Origin: Vulcanisaeta thermophila
GTDB taxonomy: Archaea > Thermoproteota > Thermoprotei > Thermoproteales > Thermocladiaceae
Reading direction: 5' to 3'
Assembly (NCBI RefSeq): GCF_001748385.1
Contig: NZ_BCLI01000004.1
Coordinates: forward strand, 186,001 to 250,000
DNA length: 64,000 nt
A program made the position numbers and the translations under genes. The notes beneath the pieces were generated by a model that worked only from the letters and a program-made list of their open reading frames with translations, ran no database searches and had not been told where the DNA came from. This document shows positions 1-64,000 of the stretch, piece by piece (position 1 is the first letter of the stretch; every line of letters starts with the position of its first letter).

Positions 1-270
1 CATGGAGCAGGGTATCACCACCATACCATCATGCCTAAAGGAGCCACTGGCTATTGGGGCCTCGAGCTCATCCTCACCATAAACCCTGTCGGCGAGTTTA
101 ACCACATCCTCAGGTTTAACCTCGGTCTCACTCCTCATAACCTTAATGGCGCCCCTGGTCATTATTAGGTGGATCTCGGAATCCCTGGAGTGCGCCCTGA
201 GGGCCTCTAGGAACCTCACGCCGTATATGACACCACTGGCCCCTGTTATTGCAACAACAAACCTCCTCAT
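1..270 (-). CDS. ubiX: UbiX-type flavin prenyltransferase, N-terminal part (runs off the window)
   Basis: Ninety codons read from an ATG at 270 to the window edge, so the C-terminal half lies outside. The N-terminus MRRFVVAITGASGVIYGVRF carries the Rossmann-like FMN-binding GASG motif of UbiX/Pad1. A later segment with IASGSF and VVIPCSM matches the family's conserved phosphate and flavin contact region. The family joins dimethylallyl phosphate to FMN to make prenylated FMN, the cofactor of UbiD decarboxylases; no ubiD is visible here. It lies upstream of ppsA on the same strand but 39 bp separate it from the ppsA stop, so the two genes run away from the window start independently. Confidence 0.9.
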   Translation of the reverse strand, partial: MRRFVVAITGASGVIYGVRFLEALRAHSRDSEIHLIMTRGAIKVMRSETEVKPEDVVKLADRVYGEDELEAPIASGSFRHDGMVVIPCSM

Positions 271-308
271 TAATGGGGATGTAGCGTGTTGGCTTTAAAG
301 GGAATACG

Positions 309-2786
309 TTAGTAATCAAGCCCTCCGAATACCTTCTTCACAATCTCCCTGAACTCCTCATCGGGGTCCCTGGCGTCCAGCTTGGACCTGAGCCACCTCA
401 GGTTCTCAAGGAGTATCTTCCTCTCTATGGAGTCCACGAGAAGCCTTGTCTGTATCACAGCGTCCGGGTTCACACTCACGTAGTCAATACCAGCCCTAAC
501 CAGGAACTCCGTTATTTCCGGATAAACCGAGGGCGCCTGCCCGCATATACCCACTGACTTACCATGCGCATGCGCGACCCTTATCAGGTCATACATCGCC
601 TTGAGGACCGAGGGCTCCCTCTCGTCGAAGTACCTCGGGTCCTGCCTAACCAAGACGTCATTGTCCCTGTCGGTGCCAAGCACCAGTTGCGTTAGGTCAT
701 TGCTCCCTATTGAGAAGCCGTCCACGTACTTGGAGAATTCATCCGCCAGGAACACTATGCTCGGTATCTCAGCCATTGCATATACCTTAAAGTCCCTACC
801 CCTGCTCAACCCCTCATCCTCCAGGATCTCAATGAACCTCCTCATCTCCCAGGGGGCCCTAACAAAGGGCGCCATGACGTGTACATTCTTAAGGCCCATC
901 TCCTCCCTAACCTTCCTAATAGCCCTAACCTCAAGCCTGAAGGCCTTCTCGTAATCCCTGCTTATGTACCTGGAAACACCCCTCCAACCCAGCATGGGGT
1001 TCCTCTCCTCGGGCTCAAACTCCTCACCACCCCTCAACTGCCTATACTCATTGCTCTTGAAGTCGCTGAACCTAACAATCACGGGCCTTGGGTATATGGC
1101 CTTCGCCACGTACGCAATCCCCTCGGCGAGTTTATCCACGAACTTACTCTCATTACCCACCTTAATGAGGTAGAGTGGGTGATCCCCTATGTAGCTGGAT
1201 ATCACGAACTCAATCCTCATGAGCCCTATCCCATCGAAGGGTAAGTCCTTGTACTCATCAATCTTCTCAGGAACCCCCAGGTTCATGTAGACCCCAGTTG
1301 CAGTCCTTATGGACCTGTATATGTGGAGGATAATGTCACCGGACACTGAGGCTTGCCCAGCCACCTCGGTAGTGGCCTTGGACTCCCCAGCCGTGCTCAC
1401 GGCGCCCTCGTACACCAGGCCGTGCGTTGCATCCACCGTGTAAACCGCGTCATCGACCATGGTTGTTGTGGCGTTTCCCGTACCCACAATGGCCGGTATG
1501 CCCAGCTCCCTGGAGACAATGGCCGCGTGGCTCGTTAAACCGCCCTCGTCCGTCACTATGGCCGATGCCAACTTCATGTAAGGTACCCAATCTGGGTTAG
1601 TCATCTTAGTGACTAATATGTCGCCCTTGCTTAACTTCTTACTGGCTTCCTCAACCGTGAGGCATACCTTGGCCTTCCCAATGGCGACTCCGGGGCTTGC
1701 GGGTATCCCCTTAACCACAACCCTGCCCCCGCCCTTAACCTCCATATTCTCCCTAGCCTTACCCGTACTCCACACGGTTTCAGGCCTTACCTGCAGTATG
1801 AATATGTTGTTCGGATACTTCAAGTCAGCATCCACGGCCCACTCAATATCCAGTGGGTAGCCGTAGTAATTCTCAAGGTTTATGGCTATCCTGGCCAGGG
1901 CCACCACCTCCTCATCAGTTAGGCTTGGCGCCTCAGCCCTCTCGTTGTCCGGCTCCACGGTCTTCGTAAGGCCCCTCTCATCCATTACCACAGCCTTGGT
2001 CTTCCTACTCACAACCCTCTCCACAATGCTCAGTGACCCCTTATCCACAACCCACCTATCCGGTGTCACCACGCCGCTGGCCACGCCCTCGCCCAGGCCC
2101 CAGGCTGATTCAATGACGATCTTACTCCTATCGCCATTCACAGGGTTTAGGGTGAACATGACACCCGCTGATTTTGCATTGACCATTTTCTGCACCACAA
2201 CCGCCATGGACACATTATCGTGCGGTATGCCCTTCTCATCCCTGTACATAATGGCCCTAGCGGTGTAGAGGCTTGACCAAACCCTCTTAACGTAAAGTAG
2301 TAGGTTCTCCTCACCCCTTACGTTTAGGTAGGTCTCCTGCTCCCCCGCGAAGCTCGCTGTTTTTAGATCCTCAGCAGAGGCGCTGGATCTCACGGCCACG
2401 GGCACGTTCTTAATACCAGTCAATTTCTCAAGCTCCCTATAGGCATTAACCACCTCATTAACCACATCACTGGGTATGTCAGCACCCTCAATCAACGCCC
2501 TAACAGCCTTACTGGCCTCCTCATACTCCTCAGGCGTTTTCTTCCTAATTAACTCCCTAATTAGCCCCATCACCTTATCCCTGAGCCCATTAACCTCCAT
2601 GAACCTGTCAAAGGCCTTGGTGGTTATTACAAAACCTGGCGGTATCGGCGCCTGGGACTTCGCGCTCAATTCATTAAGGGCCGCACCCTTGCCACCCAGT
2701 AGTGATTTATCTGCCAATTGGTTTAGCCAGGATACGTAATTAAGTCCTCCCTCTACCATACCGTGACACACCGTTGATCGGACCAT
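309..2786 (-). CDS. ppsA: Phosphoenolpyruvate synthase (pyruvate, water dikinase)
   Basis: Converts pyruvate, ATP and water to PEP, AMP and phosphate; the entry step of gluconeogenesis and, in Thermoproteales, of autotrophic carbon flow. Full length at 825 aa. Order of domains: N-terminal ATP-grasp-like nucleotide-binding part (about 15-340, with LGGKGAAL and VRSSASAEDL), swivelling phosphohistidine domain near residue 420 (GGLTSHAAIV, His is the phospho-carrier), then the C-terminal PEP/pyruvate TIM barrel (GIGLMRIEF, MLGWRGVSRY, and SVGICGQAPS with the catalytic Cys). The ATG at 2786 has an A/T-rich TATA-like stretch centred near 2811, consistent with a leaderless start; a second Met nine codons later (2759) also fits the family N-terminus. 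Confidence 0.96.
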   Translation of the reverse strand: MVRSTVCHGMVEGGLNYVSWLNQLADKSLLGGKGAALNELSAKSQAPIPPGFVITTKAFDRFMEVNGLRDKVMGLIRELIRKKTPEEYEEASKAVRALIEGADIPSDVVNEVVNAYRELEKLTGIKNVPVAVRSSASAEDLKTASFAGEQETYLNVRGEENLLLYVKRVWSSLYTARAIMYRDEKGIPHDNVSMAVVVQKMVNAKSAGVMFTLNPVNGDRSKIVIESAWGLGEGVASGVVTPDRWVVDKGSLSIVERVVSRKTKAVVMDERGLTKTVEPDNERAEAPSLTDEEVVALARIAINLENYYGYPLDIEWAVDADLKYPNNIFILQVRPETVWSTGKARENMEVKGGGRVVVKGIPASPGVAIGKAKVCLTVEEASKKLSKGDILVTKMTNPDWVPYMKLASAIVTDEGGLTSHAAIVSRELGIPAIVGTGNATTTMVDDAVYTVDATHGLVYEGAVSTAGESKATTEVAGQASVSGDIILHIYRSIRTATGVYMNLGVPEKIDEYKDLPFDGIGLMRIEFVISSYIGDHPLYLIKVGNESKFVDKLAEGIAYVAKAIYPRPVIVRFSDFKSNEYRQLRGGEEFEPEERNPMLGWRGVSRYISRDYEKAFRLEVRAIRKVREEMGLKNVHVMAPFVRAPWEMRRFIEILEDEGLSRGRDFKVYAMAEIPSIVFLADEFSKYVDGFSIGSNDLTQLVLGTDRDNDVLVRQDPRYFDEREPSVLKAMYDLIRVAHAHGKSVGICGQAPSVYPEITEFLVRAGIDYVSVNPDAVIQTRLLVDSIERKILLENLRWLRSKLDARDPDEEFREIVKKVFGGLDY

Positions 2787-2947
2787 AAAAACTTTAGTAA
2801 TTATCTAAAATACTTTGTAATTAAGAATTAATTAGCAATTGCTAATTCTGGGTTTAACAATTGGTGAATTATCACCGTAGATTTTAATTAAATGTGAGAT
2901 TGAAGCTATAAAGTATGTTTTATATTTTAACCCAAAAATTGGAATTT

Positions 2948-3160
2948 TTACCTACCGGTTAGTAATACCAAATCCTCCAATGACTGTGACTTAACCCTGG
3001 AGTTCTCGCGATAAAGTAAATCACGGATTGCTATCCTAATGGCCTCGCTCCTGCTTGGGAAGACACCTTGCCTCACGTACTCATCAAGCTCCTCGAGCAT
3101 TTGCTTCGGTATGTGAACCGATATCAGGACCATCTTCTCCTTCGCCTTTGTCTTGGGCAT
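2948..3160 (-). CDS. Ribbon-helix-helix (CopG/Arc type) transcription regulator
   Basis: A 70-aa protein. The beta strand MVLISVHIPKQMLEELDEYV followed by the helices FPSRSEAIRIAIRDLL is the standard RHH pattern: a DNA-reading strand, then the helix-turn-helix-like pair that forms the dimer. A TATA-like CTTAATAAATCC centred near 3187 lies about 27 bp before the ATG, so the transcript is probably leaderless. A palindrome at 3209-3222 with a further half-site at 3234 lies just upstream of this promoter and may be its own operator. ppsA follows on the same strand after 161 bp with its own promoter. Target genes are unknown. Confidence 0.85.
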   Translation of the reverse strand: MPKTKAKEKMVLISVHIPKQMLEELDEYVRQGVFPSRSEAIRIAIRDLLYRENSRVKSQSLEDLVLLTGR

Positions 3161-3207
3161 TGGTGATTAGTTAATTACAGGATTTATTAAGATTCTGCGA
3201 CCCTGAG

Positions 3208-3241
3208 GATGTATGGATACATGTTCGTGGGGCGATACATC
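3208..3241. promoter_or_regulatory. Palindromic candidate operator upstream of the RHH gene
   Basis: The sequence ATGTAT-GG-ATACAT (3209-3222) is a perfect inverted repeat, and a further GATACATC occurs at 3234-3241, one to two helical turns away. The site is 20-50 bp upstream of the TATA-like element of the RHH gene. RHH dimers commonly bind short palindromes in tandem, so autoregulation is a reasonable inference. Confidence 0.4.
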
Positions 3242-3267
3242 TTTTAAGCAGGTAAAAGGGCCTCTGC

Positions 3268-4698
<1,431 letters not shown>

Positions 4699-4770
4699 TG
4701 GCTTTACAAACTTTAGCTGTACTTATTAATTTTTATTCTCCCTAAAACCAACGAGGAGGCGCTTAAAAAG

Positions 4771-5640
4771 GTGCTATGGGTGATTACCCACGCAGTGCCC
4801 ACATTGAAGGAGCTCCTTAAGCCCCACATACCAAGGGAGCTTTGGGATAGGATACCCAGGAGCTTCGACATAGTGGGCTCGAGAAGCGGCGCCGTGGCCA
4901 TTGTGGAAATACCGGAGGAGCTTGAGCAGTATAAGTACTTAATAGGTAGTTATATACTGAGGATTAATAAGCACGTAAAGGCCGTCCTCCGCAGGGTCGG
5001 GCCCAGGGAGGGCGAATTTAGGCTTTATAGGTATGAGTTCCTGGTCCCAGGGCCCACGGAGGTTATACACAGGGAGGATAATTACCTAATTAAGGTGGAC
5101 CCAACCAAGGCCTACTTCTCACCAAGGGACCAGGGGGACAGGGAAGACATCGCGGGTAAGGTCGGCCCAAACGAGGTCATTCTATACCCCTTCGCAGGCG
5201 TGGGCCCCTACGCAATGGCCATAGTCAGGAAACAACCCAGTGTTAGGCTCATAATAGCCATCGAGCTCAATGAGTACGCGTACCACTACATGCTCGAGAA
5301 TATCAAGTTAAATAGGGCCGAGGGCAAGGTATTGCCACTACACGGTGATGCGGCTAGGTTGATGCCTCTGTTCAGGGGCGTGGATAGGGTATTACTAACG
5401 CTACCCCTGGGCGCCCATAAATTCCTCGAGCAAGCCATCCTGGCGGTTAGGGATGGTGGTACCGTGCACTTCTACCACGTGGGGCCTGAGGAGGACCCCT
5501 TCGGCAGTGCCGAGAGCTTGGTGAAAATGCACTGTGAGGGGTTGGGTTTTGATTGTAGGGTTATTGGGAGGAGGATTGTGAGGGATTACGCACCCCACGT
5601 GTACAAGGTTAGGCTTGACTTTGAGGTTCATGGGAAATGA
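4771..5640 (+). CDS. tRNA (guanine-37-N1) methyltransferase, aTrm5 family
   Basis: Methylates G37 of tRNA with S-adenosylmethionine, guarding the reading frame. 289 aa. The central FSPRDQGDRE motif and the SAM-binding PFAGVGPYAMAI motif are those of the Met-10/Trm5 family; an acidic SAM ribose contact is seen in IAIELNEYA. The catalytic loop usually written N-L-P reads LTLPLGAHKFL here, with Thr in place of Asn, a change worth checking. The start is GTG at 4771, preceded by GAGGAGG at 4753-4759, a good Shine-Dalgarno match in a window where most genes look leaderless. Whether it makes m1G or an imG intermediate cannot be told from sequence. Confidence 0.85.
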   Translation: MLWVITHAVPTLKELLKPHIPRELWDRIPRSFDIVGSRSGAVAIVEIPEELEQYKYLIGSYILRINKHVKAVLRRVGPREGEFRLYRYEFLVPGPTEVIHREDNYLIKVDPTKAYFSPRDQGDREDIAGKVGPNEVILYPFAGVGPYAMAIVRKQPSVRLIIAIELNEYAYHYMLENIKLNRAEGKVLPLHGDAARLMPLFRGVDRVLLTLPLGAHKFLEQAILAVRDGGTVHFYHVGPEEDPFGSAESLVKMHCEGLGFDCRVIGRRIVRDYAPHVYKVRLDFEVHGK

Positions 5641-5714
5641 GGAGTTGAGATTATACTTCCATGATTTAAAATAGTGAGAAAGAAAGGTTTAATAGAGGGC
5701 TCAACGAGTAATTC

Positions 5715-6191
5715 ATGACGGGTATGAGCAACGTAGACATAAAGAGGCAGGCGATTAGATCGCACATAGCGGGATTAATAGCTAGGCTTGAGAATTGGGT
5801 TAGGGATCAGAAGAAGTTCATGGATGAACTCCAGAAGTATGGGGACTATATCTCAAGCCAGGACAGGCTCTCATTATTATTCTCAGCCCAGGCAATGCTA
5901 TACTACATAGAGAGGACCCTCAAGGACTTCGAGTCCTGGCTAAACAACCCCATGATAACCTCAATAATGCCCATAGAAATGCTAAAGGAGTTGGAGGAGA
6001 GGCTTAGGGATATAGCCATCGAGTTTGTCAAGCTTGATGTGGATCACACTAGTAAGTACGTGGACATACTCAAGAAGATGGAGAGTGAGAATGAAATACC
6101 CGACATACTGAGGTTATACATTGAGCAGAGGGGTATAGTGGCCCAGAGATCACAGCAGGAGGAACAGGGTGAATTCCCAAGGTTCATGTAA
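5715..6191 (+). CDS. Conserved archaeal helical protein of unknown function (DUF2153-like)
   Basis: 158 aa, almost entirely predicted helix, rich in charged residues, with no signal peptide, membrane segment or catalytic motif. The pattern of a W-containing N-terminal helix (LIARLENWVRDQKKFMDEL) and YYIERTLKDFESWLNN is reminiscent of the crenarchaeal DUF2153 family, but I assign this from memory and with low certainty. TTTAATAG centred near 5690 sits 26 bp before the ATG, supporting a leaderless start at 5715. It is convergent with the BlaI-type regulator. Confidence 0.65.
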   Translation: MTGMSNVDIKRQAIRSHIAGLIARLENWVRDQKKFMDELQKYGDYISSQDRLSLLFSAQAMLYYIERTLKDFESWLNNPMITSIMPIEMLKELEERLRDIAIEFVKLDVDHTSKYVDILKKMESENEIPDILRLYIEQRGIVAQRSQQEEQGEFPRFM

Positions 6192-6215
6192 CTTTAAAAA
6201 GGCTTATTCATTATT

Positions 6216-6590
6216 TTAATTTCCATGGGACTCAATTTTATCAATGTAATCCTTTATTATCCTAATGGCATCCTTACCAAACATCTTAATTATTAGGTCC
6301 AGGTGATCCTTAACAATCTCGGCCTTAACATCATCGGATATAGCCAGCTCATAAACAAACTGCCTTGTATTATTAATGACCTTCTCACGCTTATTAATAA
6401 AACCCCTGGTATAAAGCCTACTCAGGACAGTGAGTATTGTGGTGTAGGCAGTCTTCTTATTACGCTTAGCGAGCTCCTCCCATATGGTCATTGCTGTGGC
6501 CTCCCTGAGCTCATTAAGTATCCCAATTACATCAGCCTCCAGCGGGCCAATCATGAGTAGGAGCTTCTTCCTACGCTCGCTCTGCTCCAT
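6216..6590 (-). CDS. BlaI/MecI/CopY-family winged-helix repressor
   Basis: About 124 aa. The N-terminal winged helix reads LGPLEADVIGILNE-like (IGPLEADVIGILNELRE), then AMTIWEELAKRNKKTAYTTILTVLSRLYTRGFINKREK, which is the family's recognition helix and wing; the C-terminal helices serve dimerisation. Family members repress beta-lactamase or copper genes and bind TACA-N2-TGTA palindromes. The promoter has GGTTTATAAAACT centred near 6618 and TACACGTGTA between it and the start, an exact match to that operator, so self-repression is likely. GTG at 6593 directly before the ATG is an alternative start. No copper ATPase or penicillin-binding gene is adjacent, so its inducer is unknown. Confidence 0.88.
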   Translation of the reverse strand: MEQSERRKKLLLMIGPLEADVIGILNELREATAMTIWEELAKRNKKTAYTTILTVLSRLYTRGFINKREKVINNTRQFVYELAISDDVKAEIVKDHLDLIIKMFGKDAIRIIKDYIDKIESHGN

Positions 6591-6600
6591 CACAACGAAT

Positions 6601-6610
6601 TACACGTGTA
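6601..6610. promoter_or_regulatory. CopY-type operator box TACACGTGTA in the repressor's own promoter
   Basis: The 10-bp perfect palindrome TACA-CG-TGTA matches the TACA-N2-TGTA consensus known for CopY/BlaI repressors. It lies between the TATA-like element (centre near 6618) and the start codon at 6590, over the expected transcription start, where a bound dimer would block RNA polymerase. Confidence 0.6.
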
Positions 6611-6663
6611 GTTTTATAAACCTAACTAACAATTTCATGGCAATGGGGTAGTCGAGGGTAAAG

Positions 6664-8436
6664 TTAGAGGATACCCAGTAATACGCTAAGTATTAGTATT
6701 GTAATTATGGGTAGGATTACGAGGACCATGAGGTGCTTCTTCCAATCCTCCACACCTCTCTCCGCGGCCTTTACCATGTCGTTAAAGGTGTTGCCAATAA
6801 CCCTAACCCCATTAACCACCGTTAATTCATAATCAATGCTCGCCCTTGACATCCTGCCAAGGCACTCATTAACCGAGTCCCTCAGGTGCTTCATTATTGC
6901 TTCATGACTTATGGAATCGCCAACAATCTTATAACCTCTGCTCCTCGTGAACCTGGCTATTCCGGTGAATTGGTGATTATCCGTGGTTAGCACCTCCACT
7001 ATGTCGAAGGCTGGTTTGAACTCCCTAATTATCCTGTCTGCAAGCTCCCTCTTAATATTATTGCCATCAAATATCACCAGCAGTATCCTCTTACCGTTGA
7101 TGTTGAGGCACCATGTCACCACCCCATTATCCCCAATCTCAAATTGAAATGGCCCAAAGGACCCCTTGGGCACTTGAGCCACTGCAGATTCTATGTTCAA
7201 TTTAGTAATGCTCAAACCATTAACCCTAGTCAATAGCCTGGACAGGGTCTTTATGTCATTCTCATCCCACGTATTATCGTCTGAGTAGTAATTCTGCGCG
7301 TCTATGAGTATTACGTTATCCCAATCAATGTTCACAGCCTCCCTAAGCTTATAATAAACATCGCTGGGTATGTCATCGCTAGACTTAACCAACCTACTAA
7401 TTATCACCAGGGACTTACCACAAAGCGGCACATGAGTCACCCTATAACCTGAATCCTCAAATTGAGCGGGCTCCCTACCAACACAATCATCAACACCCCC
7501 ACCCAACGCATTCCTTACGTAATTCTCCACGGACCTAACAACCCTCCTAACATCAATCCTACTGGCTGGGTCAAGCTCGTGGCTGCCAACACCGTGCATG
7601 TAGATCACGTGATCCACGTACCTCCTAACGGCATTCACTAAATCACTTATTAAGTAACCACCACCAACCTTGGCAATGGGGCCCGCGTGAAGCTCGGGTA
7701 TCACCATTAGGGATCTCTCACCGCCACCCCTTATGATGAAGTTGTGGATCTTCACATCCCTGAGCACGGATTTCCTAATGAGTTCCCTCTCGAATGGTTC
7801 TGAGTATTCGAAGAGCGCCACGTATAGGTATGCACTGAAGAGCCTGAGTATGTCAATGCCGCCGTACGAGACTTGGAACTTGAATATTACATAGTAAATG
7901 AATAGGAATGAGAATATGTAGAACACGGCATCGAGTATGGCGTACTTAATTAATGGTATTGAACCAATGAGTAGGTAAGCCAGCAACTGCGTTATCACCA
8001 CTATGTGTATTGTGTAGAGGGGGTACGTTACGAACCTCCCCATGGAGCCACCATTCTGCCCAAAACCCCTAAGGGCCATGATCATGGCGCCCAGGGGAAG
8101 AACAATTGAGAGGATTCCAAAGCCCACTATCACCCTGTGCGTGATCATGCTCGTTACGAAGTCAATAAATACGGCGAGCGATACGTCGAATAGAGAAGTG
8201 GTGATTCCGAAGGATCTGTGGTAGCCAATGAGGACCATAAACCTCAGCGTTAATAGTGTTAGGGTGAATGCCGTGATGTATATTATGACCAACCACACAT
8301 ACTCGAGCAGGGGACTCCCCGTGTAGAGAACCATGAGTAGTGGGGCCAGGAGTATAAAGAGTAATAACCAATACTTAAGGCTGCCCCCTCCTCTAAAGAC
8401 CATCGTGTAACCGCGCTCAAACGATCTACTCTTCAC
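6664..8436 (-). CDS. DUF2070 family integral membrane protein
   Basis: 590 aa. The N-terminal third holds about seven hydrophobic segments; a long soluble domain follows (about 220-565), and one hydrophobic segment closes the C-terminus (LMVLVILPIITILILSVLL). The soluble part contains VIPELHAGPIAKVGGG, YMHGVGSHELDP and VEVLTTDNHQFTG, His- and Asp-rich blocks typical of the archaeal DUF2070 family; these could be a metal or phosphoester site, but function is not established. ATATTTAAATAATT centred near 8466 is about 30 bp upstream of a GTG at 8436, giving the start; ATG at 8403 is the alternative. Confidence 0.85.
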   Translation of the reverse strand: MKSRSFERGYTMVFRGGGSLKYWLLLFILLAPLLMVLYTGSPLLEYVWLVIIYITAFTLTLLTLRFMVLIGYHRSFGITTSLFDVSLAVFIDFVTSMITHRVIVGFGILSIVLPLGAMIMALRGFGQNGGSMGRFVTYPLYTIHIVVITQLLAYLLIGSIPLIKYAILDAVFYIFSFLFIYYVIFKFQVSYGGIDILRLFSAYLYVALFEYSEPFERELIRKSVLRDVKIHNFIIRGGGERSLMVIPELHAGPIAKVGGGYLISDLVNAVRRYVDHVIYMHGVGSHELDPASRIDVRRVVRSVENYVRNALGGGVDDCVGREPAQFEDSGYRVTHVPLCGKSLVIISRLVKSSDDIPSDVYYKLREAVNIDWDNVILIDAQNYYSDDNTWDENDIKTLSRLLTRVNGLSITKLNIESAVAQVPKGSFGPFQFEIGDNGVVTWCLNINGKRILLVIFDGNNIKRELADRIIREFKPAFDIVEVLTTDNHQFTGIARFTRSRGYKIVGDSISHEAIMKHLRDSVNECLGRMSRASIDYELTVVNGVRVIGNTFNDMVKAAERGVEDWKKHLMVLVILPIITILILSVLLGIL

Positions 8437-8477
8437 GCAAGCATCCCGAGAGCCATGGAATTATTTAAATATTAACA

Positions 8478-9776
8478 TCAAGACTCCCTAACATGCTCGA
8501 CCAATTCCAATAACATGCCATTCAATGACTTGGGGTGTATGAACGTCACAACACCCTCAGCACCCCGCGTGGGCTCACCCGTGAGGGTTAACCCCGCATT
8601 CCTAGCCATCTCCATGAATTTACCCAGGTCATCAACCTCCAGGGCTATGTGATGAATACCCTCGCCCCTCCTCTCGATGAACTTAGCAACCGTGGTCTCG
8701 GGCCCCAGGGGTTCCAGCAGTTCAATCCTCGTATTGCCCAGGTGAACCATCATAACCCTAACCCCCTGTGACTCAATGGTTATGGGGCCGGAAACCCTAA
8801 GACCAAGCTTCCTGAACTTCTCAGCAGCCTCGTCTAGGTTCTTCACGGCCACAGCAACATGGTCTAACCTGGGCATTTCATTGCCGAGTAAGGCCAGGGC
8901 GGCCTTGGCCGGTGTTAACTCGCCATTAGCAACCCTCTCGCTAAGCTCCTTACTACGCTCAATGGCCTTATTCAGGAGTTCATAGGCGTATAGTCTCCAT
9001 TCCAGTAAACGCCTTGTTTTCAGGGTCTCATTGAGCTTACCCCTACTCCTTAGCTCTGCGAATCTCTCATCGAGCACCCTTATTAATTCGTCAACACCAT
9101 AGCCATAGAGCCCGGATACCCTGAGGACCATGGGCTTCCACTCATCACCCTTAATCTCCCTCATTATGTCCACCATGGCCATTAAATCATTATACACACT
9201 TTCCGAAGCCTGAGTGTCCGATTTGGATACCAGGTATATGTCGCCGATCTCCATAATCCCACTCTTTAAAGCCTGGATCTCATCACCCGAGAGGGGTGGT
9301 ACCAGTACCAGTATTGTGTCGGCTACGTACTTGACATCCGTATCCGTTTGGCCGGCGCCCACGGTTTCTATGATAATGTAATCAGCCCCTGCGTACTCTA
9401 GCAGGTCCAGGGAGGCCACTGCGGCGTAGTTGAGCCCGCCCCTATTGCCCCTTGTTGCCATGCTCCTAATGTACACGTTGGGTTTTGTTGTTAATTCCTG
9501 CATCCTAATTCTATTCCCCATGAATGAGCCGCCGGTGAAGGGGCTTGAGGGGTCCAGGGTTATCACGGCAATCCTCTTATTGGCTGGTAATTTCCTGACC
9601 AGCGCGTATATCAATGTGCTCTTACCTGAGCCCGGCGGCCCTGTTATACCTATTATGTGGCTCCTCCTCTCAACACTTATGGGTAACTCAACACCATCCT
9701 CAATCAGTGATATTAACTTAGCAATGGCTTGCTTATCCCAATTCCTAGCCCTGCTCAATAACTCACTTACCTCCAT
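8478..9776 (-). CDS. Fusion of MeaB-type GTPase and methylmalonyl-CoA epimerase
   Basis: Two known proteins in one chain. Residues 1 to about 295 are MeaB/ArgK, the G3E GTPase that guards methylmalonyl-CoA mutase and gates its B12 loading: Walker [40 protein letters not shown] and SKSD are all present. Residues from about 303 to the end are a vicinal-oxygen-chelate epimerase: [17 protein letters not shown] gives the first metal His, [14 protein letters not shown] the second, and GMLLELVEH the metal Glu; it interconverts the R and S forms of methylmalonyl-CoA. The ATG at 9776 is preferred over 9797 because the family begins with a short helix before LISLIEDG. It overlaps the B12-subunit gene by 14 bp. 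Confidence 0.93.
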
Positions 9777-10161
9777 CACCCACCAACCTCTTAACAACCT
9801 CTATGATCTCCCTGAGCGGTGTGCCTGGCCCATAAACCCCAGCCACACCCATCTTGAGCAGTGCCTCCCTATCCTCGGGCGGTATTATACCGCCCACCAG
9901 GACAGGTATGTTCAGCCCCCTCTCCCTCATGATCCTTAATAACTCACCCACGAGCTCCATGTGGGAACCCGATAGAATACTAACACCTATTAATTTCGCA
10001 TCCTCCTGGATCGCCGTTTCCACAACCTGGCTTGGCGTTTGCCTAATACCCGTGTAAACAACCTCGAAGCCTGCCTCGGCCAATGCCCTGGCAATTACCT
10101 TGGCCCCACGGTCATGCCCATCCAATCCCAGTTTTGCAATTATTACCTTGGGCCTAGCCAT
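9763..10161 (-). CDS. Methylmalonyl-CoA mutase, B12-binding subunit
   Basis: 132 aa: a stand-alone cobalamin-binding domain. [15 protein letters not shown] contains the DxHxxG motif whose His ligates cobalt from below, and [11 protein letters not shown] and [11 protein letters not shown] are the other nucleotide-tail contacts. It pairs with the catalytic subunit immediately upstream; in bacteria the two are usually one chain. TTTTTAAGTTTATGG centred near 10188 lies 27 bp before the ATG, so it can also be transcribed on its own as a leaderless message. The downstream fusion gene overlaps its end, implying coupled translation. Confidence 0.95.
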
Positions 10162-10204
10162 ACATTTTAATAATACACCATAAACTTAAAAACATGATGC
10201 CCAA

Positions 10205-11875
<1,671 letters not shown>

Positions 11876-11899
11876 TAAAATGTTGCATAAATTATTTCC

Positions 11900-12523
11900 T
11901 TAAAATCTTTTGTCCTTACCCTCAATATCACTTATTAGGTAATTCACAGCATCATCAACGGACCTAAACACGGAGCCCCCAAGGCAATAGAGCAGCTGGG
12001 CCACCAACTTATCCGCGTGGTTGAGGATCGCCATTATATTACCAACCTTGTCCGCGTCGTACTCATCAAAGAGGGATGCCGCGATCCTACCGCACTCCCT
12101 AAGCTTAACCCTAATTCCATCAAGGGCCTGTAACTCAGGGCTTGATGCTATCACCCAGCCCGTGGGCCCCCTAAACCCCCTACACTTATCCGTAACCACA
12201 CGCATCAGGAGCCCCTCAAGGGACTTAACCCTGGCCAACCTATCATCACTACCCAGGACCAGGTATGAGTTCAACTGCATGGATAGGGCCATGACTATCG
12301 AGGCTATGTCGGACACACCCTTAAACTCCAGCCTGGCCCTGTTGGCTACGTTGACCAACTCGTCGAGGCACCCCATGAGCCTTATGGATGGGTCGTCCTT
12401 CCTAACCCTAGCCCTCTTACCAAAGATGGGGATGACGCTGTAACCACCATCCCCTGGGCACTTAATTTCATCCCCAACCTCCCTACAGTCTATGAACAAC
12501 GGTAACCTGCAGGTATCACTCAT
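11900..12523 (-). CDS. Divergent PduO-type cob(I)alamin adenosyltransferase (predicted)
   Basis: About 207 aa. I read it as a divergent PduO-type enzyme, which attaches the adenosyl group of ATP to cob(I)alamin. In order it has PGDGGYS (residues 23-29; family TGDxGxTS), RKDDP (41-45; family SKDDP), GCLDEL (51-56; family GTxDEL), GWVIASSPELQALDGIRVKLRECGR, which aligns with the family's FILPGG...RTVCRRAER helix, and MAILNHADKLVAQLLYCLG, aligning with YLNRLSDLLFVLAR including the conserved Asn. The glycine-rich loop is weakened, so activity is not certain. Its place directly before methylmalonyl-CoA mutase strongly supports the call. The ATG at 12523 sits 30 bp after ATTTAAATTTAAGG; 12535 is an alternative. 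Confidence 0.7.
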   Translation of the reverse strand: MSDTCRLPLFIDCREVGDEIKCPGDGGYSVIPIFGKRARVRKDDPSIRLMGCLDELVNVANRARLEFKGVSDIASIVMALSMQLNSYLVLGSDDRLARVKSLEGLLMRVVTDKCRGFRGPTGWVIASSPELQALDGIRVKLRECGRIAASLFDEYDADKVGNIMAILNHADKLVAQLLYCLGGSVFRSVDDAVNYLISDIEGKDKRF

Positions 12524-12563
12524 TACATGATGCATAATTAATCCTTAAATTTAAATCAAACCA

Positions 12564-13121
12564 TTATGGAGCCAGGAACCTAATGCTCTCATAGTTACCC
12601 ACCCTGGTGCCCTTCCTAACCAGGAGCCGTAGTATATTACCACCACCCAATACCTGCCCCTCCCCAGCTATCTCGTAATCCACAACCCTGAACCCCTCGG
12701 GGAATAGCCAAAGGATTTCGTAATCATACTCAGCCACCTCCTCCTCGTAAATATCCTCATAAACATTCAAACCACTCCTCAACCTACCCCCAAACCTAAT
12801 GTAAAACTCAAGGTAGGGCCTCCTCCAGGAACCCCTGAAGCCCAGGACCACATCAATAACCCTAGCCTGGCACCTTTCGCCATTGATTCTAATGATCTCC
12901 TGGTCCAGGAAGCCCTGCATGTTCCTCATGATATCCCTCAACTCATTAACCAGGGCATTCCTGTCCCTGACTAACTCTCGGTAGTAACCACCATCATCAA
13001 CGTACTCAAAGACCAGGGTCTGCCAGACAGAACCATCACTACTCATCACATGAACTCCCTCGGCGAATACGGGCCTTGGCTCGCTCATTACGTGTGTTGG
13101 TGCTGTGTGGTTTTTATTCAT
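12564..13121 (-). CDS. Conserved hypothetical protein in the mutase gene run
   Basis: 185 aa, not recognised. It is soluble, acidic in the middle (YEDIYEEEVAEYDYEI) and predicted mostly beta with aromatic residues; no Cys pair, nucleotide-binding motif or signal peptide. The ATG at 13121 overlaps the stop of the MarC-like gene in an ATGA arrangement, suggesting coupled translation, although Met codons at residues 12 and 26 could also start it. It is followed 41 bp later by the adenosyltransferase candidate, so it may belong to the same transcription unit, but a link to B12 metabolism is only positional. Confidence 0.65.
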   Translation of the reverse strand: MNKNHTAPTHVMSEPRPVFAEGVHVMSSDGSVWQTLVFEYVDDGGYYRELVRDRNALVNELRDIMRNMQGFLDQEIIRINGERCQARVIDVVLGFRGSWRRPYLEFYIRFGGRLRSGLNVYEDIYEEEVAEYDYEILWLFPEGFRVVDYEIAGEGQVLGGGNILRLLVRKGTRVGNYESIRFLAP

Positions 13122-13723
13122 AAGTGTAGGGATTCGATGTAGTTGGTTACTCCCGTGAGTATCATGCCTATGGCCAGTGCGGCTATGATGAGGCTCATGA
13201 ATCGCCCCAAAACCTTAAGGGCGTTGGAGCCCAGCCTCTTCAGGAGTGGTTGTGAGAATCTGATCACCACGTACGTAAAAGCCGAACTGATTAATGAGGC
13301 TATGATGACTTGGTAAATGGGGTAGAGGGCTGAGAATAGTATTAACTCCGTGATTGTGCCTGGACCCACCAGTAATGGCGTCACCACGGGGACTAGAACG
13401 AACTCCTCAGGCTCCTTAGCAGCACCAACACGGGGCCCGCCAGCCATTAGGGTCTCCATTGCTACACCCATGAGTAAAACCCCACCCGCTATCCTGAATG
13501 CGTCCAGGTTAACGCCAAAGGCCTGTAGTATGTACCTGCCAATGGTTGCGAAGAGGATCATCAGTAGGGGTACGGAGACCCCCACCGTCCTGTAAACCCT
13601 ACGTAGTTGCTCCGGTTCCATGTTCACTATGTAGATTGAGAGTGTTGGTATGGCACCCACGGGGTTGAGTATTGCTATTAACTGTCCAGTCATGCTGAGA
13701 ATGTTTATAAACGCCTCATCCAC
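13118..13723 (-). CDS. MarC/UPF0056-family membrane protein
   Basis: About 200 aa with six hydrophobic segments. GQLIAILNPVGAIPTLSIYI at the start and VVTPLLVGPGTITELILFS in the middle are the two inverted half-repeats that mark the MarC family (the NP and GPGT turns). Transport substrate is unknown; the old multiple-antibiotic-resistance link in bacteria has been withdrawn. A GTG at 13723 lies 27 bp after ATTATAAAG and is preferred; an upstream GTG at 13744 would add seven residues. It overlaps the next gene by 4 bp. Confidence 0.88.
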   Translation of the reverse strand: MDEAFINILSMTGQLIAILNPVGAIPTLSIYIVNMEPEQLRRVYRTVGVSVPLLMILFATIGRYILQAFGVNLDAFRIAGGVLLMGVAMETLMAGGPRVGAAKEPEEFVLVPVVTPLLVGPGTITELILFSALYPIYQVIIASLISSAFTYVVIRFSQPLLKRLGSNALKVLGRFMSLIIAALAIGMILTGVTNYIESLHL

Positions 13724-13825
13724 ACGTAGAATTAGGGCGGGCACTTTATAATCCTAATTATTTATGAGGGGGATGAGGAACAGGGAGCTGAAGGTTGATG
13801 AGGAGCATCCTAACTGACTCCCTTT

Positions 13826-15076
13826 TCAAACTAAGTATTTCCTGGGGTCCGTGAACCTCCCATTTAAGGCGGCCGCGGCTGCTACGGCAGCGTTGGCCAG
13901 GTAAACCCTGCCCTCGGGCGACCCCATCCTACCCCTGAAGTTCCTGCTCCCCGTGGATATGGCGACCTCGCCAGGGCCCACTAGGCCGAAGTGTCCGCCT
14001 AGGCATGGCCCGCAGGTTCCGTAGGTCACGATGCAGCCTGCCTTGACCAGGGTGTCTATGTAGCCCAGCTCTGATGCCCTTATGTAGATGTCCCTGGACG
14101 CAGGTATTACTACGCACCTGCTCTTTACCTTTCCATTCCTCAATATCCTAGCCGCCACCTCGATATCGCTAAGCCTGCCGTTTGTGCAGGACCCAATGAA
14201 CACGTAATCCACATCCAAACCCTCAACCTCACTCACCGCCTTAACATTATCAACACTGTGGGGCGCGGCCACCAATGGCTCTAGTTTGTTCAGCTCCACA
14301 TCATAACCATCTGGGTACTTGGCATCGGCGTCCGGCGCCATGGGCTTTATCTCAACACCCCTCCTACTCCTTATGTAGCTCACCGTCTCCCCATCAGGCA
14401 CGAACATTGCTGCGTCAAGCCCCAGCTCAATGCCCATGTTGGATACCGTAGCCCTGTAATCCATGGGGAATGCCGACGGCTCCTCCACAATGAACTCCGC
14501 AGACTTACCATTGAGCCCCTCAGCCTTGAAGACACTGAGTAGGTGCAGGGCCACGTCCTTACCATAAACCCCAGGCCCCGGTCGACCCAGTATCCTTATC
14601 CTGAAGGGCTCGGGAACCACAAGCCAGGTCTTGCCCGTGATCACAGCAGCGGCCACATCACTGGCCCCAAGACCCTGGGCGAATGCCCCAACTGCGCCCA
14701 CGGTGGTCGTGTGGCTATCAGCCGCAACCACAACCTGCCCCGGTAATGCGTAGTAATCAAGGAGTAGTTGGTGTAGTATCCCGTCACCCACGTCATGGAA
14801 GAACTTAACACCTGCGGCCTTAGCAAACCTCCTAAGGTTCACCTGAATCTCCGCGGCCCTCTCGGTGGGCGGTGGGGCCAGGTGGTCGAAGGCCAGTACG
14901 AACTTATTCACATCCCAAACCCTAACGGCCCCTATCTTCTCCATAACCTCCACCACGTGGTAACCCGTTAAGTCATGAAACGCCGCCAGGTCCACACTAA
15001 CCTCAACCACATCACCCGGACTTACTGACCTACCAGACGCCCTATTTAGTATCTTCTCAGTGAGTGTGAGGCCCAT
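13826..15076 (-). CDS. leuC: 3-isopropylmalate dehydratase, large subunit (aconitase family)
   Basis: About 416 aa. Isomerises 2- to 3-isopropylmalate in leucine synthesis together with a small subunit that is not in the window. Cluster ligands are visible as the Cys in FIGSCTNGR and the pair in [36 protein letters not shown] and [20 protein letters not shown] are substrate and domain-4 contacts typical of the short archaeal LeuC/HacA type. The start [10 protein letters not shown] at 15076 is supported by TATAAATAC about 25 bp upstream; an ATG at 15115 would place the promoter inside the coding region. Homoaconitase activity cannot be excluded by sequence alone. Confidence 0.9.
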
Positions 15077-15158
15077 TGCCTTACCTATGAATATAGTATT
15101 TATATGAATTACCACTATGCTAATTAGGCACTAGAGGTGGTTACTCACGACTTCTCAC

Positions 15159-15605
15159 TCATCGAGACGTACTTATGCGGCCCCCAGTTGATAGTCCATG
15201 GTACGTGGCCACTATCGTTGGCGCCGCCGCGATTAATCTCAGGGGCCTTGGCTTCATCATTGGGACCCCTCATGCTGGCCTCCCTATCCATGGTCCCCAG
15301 GTAATCAATACCCAACCTAAGAACGTCGATGGGCCTTAGGCCCCTGGGTAGGGATTTAAGGAGGTTTATTAATTCGTTGGGTATGGCTCTGTGGAATGTT
15401 AATTCCTCGGTGAACTTAACCAACTCCTCCTTATTAGGTAACTTACCCTTTAGGAGTAGGTATGCGGTCTCCTCGAAGGTGGACTTTAGGGCTAGTTCGC
15501 TGAGGTCATAGCCCTGTAGTATATCTTGGCGTTATCGAGGTCTATAAAGCATATACTACTCTCTTTAACATATATACCATCAAGACCCCACTTTACATCC
15601 AACAC
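15159..15605 (-). pseudogene. Citrate synthase remnant: N-terminal ~145 codons with two 1-nt frameshifts, C-terminal part lost
   Basis: Conceptual translation from a GTG or TTG near 15605 gives WGLDGIYVKESSICFIDLD and NAKIYYR, then after one missing G (a GGG run at 15512-15514) GYDLSELALKSTFEETAYLL and LLKGKLPNKEELVKFTEE, then IPNELINLLKSLP and RPIDVLRLGIDYLGTMD, and after one extra C (run at 15242-15245) LRLIAAAPTIVATYHGLSTG. Each block lines up in order with the N-terminal domain of citrate synthase (YYRGYDI, STFEEVAYLL, HPMDVLR, PTIVA). The chain then ends; the catalytic His and Asp of the C-terminal part are gone. The promoter CTTATAAAATATT near 15629 is still intact 24 bp upstream. Confidence 0.9.
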
Positions 15606-15724
15606 GGTTAGTTATGATTCTTAATATTTTATAAGTTTTATTGCAAATAATTATAATGTGTAAATAAACGCCATCACTGCCCCACAATGATTATTTTCAC
15701 TTTTAAGCCCTGGCATTGGGTGGG

Positions 15725-16711
15725 TTATGCACCGCCCCTCATCATCCTCCTAAGCTCCTCCCCAACCCTCTCCACCTGGCTGTTCCTAATGCCCTCAAGC
15801 AATTCCCTGAGTCTTGGGGCACCCTTTTGGTACTCGGCAACCCACTCCTTGGCAAATTCCCCATTCCTGACCCTCTCGGCCGCCTTTTTCATCCTCTCCT
15901 TAACCGATTCATCAAGTACGTAGGGGCCCACGGTTAATCCGCCGTACCTTGCGGTTTCACTAACGCCAAGCAGCATCCCCGTCAACCCCCTCTCCCATAT
16001 TAAGTCCATTATGAGCTTAGCCTCATTTATTGCCTCGAAGTAGGCCACCTCGGGTTGGTACCCGAGCTCCACCATTACCTCGAAGCCGTACTTAAGCAGT
16101 TGAAGTAGGCCGCCCACTAGGACGTTTTGCTCGCCTATTAGGTCCGTCTCTGTTTCCTCGGCGAACGTGGTCTCTATGACCCCAACCCTGGTGAAGCCGT
16201 TGGCCTTGGCCACGGCCAGGGCGGTTTTTAGCGCATTGCCCGTGAAGTTCTGGTGCACAGCCACCAGGGCGGGGACTCCCCAACCCCTCTGGAACTCCTC
16301 CCTAACTGCCTTGCCAGGGGCCTTGGGCGCTATTAATACAACGTCGACGTACTCCGGCGGCTTTATTAGCCCAAACCTTATGTTGAAGCCGTGGGCGAAG
16401 ATTACCGTGGCCCCCCGCCTTAGGTTGCCCTCAATCTCACTCCTCCAAACCTCCGGCTGTGCCATGTCTGGGAGTAGTACGGCTATGACATCGGCCCTCT
16501 TAACAGCCTCACCCACTGGGTATACCTCAAAGCCCTCCTGCCTTGCTAACTCCATGCTCTTGCCAGGCCTTACCCCAATGATCACCCTTAACCCGCTATC
16601 ACGCATGTTGAGGGCCCAGGACCTGCCCTGTATTCCATAACCCAGCACAGCTATTGTTTTGTCCCTGAGCACCGAGGTATCCGCATCCTTATCTTTGTAT
16701 ATCCTAGCCAT
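15725..16711 (-). CDS. ilvC: Ketol-acid reductoisomerase
   Basis: Second step of valine, leucine and isoleucine synthesis: Mg-dependent alkyl shift of acetolactate followed by NAD(P)H reduction. 328 aa, class I length. VLGYGIQGRSWALNMRDSG is the Rossmann dinucleotide loop; ApKApGkavReef-type block IAPKAPGKAVREEFQRGWGVPAL carries Lys and substrate contacts; DLIGEQNVLVGG and FEAINEAKLIMDLIWERG hold the metal-binding Asp and Glu residues. Start ATG overlaps the end of ilvN by 8 bp, so ilvB-ilvN-ilvC is one operon. Cofactor preference cannot be fixed from the loop by eye. Confidence 0.97.
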   Translation of the reverse strand: MARIYKDKDADTSVLRDKTIAVLGYGIQGRSWALNMRDSGLRVIIGVRPGKSMELARQEGFEVYPVGEAVKRADVIAVLLPDMAQPEVWRSEIEGNLRRGATVIFAHGFNIRFGLIKPPEYVDVVLIAPKAPGKAVREEFQRGWGVPALVAVHQNFTGNALKTALAVAKANGFTRVGVIETTFAEETETDLIGEQNVLVGGLLQLLKYGFEVMVELGYQPEVAYFEAINEAKLIMDLIWERGLTGMLLGVSETARYGGLTVGPYVLDESVKERMKKAAERVRNGEFAKEWVAEYQKGAPRLRELLEGIRNSQVERVGEELRRMMRGGA

Positions 16712-16994
16712 GACCCATCACCACACTACTGGCCTGTACTTCTTCCTGGGTATATTTAACTGTTACCACATCGTAGAGTTTCTCCAACTTATTACAAACC
16801 CACATGACCTCGTCCTCCTCACCCTCAACGCTTATACCCACCTTCGCCTCCTTCCCATTGAACACAGCCCACATGTTCTTAACATCGACCTTGCCCCTCC
16901 TCACTATATTCAACGCCCTGACCAGGGGATCCAACTGGTTACCCATTTCGGTATTGAGCATCAATTCTATGGTGTACCTCCTACCGCCACTCAT
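16704..16994 (-). CDS. ilvN: Acetolactate synthase regulatory subunit, single ACT domain
   Basis: Only 96 aa, against roughly 160 or more in most IlvN/IlvH. It consists of one ACT domain (RRYTIELMLNTEMGNQLDPLVRALNIVRRGKVDVKNMW, then VGISVEGEEDEVMWVCNKLEKLYDVVTVK) and lacks the C-terminal domain that in bacteria helps activate the catalytic subunit. ACT domains of this type bind valine as feedback inhibitor. It overlaps ilvB by 4 bp (ATGA) and ilvC by 8 bp. Its shortness is likely a lineage trait rather than truncation because both ends match neighbouring genes tightly. Confidence 0.85.
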   Translation of the reverse strand: MSGGRRYTIELMLNTEMGNQLDPLVRALNIVRRGKVDVKNMWAVFNGKEAKVGISVEGEEDEVMWVCNKLEKLYDVVTVKYTQEEVQASSVVMGHG

Positions 16995-18709
16995 TGGTTA
17001 TCACCGAACCTTAGGCTTATCTTGAATCCCTCGGGCATTATGACCTCCTCTAACCACTTCCCTGAGGGTACGAAGGGTAGTACGAAGTCCCTCTCCCTAT
17101 CAATGGTTATATCCACTATCAACGGCTCATTATTCCTAACAGCCCGCGCCACGGCGTTCCTCAGCTCATCATAATTACTGGGCCTCACACCCTCTATCCC
17201 ATAGGCCTCCGCTATCTTCATGAAGTCAGGGTTCACGTTGAAGTCCACGGCAATTATTCGCCTACTATACAGCATCACCTGCCAGTGCCTGACCAGCATT
17301 AGTGTGGAGTTGTCGAATATGGCGATTATTATCGGCAGGTTGTACTCACGCACAAGGGCCAGGTTCTGCATGGTCATTTGGAAGGAGCCATCACCATCTA
17401 TGTCCAGCACCGGTACGTCGGGCCTCGCTATCTTGGCGCCCAGGGCCGCGGGTATCCCGAACCCCATGGTGCCAAGCCCCGCGCTGGTTATGAAGGTCCC
17501 CGGTACGTAGACATCCCAGTGAAGCTCACTCCACATTTGGTGGCTGCCCACCCCGGTGACTGTTATGGAGTGTGGTGGCATTACCTCCCTGAGGACCTTG
17601 AGCACCTTCCACGGTGCGAAGCCAGGGAACTCCGCAGCAGCCTTCTCCCTATATGCCTCGTACTGCTCCTTAATTGACCTAAGCCACTTAATGAATGCCT
17701 CATTCCTCCTCTCCAGGGCCTTGGGTATCATCTCAATCATCATTGATAGCACGGTCTTGGCATCACCCACAATACCCACGGCAGGCTTCACATTCTTACC
17801 AATCTCGCTCTTGTCAATGTCAATGTGTATTATCTTCCTGCCCCTCTGGAACTCCCTGAAGTTGCCCACGGTCCTGTCACTGAACCTGGTGCCCACGGCC
17901 AGCACCACGTCGGCATTTATCAACGCTGCATCACCCTCGAGCCTCCCATGCATCCCGGCGGGGCCCATGACCAGTGGGTGGTTACTGGGTACGCAGTTCT
18001 TACCCGGCAGTGTGGTTACTATGGGCATTCCCAGGAGCTCCGCCAGCGCCAGGGCTTCGTTGGTTGCATTGCTCCAGCAAACACCACCCCCAACCAGCAT
18101 CACGGGCCTCTCGGCACTCAGTAGCATCTTCACTGCGTAGGAGACCAGCGAGTAGTCAGGCTCTGGTATGACCTTCCTATGGATCCTAAACTCCCTAAAG
18201 GACCTCTCATCAACCTCCATTAACTGGACATCCCTCGGTAGGTCAATGAGCACGGGCCCCGGCCTGTGGTCTATGGATATTTCATACGCAGCCTTGAACG
18301 CGGGGACCACGTCCTCGGGCCTCCTGACCATGAATGTATGCTTGGTTATGGGCATTGAGGAGCCCACTATGTCGGTTTCCTGGAATGCATCCCTACCGAA
18401 GAATGCCGTGGGCACTTGACCGGTTATTGCTATGAGTGGGGATGAGTCCATCATTGCGTTGGCAAGCCCCGTCAGTATGTTCGTGGCCCCAGGCCCTGAG
18501 GTGACTATGACAACCATGGGCCTCCTCATAACCCTACCATAGGCATCCGCAGCGTGCATGGCGCCCTGCTCATGCCTGAACACGTACACGTCAATGCCCG
18601 AGTTGTACATGGCGTCGTATAGGGGCATTATTTGACCGCCTATTATGCCAAAGACCTTGTTTATGCCGCGGTTTCGCATTTCACGGACCAGGTGATCAAC
18701 GGCCCTCAT
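16991..18709 (-). CDS. ilvB: Acetolactate synthase, large catalytic subunit
   Basis: 572 aa thiamine-diphosphate enzyme that makes acetolactate or acetohydroxybutyrate. It has the N-terminal PYR domain with the catalytic Glu in VFRHEQGAMHAADAYGR, TSGPGATNILTGLANAMMDSSPLI, the FAD-contacting middle domain (GPAGMHGR, RFSDRTVGNF), and the C-terminal ThDP/Mg motif GDGSFQMTMQNLALVREYNLPI. Unusually for this window the start lies about 120 nt after the presumed transcription start (TATA-like element at 18851-18861) and is preceded by a GGAGGGTGGT Shine-Dalgarno-like stretch. The leader holds a short ORF with Ile, Leu and Val codons; see the separate entry. Confidence 0.96.
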   Translation of the reverse strand: MRAVDHLVREMRNRGINKVFGIIGGQIMPLYDAMYNSGIDVYVFRHEQGAMHAADAYGRVMRRPMVVIVTSGPGATNILTGLANAMMDSSPLIAITGQVPTAFFGRDAFQETDIVGSSMPITKHTFMVRRPEDVVPAFKAAYEISIDHRPGPVLIDLPRDVQLMEVDERSFREFRIHRKVIPEPDYSLVSYAVKMLLSAERPVMLVGGGVCWSNATNEALALAELLGMPIVTTLPGKNCVPSNHPLVMGPAGMHGRLEGDAALINADVVLAVGTRFSDRTVGNFREFQRGRKIIHIDIDKSEIGKNVKPAVGIVGDAKTVLSMMIEMIPKALERRNEAFIKWLRSIKEQYEAYREKAAAEFPGFAPWKVLKVLREVMPPHSITVTGVGSHQMWSELHWDVYVPGTFITSAGLGTMGFGIPAALGAKIARPDVPVLDIDGDGSFQMTMQNLALVREYNLPIIIAIFDNSTLMLVRHWQVMLYSRRIIAVDFNVNPDFMKIAEAYGIEGVRPSNYDELRNAVARAVRNNEPLIVDITIDRERDFVLPFVPSGKWLEEVIMPEGFKISLRFGDNQ

Positions 18710-18799
18710 CCCACACCACCCTCCTCAGCCTTGAACACTTCCTCATTTGATTCCTGGGCCCGCCAGTACGTGGTTTTAACCTGGCCTGTTTTGATTCCC

Positions 18800-18829
18800 C
18801 TATTGTACTTGGAGAATAAAGCACCTCAT
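18800..18829 (-). CDS. Candidate leader peptide upstream of ilvBNC (9 codons)
   Basis: ATG at 18829 opens a 9-codon frame, MRCFILQVQ, ended by TAG. The ATG lies 27 bp downstream of GCTTAAATACT, the exact spacing at which leaderless starts occur throughout this window, so the message would begin with this codon. The peptide has adjacent Ile and Leu codons and a Val, the end products of the operon it precedes. It ends about 90 nt before ilvB. Leader peptides for amino-acid operons are well known in bacteria; in Crenarchaea this is an inference from position and composition only. Confidence 0.4.
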   Translation of the reverse strand: MRCFILQVQ

Positions 18830-18850
18830 TAGAATTGCCCTAATCTATAG

Positions 18851-18861
18851 AGTATTTAAGC
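18851..18861 (-). promoter_or_regulatory. TATA-like promoter of the ilvB leader transcript
   Basis: GCTTAAATACT on the minus strand, centred near 18856, resembles the crenarchaeal BRE/TATA consensus. Its expected start point is near 18829-18832, at the leader-peptide ATG and about 120 nt before ilvB. Confidence 0.55.
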
Positions 18862-18918
18862 TTTACTTTCGCTAATTAGCCTCGCACATTGAATAAATTG
18901 ATTACGTTGAGGGAGTAA

Positions 18919-18930
18919 TGCTTAAATATA
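18919..18930 (+). promoter_or_regulatory. TATA-like promoter of leuA
   Basis: GCTTAAATATAG on the plus strand, almost the same sequence as the ilvB promoter on the other strand. The expected start point near 18948-18950 coincides with GTG codons that are in the leuA frame but are followed by a TAG two codons later. Confidence 0.55.
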
Positions 18931-18959
18931 GAGTCTTTAGTCGAGGCGTGGTGGGTTAG

Positions 18960-20132
18960 ATTGCTCAGGAGGGTTCCGTAGGAACCCCCGGGACGGGTAG
19001 GTACGTCAGGTTCTTAGACACCACCCTACGAGATGGCGAGCAAACCCCAGGTGTTGCCCTCAAGCCTGAGGATAAGTTGGTAATAGCCCTCAAATTGCAG
19101 GAGCTTGGGGTTGACTCCATAGAGGCTGGGTTCCCCATTGTGAGTGATGGTGAGTTCAGGGCTGTTAAGATGATAGCCAGGGAGGTCACGGACTCCGAGG
19201 TCATTGTACTTGCTAGGGCGAGGAGGGAGGATATAGGTAGGGCCATTGATGCCGATGTAAAGGCGGTGCACACATTCATAGCAACATCGGAAATACACAT
19301 GAAGTATAAGCTAAGGATGAGTGGGGATGAGGTCATTGAGGCGGCCGTTGATGCGGTGGAGTACGCCAAGGCGCATGGCTTAACGGTGGAGTTCAGTGCG
19401 GAGGATGCCACTAGGTCCAGGCCTGAATTCCTGGTCAAGGTCTTCCAGTCAGTGGTGGATGCGGGGGCTGATAGGCTGGACATAGCCGACACCGTGGGCG
19501 TCATGTGGCCCAGTAAAATGGCCTGGCTTGTGAGGTACGTGAGGAGTAACGTTAGGGGTAACTACATCCTAAGTGTTCACTGCCACGATGACTTTGGGAT
19601 GGCCGTTGCGAATAGTGTGGCTGCCGTGGAGGCAGGTGCCGAGCAGGTTCACGGAACCATAAACGGGGTTGGTGAGAGGGCTGGTAATGCGGCCCTTGAG
19701 GAGGTGGCCGCCGCCGTTAAGTTCCTCCTGGGCTTTGAAACCAGGATTAGGTTTGAGAAGATTAAGGAGGCCTCGGACCTGGTCTCGAAGCTCTTTGGCA
19801 TACCGGTACCTCCGAATAAGGCCATTGTGGGAATCAACGCCTTCTCCCACGAGTCTGGGATCCACGTCCACGGGATCATAAACAACCCATTAACCTACGA
19901 GCCCATAAGCCCAGAACTGGTGGGTATGAGGAGGAGGATTGTGGTTGGTAAGCATAGCGGTAAGCATGCGGTGGAGCACATATTAAGGAGTATGGGTATT
20001 GAACCCACCAGGGATGTTGTGGATGCTGTCCTCGCCAGGGTTAAGGAGCTGGGGGACATGGGTGTTAGGATTACTGAGAATGACCTAAGATTAATAATTA
20101 ATGAGGTCATTAATGGGAAGTCGAGTGCATGA
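18960..20132 (+). CDS. leuA: 2-isopropylmalate synthase-like enzyme (HMGL-like aldol synthase), start codon unclear
   Basis: Claisen-type condensation of acetyl-CoA with a 2-oxoacid, first step of leucine synthesis. The frame is open from 18960 and encodes FLDTTLRDGEQTPGVAL with the essential metal Asp and Arg, EAGFP, DTVGVMWP, and the metal pair in SVHCHDDFGMAVANS, then ESGIHVHGI. About 390 residues: the C-terminal leucine-sensing domain of full-length LeuA (about 500 or more) is absent, so citramalate or homocitrate synthase is possible; the ilv/leuC setting favours leucine. No ATG, GTG or TTG occurs between the TAG at 18957 and the catalytic motif; the first in-frame TTG, at 19077, would remove that motif. 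An ATT at 18960 is the only near-start codon. Confidence 0.85.
   Translation: MAQEGSVGTPGTGRYVRFLDTTLRDGEQTPGVALKPEDKLVIALKLQELGVDSIEAGFPIVSDGEFRAVKMIAREVTDSEVIVLARARREDIGRAIDADVKAVHTFIATSEIHMKYKLRMSGDEVIEAAVDAVEYAKAHGLTVEFSAEDATRSRPEFLVKVFQSVVDAGADRLDIADTVGVMWPSKMAWLVRYVRSNVRGNYILSVHCHDDFGMAVANSVAAVEAGAEQVHGTINGVGERAGNAALEEVAAAVKFLLGFETRIRFEKIKEASDLVSKLFGIPVPPNKAIVGINAFSHESGIHVHGIINNPLTYEPISPELVGMRRRIVVGKHSGKHAVEHILRSMGIEPTRDVVDAVLARVKELGDMGVRITENDLRLIINEVINGKSSA
18971..18987 (+). promoter_or_regulatory. Perfect 7-bp hairpin at the 5' end of leuA
   Basis: GGGTTCC-GTA-GGAACCC is a perfect inverted repeat with a three-base loop, 20-40 nt after the predicted transcription start and at the presumed first codons of leuA. 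It would form a stable hairpin near the ribosome entry site, or act as a DNA operator. Confidence 0.4.
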
Positions 20133-20141
20133 GTAGCACTC

Positions 20142-21338
20142 CTAACCCTCCTTATAATTATTCAAAGCCTCGCCAATCCTCCTAATCCCCTCAACAAGCC
20201 TATCCCTGCTCTCAGCCACAAACGAAATCCTAATGGCACCGGTGTAGACCTCGCTGAAGTAACTACCTGGTATCACGGCAACGCTGTAATTCTCGAGTAG
20301 GTACTGTGAGAACCTCTCAGCATCCTTAACGCCATAGCTCGAGAGGTCCAGGAACATGAACATGGACCCCCTGGGCCTCACGAACTTGGCCCTGGGCAGG
20401 TACTTACTCACCGCCTCCATCGCCACATCCCTCCTGCTCCTGTACTCATTGATTATGTAATTCATGTGCTTAATCCTAACCTCGGACCTTAGGTACATGG
20501 TTACGAGCCTCTGGGCAATTATTGGTGGGCAGTAGGTCATTTCCTCAGCGGCCAGCTTAATCCTGCCCATCACATCCCTGGGCCCATAGACAAAGCCTAA
20601 CCTCCAGCCCGGCATCCCAGGGTCCTTGGAGAAGGTGTTTATTGATATCACGTGCTCGGGGGCGTACTTGTAAATGTACGTGTGCTCACCCTCATAGACC
20701 AGGGTCCTGTACGCCTCATCAGAGATCACCCAGAAGTCCCTCTCCCTGGCAAGGTCCGCTATTGCCCTTGCCGTGTCCCTGTCTATTACATTGCCCGTGG
20801 GGTTGTCGGGATCCACCAACACCAGGGCCTTGGTCCTATGCGTAACCAACTCGCTTAATTTGTCAATGTCTATTTTAAAGCCATCATCGATACTGAGCCT
20901 TAGCCTCTTCACAACCGCCCCGAAGTACTCAAGGATTGGTTTGTAACCGAAGTACGTGGGGTCCAGGAGTATGACCTCATCACCAGGGTTTATTATTGAC
21001 ATTATGGTTGCGAACATCCCCTCCTGACCACCATTAACAATGACTATATTGTCAGGATCCACATCAACGCCACCAAGCCTCTTCAAATCCTCAGAAACAG
21101 CCTCCCTCAACTCAGCAATGCCCTGACTGGGCGTGTAACCGAACAACTCCATACCGCGGCTCTCCACAAGCTCCTTAGCCAATAACGCCCTGACCTCGGG
21201 GGGCGGTGGTATGCTGGGCTGTCCCGTGGATAGCACTATGATATCCCTACCCTCACGCCTTAACCTCTCCCTCAGTGCATCAATCTTCCTAGTGGGTGAC
21301 TCCCTAAATGCCTGGGTTGCCGTTGATAGGCCGCGCAT
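20142..21338 (-). CDS. Class I/II PLP-dependent aminotransferase
   Basis: About 398 aa, fold type I. LSTGQPSIPPPPEV at the start, NGGQEGMFATIMSIINPGDEVILLDPTYFGY, VLVDPDNPTGNV (Asp and Asn to pyridoxal) and NTFSKDPGMPGWRLGFVYG (the Lys forming the Schiff base) are typical of the aspartate or branched-chain/aromatic group; PRGSMFMFLDLS and IRISFVAESRDRL (Arg binding the substrate carboxylate) complete it. Substrate is not clear; convergent placement next to leuA suggests a final step in leucine, valine or 2-aminoadipate synthesis. The ATG at 21338 is 27 bp after GTATATAATG and is preferred to the one at 21362. Confidence 0.88.
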   Translation of the reverse strand: MRGLSTATQAFRESPTRKIDALRERLRREGRDIIVLSTGQPSIPPPPEVRALLAKELVESRGMELFGYTPSQGIAELREAVSEDLKRLGGVDVDPDNIVIVNGGQEGMFATIMSIINPGDEVILLDPTYFGYKPILEYFGAVVKRLRLSIDDGFKIDIDKLSELVTHRTKALVLVDPDNPTGNVIDRDTARAIADLARERDFWVISDEAYRTLVYEGEHTYIYKYAPEHVISINTFSKDPGMPGWRLGFVYGPRDVMGRIKLAAEEMTYCPPIIAQRLVTMYLRSEVRIKHMNYIINEYRSRRDVAMEAVSKYLPRAKFVRPRGSMFMFLDLSSYGVKDAERFSQYLLENYSVAVIPGSYFSEVYTGAIRISFVAESRDRLVEGIRRIGEALNNYKEG

Positions 21339-21530
21339 CCGATAATAGGGCTTTGCACGCATTATATACTTTATGTATTTACTAACAATGGTGACCCAGG
21401 GAGGTCTTTGTATAAATAATATCGATAATTAACAATATAAAACCACCACTCCCCACAGGTAGTGTTTAATGAATATATAGGCGCCAACCATGGGTAAGCC
21501 TTAATAATTATTTTCCATATTCGTTATCAC

Positions 21531-21965
21531 GTGCCCACCATAGAAAGGATACTGGTAGGTTACGATGGATCGGTCGCGGGGGCCAAGGCCCTTAGTTATG
21601 CAATAATGCTCGCCAAGAACTTCAGGGCCAAGCTCTACATACTCCATGTAATCGAGGCCGGGAAGTTGGCGGTAACCACCGAGGTGAGCATGTACCCATC
21701 AATAATCGAATCTCTTGAGAGATCGGGTAGGGAAATCCTCACTAGGGCCGTTGATGAGGCGAGGAACGCGGGTGTTGATGTGGAGGGGCTCCTGGAGATG
21801 GGTTCGGACGCCGCGGAGACCATAATAAACACTGCGGACAGGGTGAACGCGGACCTCATAGTTGTTGGTTCCCGTGGGTTGAAGGGATTAACTAGGTTTT
21901 TACTGGGTTCAGTGAGTGAGAAGGTTGTTAGGTATGCTAATAGGCCGGTGCTCGTGGTTCATTGA
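21531..21965 (+). CDS. Universal stress protein (UspA family)
   Basis: 144 aa single-domain Usp. ERILVGYDGSVAGAKAL begins the fold and VVGSRGLKGLTRFLLGSVSEKVVRYANRPVLVV contains the G-x2-G-x9-G-S/T ATP-binding signature of the ATP-binding subgroup. The GTG start at 21531 has CCTTAATAATTA centred about 26 bp upstream, so the message is leaderless. The MscS-like channel gene follows after 50 bp on the same strand with its own TATA-like element. Confidence 0.92.
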   Translation: MPTIERILVGYDGSVAGAKALSYAIMLAKNFRAKLYILHVIEAGKLAVTTEVSMYPSIIESLERSGREILTRAVDEARNAGVDVEGLLEMGSDAAETIINTADRVNADLIVVGSRGLKGLTRFLLGSVSEKVVRYANRPVLVVH

Positions 21966-22015
21966 GTAGGGAGGGGAAGGCTTAAAGGGGCTCTGGGTTA
22001 ATTCGTAATGAAATT

Positions 22016-22822
22016 ATGATAAACACCTCAGTTAATGGAGCCCCGTGGTACGCATACCTAGAGCATGTACTGAGTACGCCATTGGCTCAGGCATTTATTG
22101 TGGCGGTCATAGCCATAGTATTATTCTTCATCCTGGACTACGTATTCGACAAGGCCATAAGGGCCGTGGTGAGGATATCCAGGAAGGGTGATGTTGAGAA
22201 TGCCAAGTTCATATTTAGGATAATCCTAATAGTTGCCATACTCGCCGCAATAGCCTACGTGTACGGTCAGTACCTCCTCGTGGCAGCCCTCCTGGTGATA
22301 TTCGGTGTAATAATCATCGTTGGCGCCAGGCCCATTATTGAGGAGTACTTCACGGGCAAATTGATAAAGTTGGTTAGGGAGTACTCATTCAATGTTGGTG
22401 ATCACGTAGAGGTGGCGGGTATTAAGGGGTACGTGCTTAGGGAAACACCCCTGGGCATTGTTGTGAGGAGTTCGAGGAATGAGATCGTCTACGTACCGTA
22501 CACACTGGTCATGAAGGGTATTGTGAGAGTTGCGTCACTGAGCGAGGGGGTTGAGATTAGAATACCATTTAAGGTCCCTAGGAATGAGGTGTCAATTAAT
22601 GAATTACGTGATGAATTGACTAAGTACATGGAGGACCTAGGCGTTGAGGAGCCAAGGGTGGACATAGCATCCATTGAGGAGAGGTACATAGAGTTGATAG
22701 CTAGGGGCTCGTATAAGGATTTAAGGACCATGGATGATGTCAGGTACTCCATACTCAATAAAGTGTATGAATTAACCAGTGAGGCGCATAGACGTTCAGG
22801 TGGCGTTAGAAGTAATGAGTGA
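22016..22822 (+). CDS. MscS-family mechanosensitive channel
   Basis: 268 aa with three hydrophobic segments in the first 110 residues, the third (LLVAALLVIFGVIIIVGARPIIEEYFTG) corresponding to the pore helix, followed by the cytoplasmic beta domain with the family-typical FNVGDHVEVAGIKGYVLRETPLGIVVRSSRNEIVYVPYTLVMKG and a C-terminal alpha/beta part. It would release solutes on osmotic downshift. Preceded by GGCTTAAAGGG near 21984. The neighbour on the other strand is a TrkA-type potassium regulator, consistent with ion and turgor control. Confidence 0.88.
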   Translation: MINTSVNGAPWYAYLEHVLSTPLAQAFIVAVIAIVLFFILDYVFDKAIRAVVRISRKGDVENAKFIFRIILIVAILAAIAYVYGQYLLVAALLVIFGVIIIVGARPIIEEYFTGKLIKLVREYSFNVGDHVEVAGIKGYVLRETPLGIVVRSSRNEIVYVPYTLVMKGIVRVASLSEGVEIRIPFKVPRNEVSINELRDELTKYMEDLGVEEPRVDIASIEERYIELIARGSYKDLRTMDDVRYSILNKVYELTSEAHRRSGGVRSNE

Positions 22823-22826
22823 GGTG

Positions 22827-23480
22827 TTATCCTATTATACTGCGTATTAATGCATCAACCCTCTCTGGCTCACCCACGACTACCAAAACGGCGCCGCCCT
22901 CGATTACGGTATCCTCGGAGACCTTGGTGGGTTTCCCACCGGTTATTACGTAGGGTATGGCAACGTCATAATCACTGACCACCTCAGAGATCCTTTTACC
23001 AAGTAATGGTGATTCTGATGGTACATTGATTATTGCGAACTTAATATTATTATCGGGGTCCTCGTAAAACTTAAATGACTGGGTTACGGCATTGACTATC
23101 TGGGTTGCCAGAACTGCGCTTGTGTTTATAACTTTCACATTCAACTCCTTAAACAAATCCTCCTTATCCCTGGAGCTGACCTTAGCCATTATTATGGGTA
23201 CGCCCCTCTCCCTACCAATACTACATACCTTGTAATTATCATCATCACTATCCAGTAAGGCCAGTAGGACCTCGGCCTTGTCAATCCCAACCTCAGTGAG
23301 TACGTCGGGGTTTGTGGGGTCGCCTCTGTAGATTGATGCGCTGGACTTTAGTATTTTATAGGCCTTGGAGCACAGCTCATTGCTTTGGTCCACAATGGTT
23401 ACCTCATAACCCAGTGCTATCAATTCCTTACTAACCTCAATACCGAGGTCATTGGCACCAACTACAATGACGTTCTTCAA
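22827..23480 (-). CDS. TrkA-type potassium uptake or channel regulator (RCK)
   Basis: 217 aa with TrkA-N (NVIVVGANDLGIEVSKELIALGYEVTIVDQSNELC, a Rossmann NAD-binding loop, and the acidic ribose contact VDQ) and TrkA-C (from about 135, SPLLGKRISEVVSDYDVAIPYVITGG). Such proteins gate Trk/Ktr transporters or K channels by binding NADH or ATP; no partner membrane gene is adjacent. Translation appears to begin at TTG (23480); no in-frame ATG or GTG exists closer to the TATA-like GGTTAATAAAC near 23516. Confidence 0.88.
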   Translation of the reverse strand: MKNVIVVGANDLGIEVSKELIALGYEVTIVDQSNELCSKAYKILKSSASIYRGDPTNPDVLTEVGIDKAEVLLALLDSDDDNYKVCSIGRERGVPIIMAKVSSRDKEDLFKELNVKVINTSAVLATQIVNAVTQSFKFYEDPDNNIKFAIINVPSESPLLGKRISEVVSDYDVAIPYVITGGKPTKVSEDTVIEGGAVLVVVGEPERVDALIRSIIG

Positions 23481-23610
23481 CCAAAACCACCAACAGTAAC
23501 GGTGAGTGGTGTGTTTATTAACCTTATTAACCCAATTAGCCCTACACGATTATTCACACCCCATTAACACCTGATTAATGCTTTTATAGTGGGTAATGCT
23601 TAAGTCGTTG

Positions 23611-24156
23611 ATGAGCGATCAATGGTTAGTCAGGGATATCAATGGACTAATCCCCAAACTCGACAAAGTGGGGCTTGGGTTCAAGGCCCAAAACCCAAAG
23701 CTCTTAGTGGTCATATTCTACGACTTACTATGCCCTGGCTGCGCGGTTCTTGAGGATGAAGCCGGTGATTACCTAGTGAGCCTGGTTAATGATGGCAAGG
23801 CATCCCTCTACTTCGTGGACTACCCCGTGCATAGGGGTATTGAGAGAGTGCATGCATCGTTTAGGTGCATTTACAGGAACAACCCCACACTATTCCTGGA
23901 AGCACTCAGGAGGCACTACGAAGCCTACCTGAGCGGTAAATTGAAGAGGGAGGACCTAGAGAGGGTGGGTGGTGAGTGTATTGATAAGGAGTTGCCCATG
24001 GTCTCTGAGGGCAAGTCACTGGGTAAGGAGTTGGGTGTCCCTGGGACACCAACGATAATCATAGGTAACATACCCAAAAACATTGGGCAGGCAGTATTCG
24101 GCTATCCAGGGCTTGGGAGGCTTATGCAATTAATTGAGGAGCTCTACGTCTACTAA
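23611..24156 (+). CDS. DsbA/thioredoxin-fold oxidoreductase
   Basis: About 181 aa, without a signal peptide, so cytoplasmic. VVIFYDLLCPGCAVLEDEA carries the CPGC redox motif after the first strand; an all-helical insert follows (residues about 70-130), then GVPGTPTIIIG with the cis-proline that faces the active site. Cytoplasmic disulfide formation is common in Crenarchaea, so a role as oxidase or isomerase is likely. The ATG at 23611 is 25 bp after CTTTTATAG and is favoured over 23596. Confidence 0.8.
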   Translation: MSDQWLVRDINGLIPKLDKVGLGFKAQNPKLLVVIFYDLLCPGCAVLEDEAGDYLVSLVNDGKASLYFVDYPVHRGIERVHASFRCIYRNNPTLFLEALRRHYEAYLSGKLKREDLERVGGECIDKELPMVSEGKSLGKELGVPGTPTIIIGNIPKNIGQAVFGYPGLGRLMQLIEELYVY

Positions 24157-24160
24157 ATCA

Positions 24161-24751
24161 TCAACCTAAGTACCTATTCCTAATCGACCTGAGGGTGATG
24201 ACTAGCACCACAGAGCTAACACCCACAATCGCCGTGCCTGCAATCATAAGCGTGGAGATCAGAGGTAACCAGAGCACCACACCTACCACGGAGGCCAGGG
24301 ACGCAGTCATCACAGACCTCCTCCTAAACTGCCTCCCTATTAGGTAGATGGTCACATAACCAATAACTGAGAGGCCCAGGTACAGCCCATAAACCACTAA
24401 GTAAAGTAGCATGGCAAAGCTCCTGCTAAGGAAGAGGACTGAGACCGTAAAAAGGAGGAATATGGGTATTATTATCGTCATAGACCTATATACGCCCGCC
24501 AAACGACAACTAACCCTATTTATCACGCATATGTGATCCCAGGCAAACAACCCCATGGCAGTCCACGTGGGGAGCAGTAGTAATTGCAATATGATTATTA
24601 GTAGGTTCGTGGGCCCCAGGTAAAGCACCACCATTGTTATCACGTTGAAGATAACGTAGTAAATTAATCCCGTGAATCCCTCCCTAACGTCACGAACCAA
24701 ACCCATTACAATACCTACAACCCAAGCACCCCTTATAAATAAAACCAACAT
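24161..24751 (-). CDS. Multi-pass membrane protein of unknown function
   Basis: About 196 aa with five or six hydrophobic segments and short basic loops; no motif I recognise. A Cys pair (CVINRVSCR) lies between segments. A strong TATA-like TTTATAAAAATA (24773-24783) is about 27 bp upstream of the ATG at 24751; a further ATG at 24706 is also possible. The same A/T block reads as a promoter on the other strand for the DUF998 gene. It is convergent with the DsbA-like gene, with only 4 bp between stops. Confidence 0.6.
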   Translation of the reverse strand: MLVLFIRGAWVVGIVMGLVRDVREGFTGLIYYVIFNVITMVVLYLGPTNLLIIILQLLLLPTWTAMGLFAWDHICVINRVSCRLAGVYRSMTIIIPIFLLFTVSVLFLSRSFAMLLYLVVYGLYLGLSVIGYVTIYLIGRQFRRRSVMTASLASVVGVVLWLPLISTLMIAGTAIVGVSSVVLVITLRSIRNRYLG

Positions 24752-24771
24752 GCCGAACCTGGAGCAGAAAA

Positions 24772-24784
24772 TATTTTTATAAAT
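24772..24784. promoter_or_regulatory. Bidirectional TATA-like element between two membrane-protein genes
   Basis: The A/T block ATTTTTATAAATC can be read as a TATA box on both strands. It is spaced 26 bp from a GTG at 24802 (plus) and about 27 bp from the ATG at 24751 (minus). Confidence 0.45.
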
Positions 24785-24795
24785 CACTGGAGGAA

Positions 24796-25359
24796 ATGGG
24801 TGTGAGGGTAAGGACCTTCCTAGCACTCGCAGGAATCATAGCGGCAGTGTTAGCATGGGTCGTAATAATCATAAGCATAAGCGTGAATCCCTGGTTTAAA
24901 ATAACCAAGAACGCATTCAGTGACCTAGGCGGGCCCCACGCGGTTGATCCATGGATTTATAACTACGGGCTTATAATAACCTCGGTCTTCGTAGACCTAT
25001 ACTCAATAAACCTACTCATTAATTCCAGGAATAAGGTGGAGAGTTTCGCCTCAGCCTTCGTATTAATAGCGGGGCTTTTCCTGGCTTTGATAGGGATTTA
25101 TCATGCAGGGACGAGGCCCCATGTGTTCGTTTCCACGTGGTTCTTCGTGCAAATGGACATGGCATTGATTACGTGGGGTATCGGATCATTAATGGCGGGT
25201 GATAGGCGCACTGGACTTTTCTCGCTAATCCTCGGTGTGTTGTCACCAATCCCCGCAATATTAATTCCATGGCCATCTGCGGCTATGGAGGAAACCTACG
25301 GAATCTTAATTATTGATGTGTGGGTAATTGTGATGACTTATAAATCATTGATAAGGTAA
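24796..25359 (+). CDS. DUF998 family membrane protein
   Basis: 187 aa with six hydrophobic segments. VNPWFKITKNAFSDLGGPHA between segments one and two is the signature of DUF998 (NPWF...NALSDLG). Function unknown. The ATG at 24796 has GGAGG two bases upstream; GTG at 24802 would fit a leaderless message better. Either choice changes two residues only. Confidence 0.82.
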   Translation: MGVRVRTFLALAGIIAAVLAWVVIIISISVNPWFKITKNAFSDLGGPHAVDPWIYNYGLIITSVFVDLYSINLLINSRNKVESFASAFVLIAGLFLALIGIYHAGTRPHVFVSTWFFVQMDMALITWGIGSLMAGDRRTGLFSLILGVLSPIPAILIPWPSAAMEETYGILIIDVWVIVMTYKSLIR

Positions 25360-25382
25360 TGATTGATTCATGACCATTTTAT

Positions 25383-26663
25383 TCATAGGTATAGGGTTAA
25401 GTAACCAATGAGCCTCATCACTGGATCAATAAACCAGGACGGGGGTACCACGGTGGCTAAGATGATCAACGTGACCGCGAGTACCATACCCTCAGCAAGG
25501 CCTCCCTTAAAACCAGTGCCGAGGCTCCTTGCCAACCTGACGTAGTAGGGGACTGAGATAACGGAGTTCACAACGAGAATAACAGCGAGCCAGGTTAGGT
25601 TTCCATAAACCAAAGCCAGTATTATATACAGCTTAGACCAGAATCCCAGTAATGGCGGGGTCCCTATAAAGGCTAATGATATTAACCACGTACTCACCGC
25701 ATTGTTACCCCTTGAGAACACTGAGTTAAAGAAGCCTATCTTACCAACGGCATTCATGAACAACTGAAGCAATAGACCCACCAGGGCCAGGCCCAGCGTG
25801 GTGCTAGAGCCCATGGCGTACCCCATCACGGCCGCCGCCAATGCTGACATTACGTAACCCATGTTGGCGATTGATGAGTAAGCCAGAACCCTGGCATCCT
25901 CCTTAGCTGTTAACGCGCCTATGTTGCCCACGAACATGGATATCGTGGCAACGGCACCCGCTATGTAGGCTAGGTAGTAGGGTGGTATTGAGCCCATGGT
26001 TGTTAGTATTACCTTCAGTGCCACTATGAATGGCGCTATCTTGGCTATTGAGGCTATTATCGAAACAGGTACCGGGTTCCCTGCGGTGAATACATCCGGG
26101 ACCCACTCATGCATGGGCGCAGCACCCACCTCCAGTGATAGTCCTAGGATTAATAGTGAGAAGCCCAGTATGTACGTGGGTAATGTGGCTGTTGATGCTA
26201 TTATCAACGCGCCCACGAAGAAGAGCACGGTAGCTATGATCATGTTAACCACGTACTTAATACCCACCTCAAGGCTTACCCTGGGCTCACCAATCATTAT
26301 TAATAAGTACGTTGGTGCGGAAATGAGTACTAGGGATAGTAGGGCGAGGGCCAGGTTACTCGTGTATAGGGCCAGGACTATCGCTATTATCATTATTCCA
26401 ATGAGCATGTAATCCACGCCCCTAATTGATGAGTCAACCCTCATGAGTGTGACAATGCCCAGTAGGCCTATGGTGACGGTAAAGGCAATGAAGGGTATTA
26501 AGTAAACATTGGGAGCCGCAAGCAGTATGAGTATTGATACCAATGGCGGGATCCAGGAATACCTCCTTGAGGTCTCGCTAAGCAGCATTGGTGCTGTGCC
26601 CACGACATTTATCACCAGCGATGCAATGATTATGTATATATATGGGGATACCATGCCCATCAC
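25383..26663 (-). CDS. NuoN/MrpD-type proton-translocating membrane subunit
   Basis: 426 aa with 13-14 hydrophobic segments, the size of a trimmed antiporter-like complex I subunit. Charged residues within membrane segments include the Glu in FSLLILGLSLEVGAAPMHEWVPDVF (the Glu-Lys/His discontinuous helix block: PMHEWVPDVFTAGNPVPVS) and a Lys in FMNAVGKIGFFNS. It starts in overlap with the nuoK-like stop (GTG 26663 or ATG 26660). With the upstream J- and K-like genes it forms a three-gene membrane set; the peripheral, quinone-binding and L/M subunits are not here. Confidence 0.85.
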   Translation of the reverse strand: MMGMVSPYIYIIIASLVINVVGTAPMLLSETSRRYSWIPPLVSILILLAAPNVYLIPFIAFTVTIGLLGIVTLMRVDSSIRGVDYMLIGIMIIAIVLALYTSNLALALLSLVLISAPTYLLIMIGEPRVSLEVGIKYVVNMIIATVLFFVGALIIASTATLPTYILGFSLLILGLSLEVGAAPMHEWVPDVFTAGNPVPVSIIASIAKIAPFIVALKVILTTMGSIPPYYLAYIAGAVATISMFVGNIGALTAKEDARVLAYSSIANMGYVMSALAAAVMGYAMGSSTTLGLALVGLLLQLFMNAVGKIGFFNSVFSRGNNAVSTWLISLAFIGTPPLLGFWSKLYIILALVYGNLTWLAVILVVNSVISVPYYVRLARSLGTGFKGGLAEGMVLAVTLIILATVVPPSWFIDPVMRLIGYLTLYL

Positions 26664-26980
26664 CCCCCAGCCTGAACCTCACCCCCAGCCCTTATCTCCT
26701 CAACCCTCACGGATTTCCTAACCCTGTCCAGGGACATTATGGCTATTATCAACGTCATGAACTCCGTTGAAGAGGACAATATCGATACCACCAGTACGCC
26801 CAAAGCCACCGTGGCATTGATCATGAATAGTGGGATTGCTGATAGGAATATTGCGTTGAACATGAGTTCCAGGGCTATGAGCATCCTAATCAGGTCATTG
26901 GCCCTGAGGCTCACGAAATAACCTATCATGAGTATTATCGATGCTAGTCCGTACAGTACGGATGCGCTTATTACCTCCAT
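26660..26980 (-). CDS. NuoK/MrpC-type membrane subunit
   Basis: 106 aa, three hydrophobic segments. The membrane Glu in RMLIALELMFNAIFL is the conserved NuoK Glu in helix 2; a second acidic residue in SSSTEFMTLIIAIMS matches the helix 3 Glu. These form the E-channel linking quinone reduction to pumping. A C-terminal tail (VEEIRAGGEVQAGG) is hydrophilic. It overlaps nuoJ by 10 bp and nuoN by 4 bp. Confidence 0.85.
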   Translation of the reverse strand: MEVISASVLYGLASIILMIGYFVSLRANDLIRMLIALELMFNAIFLSAIPLFMINATVALGVLVVSILSSSTEFMTLIIAIMSLDRVRKSVRVEEIRAGGEVQAGG

Positions 26981-27456
26981 GACCCGGTCACCCTTAGGTA
27001 ATACATTATTAATCCAATCATCATGATTACTAATAACGATACCAAAAGCCCAACGAGAAGTAGGTAGTCTGGTGATGATATGAAGCTGGATAGTACGGAT
27101 GAGGGCACGGTGGTTAACTTATAATTCGTCCCTGCACTGGCCAGTATGATTGCAACTATAAATAGTATAATTGGAATTATCCACACCTTACTAACGCCCG
27201 CGCCCTTAATTTCGATTCTCCTATAAGTTGCGGCTAGGACTATTGTCATCGTTATCGTGGCACCCACAAATATTAAGTATATAAGTACGAAGCCAAATTG
27301 TACACCGAGAACCGCGTATATCCCGCCAATGAATGCCGTGGCCATGGCCAGGTATATGGCTGCGTACAGGTTGTCCTTGGTAATGGCCACGCCTATTGAT
27401 GATATAACTGCGAAAACGCCCAGTGCTATCACGGCTGCGTAGTATTCCGAAACCAT
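26971..27456 (-). CDS. NuoJ-type membrane subunit
   Basis: About 161 aa, five hydrophobic segments. LYAAIYLAMATAFIGGIYAVLGVQFGFVLIYLIFVGATITMTIVL follows the NuoJ pattern, with the flexible helix 3 segment and the Tyr/Gly-rich turn. The ATG at 27456 lies 26 bp after GCTTATAAAAGTA, so the transcript starts there; the upstream ATG at 27540 would place the promoter within the gene. First gene of the J-K-N set. Confidence 0.85.
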   Translation of the reverse strand: MVSEYYAAVIALGVFAVISSIGVAITKDNLYAAIYLAMATAFIGGIYAVLGVQFGFVLIYLIFVGATITMTIVLAATYRRIEIKGAGVSKVWIIPIILFIVAIILASAGTNYKLTTVPSSVLSSFISSPDYLLLVGLLVSLLVIMMIGLIMYYLRVTGSWR

Positions 27457-27568
27457 CGTATTTTCAGGACACATTTTACTTTTATAAGCATAACCCACCA
27501 TGGTTATTCCCAATAATTTAATGAATATGAGGATCATCAATTAAAAGGTGTGGCTCCTCAGTGCAGCC

Positions 27569-28069
27569 GTGGGCTTAATACTGGTTTTTACAGGAGATGG
27601 AAAAGGGAAAACCACCGCCGCTCTGGGGCTTATACTGAGGGCTGTGGGCCATGGTTACAGGGTGGTCTTGGCTCATTTATTAAAGACGTTGATATATAGG
27701 GGTGAGTACGTGGGTGAGTACTTAGCAATCAAGAGGTTCCTTAACGACTACGTTGAGGTGTACTCACTGGACCCCAATGCGCACTTAACACCGCGCGACG
27801 TACTCAATAAGGCCCTGGAGAGGGCTAGGGCTGTAAAGCCCTTCTTATTAGTTCTTGATGAGGTTAATAATGCGGTTAATGATGGGTTGTTAATGGTGGA
27901 TGAGGTCATTAGTGGTATTAAATCGTTGCCCCAGGAGGTTAATGTGGTCTTAACGGGTAGGAATGCGCCCAGGGAGTTTTTGGAAATAGCCGATCTAATC
28001 ACGGTCATGGAACCCGTGAGGCATTACTTCGATAGGGGTATTGTTGGGGTTAGGGGTCTTGAGTGGTGA
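27569..28069 (+). CDS. BtuR/CobO-type cob(I)alamin adenosyltransferase
   Basis: About 166 aa, P-loop ATPase fold. LILVFTGDGKGKTTAALGLILRAVGHGYRVVLAHLLK is the family N-terminus with its unusual Walker A (GxGKGKTT) that binds ATP in reverse orientation. VLDEVNNAVNDGLL supplies Walker B, VVLTGRNAPREFLEIADLITVMEPVRHYFDRGI the family's C-terminal block. Makes adenosylcobalamin, the mutase cofactor; a different, unrelated candidate adenosyltransferase sits in the mutase operon at 11900. The GTG at 27569 is 26 bp from ATTAAAAGG; GTG at 27548 is an alternative. Confidence 0.88.
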   Translation: MGLILVFTGDGKGKTTAALGLILRAVGHGYRVVLAHLLKTLIYRGEYVGEYLAIKRFLNDYVEVYSLDPNAHLTPRDVLNKALERARAVKPFLLVLDEVNNAVNDGLLMVDEVISGIKSLPQEVNVVLTGRNAPREFLEIADLITVMEPVRHYFDRGIVGVRGLEW

Positions 28070-28103
28070 TTATGAAGTAACTGTTATATTAACACGGTTA
28101 ATA

Positions 28104-28907
28104 ATGGCACCAATGCCAACACTCAAGTTTAGGGATGATAGGCCCACCTTAATAGGCGTAGTTCACCTACCACCGCTCCCCGGTTCCCCTAGGTACTCAG
28201 GGGTTGATATAAACACCCTGGTGGACTTCGCTGTGAGGAACGCCAGGGCCCTTGAGGAGGCGGGCTTTGATGCCGTGATTCTGGAGAATTTCAATGACTA
28301 CCCGTTCAGGCCTAGGGTTAGGGAGGTTGAGACCATAGCCGCAATGTCAATAATAACCAGGGAGGTGGTTAGGGACGTCACGATACCAGTGGGTATAAAC
28401 TTGCTAAGGAACTCAGGGCCTGAAGCTGCGGCAATAGCCATAGTGACTGGGGCATCGTTCATAAGGTCCAACGCCTTTTGCGAGACCATTGTAAGCCCCG
28501 AGGGTATTATCGAGCCCGTGGCCAGGGAGGTCATTGAGGTAATGAATAGGTTGAGCGCCAAGGTAATGGTGCTGGCTGATGTATTCGTAAAGCACGCGAG
28601 CCCACTGCACAGGATGACCCTGGAGGATGTGGCCAGGGATTGTGTGGAGAGAGCCCTGGCGGATGCCATTGTGGTGACTGGGCCCAGGACTGGCGAGGCG
28701 CCCGACCCTCTCCTGGTTAGGCGTGCCGTTAAGGCTGTTAATGCCAAGGTGCTGGTTGGTAGTGGTGTGAATCCTAGTAATGTGAATGATTATAAGGATG
28801 CCCATGGATTCATAGTGGGCACCTACATTAAGGATGAGGAGGGCCAGGTGGACATAGCCAAGGCTAGGAACATGGTTAGTGCCGTAAGGGCCATTAAGTA
28901 TCCTTGA
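28104..28907 (+). CDS. BtpA/SgcQ-family TIM-barrel protein
   Basis: About 267 aa. TLIGVVHLPPLPGSPRYSG at the start, AGFDAVILENFNDYPF, VGINLLRNSGPEAAAIA and VLVGSGVNPSNVNDYKDAHGFIVGTYIK at the end are the hallmark blocks of the BtpA family. BtpA in cyanobacteria affects photosystem I stability; archaeal members have no settled function, though the barrel ending resembles phosphate-binding barrels. ATG at 28104 or 28113; TTATATTAAC is best spaced for the latter. It follows the adenosyltransferase gene by 34 bp. Confidence 0.85.
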   Translation: MAPMPTLKFRDDRPTLIGVVHLPPLPGSPRYSGVDINTLVDFAVRNARALEEAGFDAVILENFNDYPFRPRVREVETIAAMSIITREVVRDVTIPVGINLLRNSGPEAAAIAIVTGASFIRSNAFCETIVSPEGIIEPVAREVIEVMNRLSAKVMVLADVFVKHASPLHRMTLEDVARDCVERALADAIVVTGPRTGEAPDPLLVRRAVKAVNAKVLVGSGVNPSNVNDYKDAHGFIVGTYIKDEEGQVDIAKARNMVSAVRAIKYP

Positions 28908-29021
28908 ATTGCCACGGTGCCGGTTTTAATTAATGCCCGTGCTGTATTAATTGAAATAGATAAGCATAGATATCTATGAAACAAAACTTAAATCTCATTA
29001 TTCACCGTGTAATGATTGGTT

Positions 29022-29918
29022 ATGAATGTTAAGGAATTCATGGGATTAATAAGGGCCTGGAGCCTACCCATGACCCTGACCGCATTACTACTGGGCTTCT
29101 CTTACGCGTATTACCTGGGTTATGTGGCGACTTACTACGGTGTACTATACTGGTTAATCGCCAGTGTTGGGGCCCTTCTCCTCCATATGAGTGTTAACGT
29201 GCTCAATGACTACTACGATACAGTAAATGGCGTGGATAGGGCCGACTCACCCACGGCTAAGTATAGGGTTCACCCGATCCTTAGTGGTGTTGTTACGCCC
29301 TGCTTCGCTAGGAACCTGGGCTTTCTACTCATGACCCTGGGCATCGCGGCAGGGCTTTACGTAGCCATAGTGGAGGTTAACCCCTGGATTGTAATATTGG
29401 GCTCGATGGGCGTGTTCATACTCTACGCATACACGGGTAAGCCCTTCACAATAAAGTATAGGGGGTTTGGCGAATTAGTGGTTTCCCTGGTCTATGGACC
29501 GTTACTCGTCAGTGGTGGTTTTGTTGCGGCGTCCATGAGGGCTCCAGGTGTTGATGTCATTGTCGTATCAATGCCCCTATTCCTAATAACGCTAGCCATA
29601 ATATACTCCAACTACTACAGGGATAGGGATTACGATAGAAGCGCCGGTATTAAAACCCTGGCAATGCTAACCAGTGGGTATGGTTACACCATTTACGCAT
29701 CATCCCTGGTGTTGGCATTCCTAGCCGTGATACTAATGACTGCCTTGAAATTACTACCCATGACCACGCTTATGGTCATAGCCACCGCACCCCTACTACC
29801 TGGCCTGCTCAGGGACTTTAGGATTGTCGCAGCGGATATTGATGCACGTACAGGGAGGCTCTACATATTATTCTCAATACTATACAGCGTGGGCCTAATA
29901 CTGAGTAGGTTACTTTAA
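29022..29918 (+). CDS. UbiA-family prenyltransferase (MenA-like)
   Basis: About 298 aa, nine hydrophobic segments. NVLNDYYDTVNGVDRADSPTAKYR holds the first Asp-rich NDxxDxxxD motif and YYRDRDYDRSAGIKTLAML the second (DxxxD), which bind the magnesium-diphosphate of the prenyl donor. The pattern is closest to 1,4-dihydroxy-2-naphthoate polyprenyltransferase, a menaquinone step; Thermoproteales use menaquinone-type or related quinones. Together with the UbiE-type methyltransferase at 58949 this suggests quinone synthesis. The ATG at 29022 is preceded by ACTTAAATC; TTG at 29016 is also in frame. Confidence 0.85.
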   Translation: MNVKEFMGLIRAWSLPMTLTALLLGFSYAYYLGYVATYYGVLYWLIASVGALLLHMSVNVLNDYYDTVNGVDRADSPTAKYRVHPILSGVVTPCFARNLGFLLMTLGIAAGLYVAIVEVNPWIVILGSMGVFILYAYTGKPFTIKYRGFGELVVSLVYGPLLVSGGFVAASMRAPGVDVIVVSMPLFLITLAIIYSNYYRDRDYDRSAGIKTLAMLTSGYGYTIYASSLVLAFLAVILMTALKLLPMTTLMVIATAPLLPGLLRDFRIVAADIDARTGRLYILFSILYSVGLILSRLL

Positions 29919-30527
29919 TGGTAACACCACCATTATTAATTCGAGCCATAATACGTGGGTTATTATTGATGAGGCCAACCCAACCTTATCCGCTAGTAAA
30001 CCGTCGATGAGGCCCACGGCGAAGGCGCCGGCAATCAATGCTAGGTTTAATGTGGATATGTGGACCAGGGTGTAGTAGGTCATTGATAGGATCCATGGTT
30101 CCCGTCTAAACACACCACCAGCACCCCTCATGAGCTCCTGAAGCCCACCCCTCCAGTAAAGCTCCTCCATAATCCCTATGATTACGAGAGCCATCGCCAG
30201 GGCTGGTTTGGAAATCATTGAGTACACAATCTCGTACGTTAACCCCACGTACTTTGAGAGCCCCATGTACATTAGTAAGTGGTCACCGCCCACGAATACG
30301 CCGTATAGTATGAATGCGGTGATTATGCCCACGGTAACGACTAACGGCTTACCAAGCCTAAATGGGATTATCTTATCCCTAAAGCGTAGTATCGTGAATA
30401 TGCCAAGTACTAGGGTTGATAGGGACATGGCGTATACGAAGTAATTAGCAAGCACTATGAATGAGACTGGCCATAGTACCGTGGGCAGCGCCACGTAGAG
30501 CGTGGTCACGGCCTTACCCCCACTCAT
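29910..30527 (-). CDS. CPBP-family intramembrane metalloprotease
   Basis: 205 aa, about six hydrophobic segments. The active-site motifs are IMEELYWRGGLQEL (EExxxR) and YTLVHISTLNLALIAGAFAVG (the His of the second motif) followed by IITHVLW (third motif His). The family includes Rce1, which cuts prenylated CAAX proteins, and bacteriocin-immunity proteins; the archaeal substrate is unknown. Its start overlaps the end of the dehydrogenase gene by 14 bp, so the two are co-transcribed. Confidence 0.85.
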   Translation of the reverse strand: MSGGKAVTTLYVALPTVLWPVSFIVLANYFVYAMSLSTLVLGIFTILRFRDKIIPFRLGKPLVVTVGIITAFILYGVFVGGDHLLMYMGLSKYVGLTYEIVYSMISKPALAMALVIIGIMEELYWRGGLQELMRGAGGVFRREPWILSMTYYTLVHISTLNLALIAGAFAVGLIDGLLADKVGLASSIITHVLWLELIMVVLPLK

Positions 30528-31548
30528 GAACCATCACCACCTTACCAATGATCCCCCTACCCTCCATCAACCTGTGCATTTCAGGGACCTCGGTTATACT
30601 CACAACCTTCGATATGTAGGGCCTCAATCCCCTGGAGGACATGAAATCCAATAACTCCCTAAGCCACTTAATGGCTGAGTTGTGCATGCCCAGCATCCTG
30701 GTGTGCCTAAGGTAGAACCCCCTCACATTCAACTGCACATTGGGTTGATCACCAAGAATCCCAAAGGTCACCACCACACCCCCTGGCTTAATCAACTGCG
30801 TGGCCATTGGTAGCGTATAGCCAAGCGCATCTATGACCACGTCAGCACCACAGCATGTTCTCTCATTAATTATACCCATTATCTCATTGACCTCGTAACC
30901 AACCACGTAATCGGCACCCAACGACTTAAGCACGTCACCGCCCCTCTTACTCACGGCTATAACCCTGGCCCCTAGGGCCTTGGCGAGGATCACGAGCGCC
31001 GTGCCAATACTACCCGAGCCGCCGATCACCACGACCCACTGGTTCTCACTTACCTGGGCCATCCTCAGGGCTTTCCAGGAGACACCGTAGGCTAATGGTA
31101 ATGCTGCCAATTCATTGACGCTGAAATTCCCTGGGGGCTTAACAAGCGCCCTTATTGGCACCCTAACTAACTCCCCATAACCTCCCCACTCATGAAAACC
31201 CGGCATCCTCCACTCAATGCAGTGGTCCTCCGCACCTGCCCTGCAGTAGTCACAATGCCCACAGCCCCACACGTTATTTACAAGGACCATATCACCAACC
31301 CTAAACTCACCGTGGCTGCTCGACCCATCACCAAACCTCTCAATAATACCGACAATATCAGCACCAGGCACATGTGGTAGTTTAATGGGTATTCCTGGGT
31401 ACCCACGCCTAATTATGGCGTCAATCCTATTTAACGACGTGGCCAAAACCCTTATCAACGCCTCATCATTGCTGGGTGTTGGGTCCCTGAGCACCATGGG
31501 CTTGAGTACCTCTGGGCCGCCGTGCCTTTCGAAGGCTATGGCCCTCAT
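30514..31548 (-). CDS. Medium-chain dehydrogenase/quinone oxidoreductase-like protein with structural zinc site
   Basis: 344 aa MDR fold. The structural zinc site is complete: CGHCDYCRAGAEDHC. The catalytic zinc ligands are not: where alcohol dehydrogenases have C-x-R-x-D the sequence reads LNRIDAI, and the G-H-E motif reads VPGADIVG. The Rossmann loop VVIGGSGSIGTALVILAKALGARVIAV fits NADP(H). It is thus more like zeta-crystallin/quinone oxidoreductases or crotonyl-CoA-type reductases than a true zinc ADH. Substrate unknown. It is followed in the same run by the CPBP protease gene. Confidence 0.85.
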   Translation of the reverse strand: MRAIAFERHGGPEVLKPMVLRDPTPSNDEALIRVLATSLNRIDAIIRRGYPGIPIKLPHVPGADIVGIIERFGDGSSSHGEFRVGDMVLVNNVWGCGHCDYCRAGAEDHCIEWRMPGFHEWGGYGELVRVPIRALVKPPGNFSVNELAALPLAYGVSWKALRMAQVSENQWVVVIGGSGSIGTALVILAKALGARVIAVSKRGGDVLKSLGADYVVGYEVNEIMGIINERTCCGADVVIDALGYTLPMATQLIKPGGVVVTFGILGDQPNVQLNVRGFYLRHTRMLGMHNSAIKWLRELLDFMSSRGLRPYISKVVSITEVPEMHRLMEGRGIIGKVVMVHEWG

Positions 31549-31583
31549 TACCGCAGCCTTGGATCACAGCGGTTTTTAAGTAA

Positions 31584-32903
31584 TTACTTCGAAGCCTTTA
31601 GATACCTCTCCAGCATGTTCTTTGCCGTGTAGTACCTCCTGCAGTCTGGGCATAGGTAGAGCCACTCGGGGTCCCCCTTGATGCCCATCCTAACCTTCAC
31701 AGTCATTATGTGCCTCCTCGTGTCGAAGGGTTTACCGCACATCCTACACCTAACCACCTCATCATAAACCAAGTCCAACTGGTCCTCCATGGGCATGTTA
31801 TCCGCCTTGGTGATTTCCATGGCCTTCTCGGGGCATAGCCTGGCGCAGTGGCCGCAACCAATACACTTCAATGGGTCTATCCTGAGCATGGTCCTATCCC
31901 CATCCCTACCCACATCAATGGCCCTCTCTGGGCACTTGGCAAAGCAGACCCCACAGAAGGAGCACTTGACGGTGTCCACGTAAACATTGAATATCTTAAA
32001 CACTGGGTTGCCCTTGCCCGTGGCCATGTACCTCAGTGACTTAAGGGCTTTGGCGTAGTCACTGCGCCTAATCCCCATGAACATGGGGGGCTCCCTGGGC
32101 AACTCCTCGTTTACCAGGGTATCTCCATTAATGACCTTAACCCTAAAGGCCTTGGTGAAGGACTCCATCAGGGACTCCACGTGAGGCTTGGCATTCAGTT
32201 TACAATCACTACTTGGGCACTCCAGGGACACCTCATTAAACCTGGTCAGGGCCATGGAGACCCACTCGGGACCCACCGAGAGGACACAGGGGACTTTGTA
32301 CATGTACTCATTAGCACCGGGCTCCCTCCCATTCAATGGGCATGTGAAGGTTATCCTAGTCACCCCAGTGAACTCCCTGGACTTATTTATCAAGGACGTT
32401 AACTCATTATCATCAGCGCCAACCATCGCCAGGGCACCCGTGGGGCACGCCGCAACGCATGCACCGCACTCCACACAAGCCTCCTGATTAATAACAACCT
32501 TACCGCCCACTATGGATATGGCACCCACTGGGCAGGCGCTAACGCACATGCTACACCCATACCTAACCCTACATGCATTCTCGAAGTACGTGGGCACGTT
32601 CTTAAGGATGTACTTCACCAAACGCCCCATTACAATATCCCTCCTACTAACGGACTCCCTGGGTATCCTGGCAAACTCAGCCCTGCGCGCCCTCAACTGG
32701 GCCTTGGCCAGTTCCACCTGCTCATCACTTGGGTTCCTAAGTATGAGGACTTGCATTAGGTGGTTGGGCTGCACGTCAATACTCTGTACCTTCCTAAGGA
32801 TTATCAACACGGGGCCCTCATGCTCCCTAACCACTGTTAACTCCTCGTTTGTTGGGTCCTCAAGTATTAATAGCCTGTCCTCCTCATGAACCACCATAGG
32901 CAT
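31584..32903 (-). CDS. Polyferredoxin-like subunit of the molybdoenzyme operon (four 4Fe-4S sites, zinc-ribbon tail)
   Basis: About 439 aa. It shows four cluster motifs: YGCSMCVSACPVGAIS with an extra upstream Cys, CVECGACVAACPTGAL, CSFCGVCFAKCPERAID and CIGCGHCARLCPEKAM. Between the two pairs is a domain with FTCPLNGRE, KVPCVLSVGPEWVSMAL and LECPSSDCKL that resembles MvhD-type electron-transfer proteins, a tentative match. The C-terminus has CRMCGKPF and YLCPDCRRYY, a likely zinc ribbon. No signal peptide, so it is cytoplasmic. It overlaps torD by about 20 bp, so it belongs to the same transcript as the last gene of the set. Confidence 0.82.
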   Translation of the reverse strand: MPMVVHEEDRLLILEDPTNEELTVVREHEGPVLIILRKVQSIDVQPNHLMQVLILRNPSDEQVELAKAQLRARRAEFARIPRESVSRRDIVMGRLVKYILKNVPTYFENACRVRYGCSMCVSACPVGAISIVGGKVVINQEACVECGACVAACPTGALAMVGADDNELTSLINKSREFTGVTRITFTCPLNGREPGANEYMYKVPCVLSVGPEWVSMALTRFNEVSLECPSSDCKLNAKPHVESLMESFTKAFRVKVINGDTLVNEELPREPPMFMGIRRSDYAKALKSLRYMATGKGNPVFKIFNVYVDTVKCSFCGVCFAKCPERAIDVGRDGDRTMLRIDPLKCIGCGHCARLCPEKAMEITKADNMPMEDQLDLVYDEVVRCRMCGKPFDTRRHIMTVKVRMGIKGDPEWLYLCPDCRRYYTAKNMLERYLKASK

Positions 32904-33558
32904 CACGTACCAACTTAATGACCCTCTTATCCTCATTTATGAAGTCCCTGGTGAACTCCAGTAGGTACTTGAAGTAGTCCGTCTTAACGAGCTTCAGCGC
33001 CGTCTTTACGAATATGGGTACCCAGGTGATTAGGTGATTATTTAGGAAGTAATCCTCCTCATCCGCATAATTAATGGCGTTTGCTGGGTCCTCGTACTCC
33101 TTATAAGCCAAGTAACTCATGAAGGCAAGCTCCACGGCTATGTGATCACCCCTCAAGTCCCTAAAGTCCTTATTAACCACTAGGTTGTAATCCGCGTACA
33201 ACTTACGCAGGGAATACTCCACACGAACGTCCAGATAGCCAGTGTGGGTGTAGCCCTCGTAGGGTATTGCCCCGTAGTCGACCCTCGTGAAGTCGGTCTC
33301 TATCCTGGTTAGCGAGTCATAATCATTAACCCTGGAGGCCTCATTCAGAAGATCACTAAGTATGGAGGTACTTGGGTATAGGCTACCCACCACCTTAATG
33401 GCGCCCCTAACCCTGTCAATCCTGGATTTAATGAGCCTCTCAAAATCACTCAACCTGTATGGGTATATGTATGAGGAGGCTAGGTAATCATAAATAATGG
33501 ATCTGGAAAGAGCAAGGTATTTTAAATCAGATGTACTTAGGCTCTCCATATCAATCAC
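32884..33558 (-). CDS. TorD-family chaperone for molybdoenzyme maturation
   Basis: 224 aa, all helical. DHIAVELAFMSYLAYKEYED is the family's conserved E/D-H-x-x-x-E-L block and NNHLITWVPIFVKTAL the later N/DHL...W.P.F block. These chaperones bind the Tat signal of the catalytic subunit, here in the gene two positions upstream, and hold it until the cofactor is inserted. It overlaps the iron-sulfur subunit gene by 4 bp. Confidence 0.9.
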   Translation of the reverse strand: MIDMESLSTSDLKYLALSRSIIYDYLASSYIYPYRLSDFERLIKSRIDRVRGAIKVVGSLYPSTSILSDLLNEASRVNDYDSLTRIETDFTRVDYGAIPYEGYTHTGYLDVRVEYSLRKLYADYNLVVNKDFRDLRGDHIAVELAFMSYLAYKEYEDPANAINYADEEDYFLNNHLITWVPIFVKTALKLVKTDYFKYLLEFTRDFINEDKRVIKLVRDAYGGS

Positions 33559-34349
33559 GTGCCCATTCCCTGGGCATTACCCACGCCACCACCACAGTGA
33601 CCCCCAGTGGGCTTGGCACCCTTAAGCTTCTGAAGCAGTGTGGGTAGGTCAGCAGCACCAGTCCTCCGGGCAAACTCCTCAGGCTCCCCCATGGTTGACG
33701 GGGCGCGCGTGGACTCGTTGGTCTGCACGCCAGGCATTATGTACAGGCTCGGTGGGTCGGTGCCGAACTCAGGTCCCATGGGCACCGCGCCCTTCCTCAT
33801 GGCAGTCCTGTAAATGATGCTGTTGGGGTCATCCATATCGCCGAATATCCTGGCACCCGCGGGGCAGTTCCTAACGCATGGTGGTACCCTCTCATACACT
33901 GGTAGGTCCTCGTTGTATACCCTATCAATGGCCAGCACGCACTTCTTACTCACACCCTCCACTGGGTCGAATATTATGTTGCCGTATGGGCATGCGTTCT
34001 CGCAGTACCTACACCCAATACAAACCTCGTAGTTTATGACCACGACGCCATCCTCCTTCCTCTTGTAAATGGCGCCAGTGGGGCACACGGTGGTGCATGC
34101 TGGGTTCCTGCAGTGGAAGCAGCTAATTGGTATGCTGTAGGTCTTGGTGTTGGGGAACTCACCAACCTCCACCTGCAGCACCCTCATGAAGAATACGGAC
34201 CATGGACCCTTACCAGGCTCTGGACCCCATGGGTTCAGGTCAGTCATTGGTCCATAGCACCCACTGGCGTGCCAAGCCTTGCACGCGTGCATGCAGGCGG
34301 CACATCCGAAGCACTTGCTTAGGTCTGTGAGTATGGCTAGCTGGACCAT
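33555..34349 (-). CDS. Four-cluster ferredoxin-like electron transfer subunit (DmsB/NrfC/TtrB type)
   Basis: 264 aa. Cys groups typical of the family: CFGCAACMHACKAWH, ISCFHCRNPACTTVCPTGAIY, CIGCRYCENACPYGN and CVLAI...CVRNCPAGARIFGD, enough for four 4Fe-4S clusters. No signal peptide, so it would be exported attached to the catalytic subunit by the hitch-hiker mechanism. The C-terminal 25 residues are Gly/Lys-rich (GGHCGGGVGNAQGMGT). It follows the catalytic gene with no gap. Confidence 0.93.
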   Translation of the reverse strand: MVQLAILTDLSKCFGCAACMHACKAWHASGCYGPMTDLNPWGPEPGKGPWSVFFMRVLQVEVGEFPNTKTYSIPISCFHCRNPACTTVCPTGAIYKRKEDGVVVINYEVCIGCRYCENACPYGNIIFDPVEGVSKKCVLAIDRVYNEDLPVYERVPPCVRNCPAGARIFGDMDDPNSIIYRTAMRKGAVPMGPEFGTDPPSLYIMPGVQTNESTRAPSTMGEPEEFARRTGAADLPTLLQKLKGAKPTGGHCGGGVGNAQGMGT

Positions 34350-37300
34350 TCAGGTCACCCCCTGCCTGTTCTTCTTACCTGGATCCGAGCCCGAGGAGTT
34401 TGAATTGGAGGGTGGCGTGGTGGCGCTGCTGAATGAGTAGCCCATGGAGTGCCTAATGGTTTCCTGGAACTGCAGCCACGTGCTGTTTACCTCGTACCAT
34501 GTTATGCCCATCTCGGCAGGCGTCTTGTAGGCGTTGTAATTGAACACCTTTATGTTCCACGCCTCACTACCCACTATCAACTTGGGCGGCGTCTTAACTA
34601 TTGGGTCCGCATTGCCCCAGGCGGAGTATGGCTTATCATTGGCTATCCTCACCACCTTAACCCTAAGGTCACCCCAGGCGGTCTTGCCGCTGAATATGTC
34701 GAACTGCAGTGTTGGGTATTTACCACTCTGCACGGCGTTTATTAATCCCTCCACCGTGTACTGCGAGTTGGGCACACCGCCCTGGCTCTCCGCCCTGGTG
34801 TATACGTAGATGTCATTGAACATGAATCCCTTTGTCACCTCAAGGGCGTTGGGCGGTAGTGCCATCATACCGGCCCTGGCATTCCTGGACTTCCAGTAAC
34901 CCACAACGCCGGGTGCGATGGCCTCCGTGAGCTTAACCTGCCCCCTGGCTATCTCGCCACCCCTGCTTGTTAGCTCCACCCAGTCACCATCCTTAATCCC
35001 ATACTGAGCCGCTGTCTTGGGGTTCATCCAAATCACGGAGTACGGTATCATCTGCCTCAGCCATGGGTGGTGATTCTCCCATGTGTGGTAGAACCACGGT
35101 GTGGTCTTCCTATTAATGGTGGCCAGTGGGTACTCACTGGGTGGTGAGCCGTCCGGTGCTATCCAGTCCAGTGGTTCGTACCAAACAGGTAATGGGTGGT
35201 AGAACTGCTTGATTATCTGGGCCACGTGGCTACCCCACCAATCACTGGGTGGTGACGCATTCTTCTTGGCCAGCTCCAGGTAAGTCTGGTCACCGGTCTT
35301 CTGGTACATGTAGTAGAAGTACGCGTTGACGCCCTTCCACAACCCGTAAGCCGCCAGTATGAACTTCATTATTATCTCTGAGTATATCGGTATTATAGCG
35401 GGCTTTGCATAGGGCATCATACTAACACTCGCGGCCCACTCCAGGTAGCCCTTATTCACATGCCTATAGTACCTAATCTCCAGTGGTAACTCGTAGTAGG
35501 CAAATGCATGGCCCACAACCTGGGTACCAGGTGAGACACCAGGTGGGTAAACACCGTTGGTCACGGGTATCCTCTGGGGCGCTGGGTATGTGTTCTGGCT
35601 TGAGTACGCGGCTGCGTTTATGAAGCCTGGGTACACATACATCTTAATCTGGTCTGGGTTTGGCTCTCCCTTGCAGCATGAGGTACCGTCCTTACCCCTG
35701 GCCATGAACAACACGCCCACACCAGGTGCGTACTGCCACTTCCATAACCAATCATACATTAGGTTGGGGTACATAGGCTCCCCAGTCTCAGTGACGAAAC
35801 CGGGTAGGTTCAGCTTCTCACCAAGTAGAATCTCGCCATCACTCCACGGCCTAACCTCCTTAAACAGTGGCGGTAGTATGGGCCACTCAATATTATCAGC
35901 AGGGCCGTGGGTCGATGAAACGGGCCTATCAAGTAGACTGTGCTCACCGTACCTCTCAAAGAACGTGGTGTCCGGTATTACCAGGTCAACACAGGGTACC
36001 GAACCACCGTAGAACGTGTCCACAATGGCCACGAAGGGTATCCTGTACCTACCATCAGTATCCTTCATCCTTAGTAGTCCAAGGTCCTTATCTAGGTCGT
36101 AGGCATTGTCCCAATATGGGTTGGTTATGTGCCATAGTAGGAACTCAACCCTATAGGGCCACTCAAGCCCGGCATCAATATTAACGGCCGTGTAATTCCT
36201 ATGCAGTGACAATGGGAACTCCCAACTAAAGCCCCTATCAATCAATAGTGGGTGCCCATTCTCATCAACAACCATCTGATCCGGTGTGTATACAATGGGC
36301 TTCGTGGTTATCTGGAGGGCCTTGGGGTACGGAACCTTCGAGACACTCAGCACCTTCACTGTACCATCATTCAAAATCCTCTCCTGAATCATGGCACCGC
36401 CATTCACACCAATGAGTTTCTCGCCATTGGGCCCGGTGTATAGGCTTGGGTTGGAGTTGTAGTCCTCCTGCGTTATGTTCATACGTGGGTGGGCGGGTGT
36501 CACGTAAGCGGGCCAGTAATCACCATCTGGTATGGGCCATGGAGCTGGCGCCTTATACGCAAACCCTCCCGGCGTATCCACAGCACCCACCAGCGTCAAT
36601 AAGAGCGCGAAGGCCCTGGCCGTTACGAAACCATTGCTGTGCGCCGAGATGCCACGCATTATGTATACAGAGAAGGGAGTGCCGATATAGTAGTCATGCT
36701 GCCTACCCAGGTAGTCAGTCCACTTGGCGGGTATGACAACCCTACCATTGTTCAGTAGGTTAACGATCTTCTGGGCCAACTCCCTAATCTTATAGGCCGG
36801 GGGCGTTCCCCAGGTGGCCTCCACATTCTCTGGACTCCACTTATCCTTGAGCGCCTCCTCCTTAAGTAGGCTAAACACAGTCCTCACATTCAGCGTTATT
36901 GTTTGGTCACTATCGGGGGCCACTGGTATGGTTATTGTGCCCTGCCAATCAAGGACGGGCTCCACACCCTTCTGCCAAGGTATGTCGGTGAATGGGTATA
37001 GGTTACCATCACTACCCATTACAATGGGTACCCAATCACCATCCTTATTCTTCATCCTAGCAAACAACCCGGTGTTGGGGCTCTGCGGTGGTAGTATTGA
37101 CCCGTCTGGGTTCGTTATCACAAGCCACGGCGCGTTTGTGTACCACTTGAGGTAGTCCTCATCGATTGAGTGTATGCCCTGCTCCCTCATCTTGAATAAC
37201 TCATGGATTATAGACCACACCACCATACCGTCAGTGCCTGGTATCACGGGTATCCACTCATTGGAAACCTCGGCGAAGTTGCCAATCCTCTCAGGTGACA

Positions 37301-38126
37301 TGTATATGACCTCACCACCATTATTAATCACCTTAATGACCTCACGCCTGGTTATTGTTGGGAAGTGGTCCTGCGTCATGCCGGCTATTATCAACAACTT
37401 CGTGTAATCACTATCCCAACCACCGTACTCCCACCATGTGCCTCCCATGGCGTAGGACCCACCAGCCGCCACAGCCACCGCGCAGAACCCGCCGTGGGCT
37501 GCCTGGTTTGGCGTTCCGAACATTGCCGCGAACCACGTGTTCTCCGTGGGGTTGTACTGATCCCTTCCTGTGAAGTATACGAATTTGTATGGGCAGCACT
37601 GCCTTATTTGGGCTAGTCCCAGGAAGCCGTACTTCCAACCCCTCTCCTTCAGGAATGACGCATTATCACCATTGACCAGTATGTCCAGCATGTCATCGTA
37701 GGTTATCTCTATGAAGTCACCCTCACACCTCTCACTGCTTGGGTTCCTTAGTAGTGGTGACCTGAGCCTCGCTGGGCTTAGGTAGTGTAGCATTGTGGTT
37801 GCGCCTATGTCGCATGTGGCTCCCTGGTTCCTAGTGAATATGCTGCCCGCTATGTACCTGGGTAGCTTGGTGGTTCCGCTTATGATTACCTCGAGGTTGC
37901 ACCTGCCCAGGCACCCGTAGCAAGTGGTGAAGGCCACCACGTCACTGGCTACCTCCGTTGTGGCCAGCCTACTTTCATTGAATACCTGGCTGAATACGAA
38001 GGCCTCCTTACCAACGGTGCTCAAGAAGGCCGCCGCGGCCGCTGTTATACCCACCGCCTTTAGGAAGTCCCTCCTGGTTATTGTGAAGCCCCTTTCCTGG
38101 ATTAGTTTAGTGCTCTCCATGGCCAT
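34350..38126 (-). CDS. Tat-exported molybdopterin oxidoreductase, catalytic subunit (DMSO reductase family)
   Basis: About 1258 aa. The twin-arginine signal is TITRRDFLKAVGITAAAAAF. A 4Fe-4S motif follows, CYGCLGRCNLE with its fourth Cys in NQGATCDIG. The metal ligand is probably the Cys in AAHGGFCAVAVAAGG, pointing to the Psr/Ttr/Sre/Arr-like group rather than nitrate reductases. Late in the chain PYSVIWMNPKTAAQYGIKDG and VELTSRGGEIARGQVKLTE form the molybdopterin-dinucleotide cap domain. With an NrfD-like anchor and a DmsB-like subunit it reduces or oxidises a sulfur or arsenic compound; tetrathionate, sulfur or thiosulfate is likely but unproven. Start: ATG at 38126 overlaps the upstream TGA (TGATG). 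Confidence 0.92.
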   Translation of the reverse strand: MAMESTKLIQERGFTITRRDFLKAVGITAAAAAFLSTVGKEAFVFSQVFNESRLATTEVASDVVAFTTCYGCLGRCNLEVIISGTTKLPRYIAGSIFTRNQGATCDIGATTMLHYLSPARLRSPLLRNPSSERCEGDFIEITYDDMLDILVNGDNASFLKERGWKYGFLGLAQIRQCCPYKFVYFTGRDQYNPTENTWFAAMFGTPNQAAHGGFCAVAVAAGGSYAMGGTWWEYGGWDSDYTKLLIIAGMTQDHFPTITRREVIKVINNGGEVIYMSPERIGNFAEVSNEWIPVIPGTDGMVVWSIIHELFKMREQGIHSIDEDYLKWYTNAPWLVITNPDGSILPPQSPNTGLFARMKNKDGDWVPIVMGSDGNLYPFTDIPWQKGVEPVLDWQGTITIPVAPDSDQTITLNVRTVFSLLKEEALKDKWSPENVEATWGTPPAYKIRELAQKIVNLLNNGRVVIPAKWTDYLGRQHDYYIGTPFSVYIMRGISAHSNGFVTARAFALLLTLVGAVDTPGGFAYKAPAPWPIPDGDYWPAYVTPAHPRMNITQEDYNSNPSLYTGPNGEKLIGVNGGAMIQERILNDGTVKVLSVSKVPYPKALQITTKPIVYTPDQMVVDENGHPLLIDRGFSWEFPLSLHRNYTAVNIDAGLEWPYRVEFLLWHITNPYWDNAYDLDKDLGLLRMKDTDGRYRIPFVAIVDTFYGGSVPCVDLVIPDTTFFERYGEHSLLDRPVSSTHGPADNIEWPILPPLFKEVRPWSDGEILLGEKLNLPGFVTETGEPMYPNLMYDWLWKWQYAPGVGVLFMARGKDGTSCCKGEPNPDQIKMYVYPGFINAAAYSSQNTYPAPQRIPVTNGVYPPGVSPGTQVVGHAFAYYELPLEIRYYRHVNKGYLEWAASVSMMPYAKPAIIPIYSEIIMKFILAAYGLWKGVNAYFYYMYQKTGDQTYLELAKKNASPPSDWWGSHVAQIIKQFYHPLPVWYEPLDWIAPDGSPPSEYPLATINRKTTPWFYHTWENHHPWLRQMIPYSVIWMNPKTAAQYGIKDGDWVELTSRGGEIARGQVKLTEAIAPGVVGYWKSRNARAGMMALPPNALEVTKGFMFNDIYVYTRAESQGGVPNSQYTVEGLINAVQSGKYPTLQFDIFSGKTAWGDLRVKVVRIANDKPYSAWGNADPIVKTPPKLIVGSEAWNIKVFNYNAYKTPAEMGITWYEVNSTWLQFQETIRHSMGYSFSSATTPPSNSNSSGSDPGKKNRQGVT

Positions 38127-39178
38127 CACCCCCACCACGGACCCCACTGTGGTGTTGTGTTGTAGAATGGTGGTATTGGTACGTGGAAGTACGCCGTGGC
38201 TATCACTACGTACCTAAGCGTGAATCCCCCAACCATGACTGCAATGAATATGATGGGTATTGCATACCTTGTGAATGCGCCTATGGGATCCACCCTGAGC
38301 ATGACTATCTCGAGGAGTAGTGGTATTGCTATGCCCAGGGATATCACGAAACCCCAGAAGTAACCTGCATAGTCGCCGAAGAGTAACTCGTACAGGCTTA
38401 GTGATGATAGGTAGTGATTAGCCAGTGCTGCTGATATGAATAGTGCCCAGCTAAAGCCCTCAAAGACCACACCGAGGAGGTCTACCCAACCAAGTTCATG
38501 AATTACCCCCCTGACCTCCTCAACACTGACCACTACGCCGCCGTCGGTCTTGACGCTTGTTCTTGGGATTTCGAAGAACCTGGCTATTAATAGGGACCAG
38601 GCGGCGCCGTATGATATGCCCGAGGATAGCCACAGTATGGGTAGTGCACCATTCCACCAGTATGACTTACCGCCGGCTGCGGTGAATAGGAATGCCGTGT
38701 AGACCGTGGCGGCTATGCCCGTTAGGATCACTAGGTAGTCCAGGACCATCCTCGCAGTTCTTACGCGTGTTTTGAATATTGATGTTACGAGGGATGGTAG
38801 GTATAGGAAGGCCAGGTATATTATGCCCCAAATAACCATGCCACTTAGGAATAGGACGCCCCAGGCCATCCATGACTGGGCAAGCCTACCAGCTGGGTAC
38901 CCGATGAATATTATGTTACCAGCCCTCTCTGGCCTGCCAAGGTCTATTATGAAGAATGCCAGGGCAGCTAGTATGAATACCCAACCAGCGGTTATGTTTA
39001 TCTTAACCATCCTACTAGCCTTGAGCCTTAGGTCATAAAATGCCGCCAGGAGCATGGCCATACTACCAAGGGCCGTTAAGAACACCGCAGCGGCTATCCT
39101 CCAACCCCATATTAAGTGGTATCCAGGCGGCATGTATGGGCCCCAACCAGTCCATGTGACGGGCCAGGGAGATGACAT
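38126..39178 (-). CDS. NrfD/PsrC-like membrane anchor subunit
   Basis: About 350 aa with nine or ten hydrophobic segments and the family's conserved helix ends (IIDLGRPERAGNIIF, LSSGISYGAAWSLL). It anchors the enzyme on the outer face of the membrane and exchanges electrons with quinones. First gene of the five-gene operon; an ATTTTTAACATAAAG block near 39206 lies about 28 bp before the ATG at 39178. Confidence 0.9.
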   Translation of the reverse strand: MSSPWPVTWTGWGPYMPPGYHLIWGWRIAAAVFLTALGSMAMLLAAFYDLRLKASRMVKINITAGWVFILAALAFFIIDLGRPERAGNIIFIGYPAGRLAQSWMAWGVLFLSGMVIWGIIYLAFLYLPSLVTSIFKTRVRTARMVLDYLVILTGIAATVYTAFLFTAAGGKSYWWNGALPILWLSSGISYGAAWSLLIARFFEIPRTSVKTDGGVVVSVEEVRGVIHELGWVDLLGVVFEGFSWALFISAALANHYLSSLSLYELLFGDYAGYFWGFVISLGIAIPLLLEIVMLRVDPIGAFTRYAIPIIFIAVMVGGFTLRYVVIATAYFHVPIPPFYNTTPQWGPWWG

Positions 39179-39270
39179 CAAACTTATTGAGGGGGCTTTA
39201 TGTTAAAAATCGTGCTTTCTAACTTTATAAAGGCGCATTTATTCAGCCTTTACCCACCCGTTTTATAGTT

Positions 39271-40075
39271 TCACCAATTTGAAAGGAGGGATGTGCTAAG
39301 TGCCTTGCTAATTAATTTACTTGCAATTGGGCATTTATTCACATTTAATGAGTAACCAATTACCTTACATTTTATTGCTAATGGATAAGTTATATTCTTA
39401 CCTGAGGCAAAACCACCCATTAAGACGGATACCCTACAACCATCACTTAGAGTTACTGTTGGGAAGAAGTCCAGCAATGCCTTGGCAATCACCCTCTCAG
39501 CACCCTTAACGGCATCAATGGGTATCCCGAGCACTTCACTCAACGCCTTAATCACATCCCCACCCTGGATTATGCTCCTTAGGTTGTCAGGTAGTAGCAC
39601 CAGTATTGTTCTCCCAAACTCATCAACACAGAGGTCTAGTATGGACCTGCCCAGCCTCTCTAATCCTTTTATTAATAATTTAATTTATTAATAATTTAAT
39701 GTAGTTAATAACCTCCTCATCACTAAGCTCTGTTAAGCCCCAATCCTCCTTCAACCTCTTTATCGAAGCCTCAAGGGCATCTCTACGTATATTATAACCG
39801 TTAATGGCGAAGACCACTAGTAGGAATGCGCCCTTTGTGGTTACGATATAATGGCCCCTGTCCACCTTATTAATGAGTCCCAGGGCTATTAGGTCCAGGG
39901 CCTTCCTGTAAATTGTGGCCATGCTTAGGCCCGTGAGTTTGGAGATGTAAGTTAGTGAGAGAATGTTTTGTTCATTGGTACTGTGCATGAACTTCATCGT
40001 GAGCATAATCAGCACTTCTAACAATGTCAAATGATTAGGATCCAGCGGGTTATTCTTTAGTAATGCATGTAGCAT
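39271..40075 (-). pseudogene. Winged-helix regulator paralogue disrupted by a 16-bp tandem duplication
   Basis: Read as one gene it matches the neighbour at 40115-40879 along its length. The first part (40075-39680) ends ...EEVINYIKLLIN at a TAA; the second reading frame (to 39271) continues KGLERLGRSILDLCVDEFGR and RAERVIAKALLDFF-like sequence (GAERVIAKALLDFFPTVTLS, DGCRVSVLMGGF). The stop lies in two exact copies of TTATTAATAATTTAAT (39669-39684 and 39685-39700). Removing one copy restores an unbroken frame of about 262 codons. SMATIYRKALDLIALGLINKVDRGHYIVTTKG is the winged-helix part. Both halves could be made as separate proteins only if the second has its own start. Confidence 0.88.
39669..39700. 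repeat. Exact 16-bp tandem duplication
   Basis: Two adjoining copies of TTATTAATAATTTAAT, 39669-39684 and 39685-39700, with no mismatch. Sixteen is not a multiple of three, so the second copy shifts the frame of the regulator gene. Slipped-strand copying at A/T-rich sequence is the simplest origin, and the change could revert. Confidence 0.95.
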
Positions 40076-40114
40076 TATTGTATAATTTTGGTTTAACTTA
40101 TAAACCTAACTGTT

Positions 40115-40879
40115 TCAATTCTTTATAACGGCCCTTGTGAGTAATTTGGATATGAGTGTCCTGGCCACGGGGCAATCATCACTTAGGGAATAACCCTTCA
40201 ACCTACACTTCATTGCCAGTATCCTCACCATGGCATTACCTGGCTGGTTACTGTAGATTATTATGGAGACCTTACAACCATCATTTAGGGTTAGGCTTGG
40301 GAATTGATTGAGAATTGCCTTGGCTATAATCCTCTCCGCACGCTTTACAACGTCCATGGGTAATTCCAGGGATTCCATCAATACCTTAATCATGTTATCG
40401 TGCATGTTTTCGAGGCTTGAGAGGATGAATAACACGGTGTCGTTTAACGACTTTATGCACACTCTGTGAATGGGAACCTTCATCTTTAGGAACGCCCTCT
40501 CTAAAACCTTGATGAAGCTGATCACCTCCTCATCATTGAACTCCCCCAAATCCCAATCCTCCTTCAACTTAGATAGGGCCAGCTTAAATGAATCACTGCT
40601 TACCCTGGAATCACCATTTAGGTAAAGCAGTAATAGTAATAATAGGCCCTTTGTGGTTATTACGTAATTACCCCTATCAGCCTTCTCAATCAGCCTCATG
40701 TCCATTAATTCCAGGGCCTTCCTGTAAATGGTGGCCATACTAAACCCCGTCTTTAATGAAACCCCATATAATGACCTAGTGCTCTTACCATTATTACCTG
40801 CTAATGATTTATGAAGACCCCAAAGCAACGCCTGTAGGATGGCTATGTGGTACGTATCAAGGCAGCAAGGGGTTGTCAT
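40115..40879 (-). CDS. Winged-helix DNA-binding protein, intact paralogue
   Basis: 254 aa. The N-terminal domain (about 25-85) has TGFSMATIYRKALELMDMRLIEKADRGNYVITTKG, a winged helix of the type seen in MarR/ArsR-like archaeal regulators; DWDLGEFNDEEVISFIK links it to a C-terminal domain with RAERIIAKAILNQFPSLTLNDGCKVSII and three Cys. It is divergent from doxDA across 176 bp, and a weak palindrome GTCAA-AAAA-TTGAC lies in that gap (40944-40957). That position suggests, but does not show, control of doxDA. It is a tandem duplicate of the gene next to it. Confidence 0.75.
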   Translation of the reverse strand: MTTPCCLDTYHIAILQALLWGLHKSLAGNNGKSTRSLYGVSLKTGFSMATIYRKALELMDMRLIEKADRGNYVITTKGLLLLLLLYLNGDSRVSSDSFKLALSKLKEDWDLGEFNDEEVISFIKVLERAFLKMKVPIHRVCIKSLNDTVLFILSSLENMHDNMIKVLMESLELPMDVVKRAERIIAKAILNQFPSLTLNDGCKVSIIIYSNQPGNAMVRILAMKCRLKGYSLSDDCPVARTLISKLLTRAVIKN

Positions 40880-41055
40880 AAATGATCATGCATTAATAAA
40901 TTCCTTACTTAAATTCTTTTCTTTCGATTCTAATCCGAGTCATGTCAAAAAATTGACTTAATCAATGAACCATGAAATATTAATTTAAAATATTTGATTG
41001 TATTCACGTGACCCACGATCGTAACCATGCAATTAATTAATGAGTATGGTAAGCA

Positions 41056-41649
41056 ATGCCTTTAGGCTATGGCTTAATGGGTTCCACGGTGCCTATGGTC
41101 GAGCTAGTCGAGAAAAAGGAAAAAGCGCTCGAGGTTCAGGTGGTTGAGCTTGAGAAATACCTGCCGGTCCTTAGAGTCACTCTAGGTTGGATGTATTTCT
41201 CGGCCTTTCTCAGGAGGACCGTTAATGTGCCTGCAAAGTTAAACCCAGCCTCTAGTGCGTATGTTGGTGGTAAGTTGATCACCTTCCTACCCCATGCGTG
41301 GCAGCCCGTGGTTGGTCCATTGGAGTACGTGTTGTTGCATCCACACCTTCTTTACGTATTCCTCATACTATTCACCGCCGTTGAGGGGTTATTCGGCTTG
41401 TTGATGATGATTGGATTAGCAACAAGGCTCTCTGGCTTGGTAATAGCTATACTTGCATGGAGCATTGGAGCGGCTGGTGGGTGGTTGGGGCCCACCTGTG
41501 TTGATGAGTGGCAGATTGCCGCTGTGGAGGGTGCCGCTGCCTTAATGTTTATGTTCACCGGTAGTAGGTGGTTATCGATTGATCAGTTACTGGCTAGGAG
41601 GTACCCGAGGGGACTTAGGATATTGGGTATTTACATACCAATATGGTGA
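41056..41649 (+). CDS. doxD: Thiosulfate:quinone oxidoreductase large subunit
   Basis: 197 aa, four hydrophobic segments. [43 protein letters not shown] and the [12 protein letters not shown] segment follow DoxD of Acidianus ambivalens closely, including the WIG/WLG-x-TC-x-DEWQI block. With DoxA it oxidises thiosulfate to tetrathionate and passes electrons to membrane quinone. The first ~30 residues form a soluble N-terminal extension with many Glu and Lys. DoxA follows 10 bp later. Confidence 0.9.
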
Positions 41650-41659
41650 GGTGGTGATT

Positions 41660-42166
41660 ATGGATAGAGCCACGGTGATCGCCATACTGGGATTCATAAT
41701 AGCAACGGGGATAACCTTTGGACTCTACCAAATAAACTTCCAGGGCTTCACACACCTAACCAACTACTCAAAGACCCCAGCTTACTCATTAAGTGGAACT
41801 GAACTGTTTAGTAACGGTACATTACTACTGCATATAACCAGGGTAGCAGGACCGGACACATACGGTGGCTTCATCGTGTTGGTTCAGGTGTTATACCCCA
41901 ATGGTACCATTGCCTATGAGTGGAACTCCACATACCTGGGCCATATACCCCAGGATGACATAATTAATAAATACAACTTACCTGGTCACCTGGTCCATAG
42001 CGATGGCTTCGCATTGGTGGTTCCCCTCGGCCAATCCGCAGTGGTTAGATTGTATGCACCCATTCACTTTAGTCCGGGCACGTACATTGTTAGGGTTTAT
42101 GATGTTGATGGTGAGTACGAGGCCTACGGCATAAAGTTCCAGATAACCGTAACAGTCACACAATGA
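41660..42166 (+). CDS. doxA: Thiosulfate:quinone oxidoreductase small subunit
   Basis: 168 aa: one N-terminal hydrophobic segment (VIAILGFIIATGITFGLYQINF) then an extracellular beta domain with Asn-Gly-Thr sites. DRATVIAILGFIIATGIT and the C-terminal GTYIVRVYDVDGEYEAYGIKFQI match DoxA. The ATG at 41660 is preceded by GGTGGTGAT, a Shine-Dalgarno-like stretch suited to an internal operon gene, and follows the doxD stop by 10 bp. Together they are the core enzyme. Confidence 0.88.
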   Translation: MDRATVIAILGFIIATGITFGLYQINFQGFTHLTNYSKTPAYSLSGTELFSNGTLLLHITRVAGPDTYGGFIVLVQVLYPNGTIAYEWNSTYLGHIPQDDIINKYNLPGHLVHSDGFALVVPLGQSAVVRLYAPIHFSPGTYIVRVYDVDGEYEAYGIKFQITVTVTQ

Positions 42167-42210
42167 TTAGGCCGCTGAACCCCCAACCCTTTAAAATAGT
42201 TTATGAATGC

Positions 42211-42230
42211 ATATTTACCCATATTTACCT
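42211..42230. repeat. Two direct copies of ATATTTACC one helical turn apart
   Basis: ATATTTACC occurs at 42211-42219 and again at 42221-42229, a spacing of exactly 10 bp, about 45 bp upstream of the amt TATA-like element. This puts both copies on the same DNA face, as for a regulator binding site; it could also be chance in A/T-rich DNA. Confidence 0.35.
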
Positions 42231-42291
42231 TATGGGGCTGTTTATATAGTATATTGGGAAAAGCTTATAAACTACTGAGTCTACGTTATTT

Positions 42292-43749
42292 ATGCCCGGT
42301 GACCCACTAAAACGGTAAATAGGTTAAATAGGCTGGTACTACTCAGTAGACTGGCGCCACTGGCCCTGGTAATGTCCGTACTGGCTGTAACCGCCGTGAG
42401 GGCCCAGGCACCCGATCTATCTGGTTACCCAAGTACCGCCGTACCCGAGTGGCTCAGCCCCGGTAGTAATGCCTAGATGTTCACAGCTGCCACGCTCGTG
42501 GGCCTGCAAAGTGTTCCTGGTTTGATGCTGCTTTACGGTGGAATGACTAAGCGTAAGTACGCCATTAACACAATGATGATGGTGCTCTACGCCTTCGCCA
42601 TAGTACTGGTGATATGGGTTTTGGCTGGTTATGAATTTGCCTTTGGACCTGCCTCACTGAGGCTTGGCCCATACTACGTACTGGGTACCCCAATACCCGC
42701 ATTGACCAGTGGTGCCTTGGCAACCCAGGCCTCTGTCCCTGCCGCTCAGCAGTATCCCAACATCCCAATGTCAACACTCATATTCTTCCAGTTCGTATTC
42801 GCGGCAATCACGCCGGTCCTAATCGTGGGCGCCCTTATAGAGAGGATGAATTTCAAGGCCTGGATGCTCTTCGTTCCGCTATGGAGCCTATTGGTCTACA
42901 GCTCTATAGCCTTCTGGCTCTGGGGTGGTGGTTGGTTAATGCAGATGGGTGTTGTGGACTTCAGTGGTGGTTATGTGATACACGTGGATGCTGGCATAGC
43001 AGCCTTCGTGGCAGCGGCGCTGGTTGGTCCCAGGTTGGTTGAGGAGAGGAAGCTCCAACCGCATAACCTGACCCAGGTGGCTGCGGGCCTTGGTTTGGTA
43101 TGGTTGGGTTGGAATGGCTTTAATGGTGGTGACCCATACGGCTCAACCATAGATGCGGCGATTGCCGTGATAAACACTAACGTTGCCACCGCAGTGGCCG
43201 TGATCACGTGGGTTGGTTGGTATAACACCGGCGGCAGGTTACGTTAATGGGGTCGGGGCCATAGTAATAGGCGCGGTCTCAAGCGCCGCTGCCTGGTACT
43301 CACTGAACATGTTCCAGTTCAAGTCCAAACTAACGAGGAACATAGACGATGCGCTGGGCGTATTTTCAGACCACGCCGTACCCGGCATAGTAGGCGGCAT
43401 CCTCACGGGCATCTTTGCGGACCCATCAATAACTAAGTACGTGGACCCGGGACTGAGGGGCCTACTCTACGGAAACCCATACCAAGTGCTCCTGCAGTTG
43501 ATTGGCGTTGCCGTGGTCATTGCCTACGATGCAGTGATGACGTACCTAATCCTCAAGTTAATAAGCAAAATAACACTACTAAGGGCTGCAAGAGAGGCAT
43601 TGTTAGTAGGGGATAGGGAGCTCCACGGTGAGGAAGCATACGATGAATTCGCATTCCCAACACAAAGCAGTGTGGTTCAAATAATTGATAGGAGAGTAAA
43701 CGGTAATAAGGAGCCCGAGGACCCACCAACCAGGGTCAATAATGGCTAG
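42292..43749 (+). pseudogene. Ammonium transporter (Amt family), inactivated by a nonsense codon and a frame-shifting deletion
   Basis: The protein reads as Amt in pieces: signal-like VMSVLAVTAVRAQAPD, SPGSNA then TAG at 42474, then [20 protein letters not shown], then [25 protein letters not shown]-like [31 protein letters not shown] and [14 protein letters not shown]. In other Amt proteins the codon at the TAG is Trp in the conserved TAWML-like block. After ITWV (near 43211) about 23-25 residues found in all Amt are missing and the frame changes to [20 protein letters not shown], which runs on to a normal C-terminus at 43749. The start is also doubtful: an ATG at 42292 fits the promoter but soon runs out of frame. 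No GlnB gene is adjacent. Confidence 0.9.
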
Positions 43750-43763
43750 GCATTAAACCAAAT

Positions 43764-43794
43764 AAAATTAATTATTTTAAAAATAATTAATTTT
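43764..43794. terminator. 31-nt perfect palindrome between convergent genes
   Basis: AAAATTAATTATTTT, a single A, then AAAATAATTAATTTT: arms of 15 bp with no mismatch. It lies in the 94-bp gap between the end of amt and the end of the encapsulin gene, both transcribed towards it, so a bidirectional terminator is the natural reading. Archaeal RNA polymerase stops at T-runs, which this supplies on both strands. Confidence 0.6.
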
Positions 43795-43843
43795 CCTTCC
43801 AAAACCCTGGCAAATTTAATTAGCATCTAAGCCATGCCTTAAC

Positions 43844-44947
43844 CTACATTGTCTGTCTCAGTATGAGTATTCCCCTCGCGTCCTTGACCCTGGTGGCTAG
43901 TGTTTCCCATAGTGTGAATGAGTGGATTCCATTCTCGGGCCCTATGTACGTTAATGCCGTATCAACCCCCAGGGCTATGTCCATAACCGAGTAATGCGTT
44001 GAAGCCAGTATTGCCGTGTCATCCCTTAACTGTGGTATTATTACCACATCCTTAACCAGGGATTTTACCCTCGTTAACTCCATAACCCCTGTCCTCTCCA
44101 CAACGGTTAGGAGCTTGGCATACCTACCTGGACTTACGAATAATACGTACGGCTCGGGTACGTAATCCCTATACAGTGTGTTTACTGCGTTAGAAACCTC
44201 ATTAACAGCTGACCCTGGGACCTCCCACGCCGTTATACTTAGGGTTCTCACTTTGGGGTTTGAGAGTATATCATTGAGTATTGTGGAGTCCTCCTCATAG
44301 GCAAGTTTAATGGCTGCGTGATCAGCGGTTATGGAGTAAACCCTCTCACCGCGAGCCCTGGCATACTCTACATGCCTTTGTGAGATTGAAAATTTAAAGC
44401 TCAACTCCTTAAGGGGTATCACAGACCTCGATGCGGTTATTGGCGGACCTGGTGAAACCTCCTCTAGGGGTACGGCATCAAGCCCAGGCCCTGCCTGGTA
44501 CGTAGTTATGTACTTCCTAAACCTCCTAACACCATCGGCGATCTCCCTAACCCTGGACTCTATGTATCGAAGCTCATCCTCACTGAGGTTTGATGATTTA
44601 ACTACATCCAATGGTGGATCCTGCACATTACCGACCTGGTTTGGGTCACTGGCATGGATGCCCGTTAACTCCTTAACCTCTGATGCACCGGCGCTAAGTT
44701 GCTCGGTTTGTTCCTTATCATAGGCCTTGAGTAGTGTGAGGAACTCACCGAAGTGGGTCTTCTCCTCCTTGGCAATGTCCTCAAAAACCCTACTAACCCT
44801 CTCATCCTTAATGAGCCTTGATAATTGCAGGTATAGGTTTATGGCATCCAGTTCAGCCATAATGGCCAGCCTGAGGGCATCGGAAATCTCCGCCTCAGAA
44901 AATGCCTTCTCGCGGGTTAGCTCAGCTGGGTTTTTAGAAAATACCAT
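43844..44947 (-). CDS. Encapsulin shell protein fused to a ferritin-like domain
   Basis: About 367 aa in two parts. Residues about 20-90 are an iron-oxidising ferritin-like domain with Glu32 (MAELDA), Glu62 and His65 (EEKTHFGEF) as the diiron ligands. After a linker, the part from about 135 has the HK97-fold encapsulin motifs RKYITTYQAGPGLDAVPLEE, VERTGVMELTRVKS and YTLWE-like ISHSFTLWETLATRV. Pyrococcus furiosus has the same fusion, whose shell stores iron inside. The ATG at 44947 is 26 bp after ACTTAAATATATT. The peroxiredoxin gene is immediately upstream on the same strand. Confidence 0.92.
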   Translation of the reverse strand: MVFSKNPAELTREKAFSEAEISDALRLAIMAELDAINLYLQLSRLIKDERVSRVFEDIAKEEKTHFGEFLTLLKAYDKEQTEQLSAGASEVKELTGIHASDPNQVGNVQDPPLDVVKSSNLSEDELRYIESRVREIADGVRRFRKYITTYQAGPGLDAVPLEEVSPGPPITASRSVIPLKELSFKFSISQRHVEYARARGERVYSITADHAAIKLAYEEDSTILNDILSNPKVRTLSITAWEVPGSAVNEVSNAVNTLYRDYVPEPYVLFVSPGRYAKLLTVVERTGVMELTRVKSLVKDVVIIPQLRDDTAILASTHYSVMDIALGVDTALTYIGPENGIHSFTLWETLATRVKDARGILILRQTM

Positions 44948-45062
44948 AACAAGAATCACTGCCTAAGCAAATATATTTAAGTATTACCACCGTTGCAACT
45001 TTATAATTTTAATGGAGAGGTATGGGTGGTTTTTTGACTTATGTATTACTATTGGTGACGCC

Positions 45063-45755
45063 TTACTCTATCCTTATTTTTATTATTTTCTTGGTCTCCT
45101 CAACCTCCTCCTTGGGTAACTCCCTGTACGTTAACCACCAGGCGAAGCCCTTATACTGCTGTAACCTCTTGGGTGCCTCCTCAACGTTGTGTGGTGGTGG
45201 GTTTAGCACGTTTTCGCCGATTATCTCGTTGTATGGCCAGTTGGCTGGCATCACCACACCGTACTTATCAATGAGTTGTAGTGACCTCACTATCCTCAGT
45301 ATCTCGGGTATGTTCCTACCCAGCTCCAGTGGGTAGTACAGTATCGTCCTTATCACAGCCTTGTCATCAACAATGAACACGGTCCTCACGGTATTCGTGC
45401 TTGACTCTGCGTGGAGCATTCCGAGGGCCCTTGATACGTTACCCAGTGGGTCTGCTATTATGGGGAAGGGTATCTTGACCTTCAGGGTGTTCTCAATCCA
45501 CTGAACCCACTCGATATGGCTTATGTCGGTGTCCACGCTGAGCCCTATTAACTCCGTATTCAATCTCTTGAAGTCCTCGTAATGCTTTGCGAAGCTCACA
45601 AACTCCGTGGTACACACAGGTGTGAAGTCCCCTGGGTGGCTAAACAGGACGAACCACTTGCCCCTGAAGGCATCTGGCAATTTCATTGGCCCATGTGTGG
45701 TCATCACGTTTAGTTCTGGGAACTTCTCCCCTATTGATGGTATTGTTATGGGCAT
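45063..45755 (-). CDS. Peroxiredoxin, 1-Cys/Prx6-like
   Basis: 230 aa. [23 protein letters not shown] contains the peroxidatic Cys, and [18 protein letters not shown] the following block; [16 protein letters not shown] is typical of archaeal Prx6-like enzymes. They reduce peroxides with thioredoxin-like donors. The promoter (ATTTAAAGG, centre near 45790) is followed by a palindrome over the expected start point. The encapsulin-ferritin gene lies downstream on the same strand, so both may serve iron and peroxide handling. Confidence 0.92.
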
Positions 45756-45758
45756 ACC

Positions 45759-45772
45759 GATCTGTTCAGATC
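45759..45772. promoter_or_regulatory. Palindrome GATCTG-TT-CAGATC over the peroxiredoxin start site
   Basis: Perfect 6-bp inverted repeat with a two-base spacer, 4-17 bp upstream of the ATG and about 26 bp downstream of the TATA-like element, hence at the transcription start. A regulator bound here would block the promoter; which one is unknown. Confidence 0.4.
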
Positions 45773-45940
45773 ATTGTCCAGGTGTTATTTAAAGGGTACT
45801 TGGTACTTGTAGTATTTTTCACTTAAAAATAATGTTTAAAAACATATGATGAAATATTCATATCTATTTATTTTTATTTAAATTCGCATGTCAAGCTCAT
45901 TACTTAGCAAGGTTTAAAAGTTGCCGTGTTAGTGCCTTGC

Positions 45941-46729
45941 GTGGATGATGTGGGCTTTACGTTGATTTTGCTGTATCTATTCCTTGCACTTGCCGTAGTG
46001 ATGCCTCTCTACGCCATACCCCTGGGTGTAGTTCTCTCTTACGAGCGATCCCTGGGTATCTCCGTGGTGCCCATTTACTACGTCTATGGCTTTACAGCCT
46101 TGATTGCAGCGTTGTTAGTGATGGGGTTCATCCTTTATAGGTATAGGTACCCCATTCTGAAGCCGCTTATTAGGTATGCCATGATGCCCTGTCCCGGGCG
46201 TGGGTTAGCACTGCTTTTTAGCTGTGGTGGTTTTGCCGCGCTCACTCTAGTGTTGTTGGTGCTCCTGGTTATTGTTTACCTAATCAACACGGGTGTCCTG
46301 GCGATACCCGGTTATAATTACATACCCGGCATAACCAGGTTTACGGGGCTTAGGGGGCTTGATGCATTATCATGGGTCCTGGGCCTCGTTAACTCTGTGC
46401 TGAGCGCCCTCGTGGTTGTGGGCGTGGTTTATCATAGGTTTAAGTCCCTGGGTAATAATTTAGCGTCCAGGTTAGGTGGAGCCTTCAGTGGCGTGTTGGG
46501 TGTGGCTACGTCACTGGGTTCCGCAGTAACCGCGGCCACGGCATGCTCTGTGGGTGCGTGCACCATATCCGCCAGCGGCTTGTCGCCGTTGATGGTTGTC
46601 ATAACCTACGTAGTGGGGTTTGCGGGGTCTGTGGACATTACCAGGTATGCGCTCGTGCTTGAATTGGCATTGCTAGTTGCGTTGGGCGTTGTTGCTTATT
46701 ACCTTCATAGGGGCCTTAGTGGGTGGTGA
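45941..46729 (+). CDS. Multi-pass membrane protein of unknown function
   Basis: About 262 aa, seven hydrophobic segments; no motif I know. There are pairs of Cys in or next to membrane segments (MMPCPGRGLALLFSCGG and TAATACSVGACTISA) that could bind a metal or form disulfides. A GTG at 45941 lies 26 bp after GGTTTAAAAG, better than GTG at 45926. TatA follows after 56 bp. Confidence 0.6.
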   Translation: MDDVGFTLILLYLFLALAVVMPLYAIPLGVVLSYERSLGISVVPIYYVYGFTALIAALLVMGFILYRYRYPILKPLIRYAMMPCPGRGLALLFSCGGFAALTLVLLVLLVIVYLINTGVLAIPGYNYIPGITRFTGLRGLDALSWVLGLVNSVLSALVVVGVVYHRFKSLGNNLASRLGGAFSGVLGVATSLGSAVTAATACSVGACTISASGLSPLMVVITYVVGFAGSVDITRYALVLELALLVALGVVAYYLHRGLSGW

Positions 46730-46785
46730 CTCTTTCATAAATAAGTAAGCAAGCTTTTTAAGCCGGAGCACCTAACTGCTTTTTG

Positions 46786-47184
46786 ATGGCAGTATTATTG
46801 TTTTTAGATACGCAAATGCTGATCCTAATCATAATAGCGTTTATAATACTCATAATATGGGGACCGAGTAAAATACCCCAGTTGGCCAGGAGCTTTGGCC
46901 AGGCGGTTAGGGAGTTTAGGCGCGGCGCCAGCGAGAGCGAGCCCGAGCCTGAGCTTGTGGAGATCGCTAAGAAATTGGGCATTGACCCCAGTGGGAAGAG
47001 TAGGGATGAGTTGCTGACTGAGATTAGTAGTAAGTTGCAGCAACAACCCGCGAAGGTTAAGGCTGAGGGTGTTAAGGTAGATCCCAGGGTTTTGGAGATG
47101 GCTGAGAAGTTGGGTATAGATACTAAGGGTAAGAGTGAGGAGGAGTTGATAAAGGAGATTAATTGGAAGTTGAGTAATAAGTAA
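46786..47184 (+). CDS. tatA: TatA-type twin-arginine translocase subunit with two added SAP-like repeats
   Basis: About 132 aa. One N-terminal membrane helix (MLILIIIAFIILIIWGPSKIPQLARSFGQAVREFRRG) with the GPSKIP hinge and amphipathic helix is the complete TatA. The added part, residues about 57-130, consists of two near-identical units: ELVEIAKKLGIDPSGKSRDE and RVLEMAEKLGIDTKGKSEEE, each ending L-x-E-I-x-x-K-L, 45 residues apart. The units look like SAP or Rho-N helix-extended-loop-helix motifs, which usually bind nucleic acid or protein. The ATG at 46786 is preceded by GCTTTTTAAG. TatC is convergent, 49 bp away. Confidence 0.88.
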   Translation: MAVLLFLDTQMLILIIIAFIILIIWGPSKIPQLARSFGQAVREFRRGASESEPEPELVEIAKKLGIDPSGKSRDELLTEISSKLQQQPAKVKAEGVKVDPRVLEMAEKLGIDTKGKSEEELIKEINWKLSNK

Positions 47185-47233
47185 CCCCTCCTCAAAGTAA
47201 TTACGAATCCCTAGTTAAAAATTAATTAAAAAT

Positions 47234-48130
47234 TTAGGTTTGCCTTAACGGGGAAACCCTGTAAATACGCCTGGACCATGCATACCCAGCCTCGTAGAGC
47301 GCTATGAACATTAGGAACCAGAGCAACGTGCTTATTAATGTGGGGTCTGGGTTTACAATGGCTATGAAGACCAGGGCTCCGAAGTATATGTAGGGTCTGT
47401 TTCTTGATAGTGTGTCCGGCGTTATTAAACCTGCCTGTGTTAGTAATGCTATTATCACGGGTGTTTCGAATAGGAAACCCGCGAAGAATAGTGTTGATAT
47501 GAAGGTGTCCAGGAAACCACCTGTGGTTAGTAGGTGCACGAAGCCAAAGAGGCAGCTCCAGAATAGGCTTATTCTCAGGAAGGCGGGGAATACTAGGTAG
47601 TAACCCACGAAGACGCCTATGTAGAATAGCACCAGGGCTACCCATAGATACCTCCTAACAGCCCTCAACTCATGCGGGTACAGTGCTGGTTTTACGTATT
47701 GATAGACCTCGTAGACCAGGTAGGGTATTATGGCCAGCAGGGCCAGGACCATTGATAACTCCACTGAGAATACGAAGGGCCCCAGGACCGTGGTTGATAT
47801 TATGCCTATGGGTGCCGTGGAGTTCACATCAACACCACTTGGTGAAATTACTATGAACCTGGCGGCACAGGACACGGATTTAGCCGGCGCCACCACCATG
47901 TCGTATATATAGTGCTGGTACACATAGGCTATTATCGGGTTATACTCCATTGTGAAGAAGCCCACGACCATGGATTCCACGTTACCGTGAATACTGGGCA
48001 TTGGGAGCCACAGTGCCATGAAGACCACGGCGAATGCGATTAGGACCCCCCTTAACCTAACCCCAAGCTCCCTAATGTGCTCCCAAATGGGCATTTCCCT
48101 ATCGTATGGGGGCCTCTCCTCACTGGACAT
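47234..48130 (-). CDS. tatC: Twin-arginine translocase subunit TatC
   Basis: 298 aa, six hydrophobic segments. DREMPIWEHIRELGVRLRGV is the conserved cytoplasmic N-terminus that binds the RR signal, and FYIGVFVGYYLVFPAFLRI the Phe/Pro block. The first extracytoplasmic loop is enlarged (about residues 55-115, with VSCAARFIVISPSG). It recognises the Tat signal of exported proteins such as the molybdoenzyme at 34350. No TATA-like element could be fixed with confidence; the start ATG is near 48130. Confidence 0.9.
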   Translation of the reverse strand: MSSEERPPYDREMPIWEHIRELGVRLRGVLIAFAVVFMALWLPMPSIHGNVESMVVGFFTMEYNPIIAYVYQHYIYDMVVAPAKSVSCAARFIVISPSGVDVNSTAPIGIISTTVLGPFVFSVELSMVLALLAIIPYLVYEVYQYVKPALYPHELRAVRRYLWVALVLFYIGVFVGYYLVFPAFLRISLFWSCLFGFVHLLTTGGFLDTFISTLFFAGFLFETPVIIALLTQAGLITPDTLSRNRPYIYFGALVFIAIVNPDPTLISTLLWFLMFIALYEAGYAWSRRIYRVSPLRQT

Positions 48131-48173
48131 TTACGGGGTAATTAATTAACGGGGGCTTTTTACCCCCTACTCT

Positions 48174-48255
48174 CATAATTATGAAAAGGAGAGCCTTCGG
48201 CAGCACACCTTCGGGCTCATGTGAGGGATTTGAAGGTGGGAATTAAGGTATTTAA
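48174..48255 (+). other. Hairpin-rich non-coding stretch between tatC and the ModE-like gene
   Basis: The sequence from about 48184 contains GAGCC and GGCTC arms around two CTTCG/CTTCGG loops, and reads GAGCCTTCGG...CCTTCGGGCTC. This would form a small stem-loop of about 25-30 nt on either strand. No gene fits. It ends before the modE promoter TATTTAAG near 48250. Could be a terminator for neither flanking gene, or a small RNA or operator; low certainty. Confidence 0.3.
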
Positions 48256-48279
48256 GTGATTCACCAGGGCATTACCCGC

Positions 48280-48654
48280 ATGGTTGAGGTGACAGTGCGG
48301 TTCAGGGTTTGGGTTGAAATTGATGGGCAGCACCTCATAGGCCCTGGCGGCTATGAGATACTGAAGGCCATTGACGAGGCCGGCTCATTATCAGGCGCCG
48401 CTAGGAAGCTGGGTATGTCGTATAGGTTTGTGTGGAATTACGTTAACAGAATGGAGAAGGTCTCCGGAATTAAGCTTGTGGAGACCAACAGGGGTAGTAG
48501 AGGCGGTGCCAGGTTGACCAGGGAGGCTCAACAAATAATCCAGTACTACGAAGGATTAATGAGGGAGTTGGAGAACGCATCGGCTAGGTGGGGTGGGTTG
48601 ATTAGGGAGGTTCTCGAGAAATCACGCAACCGAAGCCAAACCTTAAAATACTAG
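48280..48654 (+). CDS. ModE N-terminal-type winged-helix regulator
   Basis: About 124 aa. VWVEIDGQHLIGPGGYEILKAIDEAGSLSGAARKLGMSYRFVWNYVNRMEKVSGIKLVETNRGSRGGARLT is the LysR/ModE-type winged helix of the molybdate regulator, with the wing residues GGARLT. The molybdate-binding MOP domains of bacterial ModE are absent, so it may not sense molybdate by itself. TATTTAAG centred near 48252 is 27 bp before the ATG at 48280. Molybdoenzyme and Tat genes lie 9-16 kb away. Confidence 0.88.
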   Translation: MVEVTVRFRVWVEIDGQHLIGPGGYEILKAIDEAGSLSGAARKLGMSYRFVWNYVNRMEKVSGIKLVETNRGSRGGARLTREAQQIIQYYEGLMRELENASARWGGLIREVLEKSRNRSQTLKY

Positions 48655-48674
48655 GCCCAGGTGGGTGTGTTGTA

Positions 48675-49064
48675 ATGTTGTTTAGGGGCAGGACAGTCTA
48701 TGGCTCGGGGACTGTGGAGGGGCCCGCCCTGGTTTATGGGGAGCCCCTTTCATTTCTTGGTGATGTTGATGGGAGGACAGGCGTTATAAGGACGATAAAC
48801 GAGAGCCTGGTTGGTAGGGTGCTCGTCATACCCAGCTCCAGGGGCTCCACTGTGGGTCCCTACGTGATGTACCAATTGAGTAAGTATGGTAAGGCGCCCC
48901 TGGCAATACTCAGTGTTAGTGCCGATACCATGCTAATCATAGGTGCTGTGATGGCGGGCATACCCCTGGTCACTAACCTACCCAGGGAGGTGCTGAGGTT
49001 GAGGAGTGGTTCTAGGGTGACTGTGGATTTGGATAGGGGTGAGGTTCATGTCCATGAGCCCTGA
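48675..49064 (+). CDS. Mevalonate-5-phosphate dehydratase, small subunit (AcnX_swivel/DUF126)
   Basis: 129 aa. The swivelling domain of an aconitase X-type enzyme: GSGTVEGPALVYGEPLSFLGDVDGRTGVI, then VIPSSRGSTVGPYVMYQLSKYGKAPLAIL and the C-terminal LRSGSRVTVDLDRGEV. In the archaeal mevalonate route the two-subunit enzyme forms trans-anhydromevalonate 5-phosphate. The large subunit, usually adjacent, is absent here. It starts 21 bp after the ModE-like gene and overlaps the next gene. Confidence 0.88.
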   Translation: MLFRGRTVYGSGTVEGPALVYGEPLSFLGDVDGRTGVIRTINESLVGRVLVIPSSRGSTVGPYVMYQLSKYGKAPLAILSVSADTMLIIGAVMAGIPLVTNLPREVLRLRSGSRVTVDLDRGEVHVHEP

Positions 49065-49335
49065 GGCCAGGTTGGCACTGCTGCTCCTGGAGGAGTTGGA
49101 GTTGAGGGGTGGTAGGGCTAGGCTTAGGTATCTTAAGGTTTACAGGATGATGAATTACTGGCTTGGCCCCGAGGCCGCTAGGAGGGTTATGGAGAGACTC
49201 TCATCAACGGGCTATTTGAGGATTAGTGGTGATACTGTGGAATTAATTAGGAGGTTTAAGGTGGATAAGTCCCTAAGGGCCGTTTATAGGGAGGCCAGGG
49301 ATGTGGTCGTGAGGGCTTACCTTGGCTCGCATTGA
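49048..49335 (+). CDS. Small hypothetical protein, possibly helical
   Basis: About 95 aa, not recognised. Largely helical with many Arg and Glu; SPEARLALLLLEELELRGGRARLRYLKVYRM looks like a helix-turn-helix scaffold but no clear winged-helix core. The ATG choices are at 49048 and 49054; both overlap the PMDh-S gene by 11-17 bp. It is convergent with the AGOG gene, overlapping its end by about 19 bp. Confidence 0.5.
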   Translation: MSMSPEARLALLLLEELELRGGRARLRYLKVYRMMNYWLGPEAARRVMERLSSTGYLRISGDTVELIRRFKVDKSLRAVYREARDVVVRAYLGSH

Positions 49336-50165
49336 GACGCCATTAACTCCATCAACCTCCTAACCCTACCCGAATCTACACCCAGGGACTCCACGTACGA
49401 TAACGCCCTTTCCAGGTTGAATGATGAGTCTATCAATCCTCCTCCCAGGACCCATATGAGGGAGTCCAGGTTCAGTGGTGGTATGCCACTCGCCCTGCTC
49501 ACTTCACCCCAAACTCCCTGTATCTCATCCCTCCTCCTACTCATCCAAACACTTGCCAACTCCCTGGGATCCCCAGTGAAGGCCCCCAACAATCCGCTGC
49601 ATATGGTTATCACCGTGACCCTGAAGTCCACGGGTATTGGGATATCCATGGGAACCCTAATATTTAAACCGCAGGCCCTACCCACATAGTAGGCCATCTT
49701 CACGGCGAAGACCACGGTCTTCTCATTACCCCTAACCCCAAGCACCCTGGTGATTAATCTCCATAACTTATCAAGATCCACTAAGTAGGCCTCCGCATTG
49801 CTAATCAATGAGCGTACCAGTGGGTCGCAAACCCTCCTAATCCTATTAACCCTGGACTCCCTGAACCTGATTAGGTACCTACTGGTGAGTACGTACTTCG
49901 TGAAGTCGCCGCATAGGTCATTACCTGGCTTATTCTTCACGAAGTATTTCGAGAAGTAATTCCAGTGATTCTCGCCCTTACCAGTTAATTGGTAGCTCAC
50001 CAGTGCGTTTAGCACCGTGAGTGCCAGTACCTGGTCAAGCCTACCAAGGCCCCTGCATAGATTATGGATGGCAATGTACTGGGGGTCCCTCTCCTCAAAC
50101 CTCAGTATGAAGTCCAGGCCTAAACTCCTTAATTCAGAGGCAAACTCCCTAATCACATCACTCAT
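49317..50165 (-). CDS. AGOG: archaeal 8-oxoguanine DNA glycosylase/AP lyase
   Basis: 282 aa. Features of the AGOG family: VLNALVSYQLTGKGENHWNYFSKYF, KTVVFAVKMAYYVGR with the likely catalytic Lys, MDIPIPVDFRVTVITIC with the likely catalytic Asp, and RASGIPPLNLDSLIWVLGG, the helix-hairpin-helix-like C-terminal block. It excises 7,8-dihydro-8-oxoguanine from DNA and cuts the strand. Its start overlaps the next upstream gene by 4 bp (ATGA). Confidence 0.88.
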   Translation of the reverse strand: MSDVIREFASELRSLGLDFILRFEERDPQYIAIHNLCRGLGRLDQVLALTVLNALVSYQLTGKGENHWNYFSKYFVKNKPGNDLCGDFTKYVLTSRYLIRFRESRVNRIRRVCDPLVRSLISNAEAYLVDLDKLWRLITRVLGVRGNEKTVVFAVKMAYYVGRACGLNIRVPMDIPIPVDFRVTVITICSGLLGAFTGDPRELASVWMSRRRDEIQGVWGEVSRASGIPPLNLDSLIWVLGGGLIDSSFNLERALSYVESLGVDSGRVRRLMELMASQCEPR

Positions 50166-50647
50166 TTCCTACCCCTTAGGGACTTACGTACTGAGTATAT
50201 CCTCCATATGGTGATTAAAAGCACCACCTGCCCCCAGTCGAGGTATGGTAATGGTGAGCCCACGGTCTTGACGGTGTAAATGAACGGGTAAATGGTTATT
50301 GGCACACCCATGGTTAGTAGGTAGATGTAGTGGGTTACTACGTAGAATATGCCGTAGACGATGCCCGAGGAGTCCAGGGTAACGGCGGGTTTTATGGCGT
50401 AGGCCACGTACGCAATGAGCCAGGCTAGGAATAATAATGTGGAGACGCGCCAGAAGTATAGGTAGGTGGGTAGGTAATTCACGTGCTCAATGGCTTCATT
50501 GCTGTATATCACGTAGCCGTAGACCCTGGGCTCTAGTGCGTAGGCCTCACCCACGTGCGTTAGCCCCATTATGAAGAATAGCACAGTTAATGCAATGCCC
50601 AGGGCAATGCCCCTCCTAACCCTACGTGCATAATCCCCATTACCCAC
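50162..50647 (-). CDS. Four-helix membrane protein of unknown function
   Basis: 161 aa, four hydrophobic segments (residues about 14-33, 66-86, 95-120, 137-152), basic ends, no recognised motif. It precedes the AGOG gene with a 4-bp overlap and follows the site-2 protease gene by 40 bp on the same strand. Function unknown. Confidence 0.6.
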   Translation of the reverse strand: MGNGDYARRVRRGIALGIALTVLFFIMGLTHVGEAYALEPRVYGYVIYSNEAIEHVNYLPTYLYFWRVSTLLFLAWLIAYVAYAIKPAVTLDSSGIVYGIFYVVTHYIYLLTMGVPITIYPFIYTVKTVGSPLPYLDWGQVVLLITIWRIYSVRKSLRGRK

Positions 50648-50687
50648 TAAGCCCCTGGTGTACTGGTATTTTTAGCAGTTTCCCTCT

Positions 50688-51932
50688 CTAGAGGAGTTTG
50701 TAGAGTCCTGTGGATACCGTGTAGTATATGGTTAGGACTATTAATGACCAGAGGATTGCGGAGATTGCGGTCATGACCCTGAACCTGGTATTATCATTCC
50801 TAATGACCCTGGCCAATAATGAGTCCAGGAATTGCCCACCATCCAGCGGGTACGCCGGGAGTGCGTTTAGGAGTGCCAGTGTTAGGTTTAGTGTGTATAT
50901 CCAGAACATTAGGTTGTAGAATGACCTATCCTCAACCACGATCCCCCAGGGGCTTATGTAAAGTGCTGAGTAGCCCAGTAATGACATGGTTAGGTTACGT
51001 GTGCTCTCAACAACATTCACTACCTGCCCACTCACTGGGTTGTAGAGGGTCAATGTCACGCTGGAGTTGGCCGAGGATAGTATGGGTATTAATCCGTAGA
51101 TACTGGTTATGGGCTTACCATCAATGTGGGTTAGCACGTACCCCGTTTTAAACACTACATCGGTGGTGTTAGCCACGTAGACTATCGTGGTCCCGAGAAA
51201 CTCCCTGGTTAGGTATGGGTTGAGGGTCATTAGGGATACCAAGGTGGCGGCTAGGTACGCCAGCACTATGTTCATAAAGACCCCGCTGGAGTAAATGGTT
51301 AACTTCACGGGTAGGCTCATCCTCCTGACCTCATCCTCATCGATCTCCACAAAACCGCCAAAGGCTAGGAATAATAGTGCAAAGGCGCCCCCTGACTTTA
51401 TCTTTACGCCGTACCGTGAGGCCACGGCTCCATGGGCCAACTCATGAAGTAGTATGCCGATGCCTATGGCTATTATTACGTAGAGGAAGGTGAGGAGTGA
51501 TATGGTGACGCCAGGTATTAAGGGGGCCAGTGGCGTGAAGCCCCTCTTCACGGTCTCTATGGGGGTTAGTTTATGGGTTAATGCCGCCATCACGGCCTCG
51601 GTATTCCTAACAATTAGGTATAGCATTGATGGTATGCCCCAGGAGTTGATGCCCATTATGCTCAGGGGTACTGGGACCATTGCGAACATGGAGATTGAGA
51701 ATAAGCCCACCACAATAAGCACCATTAACCAATGGGGCACCCTCCTCAGGGCGTTGCCCAGGGGCTTTATCACCGTCCTTGTCAACTCCTCATCCCTCAG
51801 CATTATGAACACCCCGTAATACACCCTAAGGGGCGTCTTAACGCCCATGGCCCTTAACATGTATATTAAAGCCACAACACCAAACCAAACGGCAATGACT
51901 ATTAAGAGGCCCAGGTACTCCATACTCACCAC
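50688..51932 (-). CDS. Site-2-type intramembrane metalloprotease (M50)
   Basis: 414 aa, about eight hydrophobic segments. IGILLHELAHGAVASRYGVKIKSGG gives the HExxH zinc site and ALPAYPLDGGQFLDSLLARV the third ligand Asp (NxxPxxxDG pattern). The middle part (about 255-325) contains a PDZ-like section (GKPITSIYGL). It would cut a membrane-tethered protein within the bilayer; substrate unknown. It overlaps the MBL-like gene by 7 bp. Confidence 0.9.
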   Translation of the reverse strand: MVSMEYLGLLIVIAVWFGVVALIYMLRAMGVKTPLRVYYGVFIMLRDEELTRTVIKPLGNALRRVPHWLMVLIVVGLFSISMFAMVPVPLSIMGINSWGIPSMLYLIVRNTEAVMAALTHKLTPIETVKRGFTPLAPLIPGVTISLLTFLYVIIAIGIGILLHELAHGAVASRYGVKIKSGGAFALLFLAFGGFVEIDEDEVRRMSLPVKLTIYSSGVFMNIVLAYLAATLVSLMTLNPYLTREFLGTTIVYVANTTDVVFKTGYVLTHIDGKPITSIYGLIPILSSANSSVTLTLYNPVSGQVVNVVESTRNLTMSLLGYSALYISPWGIVVEDRSFYNLMFWIYTLNLTLALLNALPAYPLDGGQFLDSLLARVIRNDNTRFRVMTAISAILWSLIVLTIYYTVSTGLYKLL

Positions 51933-52639
51933 CCCAACCTCACCACAGAGCCTGCGCCAACGTCATGGACATTCCTCAGCGACACCAACTCCCTCCTCAA
52001 CCTGGGCCCTGTGCCGTGTAGTGGGTAAACACCCCTCAAGTTCCTAATTAAACCCCTGATTATCGATCCCTGGTACTCACTCACTGCTGATGCCCCTAAT
52101 CCACCCACGAAGTACCTAATCCCAAGCCTCTTAAAGAAACTTAGTAACTCATCATCATTGATAAACCACATGCCAAGCCCACAACCACTGATTAATAAGC
52201 CGTGGCTCGGTACGTATATCAACAACTCACCAACCCTCTTATTACCCACCCTAATCAACTCCAACTCCCCAAAACCCGTTCTTAACCTCTCATTACCACC
52301 CACCTCGAAGACATCAAACCCAAGCTCCTCCAATTTACCCCTTAGCTCACTACCGAACCAAGTATTGTCCGTGGGTATTATAACCGTATTAACAATACCC
52401 CTCAATGCCACTAAACCGCCCCAGTGATGGTTCACAGGCGTTGTTATTATGGCGAGTCTAGGCCTTAGGTTAATGTTTAGGGCCCTTATGTTGTGCGTGA
52501 ATTCATCGGGTCCCGAGCATGCGTCTATTAGTATTTCATCATTTATGTAAATGGATAGTGAGTTTGTGGGGATAACCCCAGGGCTCCTTGCCTCATTATC
52601 GCAAATTATCCTAAGGGTTAACTCAGTATTGTTATTCAT
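51926..52639 (-). CDS. Metallo-beta-lactamase-fold protein with incomplete metal site
   Basis: About 237 aa, near the pterin-ribosyl-aminobenzene phosphate synthase subgroup by layout: LIDACSGPDEF near the start, TTPVNHHWGGLVALRGI, SHGLLISGCGLG and YPLHGTGPRLR at the end. The usual HxHxDH motif reads PVNHHWGGL, so the first His and the Asp are missing; later His are retained. It may have lost or changed its metal chemistry. Start 52639 is 26 bp after TTATTAAATG. Confidence 0.7.
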   Translation of the reverse strand: MNNNTELTLRIICDNEARSPGVIPTNSLSIYINDEILIDACSGPDEFTHNIRALNINLRPRLAIITTPVNHHWGGLVALRGIVNTVIIPTDNTWFGSELRGKLEELGFDVFEVGGNERLRTGFGELELIRVGNKRVGELLIYVPSHGLLISGCGLGMWFINDDELLSFFKRLGIRYFVGGLGASAVSEYQGSIIRGLIRNLRGVYPLHGTGPRLRRELVSLRNVHDVGAGSVVRLGW

Positions 52640-52735
52640 TAAGGAATAGAATAACAATCCCATTTAATAAGCATTCCCCGTGGGTGGTGAGTGATTGGGT
52701 TGAGTTAACGTTTTAAAGGGTTACCTGAAGTTCTC

Positions 52736-53605
52736 ATGATGATTTCACAAAGCGCATCCACGTGGAATAAGGTGCTTAGGTATGTGTGGCCCATAGCATT
52801 CACCATAGTATTTGCCCTTGTGGGTGCGTGGGGTGAGATCACAGGTAATACGTACATAACCATGGTGGTGATAATAGCGTACCTAGTGGTGTTCTTCGGC
52901 ATAGTAATAGCCATTGGGATTAGGAGCACAAGGGCAAGGCTTAGGGAGATAGAGAATTACATGAAGAGCACCAGGGGAGGGGCTGTGGAGAAGCTCACCA
53001 GGGATGATTTTATGAAGGCCATGGAGAAGGACCCAGAGTACGCGAGTGAGACTAATAGGTTCGTTAAGTCCCAACTGAAGAACTTAATAGTGCTCATGGT
53101 GGTCCTCATAGGATTAATAATACTCTACACATACGTACTCTCGGGGCCATTCGTAACCCTCTCTAAATACCTAGCCACACACTTCAACATAGGGGCAGCA
53201 TTAAAACCCTGGTTCACAAGCACGGTGGAACAGGCAAACCTGTTCTACGCATACTTCATAGACTACCTAATATACTTCGCAGTATTCTTCGTGCTAATGT
53301 ACGTTATATTTAGGCTCACCAGGACCCCGTTCATGACAACGAACGTTCAAATAAGCAACTTCCCATACACAGTAACCAAGGAGTTAATAATATACAAGGA
53401 CGCCATGTTGCTGGACGGCATGTACCTACTGAAGTCACCAATAAGCATAAAGAGCCTCATGATTAATGAGAAGAGGAGGTTCATAGAGTTCGAGCTATCA
53501 AAGCCACTCCCAGGGCTTCCCTACACTAGGATTAGGATATATTACAAGTCACCTAGGGAATTATGGGAGGAGAGCATGAAGAACCTGTTTAAATTAGAGG
53601 GTTGA
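52736..53605 (+). CDS. Conserved membrane protein of unknown function
   Basis: 289 aa with two hydrophobic segments near the start (about 15-65), a charged stretch (TRARLREIENYMKSTRGG...DPEYASE), two or three more segments (about 112-215), and a soluble C-terminal tail with IRIYYKSPRELWEE. The layout of membrane pairs with a charged cytoplasmic helix resembles YidC/EMC3-type (DUF106) insertases, but I see no decisive motif. TTTTAAAGGG centred near 52713 gives the start; it runs almost to the stop of the convergent P1 gene, 15 bp away. Confidence 0.6.
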   Translation: MMISQSASTWNKVLRYVWPIAFTIVFALVGAWGEITGNTYITMVVIIAYLVVFFGIVIAIGIRSTRARLREIENYMKSTRGGAVEKLTRDDFMKAMEKDPEYASETNRFVKSQLKNLIVLMVVLIGLIILYTYVLSGPFVTLSKYLATHFNIGAALKPWFTSTVEQANLFYAYFIDYLIYFAVFFVLMYVIFRLTRTPFMTTNVQISNFPYTVTKELIIYKDAMLLDGMYLLKSPISIKSLMINEKRRFIEFELSKPLPGLPYTRIRIYYKSPRELWEESMKNLFKLEG

Positions 53606-53620
53606 TATTTTACGGTGATC

Positions 53621-53968
53621 CTAGCCAAAGAGGCTTGCGAGCCCTGCGGCAATCTCCTCTTCACTTGGACCCTCCTTCTTCTCCTCAGCCTTCTTCTCCT
53701 CCCCACCCTTAGCCTCAGCCTTAGCCTCACCACCAGAGGGCGCCGCCTGAGTCGCAGCTGCCTGCGGCGCGGCTGCGGCGGCCACGGGCACCACAGCCGC
53801 CGACTTAATGGCCTCGTCTATATTGACCTCCTTGATGGCTGCTACCAGGGCCTTCACCTTAACCTCATCAACCTGAATACCAGCTGCCTGCAAAACCTTC
53901 ATTATGTTCTCCTCAGTAATTTGCTGCTTCCCGTAGTGTAGGAGTAGTGCTGCGTATACGTACTCCAT
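53621..53968 (-). CDS. Ribosomal stalk protein P1 (archaeal L12)
   Basis: About 115 aa. [46 protein letters not shown] is the helical N-terminal dimer and L10-binding part; an Ala-rich hinge ([21 protein letters not shown]) and Lys/Glu tail ending in [13 protein letters not shown] follow. The C-terminal LASLFG peptide docks onto translation factors. Start at 53968 has AAGGAG upstream and a TATA-like element shared with the plus-strand gene near 54000; a Met 13 codons earlier would start in the promoter. Confidence 0.95.
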
Positions 53969-53989
53969 ACTCCTTCGCACTACGCAGGC

Positions 53990-54010
53990 GCCCAAATTTA
54001 AAAACATTAC
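53990..54010. promoter_or_regulatory. Shared divergent TATA-like element between P1 and a thioredoxin-like gene
   Basis: The A/T block AAATTTAAAAAC centred near 54000 reads as a TATA box on both strands. It is 26 bp before the ATG at 54026 on the plus strand and about 32 bp before the P1 ATG at 53968 on the minus strand. Confidence 0.45.
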
Positions 54011-54025
54011 TTAATCCAGGTCCAC

Positions 54026-54340
54026 ATGGAGTCCGCAGTAATAATAACAACCGCGCCCTGGGACTACCACAGGGATGAATTGAATGCTGTATGTAACGAA
54101 TTAATAAGCAGGGGCATTAATTGCAGGCTTATGGATTACGAGGAAAATGAGGCGTTGAAGTTACTGTTAAAGTACGGCATTAAGGATGGCATGGTTAGGA
54201 TACCCAGCGTATTCATAATCCATGGGGACAGGGTGATCCAGGTAACGTATGAGGTTAGGGATGACTTAACCACAAACATCAGGGAGCGAATAATGAACGA
54301 GCTGAGCAGGGTTGGGGGTCATGAGGAAAAAGCATTTTAA
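54026..54340 (+). CDS. Thioredoxin/glutaredoxin-fold-like protein without CxxC
   Basis: 104 aa. The beta-alpha-beta start VIITTAPWDYHRDELNAVCNELISRGIN and the later GMVRIPSVFIIHGDRVIQ, with the cis-Pro before the strand, give a thioredoxin-like outline. Where a CxxC would lie the sequence reads APWDYHRDE, so it cannot be a dithiol oxidoreductase; one Cys is in the following helix. The first codon is 26 bp from a TATA-like element at 53996-54004. Role unknown. Confidence 0.5.
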   Translation: MESAVIITTAPWDYHRDELNAVCNELISRGINCRLMDYEENEALKLLLKYGIKDGMVRIPSVFIIHGDRVIQVTYEVRDDLTTNIRERIMNELSRVGGHEEKAF

Positions 54341-54344
54341 TTGC

Positions 54345-54470
54345 AAGTGAGTTATGAGAGTGACCGAGCAGAGGCCTTACTGATGAGGACGATGAAGCTC
54401 GGTGGGTTACCCCAACCCGGCCACACCAATCTTCTCCTTTCCTCATTGGGGTTAGCCACAATGCTTATTG
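54345..54470 (+). ncRNA. Candidate structured RNA with two stems
   Basis: In a 180-bp gap two stems are possible: ACCGAGC (54363-54369) with GCTCGGT (54397-54403), and ACCCCAA (54409-54415) with TTGGGGT (54446-54452). Between the first pair lies CTGATGAGGACGATGAA, which has CUGA and GAUGA elements like D' and C' boxes of a C/D guide RNA, but the outer boxes are not convincing. Neither strand has a protein-coding frame with a good start. Low certainty. Confidence 0.35.
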
Positions 54471-54520
54471 ACCAGGTATGCAGGGTGGGTTTTGAATCAC
54501 CATGCTGAGGGCAGTCATTA

Positions 54521-55285
54521 CTACTTGCCCGTGAACTTGGGACTCCTCTTCTCCTTAAACGCCCTTATCCCCTCCTGAAAGTCCTGGGTGTACCTCAGGA
54601 GCCCGAAGGTCTTCCTCTCTATATCATAAGCCACCTGGGTTGGTGCATCCTGTACCAGGTTTATTGCCTCCTTCAGCGCCCTTATGGCTATTGGTGATAG
54701 GGTTAGTAAGTCCCTGGCAATCTCCATGGCCCTATCCTCGATCTTACCCGGCTCCAGCACCTCATGAACCAAACCCACCTCCAATGCCTCCCTGGCATCA
54801 ATCCTCTTACCCAGGAGTAGGTAGTACCTCGCCCTTAACGGGCCCAGGGCCTTAACGAACTTCGTTAAACCACCACTTGCTGGTACCATACCCAACCTAA
54901 TCTCCGGCAGGCCGATTACTGTGTCGGGCGTTGCCAACCTAATGTCACAGGCCAGTGCCAACTCCGTACCCGCACCGAGTACGTAACCCCTGAGAATGGC
55001 AATGGTTGGTTTTGGGAGGTTCTCCACAGACTCTATGGTCCTCCCCCAATCCAGCAATTCTCCTGGTGTTGTGCTTAGGAACTCAACAACGTCACCACCT
55101 GCGGAAAATGCCCTCTCACCAGCGCCCTTAAAAATAACGACCTTAACATCATCCCTAGCGCTAACCTCATTAACGATCCTGCCAAGCTCAGCCCTCATCT
55201 CCAGGGTTATTAGGTTGAGTGGTGGGTTGTTTATTGTGATTATTCCAATACCATCCCTCACCTCTAGGTTTATGCTCCCAGGCAT
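54521..55285 (-). CDS. Enoyl-CoA hydratase/isomerase (crotonase) family
   Basis: 254 aa. The fold is seen in GIGIITINNPPLNLI, the CoA-binding oxyanion pair AFSAGGDVVEF and RGYVLGAGTELALACDIRLATPDTVIGLPEIRLGMVPASGG, the last holding the second catalytic Glu position (LPEIRLG). C-terminal helix ALKEAINLV and KRSPKF are typical of the family. Substrate is open; crotonyl-CoA or 3-hydroxybutyryl-CoA is plausible in Thermoproteales that run the dicarboxylate/4-hydroxybutyrate cycle. Confidence 0.9.
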   Translation of the reverse strand: MPGSINLEVRDGIGIITINNPPLNLITLEMRAELGRIVNEVSARDDVKVVIFKGAGERAFSAGGDVVEFLSTTPGELLDWGRTIESVENLPKPTIAILRGYVLGAGTELALACDIRLATPDTVIGLPEIRLGMVPASGGLTKFVKALGPLRARYYLLLGKRIDAREALEVGLVHEVLEPGKIEDRAMEIARDLLTLSPIAIRALKEAINLVQDAPTQVAYDIERKTFGLLRYTQDFQEGIRAFKEKRSPKFTGK

Positions 55286-55316
55286 GTGGTGCTTTTCATA
55301 GGCATTATTTAATTGA

Positions 55317-56708
55317 TTATGTGGGTATTATCTTCCCTGGATTTAGTATGTTATGAGGATCAAAGATCCTCTTCACCTCACTCATTAGCCTCAGCGTGGC
55401 CTCACTATTGAGGCTCCTGTACTTATTAACGAGTAGGTTCCTCTTCATGGTGCCGATACCGTGCTCCGCGCTTATGGTCCCACCGTACTTAATACCCACC
55501 TCACCGATTTTCTCCACGAATTCCAGGTACTTCCTAAACTCGGACTCACTGGCCCTCCTACTGGTCCAGAAGGCTGGGTGTAGGTTCCCATCCCCAATGT
55601 GCCCTCCCATGAGGACCTTAATCCCATACTTACCACTCAACTCCCTAATCTCACGAACGGCATTGGGGAGATTGGACATGGGTACCGCGATATCCTCTAT
55701 GAACACGAATGCGTCATTACCATAATCCCTAAAGGCAACCTTCAACTGGGCACTGTAGAGGGCCCTCCTAGGCTCTAGAATCTTAAGGAACTCGCCCCAT
55801 GCCCTGGCCTCGTTGATTACGACACCATGATTTCCCAGGACCACATCCCTAAGCGTGCCCAAGACCCTCTCCTCACTACCCACATTAACATCAATGCCAA
55901 CCCAAAGGTAGTGCTTCCTATCAAGACCCAGTTCCTGGGCTGTCTCGTCATCCACGAACTCCGTTATCATGGGCCAGAGTTTGTGTTTTCTGATGTTTAT
56001 GACTGTGTTTACGAGGTTGTTTATGTCCTCGTACTCCGCCATCAAGCCCACGAATGCCTCGGGTAGTGGTGCTAGTCTTAGTGTGGCTTCTGTGATTATT
56101 CCCAGGGTACCCTCAGAGCCTATGAATAGGTGTAGTATGTCGTAGCCCTCACGGCACTTAACCGTCCTACAACCAACCCTAATAACCTCCCCAGTCCCTA
56201 TGACAGCCTCAAGGCCCAGGACCCAGTACGACGCAGGCCCATACTTAGCACCCCTCATACCACCAGAACCATTACTAATGGCACCACCCACAGTGGCCAC
56301 TCGACTAGAGGCCGGGTCCACAGGCCACTGAAGACCGTAATTGGCGAGCTCGAAATTCAACTCATCAATCCTAACACCAGGCTCAACCCTAGCAAACCAA
56401 TCAACATTAGAAACCTCCAACACCCTACTCATCCTCTCCAAAGAAACAACCACCGTATTACCCAGCTTAACCGTGGTATTGCCCGAGAGGCTTGAGGATG
56501 AGCCCGTGGGTATTAATTTAATACCGTATTCAGGGGCCAGGTGGATCAACTTAACAATTTCATCAACATTCATGGGGTAGACTATGGCCAGGGGCCTCTC
56601 TCCAGGTTCTGAGGATGCGTCGTGGCTATAGAGCATTAGTATGTGCTCCTCCGTCACCAACCTATCCCCAAATATGGATTCTAACTCCCTAATAACATCC
56701 CTAGGCAT
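55317..56708 (-). CDS. FAD-linked 2-hydroxyacid dehydrogenase (GlcD-like)
   Basis: 463 aa, VAO fold. LIPTGSSSSLSGNTTVKLG is the FAD-pyrophosphate loop; PVDPASSRVATVGGAISNGSGGMRGAKYGPASYWVLGLEAVIGTGEVIRVG is the isoalloxazine-binding block, and GGHIGDGNLHPAF and SAEHGIGTMKRNLL the metal and substrate His. Family members oxidise glycolate or D-lactate. The small iron-sulfur gene next to it (6 bp apart) is likely its partner. Stop is followed by the crotonase gene on the same strand after 31 bp. Confidence 0.9.
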   Translation of the reverse strand: MPRDVIRELESIFGDRLVTEEHILMLYSHDASSEPGERPLAIVYPMNVDEIVKLIHLAPEYGIKLIPTGSSSSLSGNTTVKLGNTVVVSLERMSRVLEVSNVDWFARVEPGVRIDELNFELANYGLQWPVDPASSRVATVGGAISNGSGGMRGAKYGPASYWVLGLEAVIGTGEVIRVGCRTVKCREGYDILHLFIGSEGTLGIITEATLRLAPLPEAFVGLMAEYEDINNLVNTVINIRKHKLWPMITEFVDDETAQELGLDRKHYLWVGIDVNVGSEERVLGTLRDVVLGNHGVVINEARAWGEFLKILEPRRALYSAQLKVAFRDYGNDAFVFIEDIAVPMSNLPNAVREIRELSGKYGIKVLMGGHIGDGNLHPAFWTSRRASESEFRKYLEFVEKIGEVGIKYGGTISAEHGIGTMKRNLLVNKYRSLNSEATLRLMSEVKRIFDPHNILNPGKIIPT

Positions 56709-56714
56709 TAAGAA

Positions 56715-57023
56715 TCACCTCAAAACACCCCTTAATAACAATGCCTTAAACTCATGGATAGCCTCGGCAATCCTAATACCCGCGGGGCACTGGGTATTGC
56801 ATGCCCTGCAATTGAGGCAGGTCATTAAGCCCTCAAATGCCTTCGGCCCAATCTTCACGCTACCATTGAGGTACTCCCTGATTATGTTGATCCTACCCCT
56901 GGGGCCAAAGGCACGCTCTCTCATCACATTGTACGTGGGGCACACGGACTCACAAAAACCACAAAACTGGCACTTAACCACATCCCTAATTAGCCCGTAG
57001 TCTATGGCCTCAACCTTACCCAT
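56715..57023 (-). CDS. Short GlcF-like iron-sulfur protein
   Basis: 102 aa. Two 4Fe-4S motifs: CQFCGFCESVCPTYNV and CLNCRACNTQCPAGIRIAE, in the order and spacing of GlcF/LutA. Full-length GlcF proteins also have two CCG (heterodisulfide-reductase-like) domains; they are absent here, and no continuation is found beyond the stop. Electron transfer from the FAD subunit 6 bp downstream is the likely role. Preceded by an A/T-rich promoter region, with AOR divergent. Confidence 0.85.
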   Translation of the reverse strand: MGKVEAIDYGLIRDVVKCQFCGFCESVCPTYNVMRERAFGPRGRINIIREYLNGSVKIGPKAFEGLMTCLNCRACNTQCPAGIRIAEAIHEFKALLLRGVLR

Positions 57024-57180
57024 TAATTACATTGATTAGCCACTACTTATAAACGCATTTTCTACTTAGCGTCTAATTAATTATTCGTGGTGGTGTCGTT
57101 CATTATTCATAGTTTAAATACATGGAGTTGATTTTACGTATAAAAATAAGGTTTAAAGGGATTAATTACCACGCGCCTCT

Positions 57181-58959
57181 GTGCATGGTTATAGAAATCG
57201 AGTACTGAGGATTAACTTAAGAAACCGCGTTGTAACCACAATGGAGATAAAACCGGGCATAGCCAGGAAGTTCATTGGCGGCCGTGGCTTTGGCCTCTGG
57301 CTAATCCTCGACCTGAACCTGGACGTTGATTCCGTGGATCCATACGGACCCGAGAACCCATTGATAATAGCCACTGGGCCGCTGGGTGGTACCAGGATAC
57401 CCCTGGCCACCAGGGCGGCTGCTGTGTTTAAGTCGCCATTGACCAATAGGTGGAGTTACTCAACGGTTGGTGGTACCCTGGGCGCATACATGAAGTACGC
57501 GGGGGTTGATGCGGTGGTGATCACGGGTATTAGTGACGGGCCGGTTCACTTAATCATCAGTGATGGCGGGGTGGAGTTCAGGGATGCCAGGGAGCTCTGG
57601 GGCCTGGACACTGTGGAGACCGAGCACGCAATCAAGAGGGAGTTTAGGGACTCCGCTGTGCTGACCGTTGGACCCGCCGGTGAGAATAAGGTGCCCTACG
57701 CATGCATTGGTCACGAGGACTGGAGGCAGTTTGGGAGGACCGGGGCTGGCGCAGTCATGGGTAGTAAGAAGGTTAAGGCGATAACCTTCATACCCACGTC
57801 AAAGACCGTGGACGTGGCTGATGAGAAGGCTTACCAGGACCTGGTTAGGAACCTGGGTAGGCAGGCCGTGACAAACCCGGGCATGGTTCCGTATAGGCAG
57901 GGCGGCACCGTGAGGCTCATTGATGTGGGTAATAACATGGGCTTCTTCCCAAGCATTTACTGGACCAGGGTAGTTATGCCCCATTGGGAGGACATTTCCT
58001 GGGAGAAGGCCCTGAGGCCCAGGTACTTCGTAAAGAACGGCGCATGCCTCTACTGCCCAGTGGCCTGCCATAAGGTGGTCAGGTCAAGCAGTGGGGAGTA
58101 TGACCTTGAGTACGAAACCACAATGGCCCTGGCAGGCTTAACGGGAATCCACAACCCGCAGGAACTCATTGACCTAGCAGAGCTGGCTGATAGGCTTGGT
58201 TTCGACACCATAAGCCTAGGCAACACAGTGGCATTCATGATATACCTGGGCGAGAAGGGGATCATAAAGGGCGCGCCCAAGTGGGGTGATTACGAGGGCG
58301 TTAGGCAGTTGATAATGGACACGGCGTACAGAAGAGGGCTTGGTGAACTGGCGGCGTTGGGCACTAAGGCGCTTGCTGAAAGGTTGGGCGTACCCGAGTT
58401 GGCCATACACGTTAAGGGACTTGAGCCCGCTGCTTACGATCCAAGGACCCTCAAGGGCATGATACTAAACAACGCGGTTTCGGAAAGGGGTGCCGACCAC
58501 CTATGGTCCTCAGCATACGCCGTGGATATTGCGGGGCAGGCCGGTGGTAGGTTCGCCACGGGTGAGGAGAAGGTTAGGGCGGTGATGGACATTGAGGAGA
58601 GGAATGCGCTTTATGACTCAATGCTGCTGTGTAAATTCGGCAGGGCCATCTACACATGGGATGTGATAAAGGACGTGCTAAACGCAGTGACTGGATTCGA
58701 CTACACGGTTGACGAGCTTAGGGAGGCGGCACAGAGGATAATAGTTCTCCATAGGTACCTCAACAAAACCACAATTGAGCAGGACAGGTTACCGCCCAGG
58801 TGGCTCAGGGAGCCCGTGGAGTACGAGGGTAAGCAGTACGTGGTCACCGAGGAGGAGTGGTCATCAATGGTGAGGAGGTACTATGAGTTGAGGGGTTACG
58901 ATGAGCTTGGTAGGCCAAGGCATGAGACCTTGGTTAGGTTAGGTATAACTAGGACCTAG
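57181..58959 (+). CDS. Aldehyde:ferredoxin oxidoreductase (tungsten, AOR family)
   Basis: 592 aa. The start HGYRNRVLRINLRNRVVTTMEI and RKFIGGRGFG are typical; ATGPLGGTRIPLATRAAAVFKSPLTNRWSYSTVGG is the pterin-binding block; cluster ligands are in GACLYCPVACHK and LLCKFGRA. It oxidises aldehydes to acids with ferredoxin as acceptor. The GTG at 57181 is 26 bp after GGTTTAAAGG. It ends overlapping the convergent methyltransferase by 11 bp. Confidence 0.93.
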   Translation: MHGYRNRVLRINLRNRVVTTMEIKPGIARKFIGGRGFGLWLILDLNLDVDSVDPYGPENPLIIATGPLGGTRIPLATRAAAVFKSPLTNRWSYSTVGGTLGAYMKYAGVDAVVITGISDGPVHLIISDGGVEFRDARELWGLDTVETEHAIKREFRDSAVLTVGPAGENKVPYACIGHEDWRQFGRTGAGAVMGSKKVKAITFIPTSKTVDVADEKAYQDLVRNLGRQAVTNPGMVPYRQGGTVRLIDVGNNMGFFPSIYWTRVVMPHWEDISWEKALRPRYFVKNGACLYCPVACHKVVRSSSGEYDLEYETTMALAGLTGIHNPQELIDLAELADRLGFDTISLGNTVAFMIYLGEKGIIKGAPKWGDYEGVRQLIMDTAYRRGLGELAALGTKALAERLGVPELAIHVKGLEPAAYDPRTLKGMILNNAVSERGADHLWSSAYAVDIAGQAGGRFATGEEKVRAVMDIEERNALYDSMLLCKFGRAIYTWDVIKDVLNAVTGFDYTVDELREAAQRIIVLHRYLNKTTIEQDRLPPRWLREPVEYEGKQYVVTEEEWSSMVRRYYELRGYDELGRPRHETLVRLGITRT

Positions 58960-59671
58960 TAACCCTCATTAACACGAAGATGCTCAGGTAAGTCCTTAGG
59001 TAAACCACATCACCAACCAACACCCTCGCCAAATCCCTGAGCCAACCCACATCACCTATGTCGAGGACCGTATCCCTCATGACCCCATAATCACCAATGT
59101 GCCTGGGCGATAGTAATGCCACTATTATCCTCAGTGGCAGGACCAGGTAGAATAGCAGCACCACGTACATGAACACCCAGGTGGGTCTCCAGAACTCAAG
59201 CAGTATGAAATAACCACCCCTCGCTAAAACCCTACGCACCTCAAGGAGCGCGCGCACCTTATCCCTAAACTGCCTAAGGGCGAATGCGGAGTAGGCAATG
59301 CTTATTGCCGAGGACCTAATGGGCAGGGCCTCCGCAATACCAACCACAGGATCCACAATGTACCCCAGGGACTTGGCCTCCATGAGACCCTGTAATGATG
59401 GGTCCACGAGAACAATACCCCTGATGAGATGGGCCACGTTATTTCCTGAATTGTTGATGAGCGTTAATAGGTACTTGGTCATTGCCCCATTGCCGGCGCC
59501 GAGGTCGAGCATCAAGCCGCTACGCTTAACTAATGACCTTATTATTTCGTTGGATGCCCAGTACCTCAGTTTCCTAAGCATGAAAAGGGTAAGCGCGGTG
59601 TTCACGGTCTCATAATCAGAACCAGCGAATATCCTGCTCATTATATTCCTAAACGCATTGACCCTCTCCAT
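58949..59671 (-). CDS. SAM-dependent methyltransferase, UbiE/MenG-like
   Basis: About 240 aa. VKRSGLMLDLGAGNGAMTKYLLTL is motif I, RGIVLVDPSLQGLMEAK motif II, GIAEALPIRSSAISIAYSAFALRQFRDKVRALLEVRRVLARGGYFILLEFWRPT the region typical of quinone C-methyltransferases. The C-terminal part has hydrophobic stretches (FMYVVLLFYLVLPLRIIVALL) that would bind a lipid quinone. It may act with the UbiA homologue at 29022. Start ATG 59671 (59677 is an alternative). Confidence 0.82.
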   Translation of the reverse strand: MERVNAFRNIMSRIFAGSDYETVNTALTLFMLRKLRYWASNEIIRSLVKRSGLMLDLGAGNGAMTKYLLTLINNSGNNVAHLIRGIVLVDPSLQGLMEAKSLGYIVDPVVGIAEALPIRSSAISIAYSAFALRQFRDKVRALLEVRRVLARGGYFILLEFWRPTWVFMYVVLLFYLVLPLRIIVALLSPRHIGDYGVMRDTVLDIGDVGWLRDLARVLVGDVVYLRTYLSIFVLMRVTRS

Positions 59672-59723
59672 GAGCACTAATCACTAATGACCAGGGCTTA
59701 ATTAATGCATTATGCCGTGGGCA

Positions 59724-60092
59724 CTACCTAAGTAGTCTTAGGGAGCCAGTGACCTTATTAATCAGGTCCTCGGGCCCAGGTCCTATTGCCAACACGGTCA
59801 CCGTGCCCGGCGGCAGCTCCGTTAACCCAGCATCCATGACTAGGAATGTGGGTAGGCCCAACCTCTCGGCCTTATCCCTGAGTGCCAGTAATTCGTTCAG
59901 TGTGTTAACCGCGAGAACCACCTTCTTCTGCCCCTCACCCTCCCAAGCCCTGAACCACTCACCCCAATCCCTACGGTTCGACCTGAGGACCTCAAGAACC
60001 GCACCCACGGCGCCGTGGGCCACCTGGGCTGCCAGTTTACCCACGCTCATGTTTAGGTCCGTCCTAACCACAATGACCTGCTTATACGGCAT
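59724..60092 (-). CDS. Peptidyl-tRNA hydrolase Pth2
   Basis: About 122 aa. [28 protein letters not shown] is the classical start of archaeal/eukaryotic Pth2, with the catalytic Lys, Asp and His; [34 protein letters not shown] is the C-terminal block. It releases tRNA from stalled peptidyl-tRNA. The ATG at 60092 overlaps the preceding stop; a GTG at 60101 is also in frame. Confidence 0.95.
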
Positions 60093-60097
60093 AACCC

Positions 60098-61399
60098 TCA
60101 CCTAATTCTACCCCACTCACTCAGGAGCTTCATGGCCGAGTTATACCCAGGGATCCCAGTAACCTGACCGCCAGGCCACGTACCGGCGCCACCCAGGTAA
60201 AGGCCCCTTATTGGCGTCTTATAGCCCCAGCCTGGGTATGGCCTATTCTCGAACATGTAGTCCAGGAACATGGGAAGGTGATTAAGATTACCGCCTGCCG
60301 TTCTAAAGATTTTCTCGTAATCCCTGGGCCCCAGCACCTCAAAAGCCTTAACCTCGCCCCAATCGAGCTCCACGTAGTTCCTAAGCTCATCAATGGTGGG
60401 CAGGCCAGTCACTATTAAGTAGTTGTCCCTGACCACGGTCTCCCCAAAGGGTAGTTGTAGGATTGATTCCCTATACCTCTCCCACTCACCCCTTAGCCTG
60501 ACCCTACCGCTGGTGACTATGACGAGCCTATAGGCGCCACCAACCACGGAGGCCCTCCTTAAGTGCCTTATCACCGCATCGTCCAGGTACTCCTCGCCCA
60601 CTAACTCGAGCATTGTGTTGATTGGGCTTGCCGTGGATAGAACGGCCCTGGCCTCTATGAACCTACCATCATCAGTAACCACACCCTTGACACCACCACC
60701 CTCAATCACAATCTTCTTAACGCCAAGCCCCAGGACAACCCTGGCCCCTGAGTTCAGGGCCGCCCTGTAGAGTTCACGGGCTAGGACCCCCATCCCCACC
60801 TCACCACCCGCGCTGGGGAAGTACCAATCGGTGCTTGGGTTGTAGTAACCCACCATGAACGCTGGTTGGTCCAGGTATGGCTCGAATATGAACATGTCCC
60901 AGAACTCCCTGGGTAAGTACTGGCTCAGGAACTCCGATGACTTCAACCTGAGGAACCTGCTGAGCACGGGGTCACTCATTAACTCATCCCTTGAGGGTGG
61001 GTCTGTCCTGAATAGGTACTTACTCAGTGAGTTGTGGAATGACCTTAATTCCTCAATCATAGCCCTAATACTATCCCCAAGTCCCCACCTACTAAACTCC
61101 TCAACCCTCTTATTAACATCAACCCACCACCTAACAAGCTCACCATCCTTCTCATAAACCGCAATCGGGTCTGGCTTATAGGGCTTAATGTTCAGCCCCA
61201 ACTCATTGATTAATTTCTCGGGCATTAGGCCAAGCACGTAGGCGCCAATGGGGACCTCAACCCCACCAATCACGTGAACGCCCGCCATGCCCCCAGGCCA
61301 GGGGACCGAGTCGAGAACCAGGACGTCAAGCCCAGCCCTTGAGAGTACGGTGGCGGCCACGAGGCCATTATGACCAGCACCTATTACTACCACATCCAT
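60098..61399 (-). CDS. FAD-dependent oxidoreductase, phytoene-desaturase/PYROXD2 type
   Basis: 433 aa. Starts [29 protein letters not shown], the ADP-binding motif; [29 protein letters not shown] is the second FAD-contact part; the C-terminus [26 protein letters not shown] is typical of CrtI/geranylgeranyl-reductase-like enzymes. Substrate unknown; a saturated or desaturated isoprenoid is likely. Pth2 overlaps its 3' end. Confidence 0.85.
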
Positions 61400-61475
61400 A
61401 GGTATCAGCCTAAAGCGACGGGGCTCCCTTTAAATCCCTAAGGGATTTAAGTGGGTTGTTCGATTGTGGATTAGC

Positions 61476-61831
61476 ATGGGTTACGTGAGGGTTAAAGTGG
61501 GCATATACAACCCGGGCAATCCGGAGAGGGTCATTGAGGTGGATGGGTTGGTGGATACTGGTGCGGTTACACGGTGGTTCGTAGGGACATACTTGAGGGG
61601 TTGGGCATAAAACCCCTGGGGAGGAGGAGGTTTAGGGTTTTCGGTGGTTACGTGGAGCATGATATCGGTGAGGCCGGGCTCATGATAATGAGCGAGAGGA
61701 GGACGGTACCCGTGATCTTCGGGGAGGCAGGGGACCCCGTGGTTATTGGGGTCACAGCGCTCGAAATCTTTGGGCTTGAGGTTGATGTGGTCAGGGGGAT
61801 ACTCAGGGAGGCAGAGTTGTACCTGCTTTAA
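61476..61831 (+). pseudogene. Clan AA (retropepsin-like) aspartic protease, single frameshift
   Basis: The first frame from the ATG at 61476 reads MGYVRVKVGIYNPGNPERV, IEVDGLVDTGA and runs into a stop at 61608-61610. A second frame picks up the protein at 61571: TVVRRDILEGLGIKPLGRRRF then RVFGGYVEHDIGEAGLMIMS and continues to TAA. Joined after LVDTGA they make the known archaeal single-lobe aspartic protease-like family, with DTGA as the active Asp motif. One base is missing (or two extra) near 61565-61572. Downstream frame alone has a GTG at 61574 but no active Asp. Confidence 0.82.
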
Positions 61832-62814
61832 ACTCCATACATCTCCCTATAACCCCTAACGAACTTAACGAGGGAGTCTGGAGTCCTCATTGCCAGAGCC
61901 GCCGCACCCACTATGCCGATGTCATCACCGAACCTAGTGAACTCAATCCGCGCCTCCCTAACCGTTAAGTAATCCCTCAGGTACCTCCTGATCCCGCTCA
62001 TGAAGACCTCCCTATTATTCAGGGCCATGGACCCGCCAATGACCACGAGCTCGGGGTCGTAGGCATTCATCACCGTGGCTATGCCCGCCGCGTTCACCCT
62101 CATTAGGTAGTTGTCCACGAACTCCCTGGCCAGGGGGTCACCATCGTAGTACGCCTTGAAAACCTCCTCGGTGGTTACGGGGACATTATTAATCAATTTA
62201 TTGTATAATTGGGAGTTGGGGAATTGCTTATCCCTGATGTATTCCTTAATGACCCTGGGCACGTTGGCGCCCGAGGCCAGGGCCTCCCAGTGCCCAAGCC
62301 CTCCACAGCCACACCTCACCCCTGACCCGTAATCAACCACCGCATGCCCTATTTCATGGGCATTCCCGTCTTTCCCCACGAGCAAGTGACCATCGACTAT
62401 CACGCCAGCGCCAATACCGGTGCTAATGGTTATGTAGACCAGGTTCTCAATACCCCTACCCACACCAAAGAGGTACTCACCCCACACCGCGGCCATGGCA
62501 TCATTACCCAGAACCACATCCACACCCAACTCCTTCATCAATGGCTCAACAAGCTTAAACCGCTTAATGGGCGCGTTGGGCGCGTATGTAACCACACCCC
62601 TCCTCAGGTCCAGGGGGCCAATGGAGCCTATACCCACGGAGTCAATCTTACCCACGCCCAAATCCCTAATGGCCCTTATTATCACCCTAGCCACAGTATC
62701 CTCATCACCCACAGAGGGCTGGGGAACCTTAATCCTACCCAACACCTCACCACCCTCACCAACAACCCCAACCCTTATGAAAGTGGCACCCACATCAACC
62801 CCCACATAAACCAT
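61828..62814 (-). CDS. ROK-family sugar kinase (glucokinase-like)
   Basis: About 328 aa. VYVGVDVGATFIRVGVVGEGG is the ATP phosphate-1 motif, NDAMAAVWGEYLFGVGRGIENLVYITISTGIGAGVIVDG the sugar- and ATP-binding block with the catalytic Asp, and EIGHAVVDYGSGVRCGCGGLGHWEALASG the zinc-binding ROK signature. ADP- or ATP-dependence cannot be told. ATG 62814 lies 26 bp after ATTAAAGGGG; an ATG at 62835 would start in the promoter. Its stop overlaps the aspartic protease gene by 4 bp. Confidence 0.92.
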   Translation of the reverse strand: MVYVGVDVGATFIRVGVVGEGGEVLGRIKVPQPSVGDEDTVARVIIRAIRDLGVGKIDSVGIGSIGPLDLRRGVVTYAPNAPIKRFKLVEPLMKELGVDVVLGNDAMAAVWGEYLFGVGRGIENLVYITISTGIGAGVIVDGHLLVGKDGNAHEIGHAVVDYGSGVRCGCGGLGHWEALASGANVPRVIKEYIRDKQFPNSQLYNKLINNVPVTTEEVFKAYYDGDPLAREFVDNYLMRVNAAGIATVMNAYDPELVVIGGSMALNNREVFMSGIRRYLRDYLTVREARIEFTRFGDDIGIVGAAALAMRTPDSLVKFVRGYREMYGV

Positions 62815-62912
62815 ACAACAAACACAACAACCCACCCCTTTAATTTATTATCAAAGCACAAACCCACACTATAACCCATGCACGATCCAAAAAATAATTT
62901 CCTAATTATCGA

Positions 62913-62936
62913 TCCATGGCAAAATTTTGCCACGGA
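62913..62936. promoter_or_regulatory. 24-nt near-perfect palindrome between ROK and Cas4-like genes
   Basis: TGGCAAAA-TTTTGCCA (62917-62932) is an exact 8-bp inverted repeat with no spacer; after a single mismatch TCC and GGA pair on the outside. It lies 75-95 bp upstream of the ROK gene's TATA-like element and is flanked by A/T-rich sequence with no gene. A dimeric regulator site for the sugar kinase is possible. Confidence 0.45.
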
Positions 62937-63108
62937 CCAATCAACGAAACCCAATTTAGAAAAACGTGATTATATCTCCTTGTTTTGTTGGCTTATTTCT
63001 TAAGTTTAGGGATTTAGTGCCTTCACCAGTGGGTTTGCATTGTTATGTGTTGTTGATGGGTGGGGTTTACGTACTCATTGGATTTATAAGTCAGTGGTTG
63101 ATTTAGTC

Positions 63109-63846
63109 GTGGTGGTTAAGTTAATCATAAGGCCCATTGCTGAGGTGGTGTCTGAGGATGCCATTGAGAGGAGGATGAGGGAGTATGTTGAGGAGATCCT
63201 CAGGGGTGCCAAGCCCATTGCCGAGGGCCTGTACTTAATTGAGCCTCCTGTTCCCAGGGCCACGCCTTCAATGCTGAGCCTGGACTGCCCTGTGAAGGCG
63301 ATTATTAAGCTTAGGATTGGGGAGGTAACTAACATGGATGGGATAAGGGCCCTGGCCAGGGGCAGGGCTGTGCATGATCTGTACCAGGACTGGTTCCGCG
63401 CTGTGAATCCGAGGGTTCATGTGGAGGTGGAGAGTGGTATCGAGGCCCTGGACACGGCGGGTAGGACTGACATACTGTACATGAGGGAGGTGGATGGTGA
63501 GGAGAGGTGGGGTTTGATTGAGCTCAAGAGTGTGTGGAGCCTCAGTGAGGATAGGGAGAGGAGGTACACCAGGCAGGTTATGGCTTACGTAATCATGCTC
63601 AGGGAGGCTGGGATAGACGTGAGGGAGGCCTACCTGGTCACCATGAGGGATGTGAAGGCGCTACCCCTGAAAACCCTTGAACGTGAACTCAACGGCATCA
63701 TTAAGGAGTTAAAGGCACTGGAGACCCTGGAGTGGCCCATGAAGCCTCCCAACTTAAGGCTTTGCTATAAATGCGAGGTCAGGGGTGTGTGCATGACGTA
63801 CAGTAATTACAAAAGCCATGGCCGAGACCCCGCACCCACCATGTAA
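63109..63846 (+). CDS. Cas4/RecB-like PD-(D/E)XK nuclease with a C-terminal Cys cluster
   Basis: About 245 aa. Order: GRAVHDLYQDWFRAVNP (the His of motif I), VHVEVESGIEALDTAGRTDILYM (Asp of motif II), RWGLIELKSVWS (E-x-K, motif III), then RRYTRQVMAYVIMLREAGI (QxxxY helix). The cluster Cys: one at SLDCPVKAI and three in LRLCYKCEVRGVCMTY, as in Cas4 proteins that hold a 4Fe-4S cluster. There is no cas1, cas2 or repeat array nearby, so it may be a stand-alone Cas4-like nuclease in DNA repair. GTG at 63109 or 63112 lies 26 bp after ATTTATAAG. Confidence 0.85.
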   Translation: MVVKLIIRPIAEVVSEDAIERRMREYVEEILRGAKPIAEGLYLIEPPVPRATPSMLSLDCPVKAIIKLRIGEVTNMDGIRALARGRAVHDLYQDWFRAVNPRVHVEVESGIEALDTAGRTDILYMREVDGEERWGLIELKSVWSLSEDRERRYTRQVMAYVIMLREAGIDVREAYLVTMRDVKALPLKTLERELNGIIKELKALETLEWPMKPPNLRLCYKCEVRGVCMTYSNYKSHGRDPAPTM

Positions 63847-64000
63847 TGAGTAATCCGGAGGTCACGAATTAATGAGAAGACTTCACGACATTAGGCGTGG
63901 ATTCACTCTCAACTCCTTACTTACCAATGGCTTAAGGGTTTTGTGATTGATCACTGACTTAATTTAACAATACCCTGTAACTGTGGTATTACGAAGTCGA
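63847..64000. other. Intergenic tail with no recognisable gene
   Basis: The final 154 bp contain only a 24-codon open frame (ATG at 63872) with no upstream promoter-like element or similarity, and no repeats. I see nothing that can be called a feature. Confidence 0.6.

What the first reader, a model, noticed from the sequence alone, without database searches (positions are those of the whole stretch)
46786..47184. TatA carrying two SAP/Rho-N-like repeats
After a normal TatA part two near-identical units of about 29 residues follow (LGID...GKS...EL...EI..KL), 45 residues apart. Such units often bind nucleic acid or proteins. An extension like this on a protein-export subunit suggests unknown regulation or pore tethering.
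Basis: partly seen in the sequence, partly recalled or inferred. Interest (0 to 1): 0.55.

Follow-up and report, generated by a model that had tools for sequence, protein, structure and literature searches.

The report
TatA export protein with folded tail
Many archaea of one large phylum carry a small two-helix module on the tail of TatA, a part of the machine that exports folded proteins, and the heat-loving genus Vulcanisaeta has doubled it; what the tail does is untested, but its conservation contrasts with the bacterial picture of a variable, dispensable TatA tail.

Summary
Window 46786-47184 encodes a 132-aa TatA (PF02416, E 1.4e-12) followed by two copies of a unit of about 33 residues, 45 apart. 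They share 17 of 33 residues, so 'near-identical' is too strong, but the similarity is far above chance (0 of 5000 shuffles). The unit is not special to this protein: of 51 TatA-like genes read in relatives, 33 have one copy and 7 have two, all 7 in the window's genus, Vulcanisaeta. Of 102 phylum genomes with a listed unit hit, 100 also have PF02416. The unit is predicted as helix-extended-helix (pLDDT 90.7), the layout of SAP and Rho_N domains, but it misses the Rho_N and SAP cut-offs. Both units are conserved within the genus while the linker is not. Some TatAs without the unit have coiled-coil-like tails, and the TatCs of those genomes form one clade. I read the unit as a protein-interaction module of the Tat machine rather than a nucleic-acid binder; this is inferred, not shown. 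Verdict: a genus-level duplication of a phylum-wide TatA tail module for which I found no description.

The parts
46786..47184 (+). tatA coding sequence, 132 aa (transmembrane helix about aa 2-25, amphipathic helix about aa 30-50)
   Evidence: PF02416 E 1.4e-12; helices from an AF2 model with mean pLDDT 65.6, pTM 0.26
46945..47043 (+). tail unit 1 (aa 54-86), predicted helix-extended-helix
   Evidence: 44.5 bits with a profile of units from outside the genus; Rho_N 3e-5, under its cut-off
47044..47076 (+). linker between the units (aa 87-97), variable within the genus
   Evidence: mean aa identity 0.38 in the genus, against 0.83 and 0.90 for the units
47077..47178 (+). tail unit 2 (aa 98-131), predicted helix-extended-helix
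   Evidence: 48.2 bits; AF2 of this unit alone, mean pLDDT 90.7
47234..48130 (-). tatC, convergent with tatA
   Evidence: PF00902 E 9.6e-41

Best explanation
The tail unit is a small folded protein-interaction module (helix-extended-helix) held on a flexible linker behind the amphipathic helix of TatA, on the cytoplasmic side. It most likely makes weak, reversible contacts within the Tat machinery (TatA with TatA, with its unit-bearing paralogue, or with TatC) and so helps to gather or release TatA protomers at the active translocation site. In Vulcanisaeta a duplication gave each TatA two such modules, that is, higher valency. Shown by computation: two units, their conservation, their location mostly on Tat subunits among the strongest hits in this phylum, the predicted fold, and tail type going with TatC type. 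Inferred: cytoplasmic placement (from known TatA topology) and every step about contacts and assembly.
For: Of the 150 strongest unit hits in 397 phylum genomes, 96 lie within 260 nt behind a listed TatA match on the same strand. 42 of the other 54 fall in 40 regions that I read; those hold 44 unit ORFs, 40 with a TatA core, and of the 4 others one looks TatA-like by eye, two are fragments and one is a CO dehydrogenase. Of the 12 not covered, 7 were read elsewhere as TatA or its paralogue and 5 were not read. 100 of 102 genomes with listed units have PF02416. Within Vulcanisaeta mean identity is core 0.88, unit 1 0.83, linker 0.38, unit 2 0.90; mean dN is 0.117 and 0.073 for the units and 0.725 for the linker. 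Tails of the sister genera g2 and g4 show a heptad pattern, and coiled coils are association devices (general knowledge). In a tree of 99 TatCs all 17 rows labelled coiled-coil fall in one 18-row clade (SH-aLRT 97), although g2 and g4 belong to the window's own family. Weak structure matches include peripheral-subunit-binding domains, Z 2.2-3.2. A 2026 review says that C-terminal regions of recruited TatA can be readily cross-linked (PMC13186574, passages), and an NMR paper found that truncation of the E. coli tail promotes aggregation of TatA (PMC4121141, passages).
Against: No contact was observed or predicted; no multimer modelling was possible. The link between tail type and TatC type can be explained by replacement of the whole Tat system. 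The heptad pattern is not specific: 3 of 7 unit tails also contain it, inside the unit. The tail of TatA/B proteins is described as not conserved and dispensable (PMC13186574, passages). Of 20 regions with a TatA but no listed unit, 4 have short tails with neither unit nor coil (sorted by eye). The second TatA-like gene lacks the unit in 6 genomes of family f37. The best structure row for the unit is an axonemal protein, Z 3.7, with no evident relation.
Confidence: 0.4

Rival explanations
1. The units are SAP- or Rho_N-type nucleic-acid binders that tie the export machine to DNA, RNA or ribosomes.
For: Rho_N 3e-5 and SAP 0.011 for the window protein. In 81 genomes of the class, 16 of 17 Rho_N matches and 5 of 6 SAP matches at E<=0.01 coincide with TatA or its paralogue (places). 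Basic positions are constant: K20 in 26 of 26 units, K or R at 32 in 26 of 26.
Against: 1 of those 17 Rho_N matches reaches its cut-off and 0 of the 6 SAP matches do. Net charge of 26 units is -2 to +1; the window tail has pI 5.25. Most of the strong unit hits examined lie on Tat subunits and none was recognised as a DNA- or RNA-handling protein; 5 of the 150 were not read and weaker hits were mostly not examined.
Confidence: 0.1
2. The unit docks substrates, chaperones or another cytoplasmic partner and serves in targeting or quality control.
For: A predicted folded module at the end of TatA; peripheral-subunit-binding domains, a docking module, are among the weak structure matches.
Against: No partner gene is known; gene neighbours other than tat genes were not compared.
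Confidence: 0.22
3. The unit is a stabilising cap or spacer without a partner, kept because a folded end resists proteolysis or heat.
For: Vulcanisaeta is thermophilic (general knowledge); TatA tails are described as dispensable.
Against: Conserved polar positions K20, E28 and K/R32 go beyond what a bare cap needs (inference); weaker unit matches also occur in many genomes of phylum family f15.
Confidence: 0.18
4. The doubling is a neutral tandem duplication that adds nothing to the single unit (compatible with any role of the single unit).
For: Seen in one genus only: 7 of 7 canonical TatAs read from 6 Vulcanisaeta genomes, and no ORF with two units in the 60 further regions read.
Against: Both units are kept at 0.83 and 0.90 identity while the linker falls to 0.38.
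Confidence: 0.25

Closest known systems
TatA (PF02416; TIGR01411 tatAE)
   Same: Transmembrane helix plus amphipathic helix, PF02416 E 1.4e-12, tatC next door
   Different: Carries a conserved, predicted-folded C-terminal module, twice; TatA tails are described as not conserved and dispensable (PMC13186574, passages). TIGR01411 gives 51.1 bits against a cut-off of 53.9.
Rho_N (PF07498) and SAP (PF02037) domains
   Same: Helix-extended-helix layout (recalled for these families) and weak profile similarity
   Different: Below the curated cut-offs in the window; near neutral or acidic; on a membrane export subunit
Peripheral-subunit-binding (E3-binding) domain of 2-oxoacid dehydrogenase complexes
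   Same: Small two-helix module; weak structure matches, Z 2.2-3.2
   Different: Not among the 7 Pfam families listed for this protein; partner unknown
Helical segment of Ni-CO dehydrogenase (about residues 118-173, by entry)
   Same: Sequence profile match E 3.2e-6; model superposes at rmsd about 2.1, Z 2.0-2.7
   Different: There it is part of a large enzyme, not a tail

Membership tests
TatA/B/E (PF02416) | Profile match above the gathering score | tested here: met
   47.1 bits against 21
TatA/B/E (PF02416) | N-terminal transmembrane helix followed by an amphipathic helix | tested here: met
   Helices 2-25 and 30-50 in the AF2 model, modest confidence; membrane and amphipathic character judged by eye
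TatA/B/E (PF02416) | TatC in the same genome | tested here: met
   Window 47234-48130, E 9.6e-41
TatA/B/E (PF02416) | Supports Tat-dependent export | not testable with these tools
   No assay
Rho_N (PF07498) | Profile match above the gathering score | tested here: not met
   24.3 bits against 24.9 for the window TatA; 1 of 17 class matches reaches it
Rho_N (PF07498) | RNA binding | not testable with these tools
   No binding assay
SAP (PF02037) | Profile match above the gathering score | tested here: not met
   15.8 bits against 23.9; 0 of 6 class matches
Helix-extended-helix layout (SAP, LEM, Rho_N) | Two helices joined by an extended stretch | tested here: met
   Helices 4-13 and 22-35, mean pLDDT 90.7, pTM 0.58, four-row alignment; layout of those families recalled
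Helix-extended-helix layout (SAP, LEM, Rho_N) | Structural match to a solved member | tested here: inconclusive
   No chain named SAP, LEM or Rho_N among the rows
Peripheral-subunit-binding domain | Structural match | tested here: inconclusive
   Z 2.2-3.2

The most novel reading that the evidence does not exclude
Tat systems of one archaeal phylum use a folded, conserved helix-extended-helix tail on TatA (and often on its paralogue) as an assembly or docking module matched to their TatC type; systems with another TatC type use a coiled-coil tail for the same job, and Vulcanisaeta has doubled the valency of the module.
Probability: 0.3. Interest if true: 0.65.

Novelty: new variant of a known kind. 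Interest (0 to 1): 0.42.

Why it matters
How TatA protomers are gathered and released is still debated, and the TatA tail is described as not conserved and dispensable (PMC13186574, passages). A tail module kept across much of an archaeal phylum, absent where the TatC type differs in two sister genera, and doubled in one genus, gives a natural set of systems in which a role for the tail can be tested. It also misleads annotation: the TatA paralogue of this genome matches Pfam only as Rho_N at E<=0.01.

Tried and rejected
The whole-protein AF2 model has pTM 0.26 and its structure matches were given little weight; unit 2 was then modelled alone, with unit 1 and the two units of L032 as alignment rows. 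Foldseek with the unit gave no match at E<=0.001. The top PDB sequence hits, designed toroids, rest on 12-residue pieces and were set aside. Units 1 and 2 are about equally like the single units of 26 relatives (mean 13.7 and 14.5 of 33 identical), so which copy is the older was not settled. dS was undefined in 4 of 15 pairs for the core and 9 of 15 for the linker, so no dN/dS ratio is quoted. Seven literature searches showed no description of this tail in the titles and abstract starts listed; of those papers I read passages of three. Subscription journals and supplements were not searched, so prior description is not excluded. The unit was not sought outside this phylum.

A control against my reading: 7 genomes of family f29, three of them labelled coiled-coil in the TatC tree, also show a weak unit match (E 0.0016-0.0033). 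These were looked up: each is a partial match in an ORF of 170 or 617-620 aa, away from the TatA places, so they do not put a unit on those TatAs.

Rows dropped or not examined: 3 of the 54 TatA places were not fetched (weak second paralogues). L032 was left out of the counts because its contig has the same length as that of G006. One of the 51, L050, is probably a duplicate of L021 at a contig end. Lists stop at 150 rows each; weaker rows were not examined except, and 5 of the 54 unit hits without a listed TatA were not read. The 13 unit-less tails were picked by hand. Tail labels in the TatC tree were set by hand, one per genome; for G371, G385, G396, G127 and the second TatC copies of G371 and G382 (coiled-coil), and for G221 and G234 (degenerate), the tail itself was not read and the label follows the family; G020's TatA is truncated; G226 is labelled short although another place in that genome has a unit match. 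The tree is the quick method, and four rows have no label.

Full report
What is there. The ORF at 46786-47184 encodes a 132-residue TatA; residues 14-54 match TatA_B_E at E 1.4e-12, 47.1 bits against a cut-off of 21. It is the only PF02416 match at E<=0.001 in the 2.02-Mb genome. tatC lies convergently at 47234-48130. The one named relative found is a Vulcanisaeta MAG, 74% identical in the best segment. Behind the amphipathic helix come two units, residues 54-86 and 98-131, found at 44.5 and 48.2 bits by a profile built from units outside the genus. They share 17 of 33 residues; the two tail halves score 90, the best of 5000 shuffled pairs 55.

How common it is. Of 54 TatA-like places in 61 relatives, 51 were read. 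Seven have two units, all in the window's genus (6 of its 12 genomes have a TatA match); 33 have one; 11 have none by a simple pattern. Of those 11, seven end in a long tail without the unit, two have half a unit and two are truncated. In 397 genomes of the phylum a unit profile matches in 200 at E<=0.01 and PF02416 in 233. Of the 150 strongest unit hits, 96 lie directly behind a listed TatA match. Of the other 54, 42 fall in 40 regions that I read: they hold 44 ORFs with the unit at E<1e-5, 40 of them with a TatA core; of the remaining four one looks TatA-like by eye, two are fragments and one is a CO dehydrogenase. Seven of the 12 not covered were read elsewhere as TatA or its paralogue; five were not read. 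100 of 102 genomes with listed units have PF02416; in the two exceptions the unit lies in a 53-aa ORF fragment and at a contig end. No ORF in the 60 regions has more than one unit. Of 20 regions with a TatA but no listed unit, 8 have a unit hit with my local profile; by eye 4 more have a degenerate form, 4 a coiled-coil-like tail and 4 a short tail. The single unit is therefore a widespread feature of TatA in this phylum, and the doubling was seen in one genus only.

A second Tat gene. The genome has a 122-aa paralogue on contig C7, 50% identical to the window TatA over 46 N-terminal residues, with one unit. Pfam finds Rho_N in it at 4.6e-4, below the cut-off, and no TatA match at E<=0.01. In five other Vulcanisaeta genomes it lies directly behind tatA.

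Fold. Unit 2 alone is predicted with mean pLDDT 90.7 as helix 4-13, extended stretch, helix 22-35. In the whole protein the same pairs of helices appear at lower confidence. Profiles give Rho_N 3e-5, SAP_new25 2.9e-4 and SAP 0.011, all under their cut-offs. Of the 26 relatives' units scanned singly at E<=0.1, 15 match SAP_new25, 14 a homing-endonuclease family, 11 Rho_N and 5 SAP, so no one family stands out. In 81 genomes of the class, Rho_N has 17 matches at E<=0.01 (11 genomes, 1 match over the cut-off) and SAP has 6 (6 genomes, none over it); 16 of 17 and 5 of 6 lie on TatA or its paralogue. Structure comparison of the unit gives only weak rows: first an axonemal protein (Z 3.7), then peripheral-subunit-binding domains (Z 2.2-2.9; 3.2) and a CO dehydrogenase segment (Z 2.0-2.7, rmsd about 2.1). 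The CO dehydrogenase segment also matches by sequence, E 3.2e-6.

Constraint. Among six Vulcanisaeta TatAs (15 pairs), mean identity is 0.88 for the core, 0.83 for unit 1, 0.38 for the linker and 0.90 for unit 2, and mean dN 0.065, 0.117, 0.725 and 0.073. Across 26 single units A10, G14, G19, K20 and E28 are invariant, and K or R at position 32 is present in all. Net charge of those units is -2 to +1, mean -0.4; the window's units have -3 and 0.

Tail type and TatC type. Genera g2 and g4 of the window's own family lack the unit in the seven complete TatAs read, and five of their genomes searched with the unit profile gave no match. Of 13 hand-picked unit-less tails 11 show a heptad pattern and two short ones do not; 3 of 7 unit tails show the pattern too, inside the unit, so it is suggestive only. 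In a tree of 99 TatCs, the 17 rows labelled coiled-coil fall with one short-tailed row in one clade (SH-aLRT 97), where g2 and g4 join rows of families f22, f29 and f65 and stand apart from the window's genus; the label needs 2 changes against a shuffled mean of 16.0, none of 500 shuffles as low. Several labels rest on family and not on a tail that I read (see Tried and rejected). Weak unit matches in seven f29 genomes are not on TatA. The simplest reading is that the Tat system of g2 and g4 was replaced as a whole; this fits a tail matched to its TatC but does not prove contact.

Interpretation. The location mostly on Tat subunits among the strong hits, the exchange with coiled-coil-like tails and the conserved unit on a variable linker favour a protein-interaction module (0.40). 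Nucleic-acid binding (0.10) has only sub-threshold profile similarity and a few constant basic residues. Docking of another partner (0.22) and a passive cap (0.18) remain open. A review describes TatA/B tails as not conserved and dispensable (PMC13186574, passages), and an NMR paper describes the E. coli tail as largely unstructured (PMC4121141, passages). A third paper, which uses a Vulcanisaeta TatC as outgroup, says nothing of the tail in the passages found (PMC3827258). The unit is an exception to that description in sequence, though not yet in function.

Noticed in passing
window 42477-43749 (+): Two overlapping ORFs in different frames match successive parts of the ammonium transporter family (PF00909 positions 4-240 and 262-399), so the gene looks frameshifted or carries a sequence error.
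   Followed up: partly
window 43844-44959 (-): A rubrerythrin/ferritin-like domain (aa 27-86) fused to an encapsulin shell domain (PF04454, E 1.4e-28), next to a peroxiredoxin gene at 45063-45755.
   Followed up: partly
L054 1246-1611 (+), genome C7:18912-19277: TatA-like paralogue that Pfam matches only as Rho_N (E 4.6e-4), an annotation trap; directly behind tatA in five other Vulcanisaeta genomes but on another contig here.
   Followed up: partly
L177 (G019:C3:10572-10664): The unit profile matches a segment of a 614-aa ORF, CO dehydrogenase by eye, at E 1.7e-7, as it does PDB entries of that enzyme.
   Followed up: partly
G011:C1 2009797-2011844 and 2401575-2403217: One Vulcanisaeta genome holds two tat sets (tatA, paralogue, tatC) with tatC on different sides of tatA.
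   Followed up: no
window 45926-46729 (+): A 267-aa protein, hydrophobic by eye, directly upstream of tatA with no Pfam family listed up to E 10.
   Followed up: no
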